Below, in pieces: positions 1 to 55,018 of a stretch of DNA of 55,018 nucleotides. The translations under genes and the position numbers were made by a program. This stretch comes from Lautropia sp. Lineage in GTDB: Bacteria > Pseudomonadota > Gammaproteobacteria > Burkholderiales > Burkholderiaceae_E. Every line of letters starts with the position of its first letter. Within the stretch, counting starts at the first letter, position 1. The notes under the pieces are model-generated. The model searched no databases, had not been told where the DNA came from, and was given only the letters and a program-made list of their open reading frames with translations. The stretch is taken from contig JAUNHU010000008.1 of assembly GCA_030523825.1 (NCBI GenBank), positions 1 to 55,018 on the forward strand, in the 5' to 3' direction.

Positions 1-410
1 GTGTACGCCTCTACCTGCAGAACGGCACCTGGATGGTGTCCGATGAGCAGGGCAAATACAGCCACTGTGGCCTGCGCCCGCGCCCCCATGTGCTGAAGGT
101 CGACAGCCGTACCCTGCCCCGCCGCGCCCGGATGGTGACGAGCAGCAGCCAGAATACCGGCGATGCGCAAAGCCTCTTTGTGGATGCGAGAAAGGGCATG
201 CTGCACCGGGCCGACTTCATCGAGGGCTCGTGCAGTGCCACGGTCATCGAGCAGGTGAAGGCCCGCCAGCAGCAAGGAGCCAACACCAGCGTGCAGACCG
301 AAGATGGCCAGCCTGCGCTGACCTTCGACAGCAAGCGCGGTGCCAATGCCCGGCCACGCCAGCAGGGCACCGACCGCAGCCAGAAGGTGCCGGCAGCGAC
401 AAGACACTGA
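1..410 (+). CDS. C-terminal end of a giant DUF11/SdrD_B-type secreted protein (partial)
   Basis: The frame is open from base 3 to a TGA at 408-410 and has no start inside the window, so only about 135 C-terminal residues are visible. They cover the end of a Cys-containing SdrD_B/carboxypeptidase-regulatory-like beta domain (motif RLYLQNGTW, then GKYSHCGLRP) and a short hydrophilic tail. The same stretch recurs at the C-terminus of the next gene (about bases 6301-6573) with most residues identical, so the two genes are tandem paralogues. The tail after ARQQQ differs between them. No LPXTG motif, transmembrane segment or autotransporter barrel is visible at the end. By analogy with its neighbour it should be an exported surface or extracellular protein. 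The gap to the next start is only about 40 to 100 bases, which suggests co-transcription. Confidence 0.8.
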   Translation, partial: VRLYLQNGTWMVSDEQGKYSHCGLRPRPHVLKVDSRTLPRRARMVTSSSQNTGDAQSLFVDARKGMLHRADFIEGSCSATVIEQVKARQQQGANTSVQTEDGQPALTFDSKRGANARPRQQGTDRSQKVPAATRH

Positions 411-449
411 AAGCCGATCCACCGCCTCACATAACCTGATCGTCTCGCC

Positions 450-3400
450 ATGATTTCTGTCGATGGAACCACATCGAAACGTTCTCGCGCCTGCCCTGCC
501 CTGCGGTCAATGTTGTACCGGCCGCTGGCCGGCGCCCTGCTCGTGGCAATGGCCCTGCTGAGCCAGCCGGCTTTCGCTGGCATTCATAGCCTGAAGCTGC
601 AGAATGATTTCGACGGAACCGAAGGATTCGACAGCAGCGATGGCCCCGGTCGTGACAGCGGCCAGAACAACCGTATCGTCCGCACGAATGACATATTCCG
701 CTACGCGCTGACCATTACCACCAGCGCCCACGACAAGGACATCCGGGTCCGTATCGACCTGCCGCCCTCGGCCTCGGGCCTGCCGGTTGCACGCTGGCAT
801 GCGCTGGCGCCCATCTGCGACATTGCCCGCTCGTCGATTTCACCTGACGGGCAGCGCATGGAATGCCATGTCGGCGACATGCGGCCAGGGGCCACGCAAA
901 TCGTCCGCTTCGACGGCATCGTGCTGCCGAACGTGCCCAACGCCACGCGCATCGAGCCGCCGATCCTCGAAGCCAGCTCGGACCAGACCGCAGGCATGAG
1001 GCCGACTGCACCAGGCCCCGATCCGCTGACGGTGAGTGCAGCGCCCTTCTACGACGTGATCGTGCAACCCGGCTACGGCCCAACGGTTCTGAACAGGGGC
1101 AGCGGCCCCAACGGAGAACAGGGCTACGGCCACCGCATCATGGTCGGTCTGGCTGGACGCAACCCCGCGGGCTTCGGCAACAAGGGGGTGGAATCGCTGG
1201 ATCCCGACGTTCCCGTGGAAATCGATCTGGATATCAGTCGCTTCCGAAATTCGGTACGGGTGTTCAACTGGAGCACACCCGGAACCAGCAATGCCACGGG
1301 CAGCTTTGGTGACGGCTGCGGCAGCCCCGGCGATGGTCGGCCCAGCACGCTGGCAGGCACACCTGCCGCCACCGCCCGGGTAATGGACCTCGGGCCGAAC
1401 CGCAGCACCGCCGTGAACGCCGTGCTGAATGGTGGCGATTGCCGGGTGGTTTCCTCGGATCGCAACATCGTCCGCCTGGCCATCGACGGGATCAACAGCA
1501 GTTTCGCGCACGTGCCCACCATCCTGACCGGCGGAAACCAGGGCAATGTGCCCGCCGACGAATACTGGGTGACGAACAAGATGCTCGTCCTGTGGACGAA
1601 CCTCAGCGATTACCCGGAAGGCATCCTGCAGAATCAGGACATCACGGCAACGACCGTGCGTGGCCGCTCACTGTCGGGGCAGCCACTGGAGGGCGACAGG
1701 CCGAACAACAACACCGCACGCCAGAACCTCACCAACGCCGCCGGAAGTTCATCCAGCAAGATCTTCTCGCACGACCAGAGTACCGCGTTGCCGGCGGCGG
1801 AGCGCACCTACCGCGACCAGACCACCAACACCAGCAACCAGGTGAACCAGATGGCGGTAGGCCAGTCGGTGGCGACGAACCTCAACTACAACAACACAGG
1901 CACCGGTGAACACACCAACATCTCGGTCTGTGAAGTCATCGACCGCACGGCCTTCGACATTGCACCGCACTTCCATGTGCTGCTGAGCGCACAGAATGCA
2001 CGCGACCCATCCGTCCAGGTGCAATACGGCACCCGACCCGGATCCCCCTATTTCGCCTCGACCGACAACAGTGCCAGCGAATATGGGGTTACAGCACCTG
2101 GTTCGTCGGAATATTCGACCGCTTCGTGCGCAGCACCTGAAATCCGCTGGTTCAACACCTGGCAGGAGGCCGAAGCGGCCGGCGGCCTGGTCTATGTGCG
2201 TATCCGGAAGCCTACGCTGGCTGAGCGCGGAAACATCTCGGCCAACGTCTACGGGCTGCGGCTTCGGCCAACCTGGGCGGCAACCATTGCCGTGCTGGGT
2301 CCAAATGCCACGACCCGTGTTGCCGGACAACCGATTCTTCCCGACACGATCATCCGCAGCCGTGCCCACATCGTATCGGACACACAGCCGCGGATCTTTG
2401 CGCGCACGACGCACATCGATCATCTGCGCGTGAGTGACAACAAGACGCTGTCACGCCTGAACAAGGAAATCATCCATCCGCCCAACGTTGCAACTGCCGC
2501 CGTCCGGGCCGGCAGCGCCGTCACCTACCGTCTGACGCCACGCTTTGCCACCACCTACCCGCCGGTGAGCAGCACCGTCACCATCTCCGACGTGCTGCCC
2601 GTCGGCCTGCAGTATGTGTCGGGCTCATCCCGCGTGGGCGGCACGGCTCGTGAGCCACGCCTGCAGGCGGACACCCCGAGTCGCGGCATGACGACACTGA
2701 CCTGGAGCTACCCGGGCCAGACTCCCTTCGTGGGGCTGGTAACGGCCGAAGAAGCAAAACTTCCTGCCATCGAATTTCAGGCACGTGTGAGTCAGACCCT
2801 GGCAGATGGTGTCACACTGCGCAATCATGCGGTCATCAGTGGCGGCCAGCGCGATCTGGAGGCCGAGTGCACGTGGGATGCAGCCACCAGCAGTTTCGTG
2901 GCGTCAAACGGCAGGGCCAGTTGCGCCAAGAACGGCATGGCGAGTTTCCGGGTGCAATCGCCATCGGGTTTCTTCGTTGAGAAACGCTCGTCCCGCGCCG
3001 AGATCGAACCGGGCGACCCCTTCGATTACACGATTGCCTTCATCTCGATGGGGGCGCCGGTCAGCCGACCGGAAATTCCCGAAATCATCGACATCCTGCC
3101 CTTCGTGGGAGATGGTGTTGCCAACCCCGGCAAGCAGTTCGCGGCACGCACACCGGCATCGAGTTTCGAGCCGGGCGCCTACCGGCTGGAAAGCGTGACG
3201 CCCCCCGCGCTGGATCCCAACGCCAGAATCCTCTACACGCTTCGTGCGCCCCGCGAGATTCACAACAACCCCGAGGATCCGAGCAACCGCATTCCAGGCG
3301 GCAGCACCCGCTGGTGTCAGCAACAGGAACTGGGCACCCCGGGCTGTCCGGCCACCATCGGCGAGAGCACGGCCGTGCGCATCGTGCCCGGCATCGACCT

Positions 3401-6400
3401 GCTGCCCGGCAGCACCGAATACGCGGTCACGATGAACCTGACAACCGATCCGGTGTTGACCTACCCTGGCAACAATTTTGCCAACCATGCGGTTGCCGGC
3501 CCGTATGACCCCTCTGCCCGTCTTGATCCGGTAAGTTCGGCATCGGACATGCGCGTGCACATCAGCATGGCCATGGGCAGCCTGAGCGGTCGCGTGTTTG
3601 CCGATGTGGATCAGGACGGCACATTCGATCCGGAGGACTGGCCCCTGCCTGGCCAATGCGTGAGCATCAGCGGCACCAATTTCAAGAACCACGCAGTACG
3701 TTTCTCGATGCGCACCGATCAGGACGGCAATTTCCGCTTTCTGGAAGCGACCGACAACATCCATCATGGCGAGGATTGCAGCGGCACGCCGCAACGGCAT
3801 TTTGCCGGCCTGATGCGCGGCACGTACACGCTGAGCCGCCACGCCGACACCGGCATTGCCCACCAGGTCCCTGCTGCGGCACACGCAGGTAACGCCGGCG
3901 GCACGGTGACGGGACAGCAGATTCAGAACATTGCGCTGGCCGATGCCGATCACGCCGACACGTATGTCTTCACCGATCAACCTGCCCTGCCCCGTCTGAC
4001 GCTGGCCGGAGAAATCACCAACGATCAGGAAGGACAGTCATCCAGCAAGGATCTGCGCCTGAGCGCCGAAAGCAGCACCTCTGCCAACGGCAGCAAGGTG
4101 AGCATTGCAGGATTCTCCGCTGCCCCCGAAGTGACGAACGTGCCCGTGCCAGCCGGCACCTATACATTGAGCACCGCCGCGCTGGATGGCTACAACAGCG
4201 GTGAATGGCAATGCGTCATCAACGGGCGGAGCCCGGTGGGCGGCAACAGCGTGCAACTGACCTATGGCGACAATGCCGTCTGCACGATCCATCATGACGA
4301 CATTCCGCCGCTGCCGCGTCTGACCCTGCTGGCCGAGATGGACAATGACGATGGCGGCACGGCCACAGCCCCCCAGGCGCTGCTGGCCGTGAACAGCAAC
4401 GGACTGAATCCTGCCGTCAGCCTGTCGGGCACAACGGGTTCTGCGGAGGTAAGCGCCATCAGCCTGCCGGTGGGCAATTACACGCTGAGCCACGCGCATC
4501 TGCCTGGCTACAACGCCAGCTGGTCGTGCGTGCTGAATGGCCAGCCGGCAATCACGGGCAACACGCTGTCCCTCGCGCTGAGCGACAAGGCCACCTGCAC
4601 GCTGCGCTACGACGACCAGCCGGCCCGCCTGACGCTGGAAAAGAAGCTTGACATCAAGCATGGCCGCCAGGCGACGGTGGGTGATTTCACGCTGGAAGCA
4701 CAGCACGTCGACCGTGCCGATGTACGCCAGAGCGGCGTCACGGGCGCGCCCGCCGTGACCGGCGCGGAGGTGCCGGCCGGCAATTACCTGTTGAGCGAAA
4801 GCGAACGCCCCGGTTTCACCGCGTTTCCTTGGGTGTGCCGCGTGCAGAAACCCGGCAGCAACGATGCGATGGATGTGCCCGTGCCCGGCAGCACACTGAA
4901 TCTTGGCATCGGCGAAAACGCGCATTGCAGCGTGACCAATACCGACGACCCGGTGCAGGTGAAACTGGATCTCATCAGCACCTTCCATGTCGCAGATGGT
5001 GCCAACAGACCGGTGGACGACAGCACCCTGCCCCCGGTGGCACTGACCATCACGTCGGTGGAAACCGGCGCATCGATGACGCTGGCCAGGGGAGAGAGCA
5101 CCGGCGACGCCGGGCAACAGGACCAACGCCTGGAGCTGATCGTAGGCAGGGCTTATGAACTGCGCGCCTCGCTCACACCCGGCTACGACACCCGGCTGTC
5201 CTGCGAAGCACAGGCACAACAACTGAATGCGCAGCGTGTCGACGCACAGGACAACCATATCCGCTTCGTCCTGCCCGAGGCGCCCATCAGTTGCCGGGTG
5301 GAGCGCAAGCGCATTCCCACCCGGCTGGATGTGACCAAGATCCTGCAGGGTAACGTTCAGCCTGTGGCAGGCAGCGACACCGATCATGAGGTGACTTATG
5401 AAATTCGCGTGACACACACCGGTGGCGCCGAAGGTGTTTATGACCTGGTGGATGAACCCGCCTTCGACCCGGACGTGCAGATCCTGAGCCATGCCATCAG
5501 CCGCAATGGCAATACGCTGCGCGTGACATCGGCGCCGGCACGATGGGAGCTGGCCACGCAGCAACCGATACCCATAGGCAACACGGACACCTACCAGGTA
5601 AAGCTGCGCATCCGCGTGCCCCAAGGCAGCAACAGCGCCAACAACGCATGCACAGGCAACCCCGGCAACGGCCTTTACAACCGGGTGAGCCTGAACACCC
5701 GCAACGACAGTGCCACCGGCAGCACCAACACCGGCGACAACCAGTTGCTGCATGCAAACGCCTGCGCCAACACGCCCGAATCCCGGCATCAGGCCCAATT
5801 GCTCCTGGAAAAACGCGCTGTCACGCGCTCCGCCGAAGTGGGGGATCTGATTACCTACCGCCTGCGCATCCGCAATCAGGGCAAGGGCCCCGCCCTGTCG
5901 CCAGTGGTGGTGGACACGCTCCCTCGCGGCTTCCGCTTCGAGCCCGGCTCACTGCGGGTGGAAAATGCCCGGCAGGTATCCGTGAAAACCGGCTCCGGAC
6001 GGGAGATGCACCTCACACTGAACCGCATCGACCCGACAGGCAGTGATGGCCAGGAGGTGCTCATCACCTATCGTGCGCGCGTGGGCGTGGGCTCTCAGGA
6101 AGGGGACGGGATCAACCGTGCGCAGATCAGATGTCCGAAACCGAACGGCAGCGATCTGGAAGATTGCTCGAACGAATCGCGCTGGAAGGTGACGGTGAAC
6201 AGCGGCGTTTTCAGCGAGGAAGCCTGCCTCACCGGCCAGATCTTCGTGGACTGCAACGGAAACTCGGTGAAGGATCGCCAGGAGCCGGGCATTCCGGGAG
6301 TGCGCCTGTACCTGCAGAACGGCACCTGGATGGTGTCGGATGCGCAAGGCAAATACAGCCATTGCGGCCTGCGCCCTCGCACCCATGTGCTGAAGGTGGA

Positions 6401-6650
6401 CGGACGCACCCTGCCCCACCGTGCCCGCATGGTGACCAGTAGCAGCCATAACAGCGGCGATGCCCTGAGCCTGTTTGTGGATGCGCGCAAGGGCATGCTG
6501 CACCGGGCCGATTTCATCGAGGGGTCATGCAGTGCCACCGTGATGGCGCAGGTGAAGGCACGACAGCAGCAGGAAGACACGGAAGACGCAAAGGAGGCGC
6601 AAGCCGATTATGTGCCGCCCGCCCTGCTGCTGGACAGCAGGCGCCGATAG
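450..6650 (+). CDS. Giant secreted DUF11 / SdrD_B multidomain protein (2066 aa)
   Basis: The protein has a Sec signal peptide (MLYRPLAGALLVAMALL, cut after PAFA). The ATG at 510 would give a cleaner signal than the one at 450, so the true start may be residue 21. Domains as I read them: a unique N-terminal region to about residue 630; DUF11-like beta domains near 680-840 and 840-1040; an SdrD_B-like domain from about 1043 (GRVFADVDQDG, a Ca-binding-like loop); four similar prealbumin-like repeats starting near 1180, 1288, 1391 and 1503, most with a PAG-x-Y-x-LS motif and a paired W-x-C / C-x-[IL] pattern; DUF11-like domains near 1624 and 1783; and a last SdrD_B-like domain from about 1927. 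Such repeats are typical of adhesins and surface stalk proteins. I see no C-terminal anchor, so how it is retained on the cell is unknown. It ends 20 bases before the convergent nudix gene. Confidence 0.8.
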   Translation: MISVDGTTSKRSRACPALRSMLYRPLAGALLVAMALLSQPAFAGIHSLKLQNDFDGTEGFDSSDGPGRDSGQNNRIVRTNDIFRYALTITTSAHDKDIRVRIDLPPSASGLPVARWHALAPICDIARSSISPDGQRMECHVGDMRPGATQIVRFDGIVLPNVPNATRIEPPILEASSDQTAGMRPTAPGPDPLTVSAAPFYDVIVQPGYGPTVLNRGSGPNGEQGYGHRIMVGLAGRNPAGFGNKGVESLDPDVPVEIDLDISRFRNSVRVFNWSTPGTSNATGSFGDGCGSPGDGRPSTLAGTPAATARVMDLGPNRSTAVNAVLNGGDCRVVSSDRNIVRLAIDGINSSFAHVPTILTGGNQGNVPADEYWVTNKMLVLWTNLSDYPEGILQNQDITATTVRGRSLSGQPLEGDRPNNNTARQNLTNAAGSSSSKIFSHDQSTALPAAERTYRDQTTNTSNQVNQMAVGQSVATNLNYNNTGTGEHTNISVCEVIDRTAFDIAPHFHVLLSAQNARDPSVQVQYGTRPGSPYFASTDNSASEYGVTAPGSSEYSTASCAAPEIRWFNTWQEAEAAGGLVYVRIRKPTLAERGNISANVYGLRLRPTWAATIAVLGPNATTRVAGQPILPDTIIRSRAHIVSDTQPRIFARTTHIDHLRVSDNKTLSRLNKEIIHPPNVATAAVRAGSAVTYRLTPRFATTYPPVSSTVTISDVLPVGLQYVSGSSRVGGTAREPRLQADTPSRGMTTLTWSYPGQTPFVGLVTAEEAKLPAIEFQARVSQTLADGVTLRNHAVISGGQRDLEAECTWDAATSSFVASNGRASCAKNGMASFRVQSPSGFFVEKRSSRAEIEPGDPFDYTIAFISMGAPVSRPEIPEIIDILPFVGDGVANPGKQFAARTPASSFEPGAYRLESVTPPALDPNARILYTLRAPREIHNNPEDPSNRIPGGSTRWCQQQELGTPGCPATIGESTAVRIVPGIDLLPGSTEYAVTMNLTTDPVLTYPGNNFANHAVAGPYDPSARLDPVSSASDMRVHISMAMGSLSGRVFADVDQDGTFDPEDWPLPGQCVSISGTNFKNHAVRFSMRTDQDGNFRFLEATDNIHHGEDCSGTPQRHFAGLMRGTYTLSRHADTGIAHQVPAAAHAGNAGGTVTGQQIQNIALADADHADTYVFTDQPALPRLTLAGEITNDQEGQSSSKDLRLSAESSTSANGSKVSIAGFSAAPEVTNVPVPAGTYTLSTAALDGYNSGEWQCVINGRSPVGGNSVQLTYGDNAVCTIHHDDIPPLPRLTLLAEMDNDDGGTATAPQALLAVNSNGLNPAVSLSGTTGSAEVSAISLPVGNYTLSHAHLPGYNASWSCVLNGQPAITGNTLSLALSDKATCTLRYDDQPARLTLEKKLDIKHGRQATVGDFTLEAQHVDRADVRQSGVTGAPAVTGAEVPAGNYLLSESERPGFTAFPWVCRVQKPGSNDAMDVPVPGSTLNLGIGENAHCSVTNTDDPVQVKLDLISTFHVADGANRPVDDSTLPPVALTITSVETGASMTLARGESTGDAGQQDQRLELIVGRAYELRASLTPGYDTRLSCEAQAQQLNAQRVDAQDNHIRFVLPEAPISCRVERKRIPTRLDVTKILQGNVQPVAGSDTDHEVTYEIRVTHTGGAEGVYDLVDEPAFDPDVQILSHAISRNGNTLRVTSAPARWELATQQPIPIGNTDTYQVKLRIRVPQGSNSANNACTGNPGNGLYNRVSLNTRNDSATGSTNTGDNQLLHANACANTPESRHQAQLLLEKRAVTRSAEVGDLITYRLRIRNQGKGPALSPVVVDTLPRGFRFEPGSLRVENARQVSVKTGSGREMHLTLNRIDPTGSDGQEVLITYRARVGVGSQEGDGINRAQIRCPKPNGSDLEDCSNESRWKVTVNSGVFSEEACLTGQIFVDCNGNSVKDRQEPGIPGVRLYLQNGTWMVSDAQGKYSHCGLRPRTHVLKVDGRTLPHRARMVTSSSHNSGDALSLFVDARKGMLHRADFIEGSCSATVMAQVKARQQQEDTEDAKEAQADYVPPALLLDSRRR

Positions 6651-6670
6651 CACGGAAAACCCGTTTTCCT

Positions 6671-7789
6671 TCAGCACCAGACAGCGCGCTGCATGGCGAT
6701 GCCATGAGCACCAGCCTCGCACGCCGCGCCGATATCGCTTGATTTCAAGCCACCCAGCCCAAAGACAGGCACCGGCGTGCGGCTGATCTGACGGGCAAAT
6801 TCAGACCATCCCAATGGCGAACCATCGGGATGGCTGCGGGTGGGCAACACCGGCCCATACACGACAAAGTCGGCACCAAGTTCCCCTGCGCGCAGCAGAT
6901 CGGCTGGTGTGTGGCAGGAAGCGGCCACCAGCGGAAAGTCCGGGCGAAGCGGGTTGGGGGCAACCTGCGCATCGGGAGCAGACGCTCCGGAAGGTTGCCC
7001 GGCACGTGCAGGGAACCTGCCCTGCCCTGTCGCCTGCATCTGAAGATCGGTGGCGGTGAGATGCACGCCACCGCCGGCATGTTCGGCAGCCTGCTCGATG
7101 CAGGCACGCGGATGACGACTGCTGACCAAGAGGCGCACGTCCGTGCCCCTGAGCGCAGCCAGGGTTTCGCGGAACAGCGCCTGAAATGCCGCCTCGTCCA
7201 GCGCAGGCTCGCGCAGCAGCACCAGCCCCGGATAGCCGGGCAAAACGCCCGATGCGTGTGCAGTGTGTGGCCCCGGTTGTTGTGCCTTGAGCCAGGCATC
7301 GAGACGCGCCAGCCATTGCCGGGAGCCGAGTTCTGCCGCATTGGAAATGGCGTAAGTGGCTGGCAGCCCCAGCCAGCCAATGGGGGCCAGAGAAGCGGGC
7401 AGCAGCGGGGAGACATCTACCCGCGCCGGATGACACCAGGCAAATGCCTGCCCTTCACGGGATTGCGGCTCGCCCTGCCATTTGGTGACGCGCCGGAAAT
7501 GCAGGCGCACATGCGCATGCTCGTAGACGTGTTCGCGCACCACCCAGGGTTGCGACTCGAACACCTGGATGCCCAGTTCTTCATCCAGTTCACGCGCAGT
7601 GGCCTGTGCAGCGTTTTCGCCCGGATCGAACTTGCCGCCGGGGAACTCCCACCAACCCTCGAAGGGCTTGCCGGGCGGACGCTGGCCGATGAGAATCCAG
7701 CCATCGGACGGACGGATGACGATGCCGACTGCAACGTCGATGATCGGGCGGGCGCTGGTGTGTTTCGCTGTCTCGTGTTGATCTGCCAT
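6671..7789 (-). CDS. mutT: Nudix hydrolase (MutT-type) fused to a TenI/ThiE-like domain
   Basis: The 372-residue protein begins with a MutT-type Nudix domain. The Nudix box runs from G52 to I74 and fits GX5EX7REUXEEXGU exactly (E58, R66-E67, E70-E71, G73). After a linker, the C-terminal half (from about residue 185) resembles a TenI/thiamine-phosphate-synthase barrel, ending in PVFGLGGL and GAHGIAMQRAVW. This fusion is common in beta- and gammaproteobacteria, usually beside argJ. MutT enzymes remove 8-oxo-dGTP from the nucleotide pool. The role of the TenI-like half is not established and it may not be catalytic. The ATG at 7789 lies 3 bases after the stop of the DUF815 ATPase gene, so they form an operon with argJ. 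Confidence 0.88.
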   Translation of the reverse strand: MADQHETAKHTSARPIIDVAVGIVIRPSDGWILIGQRPPGKPFEGWWEFPGGKFDPGENAAQATARELDEELGIQVFESQPWVVREHVYEHAHVRLHFRRVTKWQGEPQSREGQAFAWCHPARVDVSPLLPASLAPIGWLGLPATYAISNAAELGSRQWLARLDAWLKAQQPGPHTAHASGVLPGYPGLVLLREPALDEAAFQALFRETLAALRGTDVRLLVSSRHPRACIEQAAEHAGGGVHLTATDLQMQATGQGRFPARAGQPSGASAPDAQVAPNPLRPDFPLVAASCHTPADLLRAGELGADFVVYGPVLPTRSHPDGSPLGWSEFARQISRTPVPVFGLGGLKSSDIGAACEAGAHGIAMQRAVWC

Positions 7790-7792
7790 GTC

Positions 7793-8794
7793 TCAAGTCC
7801 GTCCCGTGCGGCCGGCCCAGTCGCGGGCAAATTGCCAGGCCACGCGACCGGAGCGTGAGCCGCGTTCCAATGCCCAGCGCAGGGCATCGGCACGTGCCTC
7901 CTGCACTGCTTCGTCACCGGCACCGAAGTGGCGAAGCCAGTGTGCCACAACCGCAAGATATTCATCCTGCCGGAAGGGATAGAAATTCACCCAGAGGCCG
8001 AAACGCTCGGACAGCGAAATCTTTTCTTCGGAAGTTTCGCCGGGATGAATTTCTCCGTCTTCCTGATGACTGGCCTGCAGGTTTTCGGACAGCATCTCGG
8101 GCATGAGATGACGGCGGTTGGAGGTGGCGTAGATGAGCACGTTGTCGGCCTGCCCGGCCAGCGAACCATCGAGCACGGTCTTGAGTGCCTTGTAGGCGCC
8201 CTCCCCCTGCTCGAAGGACAGGTCGTCGCAGTACACGATGAACCGCTCGGGGCGGCCTGCCACACACTCGACCAACTCGGGCAGATCGGTGAGCAGGCTC
8301 TTGTCCACTTCGATGAGACGCAGGCCCTGCGCCTGAAAGGTGGGCAGACAGGCTTTTACCAGCGATGACTTGCCGGTGCCACGTGCGCCGGTGAGCAACA
8401 CGTTGTTGGCTGGAAGGCCCTGCACGAACTGGCGCGTGTTCTGCTCGATCAGGCGCCTGGGCTCGTCGATGTTCTGCAGATCGGAGAGCGACAGGGTGGC
8501 CGGACGCGGAATGGCGATGAGTTCACCCACGCTGCCAAAAGGCGTCTGCCGGCGCTGCCAGCGGAAGGCCGTGGCGTTCCAGTCGGGCTGACGCGGATTC
8601 AGCAGTGACTGATTCAGTTGCCCGAGCAGCGGCTCGACCTGCGCGAGCAGGCGGTCGAGGCGTTGCAGCAGGGGATTGTCGGCGGAAACAGCACCAGCAG
8701 GCGCAGAGCCGGTTTGTGCAGCGTTGGCATGCACAGACTCTGCAACCGAAGCCGGGGCGGACGCGCCGGATGGTGAATGGAGGGAAGACATCAT
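7793..8794 (-). CDS. DUF815 family AAA+ ATPase
   Basis: The protein is 333 residues long from the ATG at 8794. A TTG at 8803 would add three residues, and a second ATG follows immediately at 8791. Walker A is GARGTGKSS at residues 136-144 and the Walker B-like stretch is FIVYCDDLSFE. A second conserved stretch, LIYATSNRRHLMPE, is typical of DUF815 proteins. The N-terminal 40 residues are Ala/Ser-rich and probably disordered. The family is cytoplasmic and its function is not well defined. In many betaproteobacteria it sits between argJ and a mutT-type nudix gene, as here, with a gap of about 21 bases after argJ and 3 bases before mutT. Confidence 0.85.
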   Translation of the reverse strand: MMSSLHSPSGASAPASVAESVHANAAQTGSAPAGAVSADNPLLQRLDRLLAQVEPLLGQLNQSLLNPRQPDWNATAFRWQRRQTPFGSVGELIAIPRPATLSLSDLQNIDEPRRLIEQNTRQFVQGLPANNVLLTGARGTGKSSLVKACLPTFQAQGLRLIEVDKSLLTDLPELVECVAGRPERFIVYCDDLSFEQGEGAYKALKTVLDGSLAGQADNVLIYATSNRRHLMPEMLSENLQASHQEDGEIHPGETSEEKISLSERFGLWVNFYPFRQDEYLAVVAHWLRHFGAGDEAVQEARADALRWALERGSRSGRVAWQFARDWAGRTGRT

Positions 8795-8815
8795 GCGAGG
8801 CAAAAGCGCGCTACT

Positions 8816-10045
8816 TCAGGAACGGTAGTCGGCATTGATGCTGACATAATCGTGCGAGAGGTCGCAGGTCCAGACGGTGGTTTGTGCCGTGCCGCGCGCA
8901 AGATTCACGCGCACCTGGAACTCGGCCTGTTTCAGCACGCGCTGACCGTCTTCCTCGCGGTAGGCCGGATCACGCCCACCGTTGCTGGCCACGCGCACAT
9001 CATCCAGCCACACCTCCACCTTGTCGACATCGAGGTCGGCAATGCCGGCATAGCCGATGGCGGCCAGAATGCGGCCGAGGTTGGGGTCGGACGCGAAAAA
9101 TGCGGTCTTTACCAGCGGCGAATGGGCGATGGCATAGGCCACGTCTGCCGCTTCTTCCTGTGTCTTGCCGCCTTCCACCTGAATGGTGATGAACTTGGTG
9201 GCGCCTTCGCCATCACGCACGATGGATTGTGCGAGCAGGACGGCAGTGTCGGTGAGCGCCTGCAGCAGTTCGCGGGCCCCCGGCGCATCGTCTGATGCAA
9301 TCTGCACGCCGCTCTTGCCGGTTGCGACCAGCAGGAAAGTGTCGTTGGTAGAGGTGTCGCCATCGACGGTGATGCGGTTGAAACTGGCGTCGGCAATCTG
9401 GCGCACCCAGCGTTGCAGCAGCGCCGGAGCCACACCGGCATCGGTGGCCAGCAGGCCCAGCATGGTGCCCATGTTGGGGCGGATCATGCCGGCGCCCTTG
9501 CTGATGCCGGTCATGGAAACCGTCTTGCCATCGAGATTGATCTGCTTCGACACAGCCTTGGGCAGCGTATCGGTGGTCATGATGGCCTCGGCGGCTTCGG
9601 CCCAGTGCGTGTCGGCCAGGTCTGCGACAGCAGCCGGGACGCCGGCTGCGATGCGATCCACCGGCAGGTGTTCGAGGATGACACCAGTGGACATGGGCAG
9701 GATCTCATCGGTGCGAACGCCCAGCGCTTGGGCCACGTGTTCGCACACCTGCGAGGCGCGTTTCAGCCCTTCGGCGCCGGTGCCGGCATTGGCGATGCCG
9801 GTATTGACGACCAGCGCACGGATGCGGCCACCTGTGCCTTCCAGATGCTGACGCGACAGCACCACGGGGGCGGCGCAGAAGCGGTTGCGGGTGAAGACGG
9901 CCGCCGCCTGGGAGCCCTCGGCAAAGCGTGCGATGAGGAGATCACGCCGGTTGGGCTTGCGGATGCCGGCGCGGGCAGTGCCCAGCTCCACCCCGGCAAC
10001 GGGCAACAGCGCGGCGGCATCGGGCGCAGACAGATTGACGGGCAT
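8816..10045 (-). CDS. argJ: Bifunctional glutamate N-acetyltransferase / amino-acid acetyltransferase ArgJ
   Basis: ArgJ transfers the acetyl group of N-acetylornithine to glutamate (and, in bifunctional forms, uses acetyl-CoA) in the cyclic arginine pathway. I start it at the ATG at 10045, where the ArgJ pattern begins ([11 protein letters not shown]). This gives 409 residues, the usual family length, and a GAGAGG Shine-Dalgarno precedes it. The frame stays open further upstream without ArgJ similarity. The precursor self-cleaves before a Thr nucleophile, seen here as Thr194 in [13 protein letters not shown]. The [11 protein letters not shown] stretch (residues 80-90) fits the conserved oxyanion-hole region. 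It is first of three genes read together (argJ, DUF815 ATPase, nudix). In related genomes secA usually lies just upstream; here a lipoprotein gene separates them. Confidence 0.95.
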
Positions 10046-10098
10046 GGCGTGGACCTCTCGCAGGTGGTGGGGGTGGCGGCCGGGTGCCCGGCCCCTGG

Positions 10099-10141
10099 AA
10101 AAGCGCCATTTTACAGCCCGGGGCAATGCTGATGGCGTTTT
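10099..10141. other. Inverted repeat between argJ and the divergent lipoprotein gene
   Basis: AAAAGCGCCAT at the left pairs with ATGGCGTTTT at the right with one bulged base and a loop of about 20 bases. It has A-run and T-run flanks like a bidirectional terminator, yet it lies upstream of argJ (minus) and upstream of the lipoprotein gene (plus), where no transcript obviously needs ending. It could be a 5' leader structure of argJ mRNA. Seen in sequence; function unknown. Confidence 0.35.
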
Positions 10142-10316
10142 GCCATAGCCCAGACCGCAGGGGCATGATGGCACGCCCGAAAAGCCTTTTGCGGCCCCCA
10201 AGCAACACCACAGTTGCCTTCATTCCGAATCGGATGGCCAATGGTCGCAGAAACTACCTGGCAGCGGCGGCAAGCCCCATGATGAGCGCAGCACCAGCCT
10301 CCGGATTTCCGTCGTC

Positions 10317-11663
10317 ATGAACCGCACACGCCATGCTTGCGCACCCGCTTCGGGCCAGACCGATGCCATCACTACACCGATACTGAACCGGCAACGCCGT
10401 AATGCGGCGGAGCTGCTTTTGTTGGGGTTACCGCTATCGCTCTTGGTGGGCGGATGTGGCAGCGGCGATGACGGCAGCAATGGAAGGCTTGCTGCATCGA
10501 CAGACGAGACTCCGAACGCGGACGATGGCAAGATGAACGGAAGCAAGGATGCGGCCGACATTGACAGGCACGATGCGGCGCACTCGGCACATGCCGATTC
10601 AAACGTATCTGGGCCGCGGGACACCGGGAACGGCCCTCGGGAACAGCCCGAACGCGATGAGGTGAAGGATTTTCGGCAGACGCTGTACACGCCGACGCAG
10701 ATCACGCGGCTTGGCTCCCACTATTTCATCGTCGATTGCTGGCACCATCGCATCATGTACAGCGAACGGCTGGATGCGCCGCTGAATGCATGGAGAACGC
10801 TGGACGAAGATATTGCCGGCCCACATTCAATTGCATCGAATGGCACGCTGTACGTGGCAGAGGACACCGGGCGTCACGGCCTGAAGGTTTATCGTGAAGT
10901 GGCGACCCATGTTTTTCGGCAGGTACAGTATCTGCCCGATGTTGGCAGGCGTCCGCACCGTGTTCTTCACGACGCAGCGCGTGGCGTGTTTCTGGTGGTG
11001 GGATCAGAAGACCAAAGTCTTCACATGTTTGGCGTGCGCGACGGCCTGCTTGAGCCCGTGCTTTCCACCATCGTGCCCGAGCTGAATGGGCAGTATTGCC
11101 GCTCGATCACGCAGCGCGGCGATGTGCTGTATCTGGTGGGCAGCAACGATATCGTGGCCTATCGGTTTGACGGCATGAGACTGGCGTATGCCGGCAGGCG
11201 CTGGGCGCTACCCGAGATCTGCCGGGGCTCGAACGACATTTTCTTTCTGGATGAGCCCTTTGGGCACAACAACGCCCAGGCCCCTGCATCCGCATCTATG
11301 ACAACATCTGCACCAGACACGGCACGCGCAAGCAGCCTGACGGACAAGACCCCGGGCACAGACCCGCTTGCCGGCGGGCCAGGCATCTTGACCAGCACGC
11401 CCGGAAAAGCCTTCGTTTTTGCTTCGCTGGATGATCTGGCTGCGGGCAGGATGCAGGATATTTCATCGGCCTTTCGGGGCACGCCCTATTACGTGAGCCA
11501 GTTTGATGGCAGGCTGTGGATACCGGACAACACCGAGTATTCAGCCATCCGCCATTACCCGCTGCCCTTCTCGGCGAGCAGCCTGCGTTCCGGCACGACG
11601 CTGCTGGATGCGGGCCCAGCCCGGCAGATATCGCTTGACCGGAAGCTTTCACTGCCGACGTGA
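10317..11663 (+). CDS. Propeller-like lipoprotein, unknown function
   Basis: The 448-residue product has a long basic N-region, a hydrophobic stretch and a lipobox ending at Cys47 (LLVGGC), then about 75 residues of Asp/Ser/Asn-rich linker. From about residue 115 a set of short beta-strand repeats appears (QITRLGSHYFIVDCWHHR, PHSIASNGTLYVAEDTGRHG, PHRVLHDAARGVFLVV, YCRSITQRGDVLYLVGSND). These look like NHL/YVTN-type propeller blades. A low-complexity Ser/Thr/Ala insertion (about residues 320-360) interrupts the later blades. I do not recognise a specific family. Its position between argJ and secA, genes usually adjacent in this order, marks it as an accessory insertion. The 34-residue n-region is long for a lipoprotein, so the true start could be further in, but no better ATG is visible. 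Confidence 0.65.
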   Translation: MNRTRHACAPASGQTDAITTPILNRQRRNAAELLLLGLPLSLLVGGCGSGDDGSNGRLAASTDETPNADDGKMNGSKDAADIDRHDAAHSAHADSNVSGPRDTGNGPREQPERDEVKDFRQTLYTPTQITRLGSHYFIVDCWHHRIMYSERLDAPLNAWRTLDEDIAGPHSIASNGTLYVAEDTGRHGLKVYREVATHVFRQVQYLPDVGRRPHRVLHDAARGVFLVVGSEDQSLHMFGVRDGLLEPVLSTIVPELNGQYCRSITQRGDVLYLVGSNDIVAYRFDGMRLAYAGRRWALPEICRGSNDIFFLDEPFGHNNAQAPASASMTTSAPDTARASSLTDKTPGTDPLAGGPGILTSTPGKAFVFASLDDLAAGRMQDISSAFRGTPYYVSQFDGRLWIPDNTEYSAIRHYPLPFSASSLRSGTTLLDAGPARQISLDRKLSLPT

Positions 11664-11670
11664 CCCTGCA

Positions 11671-11721
11671 AAAAAAGAAAGACTTCCTGACGCTACGGTG
11701 CTTGTGCAACACGTCAGGAAG
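11671..11721 (-). terminator. Rho-independent terminator of secA
   Basis: CTTCCTGACG (11683-11692) and CGTCAGGAAG (11712-11721) form a perfect 10-bp stem with a 19-base loop. On the minus strand the stem is followed by a T-rich tract (complement of the A-run at 11671-11680), as expected for the end of the secA transcript. Confidence 0.75.
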
Positions 11722-11732
11722 GTACAAATGAC

Positions 11733-11770
11733 AAAAACCCGCCGGCGGGCATTCCGCGCGGCGGGTTTTT
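11733..11770. terminator. Bidirectional terminator between the lipoprotein gene and secA
   Basis: AAAAACCCGCCG (11733-11744) pairs perfectly with CGGCGGGTTTTT (11759-11770) over 12 bp, with a 14-base loop. T-runs occur on both strands, so it can end the plus-strand lipoprotein transcript and the minus-strand secA transcript, which converge here. Confidence 0.85.
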
Positions 11771-11929
11771 CCATGACGAGGGCCTGCGATCCGGGCTGGA
11801 TCAGTCTCTGAAAGCCAGGAGATATTGCCATTGTCTTTGGCATGCAGAAGACAGGACGCTTTCTCCGAAGTGCCCGGAAAGGCCCGCTTTTATGTGCGGG
11901 CGCCCTCCGGGCCGGCAGAGGCAGGAAGA

Positions 11930-14734
<2,805 letters not shown>

Positions 14735-14984
14735 GGGCTGGATGGGAGTGGACAGGCGAGACGAACGCGACGGACAACCATTGCCGGCGCCGGGAAAACC
14801 GTGAACGGGTTCACGGGAACACGTCGGGGATTCCCGTACCTGTACTTGTCAAATCTAAGCGAAAAATGGTATCACGCGGGCTGATTTGCAAGCCTTGACC
14901 TAAAGGGCATCCGCGCCACGCCCGACCGTCCCGGGCAGGCAGCCGACTGCTGGCCGGCCCGGGTCGCGTGAAAACAACAGCGCA
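14735..14984. other. secA upstream region
   Basis: This gap holds the expected secA promoter and 5' leader. A small hairpin (CGTGAAC-gg-GTTCACG, 14807-14822) is visible and a TTGACA-like hexamer is present on the minus strand around 14845-14860, but I could not assign a -10 element with confidence. No gene or terminator is seen. Confidence 0.4.
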
Positions 14985-16517
14985 TCAGTGGCCGGTGGCC
15001 GGCTGCACATCGAAGGCGAAAGTCCAGGTCTGCGGCGAGCGGCTGTCGTCGGCGTCCTGGTAGTCGATGCGGGTGAGGCGAAAGCGCGCGTAGCTGTTGC
15101 CTTCGGCGCTGCGCACCAGCATGCCCCGGTCATCCCGCGCCTTGCGCAGTCCGGCTTCGGCCGGCAATCCGGCCATGCTGGCCTGCTCGGCAGAGGGGTA
15201 TTCGGTGTACCAGCCGTGGTCCTGCGAGGAATCGGGCTGCACCACCCGGTTCGGGGACAGGATGGAATGAGCCTGATCGAGCTGCCAGCGGCTGGCCGTG
15301 ACCGGCAGCCCCACCGCCGTGAGATCCGGCAGCACATCGTCGGGACGCACCGTCATGAGCGCAGCCCGTATCGGATTGCCCTCGATGTCGTAGAGGCGCT
15401 CGGAGGTGAGGCCCACCATGCCGCCCACCCGCCCCCGGGCAAAGTCACCGCCCCGCAGGCGCACGTCCTGACGATTGAAGGCAATGTGCCAGGCGCCATC
15501 GTCGCTGTGCGAGGTCTGGCCGGTCTGGAGGTTGACATAGACCCAGTCACGCGAGGCATCGACCGTGGCCTGACGCAAGTTGGCCGGTGCGCGCCGGTCG
15601 ATCCAGCGCAGACGGATGTGGCCGGCATCCTGCCCCGAGTCGCCGTAATAGCCAATGACCTGCAGGGCGAAGACGGGAGACTGCTCGGTGCCATGCAGGC
15701 TGGCTTCACGGGCATCGCTGGTGATGAGAAACACCCGGTAGCTGGGGTAGAGCCGCTGATCGCCTGCGCCGCCCAGGCCGTATTCATAGACGGCCGACTG
15801 GATGGCATTGGCGCCGCTGAAGGCGCCCCGGCTCACGTCGGAGACGAACAGGCTGTCGGGGATGGCCTGATCGGTGCGAGGGTTGCGCGTGGCCGACTTC
15901 CAGGACGCCAGATGGCGCCATGAGGACATGGTTGCGGCAGCCTTGTCGCTCGCCTGCTGATAGACGCCGGCGCGGCCATTGCCGACCGACCCGCTGTTGG
16001 TGCTGAGCCGTACCGGGCTGCCACCGGTGAGCTTGATGTCCCATCGGCGGCCTAGGCACTCGGGCACTTCGCTGGCAGAGTCGAAGTCATAGCAGACAGC
16101 TTCACCAGCAGCCGGCAGCGTCACCATCCAGATGGCGTTTTTCGTGAAACGCTCGATCTGCGAGCCGCTGGCGTGTTCCTCGCGGGCATTCATCTGCTGA
16201 TGGGGCTGAAACTGGTCGATGAACGCCGGCGTCATGCCGCCGTTTTCCTGTGTGACAGGTTCTGCAGCGGCCGCTTCGGCAACCTCACTGCCCTGCCAGC
16301 CGCCTTCGGGCATCGACACGACAGCCCCCTGCCCGCCCGGCTCCTGCTGCCCGGACACACTTGATTCACGCAGACCCGCTTCAGCCAGTTGCGCCGGGGC
16401 AGCAGGCTCCCACGAGGACGAAGCCCCCTGCGCCACAGGAGGCGATGTCATCAGAACCCCCGCCGCCACACCTGCCAGCAATCTCCCATGTAATGGCAAT
16501 ACAGCACGCATATTCAT
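14985..16517 (-). CDS. HmuY-like secreted protein (paralogue of the hmu-locus lipoprotein)
   Basis: From the ATG at 16517 (second ATG at 16511; GGGA Shine-Dalgarno) the protein is 510 residues with a Sec-type signal (cleaved near VAQGA, residue 30), not a lipobox. It aligns along its length with the HmuY-like lipoprotein at 24241-25767. Two HmuY-like modules are seen. The first is CYDFD at 142 with Cys142 and Cys154 and WDIKLTGG. The second is WVYVNLQTGQ then AWHIAFNRQDV near 342-352. It ends WTFAFDVQPATGH. HmuY proteins bind haem at the cell surface, but whether this copy does is unproven. Unlike its paralogue it lacks the Gly-rich linker and has an Ala/Glu/Gln-rich one (about 31-125). It interrupts the usual secA - M23 peptidase neighbourhood, so it may have been inserted as a duplicate. 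Confidence 0.7.
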   Translation of the reverse strand: MNMRAVLPLHGRLLAGVAAGVLMTSPPVAQGASSSWEPAAPAQLAEAGLRESSVSGQQEPGGQGAVVSMPEGGWQGSEVAEAAAAEPVTQENGGMTPAFIDQFQPHQQMNAREEHASGSQIERFTKNAIWMVTLPAAGEAVCYDFDSASEVPECLGRRWDIKLTGGSPVRLSTNSGSVGNGRAGVYQQASDKAAATMSSWRHLASWKSATRNPRTDQAIPDSLFVSDVSRGAFSGANAIQSAVYEYGLGGAGDQRLYPSYRVFLITSDAREASLHGTEQSPVFALQVIGYYGDSGQDAGHIRLRWIDRRAPANLRQATVDASRDWVYVNLQTGQTSHSDDGAWHIAFNRQDVRLRGGDFARGRVGGMVGLTSERLYDIEGNPIRAALMTVRPDDVLPDLTAVGLPVTASRWQLDQAHSILSPNRVVQPDSSQDHGWYTEYPSAEQASMAGLPAEAGLRKARDDRGMLVRSAEGNSYARFRLTRIDYQDADDSRSPQTWTFAFDVQPATGH

Positions 16518-16966
16518 TTGTGATTCCCGCACTTCATCATCTTCTTCAGAGAATCCATCCACCCTGGCCGCAATCTGTGTGCACCGCCGCCTCGCTGTCT
16601 GCGGGCTGCCTGCACACGACGCCGATCCGTGGCCACATCCGCCCACGGTCGACAGGGATCGACATCACGGGAAGCGCTGCGGCACATGCCGACAGATTAG
16701 GGACGAAAGCAGTCCGGCGACAGGCCGGGAAGGATTGACGGTCAGCGACGGGTTACGATCTGCCCCCCGGCGTGGGCATGAGTGCAATGGCGCCTGACGG
16801 GCGGTCGGCATGCAGCCGGGAGCCGACCTGACGCCTGCGTCACCTCCACGATTCGGGGCGCCCTGCTATACGGGGCTCAATCAGAGGCCCCCTGGCCGTA
16901 GAATGGGCGGGTATTCCGCTGCTTTTGGCGTGCATCCCGCCCGCCCTTTCCTGCTCACGGATCAGC
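16518..16966. other. Divergent intergenic region, HmuY-like gene / dciA
   Basis: About 450 bases without a supported gene separate the minus-strand HmuY-like gene from the plus-strand dciA. A TAGAAT hexamer at 16899-16904 could be a -10 element for dciA; no good -35 goes with it. I see no Fur-box-like palindrome on the HmuY side, unlike the hmu operon. The short open frames here have no recognisable product. Confidence 0.4.
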
Positions 16967-17521
16967 ATGTTTCCAGCCAAGCCACGTCAACCAGCCTCCG
17001 GCGATCGCGCACCGGCACCGCGCGCTGCCGGCGCACGCCCCGGCTTTCGCAAGGGACCGGGGGGGGCCGGCAAGGAAAAACGCGACCGGGAAGCGCGACT
17101 GGCGCTCGATCATCTGCAACGGAAAGGGTCGGGGCTATGGGAAACCTGGCGACGGATGACCGCACTGGAACAGGATCTGCGGACGATCCTGCCGACGATT
17201 GCACTGAAGCCGCTGAAGCTGGAGAACCGGGTGCTGCTGGTGACGGCTGCCTCCAGCGCGATGGCGGCAAGGCTGCGCCAATATGAACCCCGGCTGCTGG
17301 ACGGCCTGCAGGCACGGGGCTGGCTGGTAAGCCGGATCAGGTTCAAACCCAACACGGTGCGCTGGCCCGAGCCGCCCCCGCCCCGCGAAAAGCCGCCCGT
17401 ATCTCCCCGTGCCATCGACGCACTGGCCGCGCTGGCCGAATCGGCCGAGGTGACGGACGCCCTGAAGGCGTCGCTGCAGAAATTCATTCGCCAGCAGCGC
17501 AGCTATCACGGGGAAAGCTGA
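16967..17521 (+). CDS. dciA: DciA-type DUF721 protein, replicative helicase loader
   Basis: The 184-residue protein (ATG at 16967) has a basic, disordered N-terminal part (residues 1-50, many Arg/Lys/Pro/Gly) and a DUF721 core with the pattern LRTILPTIALKPLKLENRVLLV and AARLRQYEPRLLDGL. DciA binds the DnaB replicative helicase and helps load it in most bacteria that lack DnaC. The frame stays open 42 bases further upstream, but those codons lie outside the family pattern. Its place, convergent with an M23 peptidase next to secA, is the usual one in Burkholderiales. DciA proteins generally have the KH-like DUF721 domain plus a disordered tail; here the disorder is N-terminal. Confidence 0.8.
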   Translation: MFPAKPRQPASGDRAPAPRAAGARPGFRKGPGGAGKEKRDREARLALDHLQRKGSGLWETWRRMTALEQDLRTILPTIALKPLKLENRVLLVTAASSAMAARLRQYEPRLLDGLQARGWLVSRIRFKPNTVRWPEPPPPREKPPVSPRAIDALAALAESAEVTDALKASLQKFIRQQRSYHGES

Positions 17522-17532
17522 GCGGCGGGGAG

Positions 17533-18471
17533 TCAGCGCTGCCTTTTCCCCTGTTTTTGCGGGGCCTCGGGCATGAACAGGGCCGGATCGACCATCGTGC
17601 GGTTGAGCATGACCGACCAGTGCAGATGCGGCCCGGTGGAGCGCCCGGTGTTGCCCACCGAGCCGATGCGATCCCCGGCCGCCACCCGCTGCCCGGCCTT
17701 CACATGGATGCGGTCGAGATGGCAGTACATGGTGAGCAGACCCGCCCCATGATCCATCCAGATGGTTCTGCCATTGAAGAAATAATCGCCGGTGTCGATG
17801 ACACGTCCCGGCAGGGGAGCGTGTACCGGGGTGCCGATGGGCGCCGCGATATCCATGCCGCCGTGGGGGTTGCGGGCCACACCATTGAAGACCCGGCGCA
17901 GGCCGAACGAACTGGAACGCACCCCCTTCGTGGGCTGGCGCATGCGCATGGCAGACGGCACCGGGTGAGAATGCGTGGCGGTGATGGCACTGGTGCGCCG
18001 CCGCTCGCGCTGGTAACGCGCCATGTCGGCATCGCTCAGGTTCACCTGGCCGGGAGCGACCTTCAGGTGCTGGACTGCGTATTGGTGATGGCCGACATCG
18101 ACCGCGATCTGGCGTGCCGGCTGCGAACCAGCGGCATGCACATCCACGCGCAGTGTCTTTCCGGTGAAATCGAGCGGGATGCCCAGCACCCCGAACCAGC
18201 CGGCAGGCGAGCCTGCAACCAGCACGGGCATGCCCTGCCACCTGAGACGCGGGGCAGAAGCGGCAGCCCCCAGCGGCAGGATGGCCACCCCACCGGGCAC
18301 ACGGGCCTCGCGCGGAAAGGCCGGCGGCCTGCCGCCTGTCTGTCCGGATTCGCGCGAAAGCACCGGCGCCGTGAAGCAGATGCCCGCACCTCCCAACAAC
18401 ACCGGAGGCAGCAGGCCCAGCAGGCGGCGGCGGGGCGTCGATTCAATGGATTGTTCCACGAATTGTTTCAC
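17533..18471 (-). CDS. M23 family (LytM-type) metallopeptidase
   Basis: The 312-residue protein starts at a GTG (18471) inside a repeated decamer and has an Arg-rich signal (TPRRRLLGLLPPVLLGGAG). The C-terminal M23 domain holds the zinc ligands: HGGMD (H-x3-D, near residue 203) in NPHGGMDIAAP and HLHW (near 281) in STGPHLHW. Such enzymes cut peptidoglycan cross-links in the periplasm. The N-terminal half (about 60-190) resembles the Ig-like module that precedes M23 domains in these proteins. A second in-frame GTG at 18459 is an alternative start. It ends 11 bases from the convergent dciA gene. Confidence 0.88.
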   Translation of the reverse strand: MKQFVEQSIESTPRRRLLGLLPPVLLGGAGICFTAPVLSRESGQTGGRPPAFPREARVPGGVAILPLGAAASAPRLRWQGMPVLVAGSPAGWFGVLGIPLDFTGKTLRVDVHAAGSQPARQIAVDVGHHQYAVQHLKVAPGQVNLSDADMARYQRERRRTSAITATHSHPVPSAMRMRQPTKGVRSSSFGLRRVFNGVARNPHGGMDIAAPIGTPVHAPLPGRVIDTGDYFFNGRTIWMDHGAGLLTMYCHLDRIHVKAGQRVAAGDRIGSVGNTGRSTGPHLHWSVMLNRTMVDPALFMPEAPQKQGKRQR

Positions 18472-18501
18472 GGCAAGATTTGTTCCACGTTTTGTTCCAC
18501 G
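18451..18501. repeat. Four copies of the decamer TTGTTCCACG at the M23 gene start
   Basis: Copies begin at 18451, 18463 (TTGTTTCACG, one mismatch), 18480 and 18492, giving spacings of 12, 17 and 12, i.e. two related 29-bp units. The second copy contains the GTG start of the M23 peptidase gene. Each copy offers a GTG-[AG]AA-CAA on the minus strand, but the upstream pair is out of frame with the gene. It could be an operator array or a slippage-prone duplication. Confidence 0.6.
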
Positions 18502-18796
18502 ACTGCCGCTGCGCTTGTATCCCTTGCGCTGCCCCCCTGTTCAGACCGGGTTCAGCAGATTCGGGCACAGGAAATGACGGATGACGACAGGGGCCTGACG
18601 GCCCCATCCACAACCGCTTCCGTGCGCAGACGAACCGGGTCATCAGGCATCCGGCGGGGTCATTCTGCCATGCAGATGCAGCCCCGGGGCCCGGTGTGGC
18701 CTGCGCGCATCTTCTGTGTTTTTATGAAAAATTCTCGGCGCATGACGCCGAATTGCCGCACAATGAGCGATTTTCCCCTTCCGGACGAGAAGACGC
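18472..18796. other. Divergent region between the M23 peptidase and DUF808 genes
   Basis: These 325 bases hold two of the four decamer repeats and the promoters for both flanking genes. A small hairpin (CGGCG-catga-CGCCG, about 18736-18750) lies about 50 bases upstream of the DUF808 start, next to the AT-rich TTTTTATGAAAAATTC stretch that may carry its -10. No gene is supported. Confidence 0.45.
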
Positions 18797-19681
<885 letters not shown>

Positions 19682-19745
19682 CCGGCATCTTGCCCTTTCC
19701 ACCCGAATCCGCCTGAAGACCGGCATGCCGGCCCGGCACGGCACT

Positions 19746-20552
19746 TCAGGCGCCGGGCGCCTCGAACACCACCATCGGCTGATCGGGGCGCCCGGGATGA
19801 GGCAGCACCAGCGCCTCCACCCCATATACCTGCCGCAACGTGTGCGGCTGCAACACCTCGGCCGGCGTACCGCAAGACACCGCCCGCCCCCCGGCCAGCA
19901 GCAACAGCTGGTCGCAATGCCCGGCCGCCAGATTCACGTCATGCAGGATGACGCAGGCAGCGATGCCATCTTCCCGCGCCAATGTGCGCACGGCGCGCAA
20001 CAGGGTCAGCTGATGCAGCGGATCGAGACTGGCCGTGGGTTCATCGAGCATCAGCACCCGATATTCATCCGGCCCGCGCGCCAGCAGCAACTGATACAGC
20101 ACGCGCGCGAACTGCACCCGCTGCTGCTCACCCCCCGACAGTTCACGGTAATGCCGGCCATGCAGCGCTTCGACATCGGCCAGCGCCAGCACCCGTGCCA
20201 GCACCTGCCGGTCTTCCTCGACGCTGCCCTGCCCTGTGGCCGCATGGGGATAGGCGCCCATGCCGATGAGGGTGGCAACCGGCAGATCGAATTGCAGCGA
20301 CGGGTTTTGCGGCAGCAGTGCCCGACAGCGCGCCAGTTCGTGCACCGGCCACTGCGACAGGGGCTTGCCCAGCAGCGACACTTCTCCCGCCGTTGCAGCC
20401 AGCTCACCCGCCAGCACGGCAAGCAGGGTGGATTTGCCCACACCATTGGCACCGAGAATGCCCGTGACCTGACCGGGCTGCAGGATCAGGTCGATGCCAT
20501 CGAGCACGGTGCGTCCGCCACGGCGCGCAGTCACTCGCCGGGCGCTCAGCAT
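19746..20552 (-). CDS. hmuV: Haemin ABC transporter ATPase HmuV
   Basis: HmuV powers haem import through HmuU. Walker A is GANGVGKST (residues 34-42), the ABC signature is LSGGEQQRVQ and Walker B is VLMLDEPTASLD, then the switch His in VILHDVNLAA. The ATG at 20552 is preceded by AGGAGG at ideal spacing and gives 268 residues, the usual HmuV size. An ATG seven codons upstream (20573) has a weaker site. The gene is last in a six-gene haem locus and lies about 200 bases after hmuU. PDEYRVLMLDEPTA is a variant seen in HmuV proteins of this order. ATPases of the siderophore type are close relatives; the neighbours decide for haem. Confidence 0.9.
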   Translation of the reverse strand: MLSARRVTARRGGRTVLDGIDLILQPGQVTGILGANGVGKSTLLAVLAGELAATAGEVSLLGKPLSQWPVHELARCRALLPQNPSLQFDLPVATLIGMGAYPHAATGQGSVEEDRQVLARVLALADVEALHGRHYRELSGGEQQRVQFARVLYQLLLARGPDEYRVLMLDEPTASLDPLHQLTLLRAVRTLAREDGIAACVILHDVNLAAGHCDQLLLLAGGRAVSCGTPAEVLQPHTLRQVYGVEALVLPHPGRPDQPMVVFEAPGA

Positions 20553-20754
20553 GGTCGGCCTCCTGCTGCCCATCCGGCCTCTGGCAGGAAGCGGTTTCCC
20601 TGCAACAGACTGCCCCGCCGCGCGAGAAATCTTCCGGCCAGCCCTCCTGCCCCGGACGAAGACGGAATGTGCCGGACAGATCCGCCCCAGGGCAATGGCA
20701 CCAGCCGCGACGGCGAAAGGGGGCGCAAACCGCCCCGGGGACGCAGGGGAACCA

Positions 20755-21780
20755 TCAGCATCCCTCCCGATGGATGAGCGCCAGCAGGAAGGGGGCCCCC
20801 AGCAGCGCGGTGACGATGCCGATGGGCAGCTCGGCCGGCACCACGACAATGCGCGCGCCCCAGTCAGCCGCGCACAGGATGAGCGCCCCCGAGACCATCG
20901 ACAGCGGCATCAATGCCCGATGCTCTGCCCCCACCAGCAGACGCATCAGGTGTGGCACCACCAGCCCGACGAAACCGATGGTGCCAGTGAAGGCCACCAG
21001 CGGCCCCACCAGCAGGGCCACCAGCAGGATGAGTTCACGCCGCAGCCGATTCAGGTCAAAGCCCAGATGCAGGGCCTCGCGCTCGCCAAGCAGAAGTGCA
21101 TTCAGCACACGCCAGCGAGCCATCAGGCAGAGGATGAGCAGCAGCGACCAGGGCGCGAGCCAGACGAGCACCGACCATTCGCCCCCCGCCAGACTGCCCA
21201 GGCTCCAGAAGGTGAGACCACGCAATTGTGCGTCGTCGGCCAGATAGGTGAAGACACCGATGAGTGCCCCGCAAAAGGCATTGACCGCGATGCCGGCCAG
21301 CAGGATGCTGGCGGCCCCCGGCGAGCGACGGCCCAGCCGCCACGCAGCCAGTGTGGCCAGCAGGCTGCCGCCGAAGGCCGCGCCAGCAACGGTCAGGCCA
21401 TGAACGCGATCGAGCCCCAGAATGATGGCACCCACGGCGCCGACGGCCGCACCGGAGGAGATGCCCACCAGACCGGGCTCGGCCAGCGGGTTGCGAAAGA
21501 GCGCCTGCATGACCGCCCCGGCCACCGCCAGGCCCGCTCCGGTGATGACGCCCAGCAGGATGCGCGGCAGGCGGATGTCAAAGAACACGCCCTGCCACAT
21601 CTGCAACTCGGCATCGTCGCCAGCAGCGCGCCACAGATCGGGCAGGCGGTCCAACGGAATCTGGACTGCCCCCGATGACGCAGCCCCCACCACCACAAGC
21701 CCCAGCAAGGCAGTGAGCAGCAGCAGGCGCCAGCCGAGCGCTGCGCGGCCGAAGGGCCATGCGCTTGTCACGCGCACCAC
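20755..21780 (-). CDS. hmuU: Haemin ABC transporter permease HmuU
   Basis: A FecCD/BtuC-type permease of about 341 residues with many hydrophobic segments. The family motif AGAVMQALFRNPLAEPGLVG and the ATPase-contacting loop IGFVGLVVPHLMRLLVG are intact. No ATG is available near the family start. GTG codons at 21780, 21777 and 21771 follow a CAGGT ribosome site, and 21780 gives a normal length; the frame is open further upstream but overlaps hmuT. The gene starts 55 bases after hmuT and 200 bases before hmuV. It is inner-membrane and forms the channel of the haem importer. Confidence 0.88.
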   Translation of the reverse strand: MVRVTSAWPFGRAALGWRLLLLTALLGLVVVGAASSGAVQIPLDRLPDLWRAAGDDAELQMWQGVFFDIRLPRILLGVITGAGLAVAGAVMQALFRNPLAEPGLVGISSGAAVGAVGAIILGLDRVHGLTVAGAAFGGSLLATLAAWRLGRRSPGAASILLAGIAVNAFCGALIGVFTYLADDAQLRGLTFWSLGSLAGGEWSVLVWLAPWSLLLILCLMARWRVLNALLLGEREALHLGFDLNRLRRELILLVALLVGPLVAFTGTIGFVGLVVPHLMRLLVGAEHRALMPLSMVSGALILCAADWGARIVVVPAELPIGIVTALLGAPFLLALIHREGC

Positions 21781-21835
21781 CCGGTACCTGCCCGCGAAGC
21801 GCCAGCGCCCTGGCCTGCATCCCTCATGATGGCTT

Positions 21836-22945
21836 TCATGCTGCGCTGTGCCACTGGCCAGCGGATGCCCCGGACTGCGGCAGGACGCTGCCGGAAGCGA
21901 CGCGGCCTGCCGGCGCCCCGATACGAACGAAGCCCTGGTGCAGTTGCCGCAATGCCTCGCCCACGCGGGGCCCGAAGCCCAGCAGCAACAGATCATCCAG
22001 CACGATAATGTGCCCGCTGCGCGCCGCAGGTGTGGTGCTGAAGCCAGGCTCGGCCCGCAGCGCATCCACCCCGCCATCGGCTACCGACAGCGACGAAGTG
22101 ACGATGACATCAGGCCGGAGCGCTGCCAGCGACTCGGCCGACAGCGGCTTGTACCCCTGATGCGCATCCGCCAGCAGATTGCGGGCGCCCAACAGGCCGA
22201 ACAGCGCGTCGGCCGCCGTGCCGCGACCGGCGCCTGCCAGGCGCCCGGCATGCCGGCTGACGGCGATCACCCGCACCGGGCGCTTCACGCGCGAGGCCTG
22301 CGCCACCTGCGCACGGATCTGCGCAGCCAGCTCCCTGCCCCGTTCTGCGCGCCCCAGCAGACCGGCCACATCCTGCACACGCTGAGTGAGTGCCGCCACC
22401 TCGTGCGTGAGCGACAGTGTTTCGACCCGGATGCCCAGCCGTTTGAGCGTCTGCATGGCCTGCGGCGGCCCGGACTCGGCTGCAGCAATCACCAGATCGG
22501 GCTTCAGTGCTGCCACCCCTTCGGCCGAAAACTGCCGGTAATACCCCACCTGCGGCAGCTTCCTCGCAGCCGGCGGATACATGCTGGAACGATCGGTGCC
22601 CACCACCTGCCCGCCCGCGCCCAGCGCAAAAACGATTTCGGTAAGCGTGCCGCCCAGCACCACCAGCCGCATGCCCGGCGCCCCTGCTGCGCCCGATGCA
22701 CGGGAAGTGCCCGGCTCGCCACCGGGACCTCTCGCAGAGATGGCGTCCCTTGCCTCTGCGGCCGCAGAAGGCCCGGCTGCCGGGCCACCTTCCACTGCAC
22801 GCCCATCGGCAGACGCAGCGGCCTGCGCCACACGCGCTGCCGCCAGAGAAAGCGGCCCCAGCGTGAAAGCACCAGCCACCAGCCATGTCTTCAGGTGCCG
22901 TCGGCGGGAAAGACCATCCGGATCGTGATCATCATGATGATTCAT
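21836..22945 (-). CDS. hmuT: Haemin-binding periplasmic protein HmuT
   Basis: The ATG at 22945 has an AGGAG ribosome site 7 bases upstream. The leader carries a twin-arginine-like motif (LSRRRHLKTW, residues 12-21) before the hydrophobic stretch, so Tat export is possible. An Ala/Gly-rich linker (about 40-90) precedes the binding domain. LVVLGGTLTEIVFALGAG and VVGTDRSSMYPPAARKLPQVGY are the HmuT/BtuF-family signature. The haem-ligand residue is expected in the DRSSMYPP region (conserved Tyr). It carries haem from the outer-membrane receptor to HmuUV. The family is about 270-300 residues; this one is 369 because of the linker and a long tail. A run of 151 bases separates it from hmuS. Confidence 0.9.
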   Translation of the reverse strand: MNHHDDHDPDGLSRRRHLKTWLVAGAFTLGPLSLAAARVAQAAASADGRAVEGGPAAGPSAAAEARDAISARGPGGEPGTSRASGAAGAPGMRLVVLGGTLTEIVFALGAGGQVVGTDRSSMYPPAARKLPQVGYYRQFSAEGVAALKPDLVIAAAESGPPQAMQTLKRLGIRVETLSLTHEVAALTQRVQDVAGLLGRAERGRELAAQIRAQVAQASRVKRPVRVIAVSRHAGRLAGAGRGTAADALFGLLGARNLLADAHQGYKPLSAESLAALRPDVIVTSSLSVADGGVDALRAEPGFSTTPAARSGHIIVLDDLLLLGFGPRVGEALRQLHQGFVRIGAPAGRVASGSVLPQSGASAGQWHSAA

Positions 22946-23096
22946 GGGGAGACTCCTGTGAACGCGGCATGGCACGCACGGAAAGTTTTCCGCCCCTCGT
23001 GCCCGGCAGCCCATGCCTTGATACCGTACAAACGCGCATGCGCTGCAAGAGAGTTACAAGCAGGGCCCACCGGCCGGGGAAAAGGAAAGGCGCATC

Positions 23097-24143
23097 TCAG
23101 CCGCCGTGCAGCGGCTGCGCGCACAGCGATGTCATCAGCGCACGCCAGGCCGGCAATTCGGGGTTGCCCGGCTTGCGCAGGCCAAAGAACTGCACGATCA
23201 GCTCGCCGTCATCGGCATAGAGTTCCAGCGACGTGACCGGCCCATCGCTGGTGGGACGGTTGACCACCCACGACGACACGACCGCATCGGTATTCACGTG
23301 CAGGTTGAACGCCGGATCGAGAACGTTGTACCACGGGCCAGTGCGTACCAGCTTCTTCACCGTGCCGCCGTGGATCTGCACCGCCCCGTGATTGCCGGCA
23401 AACACCATGATCGGCAGCCCGGTATCGGATGCGTGCTGCAAAACCTTCTCGATGGCAAGACGATCGACCTGCTGGGCGAGATCGGCGCCCACCGCCGCGA
23501 CGGCCGTGATGCGGCTGAGCTTCATCTTCCGCAGCATCGGGATGAATTCGTGCGGATCGGTCATCGCCAGCCAGCCTTCGCGCAGTGCCCGCTGCGTGTC
23601 CGCATCCAGTTCTGCCCCGTGATCGCGGGGCTTCACCACCGCAGGCTCGAACACCACGGCGTTCTGCGCGCCATCGGGCAGGCGGAACTCGGCGACCAGT
23701 GCCTCCCATGCCGCTGCATCGGTTTCGTCGGTGCGGAAGATCTTGTGCAGTGCCAGGCCCGTCTTGTCGAAGAACTGCAAGCTGATCCGCCCCTTGTCGT
23801 TCACCTCCCACACATGCTGCCAGTGGCTGAAAAACAGGCGCAGGTCGATGTCATTGCCCAGCACCAGCCCCATCTTGTCGAACACATCCACCTGCTCGAA
23901 CTGACCGTAGCGCTCGTGCACCGCCCATTCGTTGCGGGTGAGGCACATGATGCGGCCGAGACTGCCCAGCTTCGGGAAAATGCCTGCCGGCTCGCAGCGC
24001 AACGGCACGGCACTCACACCCAGTTGCAGGGCGACCAGTTCACCCTCCGATACACCCAGCTGCCTTGCGCGCTCACGGATGCGCATGCCCGGATTGGCCG
24101 ACAGGAGGGCCTCGTGACGTGTCCGCAATGACTCGATTGCCAT
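23097..24143 (-). CDS. hmuS: Haem-degrading protein HmuS (HemS/ChuS family)
   Basis: The 348-residue protein has the two-repeat HemS/ChuS architecture. The N-terminal half has IMCLTRNEWAVHERYG and LVLGNDIDLRLFFSHWQHVWEV; the C-terminal half has NHGAVQIHGG and FNLHVNTDAVVSSWVV. His258 in AVQIH corresponds to the axial haem ligand of the C-terminal half in ChuS. These proteins bind haem and in some bacteria cleave it to release iron in the cytoplasm. The ATG at 24143 (MAIESLRTRHEALL) matches the family better than the GTG two codons upstream at 24149. It lies downstream of a terminator-like hairpin that separates it from the HmuY-like gene. Confidence 0.93.
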   Translation of the reverse strand: MAIESLRTRHEALLSANPGMRIRERARQLGVSEGELVALQLGVSAVPLRCEPAGIFPKLGSLGRIMCLTRNEWAVHERYGQFEQVDVFDKMGLVLGNDIDLRLFFSHWQHVWEVNDKGRISLQFFDKTGLALHKIFRTDETDAAAWEALVAEFRLPDGAQNAVVFEPAVVKPRDHGAELDADTQRALREGWLAMTDPHEFIPMLRKMKLSRITAVAAVGADLAQQVDRLAIEKVLQHASDTGLPIMVFAGNHGAVQIHGGTVKKLVRTGPWYNVLDPAFNLHVNTDAVVSSWVVNRPTSDGPVTSLELYADDGELIVQFFGLRKPGNPELPAWRALMTSLCAQPLHGG

Positions 24144-24173
24144 ATTCACTCGATGTCTTGTTCAAAAGAAAAC

Positions 24174-24203
24174 CGGGCCAGTACCCGCACGGATACCGGC
24201 CCG
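24174..24203 (-). terminator. Hairpin with U-tract between hmuY and hmuS (attenuator-like)
   Basis: CGGGCCAGTA (24174-24183) pairs with TACCGGCCCG (24194-24203) over 10 bp with one mismatch and a 10-base loop. On the minus strand, which carries the operon, it is followed by TTTTCTTTTG, a convincing U-tract. It lies in the 97-base gap after the HmuY-like gene and may lower readthrough into hmuSTUV. Confidence 0.7.
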
Positions 24204-24240
24204 TCACCCCGTCAGGATGGGATCACCCGACGGACCTGCT

Positions 24241-25767
24241 TCATTGTGCCGGCTGAACGTCGAACTCGAAAGTCCAGGTCTGCGGCGAGGTCGCGTTATT
24301 GGCGTCCTGGTAGTCGATCTTCGTCAGATGCACACGCGAATAGCTGGTGCCTTCGCCGCTGCGGATGAGCGCGCCCTTGTCGGCATTGGGCGCCAGCGTG
24401 TGCGCCACAGCCGGCCGGCCTGCGGCTGCAGCCAGTTCAGCCGTGGGGTAATAGGTGTAGAACCCGCCGTTGAAGCTGCCGTTGTCATTGCGGGCCGGCT
24501 CGGGCGAGAGGCTGGACTGACGGCGATCCACCGTCCAGGTGGCCGTGGCAGGCAGTTCGGACGAGGTCAGATACGACTCATACTGCTCGGGCTTCGCTGC
24601 GGTGAGCGCGTCGACCACGGGCTTGCTGCCATTGTCGGAATACAGGCTGGAGGGCGTGACACCGACGACGCTGCCGCCCTTGCCCGAACCGGACACGCCG
24701 CCATTCACACGAACCTGATAGCGGTTGAACGCGATGTGCCAGGTACCGCTCTCGCTGGACGGCGTGCCACTGACCAGATCGAAATAGACCCAGCCCTTGG
24801 TGGCATCGACCGTGGCAGTACGCGGCGCGGCACCGGGGTTGGCGCGATCGACCCAGCGGAAGGACGGATGACCGGACACCGTACCCGTGTCGCCACCGTA
24901 GTAACCGGTGAGCTGCAGGGCAAACACCGGTGCATCGGGCGTGCCGGTGGTGCTGTCGTTTTCGTGGTTGGTGGTGATGAGGAACACCCGATAGCTGGGA
25001 TAGAGCAGGTGGTCGTTCTCGCCCTTCAGACCATATTCAAAGGCCGCGCTGTTGATCTGGTTGGTGCCGCGGAAGGCGCTCTGTGCCACGTCGGGGAAAT
25101 AGAGACGTGCCGGCACCTGATCGCCCGCCGGGAAACGGGTTCCCGCTTTCCACGTCTGCAGCTCGCTCCAGTCGAGGAATGCGCTACGGGCACCAGCGTA
25201 GGTACCGCCCTGCCCTTCGCCATTGGGGCCGCTGTTGGTGCCGACCTGCAGGCCACGCTGGCCCCCCGTCACCTTCATGTCCCAGGCATTGCCCGTACAG
25301 CCCGCCACCTCGGCTGCCGCATCGAAGTCGTAGCACAGCTCGGCGCCATCGGCCGGTGCAGTGAATGTCCAGCTGGCCTTCTTGTTGAACAGGTCGGGGC
25401 CGGCTGCTGCGTTGCCGGCACCACCTGCTCCACCCGCACCAGCGCCACCAGCCCCGCCGGCGCCGGGACCACCGGCCCCCGCACCGCCACCGCCGCCTTC
25501 AGCACCTCCGGCACCAGCACCGCCCGCAGCGCCGGGAGCACCTCCCCCACCACCGCCTGCGGCATCGCTCGCGCCACCACCTGCACCACCGGGGCCACCG
25601 CCCCGCCCGCCACCGCCGCCAGGGCCACCACCCTCTGCACCGGCCAAGGGACGGCCACCTGCGTTGGCCTGCGGCGCCGGCGCGCCGTTGTCACTGCCAC
25701 CACCGCAGCCCGCCAGCAGCAATGCCAGCAAGCCGCTACCCAGAATCCATTTACCGTGTTGTGTCAT
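24241..25767 (-). CDS. hmuY: HmuY-like haem-uptake lipoprotein with Gly-rich linker
   Basis: The ATG at 25767 has a GGGAGA ribosome site 8 bases away and gives 508 residues. The lipobox is LLAGC with Cys21. Residues 36-123 are almost all Gly, Ala and Pro, an extreme low-complexity linker that could form a flexible stalk. Two HmuY-like modules follow: CYDFDAAAEVAGC (Cys145 and Cys157) with WDMKVTGG, and GWVYFDL then TWHIAFNRYQVRVNGG (342-357), the strongest match to the HmuY family. HmuY lipoproteins bind haem or haem from haemoglobin and pass it to a TonB-dependent receptor. The gene directly follows that receptor gene in the haem locus, which supports the role. A paralogue lies at 14985-16517. 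The symbol is a family name; haem binding is inferred. Confidence 0.82.
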   Translation of the reverse strand: MTQHGKWILGSGLLALLLAGCGGGSDNGAPAPQANAGGRPLAGAEGGGPGGGGGRGGGPGGAGGGASDAAGGGGGGAPGAAGGAGAGGAEGGGGGAGAGGPGAGGAGGAGAGGAGGAGNAAAGPDLFNKKASWTFTAPADGAELCYDFDAAAEVAGCTGNAWDMKVTGGQRGLQVGTNSGPNGEGQGGTYAGARSAFLDWSELQTWKAGTRFPAGDQVPARLYFPDVAQSAFRGTNQINSAAFEYGLKGENDHLLYPSYRVFLITTNHENDSTTGTPDAPVFALQLTGYYGGDTGTVSGHPSFRWVDRANPGAAPRTATVDATKGWVYFDLVSGTPSSESGTWHIAFNRYQVRVNGGVSGSGKGGSVVGVTPSSLYSDNGSKPVVDALTAAKPEQYESYLTSSELPATATWTVDRRQSSLSPEPARNDNGSFNGGFYTYYPTAELAAAAGRPAVAHTLAPNADKGALIRSGEGTSYSRVHLTKIDYQDANNATSPQTWTFEFDVQPAQ

Positions 25768-25854
25768 GAAAAATATCTCCCGATCAAGATTTTTTAAAAG
25801 GATATTGAATGGAGCCGCCAGCAGAGGTGCCACGGCTTTCGTCCCCTTGAAGCA

Positions 25855-27915
25855 TCAGGGGTCGCCCACCCGGGCCAGATCCTCGCCGTAGCGGATGCCC
25901 AGCATCAGCATCCGCCCCGATATCGGCCCCAACTGGTGGTCCTGCGCAAAATTGCGTTGCTCGTCGAACAGGTTGTCGGCCTGCAGCGAGACGCTCAGAT
26001 GGCGGCCGATCTGCTGGCGCAACATCAGGTCCACCGTGGTCCACGCATCCGAATACAGACGCCGTGCCGAATCGCTGAGTTCCCGGCTCTGATGACGCAC
26101 GCGCGTGGTGAGCGTGGTGCCGGGCAGCATCTGCCAGTCTGCCCCGAAGCGGGCCATGTGCCGTGGCCGCTGGGTCAGCTCACCGCCGGTGTCGAGATTG
26201 CGGGCCGAGGTAAGGGTGTATGCCGCGGTGAAGCGCCAGGTGGATGAAGGCTGCCAGGAGGCAACCGTTTCGATGCCCTGCGTGCGGGCTCGCGCCACGT
26301 TGCGGTAGTTGTAGGTGGCAACCCCGCCCTGATCGCGGCTGTTGTTGCGATCCACCTCGATCAGGTCGCTGACACGATTGCGCCAGGCATTCACGTCCAG
26401 CGACCAGTCCGAGCCCTGCGCAAGCACCAGTCCGAGTTGCAGGCCGGTGGACGATTCGGGTTTGAGCTGCGGATTGCCGACCACCATGTAGCCGAGCGCG
26501 CTGTGATCGAACAGGTAGTGCCGCTCCTTCAGATTGGGCACGCGATAGCCCTTGCCCGCGCTGACCCGCAGCGTAAGGGTGCGCTCGCCGGCCTCAAGCA
26601 ACCGGCCACGCACGGCCAGCTTGGGCGCCCAGTGTCCGCCAAAATCCGAATCATCCTGCCAGCGCACCCCGCCCACCACTTCCCAGGCAGGCGTGACGAA
26701 CACATCGCCCTGCAGGAAAAGTTCGTGGCTCTTGCGGCTGACGGCACCACTGCCCGTCAGCTCGTTGGCACCGTTCTGGCGCTGGTCGAGATTCTCGCGG
26801 TGCAGGTCGAGCCCCCACTGCCAGGCTTGCGTGACCAGCGGCGGCAGATCCCATTGCAGGCTGAGGTGTTCGTTCTTCTGGCGCGAACTGCGGTCCACCT
26901 GCAGGACGCCGTTGGCATGATTGCGACTGATGCTGTCATAGCGTTCGCTGAGGCCGCGCACGTCCACCACCGAACCATGCGCAAGGCGATGGCGTGCGCG
27001 CAGCACCAGGCGGTCGCGGTCGATGTCTTCCGTCTTGTGCAGCGGCACCATGCGCGGTGGCCTGAACTGCTCGTAACGCTGCAGGTCCTTTTCCTGATAG
27101 TGACTGAATTCGGCGCCAAGATCGGTACCCTCGGCCGGCGAGAACGACAGCTTGCCAGCGACCTGCTGCCGTCGGATGCGGTCGCCCTGCCGGGCCCAGC
27201 CCGCCGGGTTCACCCCGAAACCGTCATCATCCAGCCGGTCGAGCGCCAGCCGTCCACGCAGCCGCTTCGAGCCCCCTTCCAGCTCGGCCTGATACTCGCG
27301 GATGGCATCATCCACCCGCTTGCCGGAATGATTCTGGCGACCGCGCGTGCCCACACCCACACCGGCAGCACCGCGCAGCCCGGCACGCGGCGCACGGGTG
27401 ATGACATTGACCACCCCGCCCATCGCCGCACTGCCATATTGGGCGGATGCCGCGCCCTTCACCACCTCGATGCGCTCGACATCGCTGAGCAGGTACTGCG
27501 CCAGATCCACCGTGGAATTGGTGCTGGCCGCGATGGGCAGGCCGTCGATGAGCACCAGCACCTGGTCGCTGCTGAGCCCCTGCATGATGAGCCGGAAGCC
27601 CGATTTGCCGCCTCCGCCACCGCTGGCCAGATCCTGGATCTGCAGGCCCGGCACGTTGGCCAAAGCCTCTTTCAGCGTGCTGGCGCCGGTGGCTTCCAGC
27701 TCGGCCCGGTCCACCACCTCGGTGCGCACAGGGGCATCCACCCGGTTCTTTTCGGTGCGGGTGCCGGTGACGACGATGTCGTCGAGCGTGTGGGCCGGCA
27801 TGGAGGTCATGCGCCGTCCAGACAGGGTCTTGTCGGCGGAAGGCTGCGCACCGGCACTACCCAGAGACAGCCCTGTCAGCAGCAGGGAAGCAACAAGGGA
27901 ACGGGTACGGAACAT
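25855..27915 (-). CDS. hmuR: TonB-dependent haem/haemoglobin receptor HmuR
   Basis: The 686-residue outer-membrane receptor starts with a Sec signal (MFRTRSLVASLLLTGLSLG, cut after AGA). The N-terminal plug contains DDIVVTGTRTEKNR (TonB box region), LKEALANVPGLQIQ, VLVLIDGLPI and VERIEVVKGAASAQYGSAAMGGVVNVI. The C-terminal part is a beta-barrel. The haem-receptor FRAP/NPNL-type pair appears as YRVPNLKERHYLF with GNPQLKPESS near residues 455-490, and a His lies between. Its first ATG at 27915 is 37 bases downstream of a Fur-box-like site. The neighbours, a HmuY-like lipoprotein and HmuSTUV, support haem as ligand, but a siderophore receptor cannot be excluded from sequence alone. Confidence 0.88.
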   Translation of the reverse strand: MFRTRSLVASLLLTGLSLGSAGAQPSADKTLSGRRMTSMPAHTLDDIVVTGTRTEKNRVDAPVRTEVVDRAELEATGASTLKEALANVPGLQIQDLASGGGGGKSGFRLIMQGLSSDQVLVLIDGLPIAASTNSTVDLAQYLLSDVERIEVVKGAASAQYGSAAMGGVVNVITRAPRAGLRGAAGVGVGTRGRQNHSGKRVDDAIREYQAELEGGSKRLRGRLALDRLDDDGFGVNPAGWARQGDRIRRQQVAGKLSFSPAEGTDLGAEFSHYQEKDLQRYEQFRPPRMVPLHKTEDIDRDRLVLRARHRLAHGSVVDVRGLSERYDSISRNHANGVLQVDRSSRQKNEHLSLQWDLPPLVTQAWQWGLDLHRENLDQRQNGANELTGSGAVSRKSHELFLQGDVFVTPAWEVVGGVRWQDDSDFGGHWAPKLAVRGRLLEAGERTLTLRVSAGKGYRVPNLKERHYLFDHSALGYMVVGNPQLKPESSTGLQLGLVLAQGSDWSLDVNAWRNRVSDLIEVDRNNSRDQGGVATYNYRNVARARTQGIETVASWQPSSTWRFTAAYTLTSARNLDTGGELTQRPRHMARFGADWQMLPGTTLTTRVRHQSRELSDSARRLYSDAWTTVDLMLRQQIGRHLSVSLQADNLFDEQRNFAQDHQLGPISGRMLMLGIRYGEDLARVGDP

Positions 27916-27951
27916 GGCACAGGTATGTCAGCAGATAAAGACTATGACATA

Positions 27952-27970
27952 GATAATAATAAAGATTCTT
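27952..27970. promoter_or_regulatory. Fur-box-like site upstream of hmuR
   Basis: GATAATAATAAAGATTCTT matches the 19-base Fur consensus GATAATGATAATCATTATC at about 14 of 19 positions. It lies 37 bases upstream of the hmuR start in an AT-rich region that contains TTGTTT and TATTAT hexamers on the minus strand. Iron-dependent repression of the hmu operon would fit. Fur binding is inferred. Confidence 0.6.
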
Positions 27971-27991
27971 GTTAAAAAACAACGCAATGAC

Positions 27992-28027
27992 AAAAAAAAC
28001 CGCCGACCCGAATCCGGATCGACGGTT
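27992..28027 (-). terminator. Terminator of the small lipoprotein gene at 28126-28518
   Basis: AACCGCCGA (27998-28006) pairs with TCGACGGTT (28019-28027) with one G-U-like mismatch. On the minus strand it is followed by eight T residues (complement of 27992-27999). Confidence 0.7.
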
Positions 28028-28125
28028 CTGACCCATTACCCCACCGGGAAGGCGGATGAAACGGGTTTCATGCTGCACCGGGAGTTGCGAGGCATTCCCC
28101 CGGCGCAAGCACGGACACGCGGCAA

Positions 28126-28518
28126 TTACTTGCTGAACATGCCCTTGGCCTTGTCAGCAGCCTTGTCCTTGTACTCACCGGCCTTTGCCTTGGCCTTGTC
28201 CATGTAGGAACCGGAGGTCGACTGGCTGTCTTCGGCTGCAGGAGCAGGCGTGGTGGCTGCGTCATGCGAGTGTTGCATTGCATCAGGCGACTGATGCTGC
28301 ATGCTATCGGTCGACTGATTCATCGAATCGGTGGTGGTGTTTGCTGCGTCGGTGGCAGCGCCCTCTGCCTCGGGCGTGGTGCCCATCACTTTTTCCTTGG
28401 CTTTGCTACCCAGGTTGGAAGCACCTTCCTTGATGCTGGAGCCAGCATCGGACAGGCTGCTGCAACCAGCCAGAACCAGGGAAGAAGCAACCAGCGCTGC
28501 GCTCAGATACTTGATCAT
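28126..28518 (-). CDS. Small lipoprotein with Lys/Ala-rich C-terminus
   Basis: The ATG at 28518 follows an AAGGAGA ribosome site and yields 130 residues. The lipobox is VLAGC with Cys17 in MIKYLSAALVASSLVLAGCSS. A middle region has imperfect repeats of the type TDSMNQSTDSMQHQSPDAMQ, and the ends are Lys/Ala-rich (KAKEKVMG, and YMDKAKAKAGEYKDKAADKAKG), like LEA-style or CsbD-like helices. I do not recognise a named family and assign no function. It may be a stress-related lipoprotein. The gene is separated from hmuR by its own terminator and from pyrC by 285 bases, so it is probably monocistronic. Confidence 0.75.
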   Translation of the reverse strand: MIKYLSAALVASSLVLAGCSSLSDAGSSIKEGASNLGSKAKEKVMGTTPEAEGAATDAANTTTDSMNQSTDSMQHQSPDAMQHSHDAATTPAPAAEDSQSTSGSYMDKAKAKAGEYKDKAADKAKGMFSK

Positions 28519-28803
28519 CAAAATCTCCTTGAAAGGAAACAACGATTGAAGGAACGATGCCTTGCCGGCGCACAGGCAGGTGAATGAAACCTGCTCAGGA
28601 CAGGCGGAATACGGCACCCAAAGGCGCTGCCCCTGAAAGCCCATGAAAGGAGTTGCCGGCACAACACTGCTGATGCTAGCCCATCTGCCCCGGAAATGCC
28701 GTCGTCAACCGGAACGAACACGGGTATTCGAGAGATTTACGCCATCCACAATGCAAAAGCTGGTCAAACATCCTTAGAGTGTGTTTCCCGGACAGACTGC
28801 AGC

Positions 28804-29907
28804 TCAACGCAGCTGCAGGCCGGATGGCTCCACCTGCCACGGAATCGTTTCACCGCCTGCCAGCGGCACGATTTCGGTGCCGGCATAGGGCAGGGTTTCG
28901 GGGATGCTCCATTCACGCCGGCGCAGGGTGATCGTGCCTTCGTTCAGCGGGCGCTTGTGGAAACGCGCACCGTGCACGCTGGCAAAACCTTCCAGCTTGT
29001 CGAGCGCACCAGCCGCCTCGAAGGCCCAGGCGTAGAGCGCCATCGCATGCGGCGCGCTGTAGCAGCCCGCACAGGCCGTGCCGTGCTCCTTCAGCATGCG
29101 CGCGTGCGGTGCGCTATCGGTCCCCAGGAAGAAACGCGGATCACCGCTGGTGGCCACTTCCATCAGCGCGGCCCGGTGCGTTTCACGCTTCAATACCGGC
29201 AGGCAATACCAGTGCGGACGCAGACCACCGGTAAAGATCGCATTGCGGTTGTAGAGCAGATGCTGCGGCGTGATGGTGGCGCCCAGCAGCCCCGGCGCGG
29301 CCGTATCGGTTTTCACGTATTCGGCTGCCTGACGGGTGGTAATGTGCTCGAACACCACCCGCAACGTGGGCAGGCGCTCGCGCAGCGGAATCATCACCCG
29401 GTCGATGAACACGGCCTCACGGTCGAACACGTCCACCGCCGGATCGACCACCTCGCCATGCACCAGCAGCGGCAGATCCAGCTCGGCCATCGCTTCCAGC
29501 ACCGGCATCACGCGGTCGATGCTGCTTACCCCGGCATCGGAATTGGTGGTGGCGCCAGCCGGGTACAGCTTGACGGCAGCCACCACATCGCCCGCCACCG
29601 CCTCGCGGATATCTTCCACCGATGTCTTTTCAGTAAGATAAAGTGTCATCAGCGGCTTGAAGCTGTCGGCCTGCTGCTGCGTGAGTTCTCCACGCACGGC
29701 GGCTTCATTCAACGCCGCACGGATGCGCGCACGGTACTCGGTTGCCGCAGCCACCGTGGTAATGGGCGGCTTCAGGTTGGGCATGATGATCGCCTGACCA
29801 AACTGGCGGGCGCTGGCTGCCACGACCGACTGCAACGCCACACCATCGCGCAGGTGAAGATGCCAGTCGTCCGGCGCTCTGAGGGTCAGGGTATCCGTGT
29901 CTGCCAT
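28804..29907 (-). CDS. pyrC: Dihydroorotase PyrC
   Basis: PyrC cyclises carbamoyl aspartate to dihydroorotate in pyrimidine synthesis. The 367-residue enzyme is the class II type. The zinc ligands DWHLHLRDG (His16 and His18), the carboxylated Lys in VAAVKLYPAGATTNSDAGV, LLVHGEV, VFEHIT and the catalytic Asp in LGTDSAPH are all present. It is somewhat longer than E. coli PyrC. The ATG at 29907 matches the family start (MADTDTLTLRAPDDWHLH). It seems to stand alone on the minus strand. A palindrome (CTGCAGCT-AGCTGCAG) overlaps its 3' end, but there is no T-run and I do not call it a terminator. Confidence 0.96.
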   Translation of the reverse strand: MADTDTLTLRAPDDWHLHLRDGVALQSVVAASARQFGQAIIMPNLKPPITTVAAATEYRARIRAALNEAAVRGELTQQQADSFKPLMTLYLTEKTSVEDIREAVAGDVVAAVKLYPAGATTNSDAGVSSIDRVMPVLEAMAELDLPLLVHGEVVDPAVDVFDREAVFIDRVMIPLRERLPTLRVVFEHITTRQAAEYVKTDTAAPGLLGATITPQHLLYNRNAIFTGGLRPHWYCLPVLKRETHRAALMEVATSGDPRFFLGTDSAPHARMLKEHGTACAGCYSAPHAMALYAWAFEAAGALDKLEGFASVHGARFHKRPLNEGTITLRRREWSIPETLPYAGTEIVPLAGGETIPWQVEPSGLQLR

Positions 29908-30199
29908 GAGGGTCGCTCCGCTTCATTAAGGGTCAGACAGGATGATCCCATGAACGGCCCGACAACGGACAGAAAGCGCATGCCGTCACACCCCGGACGC
30001 CGTCTCAACCGGGCATGGGCCCGCCCCACGTCCGGAATTGCCCCCGAATGACACCTCGCTCTGCCGCTCTGGCAGGAGGAGGCTGTCACACCCCGGCCAA
30101 ACCGACTAGGCCAGACGGCGCGAAGCCCCGTCTGCCCGGCCCGCTGCGATGACATAGTGCGACGATCACCCGGTCTGCGCAGCACCGCGCCTGCTCATC

Positions 30200-31792
30200 A
30201 TGAACGCTAATCGTCCCTTGCCCCCCTGCCCTCTCGACGATGCCACCGGAACGGCTCCCCGCATTACCGGGGCCGTCACCGGCAGCCCCGCAGACAGTGC
30301 GCAACGCCACGACGCACTGGCCACACCCGGCGCTCCACTGCAATGCAGGTGGAAACCGGCCTGGTTGCGTGCCGCGCTTGGTGTAGTGATGTCACTGGCC
30401 CTGCTGCTTTCCTTCATCCTGCCCACCGACGCAGCAGCGAAAACCCGCTCCCCCCAGGCCGAGGGGCAGATCATGGAAATGGACGCCAGCGGCCACATGG
30501 TGCAGATCGACACCCGTCCGCGGAAAGCCACCAGGAAGAAAGCCCGGAAAGCGCAGCGAAAAGCAGAAGCCCGTGCGAAACGCACGCGGAAAAAATCCTC
30601 CAGACAGGATGCACGCACCACCCTGCCTGCACAGGGAACCGTCTTGCTGCCTGCGGAAGCTCCCGGCAAAGCCACGGGCAGAGGCCGGCACAGGACGACT
30701 CCCGTCGGCCTGCCCCCTGGCCGCGCCCTGAAGATACTCACCCTGAACGCCGAGCATCTGATGTCGCGCGCCCTGGCAGAACACTGGCTGGGTTGGTGCA
30801 CCGAACAGGGGTGGCGGGATGCCACCGATGTGCCACGCCCGCAGGGATTGCCCTGGTGCGAGGCCCTGAATGGACAGGACACACGGGGACGGCAGATTTT
30901 CAGGGCGGTGCGCTCGATGAAGGACCATGAGGCCAAGATCCGGCAGCTTGGCGAACTGGTGGCGCAGGCCGACCCGGACATTGTGCTGCTGCAGGAGGTG
31001 AGCGATGCCAGGGCCGTGTCGGAGATTCTGGGCGCAGGCTGGTCGATACACAGCACGGCCGAACAATGGCCGAACGGCCCGAAGATTTCGCAGAACATCG
31101 CAGTGGCCTGGCGACCCGAACGGCTGGCCCAGTCTCCACGCATCGAGGTGGTGGATGCACTCAGTCGCCAGGGGGACGATGGCCGCCTGACCCGCCCGGG
31201 CATGGCGCTTCATCTGGAAGCACGACCCGGCCTGTCGCTCGCCATCCTGAATGTTCACCTGAAAGCCGGCTGCCGGCATGGCCGGCTGGAACGCGGCACC
31301 AGTCGTGCTCCTTCACGCCAGTGGCGACGCCATGCCGCCTGTTCCATCCTGCAGGCGCAGGTGCCGGCTCTGGAAGCCTGGCTGGACACGCAGATTGCCG
31401 CCGGTCAGCAGGTGATATTGAGCGGCGATTTCAACCGCAGCCTGCGCGACGAGCTGAAGCTGGCATTGCCGGCACGTGCCGACGGCAGCGATGCTGCTTC
31501 ACCCGCCACGCCGGACACCATTAGCCAGATCAGCAGCATCCTGCCCGAGTTGGACGACGGTCAGCCCGCAGGCAGCCACCTGCTGCTGGTGAAGAATGGC
31601 AACTACCGGCGCCATGCCGACTGCCACCGGCACATCGACCCCTTCGTGCTGAGCCGGGGGCTGCTGCCCTGGTTGCAACAACCGGCAGACGACTTGAGGG
31701 TGGATGTCCTGCCCTTTGCCGGCCCGATCTCACTGTCGGCGCCACGCCCCAGCGACCACTGCCCGCATCTGCTGACCCTGCACTGGCGCTGA
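30200..31792 (+). CDS. Exported endonuclease/exonuclease/phosphatase (EEP) family protein
   Basis: The 530-residue protein has a hydrophobic signal or anchor segment (about 55-80, LGVVMSLALLLSFILP) after a long n-region, then a strikingly basic stretch (about 106-136, many Lys and Arg in RKARKAQRKAEARAKR). The C-terminal EEP domain has the hallmark motifs ILTLNAEHL, DIVLLQEV, LAILNVHLKAG, VILSGDFNRSL and PSDHCPHLL, covering the metal and phosphate ligands (Asn, Glu, His, Asp-x-Asn, Asp-His). EEP enzymes include DNases, phosphatases and sphingomyelinases. Substrate is unknown. The catalytic domain also has six or so Cys/His around CHRHIDPF that may give disulfides after export. The basic part could bind nucleic acid or the cell surface. 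Confidence 0.8.
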   Translation: MNANRPLPPCPLDDATGTAPRITGAVTGSPADSAQRHDALATPGAPLQCRWKPAWLRAALGVVMSLALLLSFILPTDAAAKTRSPQAEGQIMEMDASGHMVQIDTRPRKATRKKARKAQRKAEARAKRTRKKSSRQDARTTLPAQGTVLLPAEAPGKATGRGRHRTTPVGLPPGRALKILTLNAEHLMSRALAEHWLGWCTEQGWRDATDVPRPQGLPWCEALNGQDTRGRQIFRAVRSMKDHEAKIRQLGELVAQADPDIVLLQEVSDARAVSEILGAGWSIHSTAEQWPNGPKISQNIAVAWRPERLAQSPRIEVVDALSRQGDDGRLTRPGMALHLEARPGLSLAILNVHLKAGCRHGRLERGTSRAPSRQWRRHAACSILQAQVPALEAWLDTQIAAGQQVILSGDFNRSLRDELKLALPARADGSDAASPATPDTISQISSILPELDDGQPAGSHLLLVKNGNYRRHADCHRHIDPFVLSRGLLPWLQQPADDLRVDVLPFAGPISLSAPRPSDHCPHLLTLHWR

Positions 31793-32003
31793 GCAGCACG
31801 GGCAGCACATGACACGAACCGGCCGCATCGGACAAAACAATGTGAAGATCAGGCAAGTTCCATGCCATCCAGATGACAGGTCGGCACGATGCGTTATCCT
31901 TGCGGCTTGTCATTCGTGCCAAGCCAGCCGTGGCCGGGCGCCCAGCCAACCCATCCCGGAAGGGTAGCCGCAGATACCTGCGCGCTCCTCGACCCGACCC
32001 ACC

Positions 32004-32435
32004 ATGACTCATCACGACCACGCTTCCCACCTGATGCCAGAGCAGCCTTCAGCCGACACCCGCGAACCCATCCTCGCCGTGGTGGCCATGCCCGCCGACC
32101 TGAACCCCGCCGGCCATGTCTTTGGTGGCTGGATCATGGCCCAGATGGATATCGGTGGCAGCATTCTTGCGTTGCGCCTCGCCAAGCGCCGGGTCAGTAC
32201 CGTGGCCGCCAATCAGGTTCAGTTTCGCGCTCCGCTGTTCAAGGGCGACCGCGTGCTGCTGATGGGCGAAATCGAGCGTGTGGGAAGCACCTCGATCACC
32301 GTTCGCCTCGACATCGAGGCCGAGCGGCTGACCCCGGATGGCCCGATCCGGGTTCGCAATGTGGCCAGCGGCCAGTTTGTCTATGTGGCGCTCGACGAAC
32401 ACGGCAAGCCGCATCCGATCTCCTCTGCCAGCTGA
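32004..32435 (+). CDS. yciA: Acyl-CoA thioesterase, YciA family
   Basis: The 143-residue hot-dog protein has the family pattern NPAGHVFGGWIMAQMDIGG (residues about 36-54), with the catalytic Asp and the His/Gly turn, and VAANQVQFRAPLFKGD. YciA-type thioesterases hydrolyse medium- and long-chain acyl-CoAs. The length is typical. The N-terminal 25 residues are hydrophilic and His-rich (MTHHDHASHLMPEQP). It is a single cytoplasmic gene, and no partner is apparent nearby. Confidence 0.88.
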   Translation: MTHHDHASHLMPEQPSADTREPILAVVAMPADLNPAGHVFGGWIMAQMDIGGSILALRLAKRRVSTVAANQVQFRAPLFKGDRVLLMGEIERVGSTSITVRLDIEAERLTPDGPIRVRNVASGQFVYVALDEHGKPHPISSAS

Positions 32436-32587
32436 GGCCCGAAGCCAGCTTGGCCGTACCCAGGCCGCACGCCGGGAAGCAGTCCGGCGCACAACCGTCA
32501 GTCAGGCAGGAAAGCGGCAGGGCAAGAGCCCATGCCAGCAAGGACAGCGCGCCAGATCTGCAGCCGGAGCAGCCCGGCAGCCGCCCC

Positions 32588-33154
32588 TCAGCCAGCCAGC
32601 AGTGCGGGGGCACTTGCCTGCGGCATGATGACCATCTCGATGTGCGGGATGTGATTTTCCAGGTAGACCTCGGAGGCCATCCTGAAGCCTGCAGCCCGAC
32701 AGAATTTCTGCAGGTGCGCCTGTGCCGACATGCGGATGGGCATGCCGGGAAACTGCTGCGCGCATGCCTTCACGGCCTGACGGAGCAGGATGCGCCCCAG
32801 CCCCTGCCCGCGCCAGGTGTTGCTGACACACAGGCGGCCAATGGAAGGATCGGGGAAGCCGACGCCGGGCGGCAGGATGCGCGCCGTGGCCACCACATCA
32901 TGCCAGGAGGCATCGGCATAGCCCGTGGCCCCCCACGAACGGACACCCAGCACCACGGTGGAACGCAGGTCGAGGCCATCCATGTCCAGATGCAGGCATT
33001 CTTGCTCGACGACAAACACGGCACTGCGCAGCGCCAGCACCCGATACAGCAGCCCGCCACTCAGCCGGTCGAAAGGTAGCGCCAGCCAGTTGATTCCGCC
33101 CTCGTTTTCAACGCCCGGCATTTCTGCCTCAAGGCTCCAGCCATCCCGCGACAT
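32588..33154 (-). CDS. GNAT acetyltransferase, ElaA family
   Basis: The 188-residue protein has the ElaA signature NWLALPFDRL, LYRVLALRSAVFVVEQECLHLDMDGLD (near 22-62) and the acetyl-CoA-binding motif GRLCVSNTWRGQGLGRILL. The RGQGLGR stretch fits the GNAT motif A (Q/RxxGxG/A). ElaA substrates are not established. The protein is longer than E. coli ElaA (about 153 residues) by an N-terminal 20 and a short tail. The ATG at 33154 is the first start. It lies opposite yciA with a short gap. Confidence 0.85.
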   Translation of the reverse strand: MSRDGWSLEAEMPGVENEGGINWLALPFDRLSGGLLYRVLALRSAVFVVEQECLHLDMDGLDLRSTVVLGVRSWGATGYADASWHDVVATARILPPGVGFPDPSIGRLCVSNTWRGQGLGRILLRQAVKACAQQFPGMPIRMSAQAHLQKFCRAAGFRMASEVYLENHIPHIEMVIMPQASAPALLAG

Positions 33155-33373
33155 ATCCCGTTAATGCTCCGAATCCTGACAAGGCCATCCACCGGAAACC
33201 GGCTGCACACAGGGCAAGGCAGACGGCATGAGAGCACCTGGCGGTGCGCCCGACACATCGTTGCAGGCCCCCTGCCGGCCATCGAAGCCGGCAGTGAAAA
33301 CCTGCGGGCTCCCTGCACTGTGTGGTGAATACCACACGAAGCAGTATACCCGCTGTCGGAAAAGGGCAGAAAA

Positions 33374-34246
33374 TCAGGCCGAAAGAGCAGTCATCACCTG
33401 CGCGCCGTTCCAGCGCTCACCAGGCCCCAGCACCACCGGCTGGCCGATGCAGGCAGCTTCCACGCACAGCATCTTCTGCCAGTCTTCGTCCGGCATGTCG
33501 TTGATGTTGCGAGCATTCTTCTCGCCGGGATTCCAGACGACGACATCGTGAAAACCGCTCTGCATGTCGATGCGCACGCGCCCCTGCGAACTCTCCAGCG
33601 TGAGCGGACGCGATACCCCGAAGAAGATGTCGTCAATGGGGCCACGCGGCTGCAACGGCCCGGTGCCGGCCACACCCGGCTCATTCACCAGCGTGTCCAG
33701 CTTCTGGCAACCATCCAGTCCGTGCAGCGCCACACTGTCCATCGCCACGGCGAAATAGGTATGGAGCGCAGCAGTGAAGGGCATTTCCTGATCGCTGCGG
33801 TTGTGCACCACGAGCCTCACCGTCAGCTCGCCAGGGCGCAATGCCACCTGCAGTTGCAGCGCAAAGGCAAAGGGCCAGAGCAGACGGCTGTCGGGGCTGT
33901 CTTCCAGCGCAAGCACCAGTTGCAGCGTGTCGGGGTCGGCACCAGCAGGCTGTTCCAGAGGCGTCCACGACAGGGTGCGTGCAAAACCGTGGCGCGGCAG
34001 GCTGAAATCCGGTCCGCGCAGATTGAACTGCGGGAAGATGACCGGCACACCGCCGCGCACCGGCTGGCCTTCCACGGCGGCAGAAGGAGAGACATACATC
34101 CGGTCGATGCCGTCTGCCGTCTTCCAGGAAAGCACTTGCGCACCATGCTTCAGCACCACGACCTCGTCACCCGCTGCATTGCGCAGCCGCAGGGCCGCAC
34201 GCCCTTCCACGTGCAGTTCCTCAATAGATCCCCTCATCTCACTCAT
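33374..34246 (-). CDS. D-hexose-6-phosphate mutarotase (YeaD type aldose-epimerase)
   Basis: The 290-residue enzyme interconverts anomers of glucose-6-phosphate-like sugars. It shows the galactose-mutarotase-like fold with QFNLRGPDFSLPRHGFARTLSW (His), LHTYFAV (His) and the catalytic-Glu region MLCVEAACIGQPVVLGPGE. I start it at the ATG at 34246, which overlaps the upstream EEP gene by 8 bases; ATG at 34237 is possible. It is the last gene of a cluster read from aspS through nudB and EEP. In the YeaD family the conserved Glu follows a basic/hydrophobic strand, as here. Confidence 0.85.
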   Translation of the reverse strand: MSEMRGSIEELHVEGRAALRLRNAAGDEVVVLKHGAQVLSWKTADGIDRMYVSPSAAVEGQPVRGGVPVIFPQFNLRGPDFSLPRHGFARTLSWTPLEQPAGADPDTLQLVLALEDSPDSRLLWPFAFALQLQVALRPGELTVRLVVHNRSDQEMPFTAALHTYFAVAMDSVALHGLDGCQKLDTLVNEPGVAGTGPLQPRGPIDDIFFGVSRPLTLESSQGRVRIDMQSGFHDVVVWNPGEKNARNINDMPDEDWQKMLCVEAACIGQPVVLGPGERWNGAQVMTALSA

Positions 34247-35000
34247 CCTCCATCCGCAGATCGGCGACCACGGGCGCGTGGTCCGACAATTTTGCCCAGC
34301 GATAACCACCCAGCACCGTGGCCTGCTCCACCTCGAAACCGCGAACATAGATACGGTCCATGCGCAGGCAGGGCATCAGCGCCGGATAGGTCCGCGCGCT
34401 CGACAGCACCTCATGAACCGACAGGCCCGCGATCAGATGCTGACTCAGCTGATCGCGCCAATCATTGAAATCTCCGGCCACCAGCAGTGGCGCATCGTGC
34501 GGCACCTCGGCACGAATCCACTTGATGAGTGCATCGGCCTGACGCAGGCGACTTCGTGCAAAGAGACCGAAATGGATGACGAAACAATGCACTGCCCGGC
34601 CGCCCAGCTGCAGCACGCAATGCAGTACCCCCCGGCGTTCGAGGACATGATCGGAAAAATCACGGTTCTCGATGGACACCACCGGATATTTCGACAGCAG
34701 CGCGTTGCCGTGATGGCCGTGCAAATATCTTGCATTCAAGCCATAGACAGCCTCAAAACCACCGTCCTCGTCTGGTGCCAGGGCCAGATACTGCGCCTGC
34801 GGGTCGGAAGGCCAGTGCTGATAGCGCTCGGCAAAACGGTTGTTTTTTCCCTGCACTTCCTGCAGGAAGACGATGTCGGGCTGAAGCGCGTGCAGCCGGT
34901 CGCGCAACTCGTGCACGCTGGGACGCGGCGACAAGCTGCCGGGAAGATGCACCACCCCCTTGTGGATGTTGTAGGTGGCAACCCGCAGACGCAGACTCAT
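34239..35000 (-). CDS. EEP family hydrolase
   Basis: The 253-residue cytoplasmic protein has the EEP motifs RVATYNIHKG, DIVFLQEVQG, VIHFGLFARSR, LLVAGDFNDW and LSDHAPVVADL. It is a typical member of the family found between nudB and clsB-like genes in Burkholderiales. Its substrate is unknown. It starts with ATG overlapping the nudB stop as ATGA (34997-35000) and ends just inside the next gene, indicating translational coupling. Unlike the exported EEP gene at 30200 it has no signal peptide. Confidence 0.88.
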   Translation of the reverse strand: MSLRLRVATYNIHKGVVHLPGSLSPRPSVHELRDRLHALQPDIVFLQEVQGKNNRFAERYQHWPSDPQAQYLALAPDEDGGFEAVYGLNARYLHGHHGNALLSKYPVVSIENRDFSDHVLERRGVLHCVLQLGGRAVHCFVIHFGLFARSRLRQADALIKWIRAEVPHDAPLLVAGDFNDWRDQLSQHLIAGLSVHEVLSSARTYPALMPCLRMDRIYVRGFEVEQATVLGGYRWAKLSDHAPVVADLRMEDE

Positions 35001-35512
35001 CGCGCAGCTCCCGGCCAGCCCTCGCGCCGCGCCAGCACCCGGAGCATCTCGGCATTGTTCGGCGAAAAGCAGCGCGCCGCCGCCTCAGCCCAGGGCAGCC
35101 ATTCAAAGCTCAGGTGCTCGCGCGGTGCCAGCCGGGGCTCGCGCACCTCGGGCAGCGCATAGGCAAACACGTGCTCGGTGTTGTGCGTGACGCCCGGCGC
35201 ATAACGATGCCGCCAGTGCGGATAGATCTCGTAGCGATTGCGGATGTCGAGCGACCAGAGGCGACCGTCTTCCGGCAGGAAGCCGGTTTCTTCCTGCAAT
35301 TCGCGTCGCGCGGCCAGCAACGGATCTTCATCGACGGCATCGAGGCTGCCCGTTACCGATTGCCAGTAATCGGGCCGGTCGGCCCGCTGCAGCAGCAACA
35401 CCTGCCCGTCGGCGCTGTGGATGAGCACCAGCACCGACACCGGAATCTTTGGCGGTCGCACGGCGTGCTGCCCGGCCTCCGGTGCGGAATGGGTCTCAGT
35501 CTTCGCCTGCAC
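34997..35512 (-). CDS. nudB: Dihydroneopterin triphosphate diphosphatase NudB
   Basis: NudB removes pyrophosphate from dihydroneopterin triphosphate in folate synthesis. The Nudix box SLDAVDEDPLLAARRELQEETGF fits GX5EX7REUXEEXGU apart from variation at the first positions. The core PVSVLVLIHSADGQVLLLQRADRPDYWQSVTGSLD is the NudB start. I take the GTG at 35512 (AGGGGC ribosome site), which gives 171 residues; a start closer to PVSVLV is possible. The frame is open further upstream inside aspS but without family similarity. It lies 25 bases after aspS. Confidence 0.82.
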   Translation of the reverse strand: MQAKTETHSAPEAGQHAVRPPKIPVSVLVLIHSADGQVLLLQRADRPDYWQSVTGSLDAVDEDPLLAARRELQEETGFLPEDGRLWSLDIRNRYEIYPHWRHRYAPGVTHNTEHVFAYALPEVREPRLAPREHLSFEWLPWAEAAARCFSPNNAEMLRVLARREGWPGAAR

Positions 35513-35537
35513 AGCCGACGCCCCTGCCCCGAAGCGC

Positions 35538-37346
<1,809 letters not shown>

Positions 37347-37589
37347 AGACACTCTCCTGGCAAGCAACCCATTTCACCGGCCGGCAACCACTCCACACGG
37401 TGGCCGCCCCGGCGACACAATCTCTTATTGTGCGGCCATTCCTGCACCGCACCCAAGTTCATTCACGCAATCCGGCTCCGGGGGCCAGCCTGGCCCCATC
37501 CGGAAAAAGCCACTGCCACACCCTGCCACCTGAACCGATGCAGGCGCGGGGCCGGGCGCATTCCGGCCCGACGGCAGCGGCAGGCCCCA

Positions 37590-37979
37590 TCAGGCAGCGC
37601 TGGCGCCGCCTGCCGAAGCAGATCCCGACGAGGCCCCACCTGTCGATGCCCCCGCAGAGGAAGACGAGCCGGCAGACGCCTTGTCGCCCGACGCAGCGGC
37701 TCCAGCCGAGGCCGAATCACCATTGCCACTGTCATTGCCACCGGCCTTGCCGGCATCCGTGCCGCCGGATGAGGCATTCCCGGCCGGTTTCTTGCCATTA
37801 TCCCGGAAGTCGGTCACGTACCAGCCCGTGCCCTTCAACTGAAAGGCTGGAGCCGTCACCTGCTTGCCGAAGGTGTCCTTCTGGCACGACGGGCACACCG
37901 TCAGCGGGGCATCCGAAAACTTCTGCAGCACGTCTTTCTGAAAGCCGCAGGCACTGCAACGATAGGCGTAGATGGGCAT
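37590..37979 (-). CDS. FmdB family zinc-ribbon protein
   Basis: The 129-residue protein begins MPIYAYRCSACGFQKDVLQK and has a four-Cys zinc ribbon (C8-x2-C11 and C29-x2-C32). The GTGWYVTDFR stretch is the standard end of the FmdB domain. The rest (from about 70) is Ser/Gly/Ala-rich and disordered, longer than in most relatives. FmdB proteins are linked to regulatory roles but the activity is not established. It stands upstream of aspS, as in many betaproteobacteria, with a 243-base gap. Confidence 0.9.
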   Translation of the reverse strand: MPIYAYRCSACGFQKDVLQKFSDAPLTVCPSCQKDTFGKQVTAPAFQLKGTGWYVTDFRDNGKKPAGNASSGGTDAGKAGGNDSGNGDSASAGAAASGDKASAGSSSSAGASTGGASSGSASAGGASAA

Positions 37980-38158
37980 AAACTCGACATCCGGTCCGCA
38001 ATCCCCAGGGCGGGGGCGGCGGAAAGCTCCCTGGTGAGAACGCGGCCTTGCACCCGCGCATGAAAAAACGCTCGATTATAGGGCCCGGCGGGCAGGATGC
38101 CGATCAGCCCATGACAGACGGCAGCGCCATCACCACACTTCTTTCCCCGGAAACGAAA

Positions 38159-38179
38159 CAGGCCGCAAGATGCGGCCTG
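38159..38179 (-). terminator. Terminator downstream of ssb
   Basis: CAGGCCGCA and TGCGGCCTG form a perfect 9-bp stem with a three-base loop. On the minus strand it is followed by GTTTCGTTTCC, which is T-rich. It lies 50 bases past the ssb stop. Confidence 0.7.
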
Positions 38180-38230
38180 ATATCGGATGAAGCGGCGCAG
38201 ACCGCAGCGCGAGCCTGCGCCTCATGCCGC

Positions 38231-38764
38231 TCAGAACGGGATGTCGTCATCCATGTCGTCGAAGCTGGCAGCCGGGCGATTGCCGCTGGCTGGGGCAGGC
38301 GCCGCACCACTGCGGGCGCCGCCACGGGCCGAGCCGTAATCGCCGCCACCATCGCCACCGAAGTCGTCACCACCACCAAAGCCGCCACGACCGCCCGACT
38401 GGCCGCCACCGCCGAAGTCACCGCCGCCATCACGGCCGCCCAGCATCTGCATCTGGTCGGCCACGATCTCGGTGCTGTACTTCTCGACGCCGTTGTTGTC
38501 GGTGTACTTGCGGGTACGCAGGCGGCCCTCGATGTAAACCGAGCGCCCCTTCTTCAGATACTGGCCGGCAATTTCAGCCAGGCGGCCGAACATGCTGACG
38601 CGGTGCCACTCGGTTTCCTCACGGCGATCACCCGAGTTGCGATCCTTCCACTGGTGGGTTGTTGCCACCGACAGGTTGCACATGGCCGAACCTTCGGCCG
38701 TGTAGCGGACTTCCGGGTCACGGCCCAGGTTGCCCACCAGAATGACTTTGTTGACGGATGCCAT
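38231..38764 (-). CDS. ssb: Single-stranded DNA-binding protein SSB
   Basis: SSB binds single-stranded DNA in replication, recombination and repair. The ATG at 38764 ([18 protein letters not shown]) gives 177 residues. The OB-fold (about 1-112) has [13 protein letters not shown] and the W, F residues of the family; a Gly-rich, acidic, low-complexity linker (about 113-165) follows, and the protein-interaction tip DDDIPF is at the C-terminus. The frame is open upstream without family similarity. It sits in the same orientation as the MFS gene, 202 bases downstream, and near uvrA, a common arrangement. Confidence 0.97.
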
Positions 38765-38966
38765 CAGAAAACTCCTGTACTGAACGGAAACGGGCGCTGC
38801 CATCCCGCAGCACGGCAGCCAGCCCCGCATGATTCCATGAATGTCGGCCGGGCGCCCGAAGAACGGACGACGCGAGCCGGAATTACAACGCGGCCATTGT
38901 GCCGCCGATCTGTGCCGGGTGAACGCCCCCGGCAGCCGGGCAGACTAGGCCGCTTGGGTGAGCGAC

Positions 38967-40226
38967 TCAGCCCGCAGCCTGCGCCTTTGCGTCGGCCGCC
39001 GATGGCCAGCGCGTGGCCTGCCGGGCCAGCAGCCACCAGATCAGCAGCAGCGCGGCCGATGCCACCGAGACACCCACGGCCCCCAGATGCCGCACCATCA
39101 GCCCCCCCAGCGCCCCACCAGCGAACACGCCCAGCGACTGGCTGGTGCTGTACACCCCCAGCGCGAGCCCCCGGCCGTTGGCCGGCACCAGCCGCGACAC
39201 CAGCGAGGGCAACATGGCTTCCAGCAGGTTGAAACCCACGAAGAACACCACCAGCAGCCCCCCCAGCCACAGCATCGACTGTGAGGGCACGGCGAACCCG
39301 GCCTGCGCCAGCATCACCAGCAGCACGCCAGCCAGAAATACCGGCCGCATCCGGCCCTTGCTTTCGGCCATTCGCATCGGGCCAAGCATGAGCACGAAGG
39401 CAGCCACCACCACCGGCAGATAGAGCTGCCAGTGATCGCCCGTGGGCATGCCCGCCGCCACCAGCCTGGCCGGCAGCACCACAAACAGCGCCATCTGCGT
39501 GAGATGCAGCACGAAGATGCCGAAATTCAGGCGCCACAGATCGGCATGCAGCACTTCGCGTGCTGGCGGCCGGACGGCACCCGCTGCGGGCGCATGCGGC
39601 GCCGATGCCGGCACCAGCTTCCACAGCACGAAGATGCCCACCAGGGCCAGCGCTGCCGTCAGCACGAAAATGCCACTCAGCGCAAAGCGCTCATACATGA
39701 CCGGGCCGATGACCAGCGACAGCGCATAAGAGAGGGCGATCATCACGCCGATGAGCGCCATCGCCTTGCTGCGGTTCACGTCGCGTGTGGAATCGGCCAC
39801 CAGCGCACTGACGGCAGCCGACACTGCACCAGCGCCCTGAAGCGCCCGGCCCAGGGCCAGCATCGGCACGGTTTCGGCCACGGCCGACAGCATGGAGCCG
39901 GCACACATGATGAGCAGCCCCACCGTGATGACCGGTTTGCGCCCGAAGCGGTCGGAAGCCGCGCCGAAAGGAATCTGGAAAATGGCCTGCGTGAGGCCAT
40001 AGATACCAAAGGCGAAGCCCACCCAGAACACGTCGTCGCCCCCGGGCATGCCGGCCGCGTGCAGGGCAAACACCGGCATGACCAGAAACAGCCCCAGCAT
40101 GCGGATGGCATAGAGTGACGCCAGCCACAGACTGGCCCGCAACTCCGTCTTCGACATCCGCATCGCGTCATGGCCGTCTTCGCGGCCGGCCCCGGTGGCC
40201 CTATCGTCCGTATTCATCTGCGCCAT
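38967..40226 (-). CDS. MFS transporter
   Basis: The 419-residue protein has 12 predicted membrane segments and the MFS motif A as GAASDRFGRKPVI (about 95-107). It starts MAQMNTDDRATGAGR and its hydrophilic N-terminus leads into RMLGLFLVMPVFALHA. It resembles YajR-like or drug/arabinose-type efflux carriers, but I cannot assign a substrate. It is divergent from uvrA and 202 bases upstream of ssb. Confidence 0.85.
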   Translation of the reverse strand: MAQMNTDDRATGAGREDGHDAMRMSKTELRASLWLASLYAIRMLGLFLVMPVFALHAAGMPGGDDVFWVGFAFGIYGLTQAIFQIPFGAASDRFGRKPVITVGLLIMCAGSMLSAVAETVPMLALGRALQGAGAVSAAVSALVADSTRDVNRSKAMALIGVMIALSYALSLVIGPVMYERFALSGIFVLTAALALVGIFVLWKLVPASAPHAPAAGAVRPPAREVLHADLWRLNFGIFVLHLTQMALFVVLPARLVAAGMPTGDHWQLYLPVVVAAFVLMLGPMRMAESKGRMRPVFLAGVLLVMLAQAGFAVPSQSMLWLGGLLVVFFVGFNLLEAMLPSLVSRLVPANGRGLALGVYSTSQSLGVFAGGALGGLMVRHLGAVGVSVASAALLLIWWLLARQATRWPSAADAKAQAAG

Positions 40227-40526
40227 TCGTCATCAGCCTGCGGCAATGTTATCAGCAGGCTTCCGCCTGAATGCCTGCGCCCCCGGGCAGACAGCCGTCC
40301 CCGGAAAACGCCCCGACAGAGCCTTCCCGGCCGACAGCTGCAGTCGCCTCCGCCTGACAAGCCGGGGCATGGATGACACGGCACACCGCCCTCCGGGCTG
40401 GCCGCCCCCATCCCCTGTCGGCATGCACGCCACCCAAGGCAAGCAAACCCGTGAACCCGCCCCCCGGTGTTGGTATAGTTTCAGGTCGCTCTCCAGCAGC
40501 CTGTCGATTCTCCTTCCAGATTCACC
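40227..40526. other. Divergent promoter region, MFS gene / uvrA
   Basis: A TATAGT hexamer at 40474-40479 is a likely uvrA -10, with a weak GTGAAC-like -35 upstream. A GCCTGC/GCAGGC inverted pair (about 40240-40265) is also seen. I see no LexA-type CTGT-N8-ACAG palindrome, so SOS control of uvrA is not supported here. No gene is present. Confidence 0.45.
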
Positions 40527-43500
40527 TTGAAAGCCTCGGACGACCAGATCCGGGTGCGCGGCGCCCGCACCCACAATCTCAGGAACATCTCGCTCGACAT
40601 CCCGCGCAACCAGCTGGTGATCATCACCGGGCTGTCGGGGTCGGGCAAGTCCTCGCTCGCCTTCGACACCCTCTATGCCGAGGGGCAGCGACGCTACGTC
40701 GAATCGCTGTCGGCCTATGCCCGGCAGTTCCTGCAGCTGATGGAGAAGCCCGATGTCGATCTGATCGAGGGACTCTCACCCGCCATCGCCATCGAGCAGA
40801 AGTCCACCAACCACAACCCGCGCTCCACGGTGGGCACGGTAACGGAGATCCACGACTACCTGCGGCTGCTGTTTGCACGCACCGGCACCCCCTACTGCCC
40901 CGATCACCCCGAGCAGCGGCTGGAAACGCAGACCATCTCGCAAATGGTGGACAGCATCCTGGCCCTGCCCGAAGGCACCCGGCTGATGATCCTGGCGCCG
41001 GTGCTCTCCAACCGCAAGGGTGAGCATGTCGACCTGTTCGACCAGCTGCAGGCGCAGGGTTTCGTGCGGGTACGCATCCGCACCGAAGGCGTTCATCAGG
41101 ACGAGGGCGAGATTGTCGAACTCGACCGCGTGCCGGCGCTGAACAAGCAGCAGAAACATTCGGTGGATGTGGTGGTGGACCGCCTGAAGGTGGCCGACAG
41201 CGCCCGCCAGCGGCTGGCCGAATCACTGGAAACCGCGCTGAATCTTGCCAATGGCCGCGTGATTGCGCTGCCGATGCCCGCGCCCGCCGATGCCCCGGCA
41301 GGCAACGAGCCATCCGACACCCGGCTTGCACAGGACAGCGCCGATAACGGCACCTCATCGGCGCCCCCTGCCGGAGACGGCAATGCCACGCAGGGCGACG
41401 CGGATGGCGCCCATCTGGTGCAGCGCCTGGGCAAACCGCTGGCCTTCTCCTCGAAATTCGGCTGCCCGGTTTGCAACTGGTCGCTGCCCGAGCTGGAGCC
41501 GCGCCTCTTTTCCTTCAACAACCCGCTGGGCGCCTGCCCGGAATGCGACGGCCTGGGCCACACGCTGTTCTTCGACCCGGCGCGCATCGTGCAGTTCCCG
41601 AACCTCAGCCTGGGTGCGGGCGCCATCCGCGGCTGGGACCGGCGCAACCAGTTCTACTATCAGCAGCTGCAGAACCTCGCCACCCATTACGAGTTCGACC
41701 TCGACCTGCCCTTCGAGGAACTTCCCGAAAAGGCGCGCAACATCATCCTGTTCGGCTCGGGCACCGAGAACATCACCTTCACCCACCTCAACCCCAGCGG
41801 CAAGCCCATCACCAAGGTTCAGCCCTTCGAGGGCGTGGTGCGCAATTTCGAGCGTCGCTATCAGGAAACCGATTCGGCCGCCATCCGCGACGAGCTGGCC
41901 AAGTTCCAGCACATGCGTACCTGCCCGGCCTGCAACGGCACCCGCCTGCGCATCGACGCCCGCCACGTGCGCGTCGGGCCGGCTGGCGCCGACAAGCCCA
42001 TCTGGGAAATCAGCGCCTGGACACTGGGCGAAGCCGCGCGCTGGTTCGAGAACCTGCAACTCGACGGCGCCCGCGCGGCCATCGGCGAGCGCATCGTGCG
42101 CGAAATCGGCAACCGCCTGCGCTTTCTCACCGATGTGGGCCTGGACTATCTTTCGCTGGAGCGATCGGCCGACACGCTCTCGGGCGGCGAAGCACAGCGC
42201 ATCCGCCTGGCATCGCAGATCGGATCAGGTCTGACGGGCGTGATGTACGTGCTGGATGAACCCTCCATCGGCCTGCACCAGCGTGACAACGACCGCCTGC
42301 TGGGCACGCTCGTGCATCTGCGCGACCTCGGCAATTCGGTGCTGGTCGTCGAACACGACGAGGACGCCATCCGTGCGGCCGACCACATCGTCGACATGGG
42401 CCTGGGTGCGGGCGAACACGGCGGCAACGTCATTGCGCAAGGCACGGTAGCCGACATCATCGCCAGCGACGAATCCCTCACCGGAAAATATCTTGGCGGC
42501 AAGCTGAAGATTGCCGTGCCCACCGAACGCAAGACTCCCGACCGCCGTCGCATCCGCATCGTCGGTGCTACCGGCAACAACCTGAAGGAAGCACACATCG
42601 ACATTCCCGTCGGCCTGCTGGTGTGCGTGACGGGCGTTTCGGGCAGCGGCAAGTCCACCCTCATCAACGACACGCTGTACAAGACGGTGGCGCAGCAGCT
42701 GTATCGCGCGCAGGCAGAACCGGCACCGTGCACCCGCATCGAGGGGCTCGACAATTTCGACAAGGTGATTGCCGTCGACCAGAGCCCCATCGGCCGCACG
42801 CCACGCAGCAACCCCGCCACCTATACGGGCCTCTTTACGCCCATCCGCGAACTCTTTGCCGAAGTGCCCGCAGCCAAGGAACGCGGCTATGGCCCCGGGC
42901 GCTTTTCCTTCAACGTGAAGGGCGGACGCTGCGAAGCCTGCGAAGGCGATGGCCTCATCAAGGTGGAAATGCACTTCCTCGCCGATGTGTACGTGCCCTG
43001 CGACGTATGCAAGGGCAAGCGCTACAACCGCGAAACCCTCGAAATCCACTACAAGGGCAAGAGCATTGCCGACGTGCTGGACATGACGGTGGAAGTGGCG
43101 CACGAATTCTTCTCGTCGGTGCCGCAGATCAGCCGCCGACTGAAAACCCTGCTGGATGTGGGCCTCGGCTACATCCGCCTGGGCCAGAGTGCCACCACGC
43201 TGTCGGGTGGCGAAGCACAGCGCGTGAAACTCTCGCAGGAACTCTCCAAACGCGATACCGGCCGCACCCTCTACATTCTGGACGAGCCCACCACCGGCCT
43301 GCATTTTCACGACATTGCACTGCTGCTGGAGGTCATCCGCAACCTGCGGGATCAGGGCAACACCATCGTCATCATCGAGCACAACCTCGATGTCATCAAG
43401 ACGGCCGACTGGATCATCGACATGGGGCCGGAAGGCGGCGCCGGAGGCGGCAGGCTGGTCGTGGCCGGCACGCCTGAAACCGTGGCCCAATGCGCCGAAA

Positions 43501-43544
43501 GCCATACCGGACGTTATCTGGGGCCGCTGCTGAAGCAAGGGTAA
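40527..43544 (+). CDS. uvrA: Excinuclease ABC subunit A
   Basis: UvrA recognises bulky DNA lesions and loads UvrB. The 1005-residue protein has two ABC modules: Walker [10 protein letters not shown] (near 33) and GVSGSGKST (near 705), signatures LSGGEAQRI and [11 protein letters not shown], and Walker [12 protein letters not shown] and [11 protein letters not shown]. The zinc modules [19 protein letters not shown] / CPECDGLG and CEACEGDG / CDVCKGKR are intact. An Asp/Ala/Gly-rich insert (about 249-293) makes it longer than the usual 940-960 residues. The start is TTG at 40527 ([17 protein letters not shown]); no ATG fits, although a GTG at 40551 is an alternative. An SOS box is not apparent. 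Confidence 0.97.
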
Positions 43545-43594
43545 GCAGCCCCCTGCCAGACAGGGAACCAATCGCAAGCACACATGTTTTGCCG

Positions 43595-43629
43595 AAGCCT
43601 GTCTGATGAGTTTTCAGACAGGCTTTTTT
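43595..43629 (+). terminator. Terminator of uvrA
   Basis: AAGCCTGTCTGA (43595-43606) pairs perfectly with TCAGACAGGCTT (43614-43625) over 12 bp with a 7-base loop, followed by a T-run. Confidence 0.9.
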
Positions 43630-43701
43630 GCGGCTGCACGCCATCAAAACGCATCAGGGTGCGCGCGCCATCATCACCCGGCATGACCGCGCCCAACGCT
43701 G

Positions 43702-44001
43702 CTACGAGCCGACGCGATACAGATGCACGGGTTTGACCGGCGCGCGCTCGATGATGCCCTTGGCTTCAAGATCGAGCTGAACCGCCTTCAACCACCACCC
43801 TGCGGTGGAACCACCGGGAAACAGATCTTCCGGGAGGTGCTCCAAGAGCGCTTCTTTTGCCTGTGGAACCGTCATGCCCGGAGGCGTGGCCGGGAGCACG
43901 GCCAGCAAGGCCTGTCGCATGGCCAGATATTTCGCCCGATCCACGCGAGAGGTCTTGCCCGGCGTATTGATGTTCTCGATTTCGATTTTTTCGTCAGACA
44001 T
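43702..44001 (-). CDS. Small DUF6958-like protein
   Basis: The 99-residue protein starts at ATG 44001 after AAGGAGA. It reads MSDEKIEIENINTPGKTSRVD, then RAKYLAMRQALLAVLP, TVPQAKEALLEHLPEDLFPGG and WWLKAVQLDLEAKGIIER. The pattern E-N-[VI]-N-x-P-G-K-x-x-R-V-D recalls the family I know as DUF6958; I am moderately sure. It appears small, helical and cytoplasmic. It overlaps the upstream gene by 8 bases, so the two are co-translated. Function is unknown. Confidence 0.75.
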   Translation of the reverse strand: MSDEKIEIENINTPGKTSRVDRAKYLAMRQALLAVLPATPPGMTVPQAKEALLEHLPEDLFPGGSTAGWWLKAVQLDLEAKGIIERAPVKPVHLYRVGS

Positions 44002-44530
44002 GGAGCTTCTCCTTGATGGCAATTTCGGGATTTCGGAACCCCATGGCAATCCAGGAACCGAGCAGCCTGGCGTAGAACGAGACGGATTGATTTTTCAAAT
44101 TGGGCATGTCGTCAGGCAGCTCCGACGCATCGCCCAGATCGCTGACCATCGTGCGCAGCTGCGCCTTCGGTCGGCAAGCCTCCGGCCAGAGATGCAGGTA
44201 GATATCAAGCCAATGCGCCCCCTTCAGTTCCATGAACATGGGCGTATTGCAGCATGTTGCGACCACCCGCCGGGTGCCTGCGTTTTCTGCAAGCCGAAAC
44301 TCGGCAAGCGTGTCGAAGCCGTCAACGAACCGCACGCGATCCTTGCGATACATGGCTGTAGCGGTCGCACCTATGGGGCTGAGCATGTTTTTCGCATGGG
44401 GGAGACTGGCCAAACGCGCTGCCGAAGACCTGCAGCTGTTGCACATGCACTCCGTGACAAGGAAGGGTTCGCCGATGACCTCGATGCTGGCCTTTCCACA
44501 GCTGCAGCTCAGTTGGGCAGATGTCTTCAT
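43994..44530 (-). CDS. Zinc-dependent GFA-like protein (DUF6151-like)
   Basis: The 178-residue protein has Cys-rich zinc motifs: CSCG (9-12), CMCNSC (about 28-33) and CCNTPMF (about 93-99), a set like that of GFA (glutathione-dependent formaldehyde-activating) and related DUF6151 proteins. The C-terminal half (about 110-178) matches neither GFA nor another family I know well. Whether it has any activity is unclear. It starts with ATG at 44530 and overlaps the next gene. A CTTGTC-aaaa-GACAAG palindrome lies about 70 bases upstream and could be an operator. Confidence 0.7.
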   Translation of the reverse strand: MKTSAQLSCSCGKASIEVIGEPFLVTECMCNSCRSSAARLASLPHAKNMLSPIGATATAMYRKDRVRFVDGFDTLAEFRLAENAGTRRVVATCCNTPMFMELKGAHWLDIYLHLWPEACRPKAQLRTMVSDLGDASELPDDMPNLKNQSVSFYARLLGSWIAMGFRNPEIAIKEKLHV

Positions 44531-44599
44531 TTATGGCCCCTCCCGGGTATTGCACGAAACCTTGCCCCCTGAAGCAGGACGACAAACGGATTTCATTGC

Positions 44600-44615
44600 C
44601 TTGTCAAAAGACAAG
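44600..44615. promoter_or_regulatory. Short palindrome upstream of the GFA-like gene
   Basis: CTTGTC-AAAA-GACAAG lies 70 bases upstream of the minus-strand GFA-like start, in the 296-base divergent gap shared with the APC permease gene. It is a possible operator; nothing more can be said. Confidence 0.3.
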
Positions 44616-44826
44616 TCTAGCTTGGAACAAACACAATTTTCCACCACCTGAAAACATTGCACGCCCACACAAGGCCACAGAACCCGAAGCCATCAGAATC
44701 CAGCACAACCTTGCATTCAACTCTTTGCACCTTCGCCCACCAGCACCACACATCCCGCCGTCGCGTTGACAACGGACGCGCCCCTGCGGCAAATTAACGG
44801 CCCGCGTTTTGCCTTCCTCTTGCATC

Positions 44827-46188
44827 ATGCCACCGGCCCCCTACCCTGCCTCCCCCGCAGCGCACCAAGCTGCCACCACGACCGCAGGGCAGCCCGCCAC
44901 GCCTACGGCAGACGAGCATGACCAGAGCGCAAGCAGCCACCAGCCCGTCATCGGTGTCCCGCAGCTCACTGCCTATTACCTCTCCAACCTGATCGGCGCG
45001 GGCATCTTCGTGCTGCCGGCACTGGCGCAGGAAGCAGCCGGCAGCTGGACACTGGTGGCCTGGCTGCTGATGGCGATCTGCTCCGGCCCCGCCGCGTGGG
45101 TGATGGGCCGCATCTGCATCGACTTTCCCAACCAGAACGGCATCCTGGCCTTCGTCGGCCATTCGGTGTCGAAGCGCGCCGAGGCCGCATTGTCACGCCT
45201 GATCGTGCTGACGATGATCGTGGGCACGCCCATGGCCGGGCTCATCATTGCCCGCTACGCGATTGCCGCCTTCGATCTTTCTCCCGGCGTGCTCTATCCG
45301 CTGGGCTGGTTCGCAATGCTGATGACCCTGGCCTTCAACCTGATGAAGCTGCGCAACAGCTCGCGGGCGCAGACCCTGCTGGTGGCCGTTGCGATGCTGG
45401 TGCTGATTGCACTGGCAGCCTCCAGCATCGGCATGGCCGACAGCGTGGTGCCCGACGATAGCGCCTTTTCTGCCACCGGCCTCATGGCCGCCATCGGCAT
45501 CTGCTTCTTTGCCTTTCTGGGCTGGGAAAACGTGGCAACCATCGCCCCCGACGTGAAGCAGCCCGAACGAACCTTTCCGATTGCGCTGGCCATTTCGGTG
45601 CCACTGGTGAGTCTCATCTACCTGGTGGTTGCGCTGGGCCTGCTGCTGGCAAGCCAGGCGCACGGCGGCCTGCAGGGCAACCTGGCCGTGCTCGACCACC
45701 TGATGGGGCGCTTCAACCAGCCGGCACTGGGCCTTTTCGCCAACCTGCTGGCGATAGTGGTGGTGTTCCTCTCGGCCAATGCCTGGATTCTGTCAGCCGC
45801 CCGCCTTCTGGCAAGCAGCGTGCGTGACGGCCATTTTCCGGGCTGGATGGCCGACCGCAACGGCTTCGTCAATCTGCGCACCATGTCCCGGATGGCGCTG
45901 TTTCACGCCATCATCTTCCTGCTCATGTACCTGTTCGACGGCGCCGAACAGACGGTGGTGCCGCTGGTGTCGGCCAGCTTCCTGCTCATCTATCTCATCA
46001 CGCTGGCCGGCGCCATCCGCCATTACCGGCACGGCCCCACCCGCTGGCTGGCCATGCTCGCCCTGCTGATGATTGCCGCCTTTGCGCTCAGCGTCTGGCG
46101 CGAAAGCCTCATCGTGCTGGGCCTGTTTGTCGTGCTCTTTCTGCGCTCATCCGCTGGCAGCCGCCACTCGTCCAACCCCGCTCCGTGA
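44827..46188 (+). CDS. APC family amino-acid permease
   Basis: The 453-residue protein has 11-12 hydrophobic segments. After a hydrophilic Ala/Thr/Pro-rich leader (1-45) comes QLTAYYLSNLIGAGIFVLPAL, where GAGIF is the APC motif of helix 1. Also present are FFAFLGWENVATIAPDVKQPERTFPIAL (helix 6) and NAWILSAARLLASSVRDG (helix 8 to loop). It resembles YjeH-type neutral amino-acid exporters or related APC members, but the direction and substrate are uncertain. ATG 44827 fits; a TTG six codons upstream does not add a motif. Confidence 0.85.
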   Translation: MPPAPYPASPAAHQAATTTAGQPATPTADEHDQSASSHQPVIGVPQLTAYYLSNLIGAGIFVLPALAQEAAGSWTLVAWLLMAICSGPAAWVMGRICIDFPNQNGILAFVGHSVSKRAEAALSRLIVLTMIVGTPMAGLIIARYAIAAFDLSPGVLYPLGWFAMLMTLAFNLMKLRNSSRAQTLLVAVAMLVLIALAASSIGMADSVVPDDSAFSATGLMAAIGICFFAFLGWENVATIAPDVKQPERTFPIALAISVPLVSLIYLVVALGLLLASQAHGGLQGNLAVLDHLMGRFNQPALGLFANLLAIVVVFLSANAWILSAARLLASSVRDGHFPGWMADRNGFVNLRTMSRMALFHAIIFLLMYLFDGAEQTVVPLVSASFLLIYLITLAGAIRHYRHGPTRWLAMLALLMIAAFALSVWRESLIVLGLFVVLFLRSSAGSRHSSNPAP

Positions 46189-46299
46189 CGCAGGTCGCGG
46201 CCGGCGCGTGCACTCCCGCACCAAAGGCGAAAACAGTCCGACGGACGGCAGAAAACCCGCTATTGTTGCGTCCTCGCCACATTTCTTCGAGGCACGCTC

Positions 46300-47367
46300 A
46301 TGCTGAACAAGATCCCGCACGCCCCCATCGCTTCGGCCATTCTCCTGATGCTGGCAGCCTGTGGCGGCGGCGGTGGCAACGACGCCACGCCGGTCGCTGG
46401 CATCCATGCCGACACCACCAACAACGTCGCGGCCAGCAGCACGCAAACGGACAGCACCCGGGGCGGCACCACCTCGCCGGATGCTGCCAACGCCTCCAGC
46501 ACCTCCACCAATACGGCCGCTCCAGCCGCCGGTCATGACAATACCCATACGGCACACGCCCCTGCTGCAACCGACACCCCGGTGGCTGCCATCAGCCACA
46601 AGGGCATTCGCGGCGACGTGATGCTGACCGCCCTGGCACAGCTCACCTGCAACGACTACCTGTCGCTGGCCACCGCCATCGACGGCCCGCGTGTGACCGG
46701 TGCCGACGCCATCGCCATGCCGACCGTGGGCTCTGGCCATGCCCTGCGTGAGCCCAGCAACTACGTCCGTGCCGCAGACGCCCCGAACGTCATCTCCCCT
46801 CTGGCAGGCATCTGCGCCACCCATGTGTATCAGGCGCCCGCCAACGGCAGCTACGACCTCGACGTGTTTTCCAATCCCGTCTACCGCGACTCGCGGGGCG
46901 CCACCCGCGGCTTCCACTATCTGGACGCCGACTTCAGGCTGACGGTGACGGACACCGGCTTTTCGCTGGCCGGCACGGCTGAACTGGAAAATTCCGAAGA
47001 CAAGGGTCGCGGCTATCTGGGCGACGAGGCCCCCGGCGAACAGTCAATCACCGTTCGCAGCAATGGCGATTTCACCATGCTGAAATCCGGGCTCGCCAGC
47101 TTCGATACCTTCAAGGAATGGACGGATGGCCTGCATGGCATCCAGATGTCGGTGCTGCCGCTGCCGCAGCAGCCCAGCCGCTTCAAGCTGTGCTGGAAGA
47201 CGAAGATGCAGTTTGCCAACCGCCTGCAGTGCACCGCCTGGGAAGTGCCGGCCAGCTGGGAATATGGTCAGCCGCTGACCTACGTCGACCAGTATCTGAG
47301 CGATGACCGTTCGACCTACCCGAACGAGAACCGCGGCAGCCAGGCTCACTTCCACAACCAGTTCTGA
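46300..47367 (+). CDS. GIRGDV-family lipoprotein A, upstream of an ABC importer
   Basis: A 355-residue lipoprotein (lipobox LAAC, Cys21) with a long Thr/Ala/Ser-rich linker (about 25-100). The conserved domain starts with GIRGDVML (102-109); Cys117 lies 15 residues after the first Gly. Further Cys are 172, 298 and 311, and the last pair is 13 apart (FKLCW, then LQCTAWEVPASW). The same layout occurs in the lipoproteins at 51186, 52577 and, as far as it is visible, 54235, so this is the most divergent of four paralogues. I know no named family. It precedes an ABC importer by 534 bases with a terminator between, so it probably has its own transcript. Two disulfides and an extracytoplasmic position are inferred. 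Confidence 0.8.
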   Translation: MLNKIPHAPIASAILLMLAACGGGGGNDATPVAGIHADTTNNVAASSTQTDSTRGGTTSPDAANASSTSTNTAAPAAGHDNTHTAHAPAATDTPVAAISHKGIRGDVMLTALAQLTCNDYLSLATAIDGPRVTGADAIAMPTVGSGHALREPSNYVRAADAPNVISPLAGICATHVYQAPANGSYDLDVFSNPVYRDSRGATRGFHYLDADFRLTVTDTGFSLAGTAELENSEDKGRGYLGDEAPGEQSITVRSNGDFTMLKSGLASFDTFKEWTDGLHGIQMSVLPLPQQPSRFKLCWKTKMQFANRLQCTAWEVPASWEYGQPLTYVDQYLSDDRSTYPNENRGSQAHFHNQF

Positions 47368-47491
47368 TGACCTGACTGGCAAGCCGACCGAGATTGCCGT
47401 CTTGCCAGAGCCATTCAGGCCAGGCGCCGGCCGGATTCGGACGGGCAACATCGAAAGCCGGCCTGCCCGCATCACGCAACACACCCTATAT

Positions 47492-47533
47492 CGTCCTGCC
47501 TGCCCCGTACCCAGGGGCTGGCAGGACGTTTTT
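47492..47533 (+). terminator. Terminator of lipoprotein A gene
   Basis: CGTCCTGCC (47492-47500) pairs with GGCAGGACG (47520-47528), extended by an inner GCCCC/GGGGC pairing, and is followed by TTTTT at 47529-47533. Confidence 0.85.
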
Positions 47534-47901
47534 GCGTGACAGCACGCCATCATGGCCCCGGCAACACGCAATCACCCACCAATGGCGGACAAGGCCATGA
47601 CGCGGAAGCATGACAAGGCAGGGCCAGCCTTCGGGGCGCCTCGATGCGGATGTGCTGGCAGAAGCTGAACACCGTCTGGCCGTGTTCCTCGGGATAGCGA
47701 AATGACAATGCCTCTGGCCGGCACATTCCTGCCCGCAGCCCCGGGGAGCCGGCGAAAACCGGGAGAAGGGAAGCCCTGAACAGCCTGTGGTGTGCGCCGA
47801 AGGCGCGGGGAGCCCCCTGGCACTGTGCGGCTATTTGGCAACACGGCATGAATCGGAAGAGAATTGCGAATCCTTATTACCTGAATGGTATTTGCACGAT
47901 C
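47534..47901. other. Gene-free leader of the second ABC importer
   Basis: No convincing gene lies here. A plus-strand stretch (about 47760-47830) has GGGAA, then GGTG, a GCGCC-gaa-GGCGC hairpin and CCC-then-GCACTGT, which recalls parts of a cobalamin-riboswitch core. No AGCCAGGAGACC-like B12 box follows before the start, so I do not call a riboswitch. A minus-strand open frame (47550-47849) has coding-like codons early on but no recognisable product. A Fur-box-like stretch lies at 47865-47879. Confidence 0.4.
47865..47879. promoter_or_regulatory. Weak Fur-box-like site upstream of the second ABC importer
   Basis: TGCGAATCCTTATTA matches TGATAATCATTATCA at 11 of 15 positions and lies 23 bases upstream of the ATG at 47902. 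It would fit iron control, but the match is weak and the short distance means the site could be in the leader or the coding start if translation begins at 47848. Confidence 0.35.
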
Positions 47902-48987
47902 ATGTCCAATCCGAGCACTTTCAGATTTGCCCCTCCGATGGCTCGCGCCGTCCTGCCCATGCTGATGGCCGGTTTTGCTGCTGTCGTCATGCCCTCGGTC
48001 GGCGCTGCGGCAGATACCATCGCGGCGGGAACCAAAGCCGGCAAGACGCAGTACCCCCTCACCCTGGAAAACTGCGGCACAACCGTCACCTTCCAGAAAG
48101 CTCCGCAACGTGCCGTTGGCCTGGGCCAGAACAGCGCCGAGATCATGCTGATGCTGGGCCTGGAAAACCGCATGGTGGGCACCGCCTTCTGGCCGACCAA
48201 GGTGCTGCCGGAACTGGCCGATGCCAACGCCAAGGTGAAGCTGCTGACGGTGGAGTTTCCCACCTTCGAGTCGATTCTGGCCGAGAACCCGGACTTCGTC
48301 GCCTCGATGCTGCCCACGCTGATGGGCCCCAACAGCAAGGTGGCCAAGCGTGAAGACTTCAGCAAGCTGAAGATCGGCACCTACATGTCGCCGAGCACCT
48401 GCCTCGACGCCTCCAACAGCAAGGACGCCTATGGCAGCCGTGGCAACCTGTGGAACATGGAGATCATGTACAAGGAGATCGACGACATTGCGAAGATCTT
48501 CGATGTGCAGGATCGCGGCCAGAAGCTGATCGCCGACCTGAAGGCGCGCGAAGCCAGGGTCCGCCAGATCAAGACCAAGGGCGACAAGCCGCTGTCCTAT
48601 GTGTTCTGGTTCTCCAGCCCCTCGCCTTCGGCCGATGCCTACCTGGCCGGCAAGAACGGCGCTTCGGGCCAGATTGCCGACATGGTGGGCGGCACCAGCG
48701 CCATCAAGACCGAAACCGAATGGCCGACGCTGGGCTGGGAAGGCATCATCGCCAGCAACCCCGACGTGATCGTGGTTGCCCACCTCGACCGCAACCGCTG
48801 GGAGCTGGACAAGCCCGAGGCGAAGATCAAGTTCCTGACGACCGACCCGGCCACCAGCAAGATGCCGGCCGTTCAGAACAAGAACCTGTTCGTCATCGAC
48901 GGTCAGGCCATGAACCCCTCGATCCGCACGCTCTTTGGCGCCGAGGAACTGGCCAGACAGCTGAAGGACAAGGGGCTGGCCGAGTAA
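47902..48987 (+). CDS. ABC transporter substrate-binding protein (FepB/BtuF-like)
   Basis: The mature protein belongs to the TroA/FepB-type binding proteins. YPLTLENCGTTVTFQKAPQRAVGLGQNSAEIMLMLGLENRMVGTAFW is the family N-terminal lobe, and TEWPTLGWEGIIASNPDVIVV lies in the second lobe. The signal peptide (MARAVLPMLMAGFAAVVMPSVGAAA) fits the ATG at 47902 (361 residues) better than the ATG at 47848. This branch includes proteins annotated for iron-siderophore, cobalamin and F420-precursor transport. I cannot say which applies. The permease starts 21 bases after its stop, so they form an operon with the ATPase. No lipobox, so it should be free in the periplasm. Confidence 0.88.
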   Translation: MSNPSTFRFAPPMARAVLPMLMAGFAAVVMPSVGAAADTIAAGTKAGKTQYPLTLENCGTTVTFQKAPQRAVGLGQNSAEIMLMLGLENRMVGTAFWPTKVLPELADANAKVKLLTVEFPTFESILAENPDFVASMLPTLMGPNSKVAKREDFSKLKIGTYMSPSTCLDASNSKDAYGSRGNLWNMEIMYKEIDDIAKIFDVQDRGQKLIADLKAREARVRQIKTKGDKPLSYVFWFSSPSPSADAYLAGKNGASGQIADMVGGTSAIKTETEWPTLGWEGIIASNPDVIVVAHLDRNRWELDKPEAKIKFLTTDPATSKMPAVQNKNLFVIDGQAMNPSIRTLFGAEELARQLKDKGLAE

Positions 48988-49008
48988 AGACCGGCTGCAT
49001 CCAGACTC

Positions 49009-50025
49009 ATGCACCTGCTGCGATTCGGCGCCCTGATCCTTGGCGCACTGTTTGTCATTGGCCTGGTGGTGGGAATAAGCGTGGGCGTGGGCGACCTGCC
49101 CATTCCGCTCTCGACCACCTGGGCCGCCATCACCAACCAGCTGGGATGGACGGCCGTCGAGCTGAACCCGATCCATGAAACCGTGATCTGGGATTACCGG
49201 CTGAGCCGTGCGCTGGTGGCCGCGTTCTGCGGTGCCGGGCTGGCGCTGTCGGGCGCCATCATGCAGTCGCTGTTGCGCAATCCGCTGGCCGAGCCCTATG
49301 TGCTGGGCATTTCAGCCGGGGCGTCCACGGGTGCCGTAGCGGTCGTCATCCTGGGCCTGGGTGCCGGTGCCGCCTCGCTGTCGGGCGGCGCCTTCGTGGG
49401 AGCCTTTGCCGCCTTCTTCTTCGTGGCCATGCTGTCTGCCGGCATGGCAGGTGGTGCCGACCGCACCATTCTGGCCGGCGTGGCGGCTTCGCAGCTGTTC
49501 AACGCAGCCACCGCCTACATCGTTACCACGGCCGCCAATGCCCAGCAGGCCCGCGACGTGATGTTCTGGCTGCTGGGCAGCTTTGGGGCCGTGCGCTGGC
49601 CAGAATTCACGTTGATCTCGATCGTGGTGGGTCTGGGCCTCGTCGGCTGCCTGTTCTACACCCGCGTGCTGGACGCCTTTGCCTTTGGCGATGAATCGGC
49701 TGCGGCACTGGGCGTGAATGTCCCGCGTACCCGCCTCATCCTGCTCGCCATCACCGCCATCATGACCGCCACGATTGTCAGCATGGTGGGCTCGATCGGT
49801 TTCGTCGGTCTGGTAGTGCCGCACGTGGCGCGCTATCTGGTCGGACCGATGCACGCGCGCCTGCTACCGGCCTGCGCACTCATCGGTGCCATCTTCATGG
49901 TGGTGGCCGACATCGCCTCTCGCGCCCTCGTGCCCCAGCAGGTGATTCCCATCGGCGTGGTCACTGCCCTGGTGGGCGTGCCGTTCTTCTCGATCATCCT
50001 GTACCGGCTGCAGAGACCCTCATGA
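49009..50025 (+). CDS. FecCD/BtuC-type ABC transporter permease
   Basis: The 338-residue protein has the family motif SGAIMQSLLRNPLAEPYVLGISAGASTG and the ATPase-contact loop GFVGLVVPHVARYLVGP. About ten hydrophobic segments are seen. The ATG at 49009 starts 21 bases after the binding-protein gene. It is related to HmuU in the same window, so the genome has at least two importers of this type within 30 kb. Substrate follows from the binding protein and remains open. Confidence 0.92.
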   Translation: MHLLRFGALILGALFVIGLVVGISVGVGDLPIPLSTTWAAITNQLGWTAVELNPIHETVIWDYRLSRALVAAFCGAGLALSGAIMQSLLRNPLAEPYVLGISAGASTGAVAVVILGLGAGAASLSGGAFVGAFAAFFFVAMLSAGMAGGADRTILAGVAASQLFNAATAYIVTTAANAQQARDVMFWLLGSFGAVRWPEFTLISIVVGLGLVGCLFYTRVLDAFAFGDESAAALGVNVPRTRLILLAITAIMTATIVSMVGSIGFVGLVVPHVARYLVGPMHARLLPACALIGAIFMVVADIASRALVPQQVIPIGVVTALVGVPFFSIILYRLQRPS

Positions 50026-50148
50026 GCACATGCCGGGAAGCGCCTGCCCGGCATGAACGCGACGGACATGATGCCAATGCCCCGGCCATGAGCGATGCAG
50101 CGGAACAGACATGAACACAATCGATTCGATGACCCTTCCGGAGCGGCC

Positions 50149-50910
50149 ATGAGCTTCCGTGCAGAAAACCTCGTCTGGAAAATCGGTCGCAAGACCATCG
50201 TCGATGGCGTGAGCTTCAGCGCCAGACCCGGCAGACTGCTGGGTCTGCTGGGCCCCAACGGCTCGGGCAAGACTTCGCTGCTGCGGTTGCTGGCCGGACT
50301 GAAAATGCCTCATGCCGGTCACGTGCAGCTGGAAGACAAGGATATTCGTGCAATTCCCCGCCGCGCACTCGCCCAGCGCGTGGCCTTCGTCGAACAGCAC
50401 GCCACCACCACCGCAAACCTCACGGTGAAGGATGTCGTGAAACTCGGGCGTTTTCCGCATCGCTCGCTGTTTTCCGGCTGGACACGCGCCGATGAGGAGG
50501 CCGTGGAAAACGCCATGCAGGCAACCGGCATCGACCACAAGCAAAACGACCGCTGGCAGAACCTGTCGGGCGGAGAAAAGCAGCGCGCCCACCTGGCACG
50601 TGCGCTGGCACAGACGCCACGGGAACTGATTCTCGACGAACCCACCAACCATCTCGACATCCAGCATCAGCTGGGCCTGATGAAACTGGTGGCCGGCCTG
50701 CCGATGACCAGCATCATGGCATTGCACGATCTGAATCACGCAGCGATGTTCTGCGATGAGCTGCTCATCCTGAAGGCCGGCAAGGTGGTGGCGCAGGGCA
50801 AACCCGCCGACATCCTGACAGAAGACCTGCTGCACAGCGTATTTTCGGTGAATGCACGGATACGGGCATCGGAATTTCATTCAGGGCCGCACATTCATTA
50901 CCTGCCCTGA
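50149..50910 (+). CDS. ABC transporter ATPase of the FecE/HmuV type
   Basis: The 253-residue ATPase has Walker A GPNGSGKTS (35-43), the signature LSGGEKQRAHL, Walker B LILDEPTNHLDI and the H-loop ALHDLNHAAMF. I start it at ATG 50149 (MSFRAENLVWKIG); 124 bases from the permease stop. The three genes form a complete importer. Its C-terminal end (AQGKPADILTEDLLHSVF) is echoed by a decayed copy at 52256-52384. Confidence 0.92.
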   Translation: MSFRAENLVWKIGRKTIVDGVSFSARPGRLLGLLGPNGSGKTSLLRLLAGLKMPHAGHVQLEDKDIRAIPRRALAQRVAFVEQHATTTANLTVKDVVKLGRFPHRSLFSGWTRADEEAVENAMQATGIDHKQNDRWQNLSGGEKQRAHLARALAQTPRELILDEPTNHLDIQHQLGLMKLVAGLPMTSIMALHDLNHAAMFCDELLILKAGKVVAQGKPADILTEDLLHSVFSVNARIRASEFHSGPHIHYLP

Positions 50911-51080
50911 AGCGGCATCTTCCCTCAAGGGCTCGCCGGCTGTCTTCAAGAAGCCTGCTCCCTTCGCCGCAGACTCCTGCAGTCCCTCATCATTTTGTAA
51001 TTTCACGCAGGATTTTCTTGCCGTGTGATGGCACTCGCTGCCAGAAACACCCGATAAATGGCAGGTTTGTGAAAGTTCCT

Positions 51081-51091
51081 GTTTCACGGTT
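51081..51091 (+). promoter_or_regulatory. TTTCACG upstream element of lipoprotein B
   Basis: GTTTCACGGTT lies about 104 bases upstream of the lipoprotein B start, close to the 103 bases seen for the TTTTCACGCGACA copies upstream of lipoproteins C and D. The match is only TTTCACG plus position. It may be a shared operator or promoter part. Confidence 0.4.
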
Positions 51092-51185
51092 CACTAAAAA
51101 AATCCACCCCGTTCACGCAGGCAGGGTCTACTACGCAATCCCGATGAACACATGCGTTCCATTGAACGTACTGGAGAAAAACAGG

Positions 51186-52133
51186 ATGATGCAGTTCCCC
51201 CTGCGCCCGCCTCTGAGCGCCCTGACGCTCGCCGTGCTGCTTGCTGCGTGCGGTGGTTCCGGAAGCAACTCTGGCCCCGCTACCGGCAACGACATTTCTT
51301 CCGGCAATTCCGCCCAGACCGAAAAGGCCGATCCGCCCGCAGGACAGCCAACATCGGCATCCCCGGAAGCCCCCACGGCCCAGGGCGCACCTGTCGATGC
51401 CAATGGTGTGCGGGGCGATGTGCTGCTGAGCATGCTGGATCACCGCACCTGCCAGCACCAGACACTGAAGCCCGTAGCCTCTCAGGACGGGCCGGCGTTT
51501 TCTCCGGAGCAGCGTGCCGGACTGCCCGACGTGATTGCCGAGACGGGACTGGAGAGCCCCAGCAATTATCAGCCTGTGGCAGCAAACACCGGACAGGCAG
51601 CAGCCGGGAACTCACTCTGCAGCACGGCACGGTACAGCCCTTTTGATGATGGACAGGCCACATTGCAGGTAAAAACGCGAGCTGCAACCAGCAACGCCAT
51701 CAGACCCGCCAGCATCACGCTCAACACCCCCATCAGCGCCTCCGCCGGCACCGTCACGCTGGGCACCACACAGCAGATCGAAAACCCTGGCATCAACATC
51801 AGTGCAGCCAAGGCACTCGTCAGCGCCAGCTCCTACAGCTTCCAGACCAGCGCACGGGTTCCCTACGGCCGCCTGACCGAATGGAGAGACGGCAACGACT
51901 TCACCGCGCTTCAATTGCAGCCGGTACCGGGCTCGAAGCCCCAGCAGGTGAGACTTTGCTGGAACAGCCAGACGGTATTTTCACGCCAGCTGCACTGCCA
52001 GCAATGGGAGATTCCGAACGGCTGGAAACGAGGCGATCCGATCACCCTGAAAGGGCAGAGCCTCACCGAGGGGCGCTCGATTCAGGAAGGGGAAGCAGGC
52101 GCCGGCACCGTTTACTGGCGCTCGAATCCCTGA
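51186..52133 (+). CDS. GIRGDV-family lipoprotein B
   Basis: The 315-residue lipoprotein starts at ATG 51186 (GGAG site 9 bases away; a second ATG follows). The lipobox is LAAC (Cys22), then an Ala/Pro/Ser-rich linker to about 70. Conserved parts are GVRGDVLL (74-81), Cys89, Cys145, VPYGRLTEWRDG (225-236), VRLCW (Cys258) and LHCQQWEIPNGW (Cys271). Four Cys and spacing 13 in the last pair are the same as in paralogues A and C. Paralogue D shares SMLDHRTC near the first Cys and the PYG-x-x-TEW stretch, so B and D are the closest pair. It follows the ABC ATPase by 275 bases. No strong terminator lies in between, so partial co-transcription with the importer is possible. Confidence 0.8.
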   Translation: MMQFPLRPPLSALTLAVLLAACGGSGSNSGPATGNDISSGNSAQTEKADPPAGQPTSASPEAPTAQGAPVDANGVRGDVLLSMLDHRTCQHQTLKPVASQDGPAFSPEQRAGLPDVIAETGLESPSNYQPVAANTGQAAAGNSLCSTARYSPFDDGQATLQVKTRAATSNAIRPASITLNTPISASAGTVTLGTTQQIENPGINISAAKALVSASSYSFQTSARVPYGRLTEWRDGNDFTALQLQPVPGSKPQQVRLCWNSQTVFSRQLHCQQWEIPNGWKRGDPITLKGQSLTEGRSIQEGEAGAGTVYWRSNP

Positions 52134-52255
52134 AGCTCCGGTTGCGGCAAGTGCCGCAACAAATTTCCCAATCTCATGATGAGAAAAGCGGAAAAGACCG
52201 AAAAATCCGGGCCATGAGCGCTTGTCCGCAGCGGCCCGCCTTGTCCGCCGCTCCG
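52134..52255. other. Intergenic spacer after lipoprotein B
   Basis: A perfect hairpin (GTTGCGGC-aagt-GCCGCAAC, 52141-52160) follows the lipoprotein B stop but has no T-run, so it is a weak terminator at best. A TCTCATgATGAGA palindrome is at 52173-52185. The next part of the gap is the ATPase relic. Confidence 0.45.
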
Positions 52256-52384
52256 GCACAAGGACAACCTGCCGGAGCACTCACGGAAGATCTGCTGCGC
52301 AGCGGTTTTCAAGCGCCTACATGGGTACAGGCACCGAAATTTCCTCATGTGAAAAGCAGGCGTTGCATGAACCCCCACCGTTGA
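52256..52384 (+). pseudogene. Relic of an ABC ATPase 3' end
   Basis: Read in one frame to the TGA at 52382-52384, this gives AQGQPAGALTEDLLRSGF and then VQAPKFPHVKS. The first 18 residues match 13 of 18 in the C-terminal AQGKPADILTEDLLHSVF of the ATPase at 50149-50910, and at DNA level TGCTG and GAAATTTC-type stretches also align. No ATPase motifs lie upstream, so only the tail survives. The layout 'ATPase end - spacer - lipoprotein' is thus present twice (50910 to 51186, and 52384 to 52577), which suggests a segmental duplication with decay of the ATPase copy. Confidence 0.65.
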
Positions 52385-52576
52385 ATCACAGAACCTTTCT
52401 TCAGGTATCACGAAGAAACACTCTCAAGAAAAAGACAAACAAACAAAAGAGAAAGCGCGGACATTTGTTTGAGTTTTCACGCGACATGCACAGCACACGC
52501 ACAATTTTTGCGGTCTACTGCCACCACCTTTTGTTGCGTATCCGATCGAACAGATCGGGAAGGAGAGATATCTGAC
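52385..52576. promoter_or_regulatory. Promoter and leader of lipoprotein C
   Basis: An A-rich, T-poor tract (about 52409-52452) is followed by TTTTCACGCGACA at 52474-52486, exactly 103 bases before the start, as in lipoprotein D. A CCGATC-gaaca-GATCGG hairpin (52542-52558) ends next to the AGGAG ribosome site at 52561-52565 and could affect translation. The -35/-10 pair cannot be assigned with confidence. Confidence 0.5.
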
Positions 52577-53599
52577 ATGAGCAAGAAGAAACTGCATATC
52601 CCGCTGACCGCCGCCGCACTGGCCATATTGCTGGCAGCCTGCGGTGGGTCGGGCGGTGATGGCGCCAACAGCACTGGCTCTTCCGGTGTGAAGGACGCTG
52701 CAGCCAACGCTCAGACACCTGCTGCCGACACGGCCGCCCCTGCTACAAATGCGCCGGCACCTGCCGCCAGCCCCGCCAATGCACCCGCACCGGCTGCCAA
52801 CACCCAAGTGCCGGGCTCCGTTGCCCCCACCTCTCCCCGGGCCACACCGGTCGCAGCAGCCGCCACGCCCATCTCGGCAACCGGCATTCGTGGTGACGTG
52901 CTGCTGGGCATGCTGGAACAGCAGCCGTGCAGCAACAGCTGGTTCACGCCCGTGGCAGGCCCCGATGGCAGCAACCATTCGGCTGGCCAGGTCAACACCT
53001 ATGCCAATGCCGAGCTGGGCAACTACACCGACCGCACCGACATCCACGTCGTCCACACCATCGGCTGCTCGGGACAGACCTATGCACCGGTTCAGGCCGG
53101 CGAGCACACCTACAGGTTCGGCAATGGCTATTTCGGCCGCTTCAATGGCCCCCCGCACGCCGAAATCCGCCATACCGCGCTCAACATCCCCGTCACGGTC
53201 AGCGATCAGGACGTGGTGCTGAGCAAGGACATGAAGTCCTACGCGCCGAGAACGGAGACCGAGCCGGGCGGCGCTGTCGACATGAGCGCTGACGCCGAAC
53301 TCCGCCTGGCCTACAACGCCGAAATCCCGTTTGGCACGGTCATGCACTGGAAAGGCCCTAACGCCCAGTACGTTCACATGTTCATCGACAAGGGTGACGG
53401 CAGCGACCCCAACAAGGTGCGGCTGTGCTTCGACAACAACATGACCAACGTGAAGCAGCTGCAGTGCATCAGCTGGAAGGTGCCGGCCGACTGGCAGCCG
53501 CATCAGGAGAAGCTGGAAGATGTCGAGCAGACGCTCATCAGCGATCGTTCGGTGTTCCCCGGCAAGAGCGGTCATTCCTACTGGAAAACTACCAGGTGA
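52577..53599 (+). CDS. GIRGDV-family lipoprotein C
   Basis: The 340-residue lipoprotein starts at ATG 52577 (MSKKKLHIPLTAAALAILLAAC, Cys22). The linker (about 25-100) is Ala/Pro/Thr-rich. The motif GIRGDVLL is at 103-110 and Cys118 lies 15 after its Gly. Cys164, Cys284 (VRLCF) and Cys297 (LQCISWKVPADW) complete the four; the last pair is 13 apart. The middle (about 150-250) differs from B and D and has many aromatic and His residues (EHTYRFGNGYFGRF), a place where ligand specificity may vary. It ends with its own terminator. Function is not known; a ligand-binding lipoprotein for the neighbouring importer is inference. Confidence 0.8.
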   Translation: MSKKKLHIPLTAAALAILLAACGGSGGDGANSTGSSGVKDAAANAQTPAADTAAPATNAPAPAASPANAPAPAANTQVPGSVAPTSPRATPVAAAATPISATGIRGDVLLGMLEQQPCSNSWFTPVAGPDGSNHSAGQVNTYANAELGNYTDRTDIHVVHTIGCSGQTYAPVQAGEHTYRFGNGYFGRFNGPPHAEIRHTALNIPVTVSDQDVVLSKDMKSYAPRTETEPGGAVDMSADAELRLAYNAEIPFGTVMHWKGPNAQYVHMFIDKGDGSDPNKVRLCFDNNMTNVKQLQCISWKVPADWQPHQEKLEDVEQTLISDRSVFPGKSGHSYWKTTR

Positions 53600-53709
53600 T
53601 GCCTGATGGCAATTCCTGAGCCCTCGCCAGTGTTACAGACGCTGGCGAATTCAACAGGAACAGCGGGCACAAGCCACTGACAGCGTCTGCTGGCAGACTT
53701 CCCCGCAGA

Positions 53710-53747
53710 CGCGGCCCCACCATTTCGGGTGGGGGGCCGCGTTTTTC
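53710..53747 (+). terminator. Terminator of lipoprotein C gene
   Basis: CGCGGCCCCACC (53710-53721) pairs with GGTGGGGGGCCGCG (53729-53742) with a small bulge, and TTTTT follows. It is a strong intrinsic terminator about 110 bases past the stop. Confidence 0.85.
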
Positions 53748-54131
53748 ATGTGCCCTGTCATTTTTAAGGGGGAGACATTTCGCCCGCGCCGTTCAGATTT
53801 TCGTGCCTGGCACCAGAGCCGAGCGTTACAGCGATGGCGCATGCAGGCATCCTGACAGGAGACAGTCAACTGTACAGAAGAACATCGGACAGCAGCGCGC
53901 AAGCGCGGGGGCACTTTCGCCTGACCCTTGTTTTCAAGATGTTTTCGCGCACCACGCCGCGCGATTTGTTCGCGGCAGAACATTACCCGACCACTGGTCC
54001 GTCGATCGAATCAGCTTCACCACGTGCACAAGACACCGACTTTCCATCAAGACATGATTTCAAGACGGACATGAGTCATGAACCGATGACATCGACTTTT
54101 CATTTCTGGCAATAGCAAGATTTTGTTTCGT

Positions 54132-54144
54132 TTTTCACGCGACA
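54132..54144 (+). promoter_or_regulatory. TTTTCACGCGACA element upstream of lipoprotein D
   Basis: This 13-mer is identical to 52474-52486 upstream of lipoprotein C, and both lie exactly 103 bases before their ATG. The flanks start with TTTGTTT in both. It may be an operator for a shared regulator or part of the promoter. Confidence 0.55.
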
Positions 54145-54234
54145 CTGTCACGCCGTTTACTTCCCTGCGTTCTACTCATGGCCACGCACTAAATGCCAAT
54201 CGTTCCATGCAAATCGTGAGGGAGAAAACACGAC

Positions 54235-55018
54235 ATGACCATCAGAAATCTTCAGGCTCCTCTGACTGCCGCAGCACTGGCTGTGCTGCTGGCCGCTTGC
54301 GGCAGCGGCTCTGGCACCGGTGATTCCGGCGGTACCGGAGGCACCGGCGTAGCCCCCAAGGATGCTGGCGCCACCCCGGCACAGAACACCCCTGCTCCGG
54401 CCGAAAATGCACCGGCAGCAGGCCAGCAGGCCGCCGAAGCCGAGGGCGCCCCGATCGACGCCAACGGCATCCGCGGCGACGTGCTGCTGAGCATGCTCGA
54501 TCACCGGACATGCCATCACAAAAACCTCAAACCGGCCGCCTCGTACAACGGCCCACTGCTGAGCGACGCGCAGCGCGGCAACACCCCGAACGCGACTGCC
54601 GGCATCGCCCTGCAGGGCGCCCCCAACTACAAGCTCAAGCCCGGCCAGCAGCCCCCTGTCGGCATGCCGGGACATGACGTGCCCTGCACGTCCAGCCTGT
54701 ATGAATACACAGCGTTCGACGACGGCACCGCGACAGTGATACAGGACAGTACCTTGTACCGTGGCCTGAGAGAGCCGGTCGATCCCAGCAAGCGCCCCAT
54801 CCGCGGTGCCGTTACCGAAACGCAGATCACCGTGTCGGGTACCAACGTCACGCTGAGTGCCGAGCAGAAACTCACCCGAATCGATGAGCGCTCGGAAGCA
54901 CAGACCTTCGTCAGCGCCAACGCCCATACCTTCCAGACCAACGGACGCATTCCCTATGGTCTCGTCACCGAATGGCGCCAGGGCGCGGAGTTCAACGAGC
55001 TGATGGTGCTGCCGGGCG
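54235..55018 (+). CDS. GIRGDV-family lipoprotein D (cut by the window edge)
   Basis: The frame opens with ATG 54235 (GAGGGAG ribosome site) and runs off the end after 261 codons. The lipobox is LAAC (Cys22) in a leader nearly identical to C (PLTAAALA-x-LLAACG). A Gly/Ala/Pro-rich linker reaches about residue 70. GIRGDVLL is at 78-85, Cys93 lies 15 after its Gly and Cys151 follows. SMLDHRTC and IPYGLVTEWRQG match lipoprotein B most closely. The C-terminal Cys pair expected by homology lies outside the window. It is the third lipoprotein downstream of the importer; more may follow. Confidence 0.82.
   Translation, partial: MTIRNLQAPLTAAALAVLLAACGSGSGTGDSGGTGGTGVAPKDAGATPAQNTPAPAENAPAAGQQAAEAEGAPIDANGIRGDVLLSMLDHRTCHHKNLKPAASYNGPLLSDAQRGNTPNATAGIALQGAPNYKLKPGQQPPVGMPGHDVPCTSSLYEYTAFDDGTATVIQDSTLYRGLREPVDPSKRPIRGAVTETQITVSGTNVTLSAEQKLTRIDERSEAQTFVSANAHTFQTNGRIPYGLVTEWRQGAEFNELMVLPG

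Follow-up and report, generated by a model that had tools for sequence, protein, structure and literature searches.

The window, as we call the whole stretch of 55,018 nucleotides (nts) of Lautropia sp. DNA analyzed here, carries four lipoprotein genes, A to D, and, between A and B, the three genes of an ABC importer (Table 1). Checked letter by letter, each lipoprotein begins with a signal peptide and an LAAC-G lipobox, the Cys of which is the first Cys of the protein, as is characteristic of bacterial lipoproteins. Each also contains the motif G-[IV]-R-G-D-V-[ML]-L given in the preliminary description: GIRGDVML at residue 102 of A (Cys at 21, 117, 172, 298, and 311), GVRGDVLL at residue 73 of B (Cys at 21, 88, 144, 257, and 270), GIRGDVLL at residue 103 of C (Cys at 22, 118, 164, 284, and 297), and GIRGDVLL at residue 78 of D, which is partial in the window (Cys at 22, 93, and 151). 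The Cys said to lie 15 residues after the first Gly of the motif is found there in all four proteins, and a terminal Cys pair 13 residues apart is found, as claimed, in the complete copies A, B, and C. Lipoprotein B has an alternative ATG 3 bases upstream.

Table 1. Positions in the window of the lipoprotein genes, the importer genes, and uvrA
Feature	Position	Strand	Product length	Description
uvrA	40527..43544	+		Stable neighbor of the lipoprotein cluster in the genus; putative name, from the sequence
Lipoprotein A	46300..47367	+	355 aa	ORF; four-Cys, single-domain; domain match E 4.9e-60
Importer periplasmic binding protein	47902..48987	+		Pfam Peripla_BP_2 1e-26; neighbor, not a family member
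FecCD-type permease	49009..50025	+		Pfam FecCD 1.2e-87; neighbor
Importer ATPase	50095..50910	+		Pfam ABC_tran 9.2e-35; neighbor
Lipoprotein B	51189..52133	+	314 aa	ORF; four-Cys, single-domain; domain modeled with AF2
Lipoprotein C	52577..53599	+	340 aa	ORF; four-Cys, single-domain; domain modeled with AF2
Lipoprotein D	54235..55018	+	first 261 aa	ORF runs past the window end, across an assembly gap

When B was used as a query against its own genome, it found D (E value, 7.9e-44), A (1.8e-22), and C (4.3e-20), all far above chance, and the four proteins can be aligned across the entire domain. Thus, on the strength of these mutual matches, A to D are homologous, and the common origin proposed for them is borne out. 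The description of the family as unrecognized also held, in that no Pfam or NCBIfam model matched above its cut-off.

The window ends directly before a 100-N assembly gap (contig C84, 55019-55118). Because the 55 bases that precede the gap recur immediately after it, the break in D is probably an artifact of the assembly join and not biological. The rest of D past the gap has, after the domain, a C-terminal tail consisting of a long Pro-Ala repeat, which is absent from A, B, and C. A fifth family copy lies beyond the window, at about 56171-56958 of contig C84; its motif is altered (GVQGILLL), and it is truncated by the end of the contig.

Size and distribution of the family

We searched with a profile built on 23 domains of the window's own genome. 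It gave 27 domain matches in that genome and, with no more than 45 candidates per genome scored, at least 8, 10, 26, 31, 31, 32, and 34 matches in seven other Lautropia genomes. With all candidates scored, G001 had 31 matches and G007 had 26. An eighth Lautropia relative, G004 (720 contigs), gave no match at 1e-5 with this profile and weak matches in later searches. From eight genomes we fetched 82 regions, 79 of which hold family members; this is a partial set, as 6 of the 17 family places of G001 were left out. The 79 regions contain 129 family ORFs and 164 domains, with one domain in 94 ORFs and two in the other 35, counting as separate ORFs split pieces such as the two parts of D.

The same taxonomic family was represented by 74 genomes, 65 of them outside the genus, and among those 65 only G011 was matched by the first profile. 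A second profile, to which sequences of G011 and G004 had been added, gave five matches in G011 and one in G015 at 5.0e-9; the values for G011 and G004 are partly circular because their own sequences were in the profile. The relatives that we read in G011 (at L236, L238, L240, and L243), which belongs to another genus, are divergent lipoproteins, each with an arm rich in Pro. On one contig, three of them lie in tandem, and these three have an extra C-terminal stretch after the shared core. Wider draws were made with up to 6 candidates scored per genome. The phylum draw, 397 further genomes, gave no match at 0.001. Of 399 genomes drawn from the order, seven matched; five belong to the genus, and the matches of the remaining two, weak and partial, look like chance. 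By these profile searches, the family is confined to Lautropia in this survey, plus a few divergent relatives. The occurrence of the latter in two other genera may mean that the beta domain is older and underwent an expansion in Lautropia.

In a midpoint-rooted FastTree phylogeny, 14 of 53 sister pairs came from the same genome; thus, as read from the tree, both recent duplication and older copies common to several species are present. Most of the Lautropia species examined carry the family, with numerous copies at dispersed chromosomal positions. The family is undescribed: among the best 20 literature matches per query, no title describes such a family in Lautropia.

Cysteine pairs, domain, and lipid anchor

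Among 161 aligned domains, the C-terminal Cys pair was present in 157, half present in 1, and absent in 3. Of these 157 pairs, 102 had a spacing of exactly 13, and the others ranged from 12 to 30. The N-terminal pair was all or none, with both Cys in 41 domains, neither in 120, and a single one in 0. The motif could be placed in 39 of the 41 four-Cys rows, and in every one of these the first N-terminal Cys lies 15 residues from the motif Gly. Because the N-terminal pair is all or none and the C-terminal pair is nearly universal, two independent disulfides per four-Cys domain are likely, and the all-or-none pattern supports the earlier claim of fixed Cys of the disulfide type. The 41 four-Cys domains appear as a single clade in the midpoint-rooted tree.

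The nearly invariant columns among 93 domains were W, C, C, W, P, W, and W, with no residue of the usual catalytic type. For 32 between-genome domain pairs with more than 60% identity (pairs that are not independent of one another), pooled dN/dS was lowest in the motif (0.19) and reached 0.31 in the middle and 0.28 in the C-terminal part. Two single values exceeded 1 (1.47 and 1.33); they came from a single gene pair, from the C-terminal part of each of its two domains. The family genes look functional and under purifying selection overall. The middle, said in the preliminary description to be variable, appears slightly freer, the gap being small.

The B and C domains, modeled with AF2 from an alignment of only the four window sequences, were mostly beta following one short helix (pLDDT 73.8 and 62.9, respectively). 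We found no convincing fold relative, and a search of the PDB with the 23-domain profile, up to E 1, retrieved no relative by sequence.

The lipobox pattern matched 98 of the 129 family ORFs; at least 2 of these matches look false, and some real lipoboxes were missed. The arm and the residue after the lipid Cys were scored in the 76 ORFs in which lipobox and motif were both placed and the arm was no longer than 260 residues. The arm ranged from 29 to 258 residues (median, 76.5) and consisted of 69% Ala, Gly, Ser, Thr, and Pro. The residue after the Cys was Gly in 71 ORFs, Ala in 4, Ser in 1, and Asp in 0. Under the Lol +2 rule, which varies between bacteria, lipoproteins are sorted to the outer membrane when this residue is not Asp, and all 76 ORFs would be so sorted. 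A search of nine genomes for Slam (PF04575), the exporter on which neisserial-type surface lipoproteins depend, tied no exporter to the family: there were weak matches in four of them and none in G001, G004, G006, G007, and G008 or in 14 controls. The model of PglL (PF15864), which would go with an O-glycosylated arm, had no match in the nine genomes and none in the controls either.

Because the nearly invariant residues are Trp, Cys, and Pro, and none is of a catalytic type, the domain is best explained as a binding or structural one. Adding the lipobox, the Gly after the Cys, the long arm, and the Cys pairs, we conclude with moderate confidence that these are outer-membrane lipoproteins in which a disulfide-bonded beta domain on a flexible arm has a noncatalytic binding or structural role. 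On this explanation, A to D would be four of a large paralogous set of Lautropia lipoproteins. The lipidated Cys would anchor each protein, most likely in the outer membrane, and the flexible arm, rich in Ala, Gly, Ser, Thr, and Pro, would bear one or two mostly beta domains of about 240 residues, each closed by one or two disulfides. Each paralogue would present a different version of the domain, probably on the cell surface or facing the cell wall. Tandem and dispersed duplication within the genus would have enlarged the family.

More tentatively, the family may be a genus-wide, diversified, and undescribed repertoire for surface display, with four-Cys and two-Cys domains on arms of variable length binding different partners, such as neighboring bacteria, host glycoproteins, or nutrients, and with copy number distinguishing species. 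Somewhat unlikely is an alternative in which the proteins have no outward face and serve in the periplasm as structural or envelope-stress lipoproteins, with the arm spanning the cell wall and the domain binding peptidoglycan, capsule, or porins. The lipobox, arm, and disulfides fit this equally well, as does the finding of no associated exporter, but a copy number that is both high and variable (8 to 34 domains) would be unusual for a structural part. So would the fast divergence: A is 47% identical to its best match in the G003 cluster, versus 85% for UvrA of the same genome pair.

Neighbors of the family genes

The gene that we take, from its sequence, to be uvrA adjoins family genes in seven of nine genomes; in the window, two other genes intervene. 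In G008 and G004, there was no family match near uvrA among the matches listed (9 of 10 for G008). Other family copies adjoin a variety of genes, the positions of which are conserved between species. The cluster beside uvrA would be one old site, if the proposed expansion is correct, with the FecCD importer there in some species by position.

A survey of 475 neighboring ORFs yielded 45 printed groups, 5 of which occurred in two regions of one genome. One of these 5 consists of three small ORFs at two family places of the window's own genome (including L027:12397-12828, minus strand), which resemble a PIN-type toxin. This group and the many divergent, dispersed copies would suit immunity or exclusion lipoproteins acting against phages or neighboring bacteria. 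We consider such a role improbable, since no other recurrent toxin-like neighbor was recognized among the 45 groups by the look of their sequences, PADLOC had no match for the five proteins scanned, and no relative was confirmed in viral contigs.

The importer in the window is complete, as the preliminary description had it, with Peripla_BP_2, FecCD, and ABC_tran all matching. It is separated from A by 534 bases and from B by 278 bases. Close counterparts of its permease (78 to 100% identity) were found in four of nine genomes, G000, G001, G003, and G007; the next best in the genus was 55% identical. The importer lies within the lipoprotein cluster, on the same strand, in G000. In G007 and G001, it lies at the distal end of the uvrA-lipoprotein cluster, opposite in strand and convergent to the lipoproteins, with 13 and 74 bases, respectively, between importer and lipoprotein ORFs (stop codons counted outside the ORF). 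In G003, it is on a different contig, with no family member within the 18 kb read. The uvrA cluster is also present in G002, G005, and G006, where the importer has no close counterpart.

Overall, the importer was present in 3 of the 79 fetched regions with family members, and a relative of the window permease was among the neighbors within 4 kb in those same 3 regions only. The complete match lists of the near-complete genomes G007 and G001 were grouped manually into 13 and 17 places, respectively. Of these 30 places, 3 (1 in G007 and 2 in G001) had one of the detected FecCD-type permeases within 10 kb, and 2 had one within 5 kb; by a rough estimate, just under one place in each genome would be expected by chance. 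The second of the G001 places is about 9 kb from another importer. Conversely, the family domain was found at 0 of 80 importer loci checked, one of these from Lautropia.

The suggestion that the lipoproteins form a capture set, taking up the importer's ligand and handing it over to the binding protein, is highly improbable: the importer adjoins the cluster in three of the four genomes that possess it, but the homologues lie mostly away from such importers, an outcome named in the preliminary description as refuting, the linkage is neither conserved nor, in two of the three linked genomes, on the same strand as in an operon, gaps part the importer from A and B, and the importer already encodes its own binding protein. 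The FecCD importer is most likely a positional neighbor and not a partner, although its retention at this locus in three of the four genomes that have it leaves a small probability of a loose joint role.

The window permease is 78 to 84% identical to permeases of Halomonas, Rhizobium, and related bacteria (among the best 80 of 348 matches) and is thereby as close to them as to other Lautropia permeases, which suggests that the gene has moved horizontally between lineages. A second FecCD-type permease in the window (20767-21723, minus strand) shares 40% identity with the permease at 49009; of the family copies found, A comes nearest to it, at a distance of about 25 kb.

Comparison with known systems

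Lautropia is common, and to our knowledge little is known of its surface. Abstracts name it as an oral bacterium. With up to 34 domains per genome matching no Pfam or NCBIfam model above cut-off, the family is a sizeable unannotated share of the envelope. A profile from the present alignments would annotate it, and it defines a gene set for deletion or localization.

The Peripla_BP_2 proteins of FecCD importers are encoded beside one cluster of copies in three genomes; unlike them, the Lautropia family has no match to the Peripla_BP_2 profile (PF01497) in any of the 93 members scanned. Among the closest known systems are the neisserial surface lipoproteins fHbp, which binds factor H, and NHBA, the heparin-binding antigen. 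The Mlp lipoproteins of Borrelia and the lpl cluster of Staphylococcus are lineage-restricted, multicopy lipoproteins with a binding role that is unknown or diverse. The Lautropia family resembles them in being lineage restricted and multicopy and differs from them in having two Cys pairs and both one- and two-domain forms.
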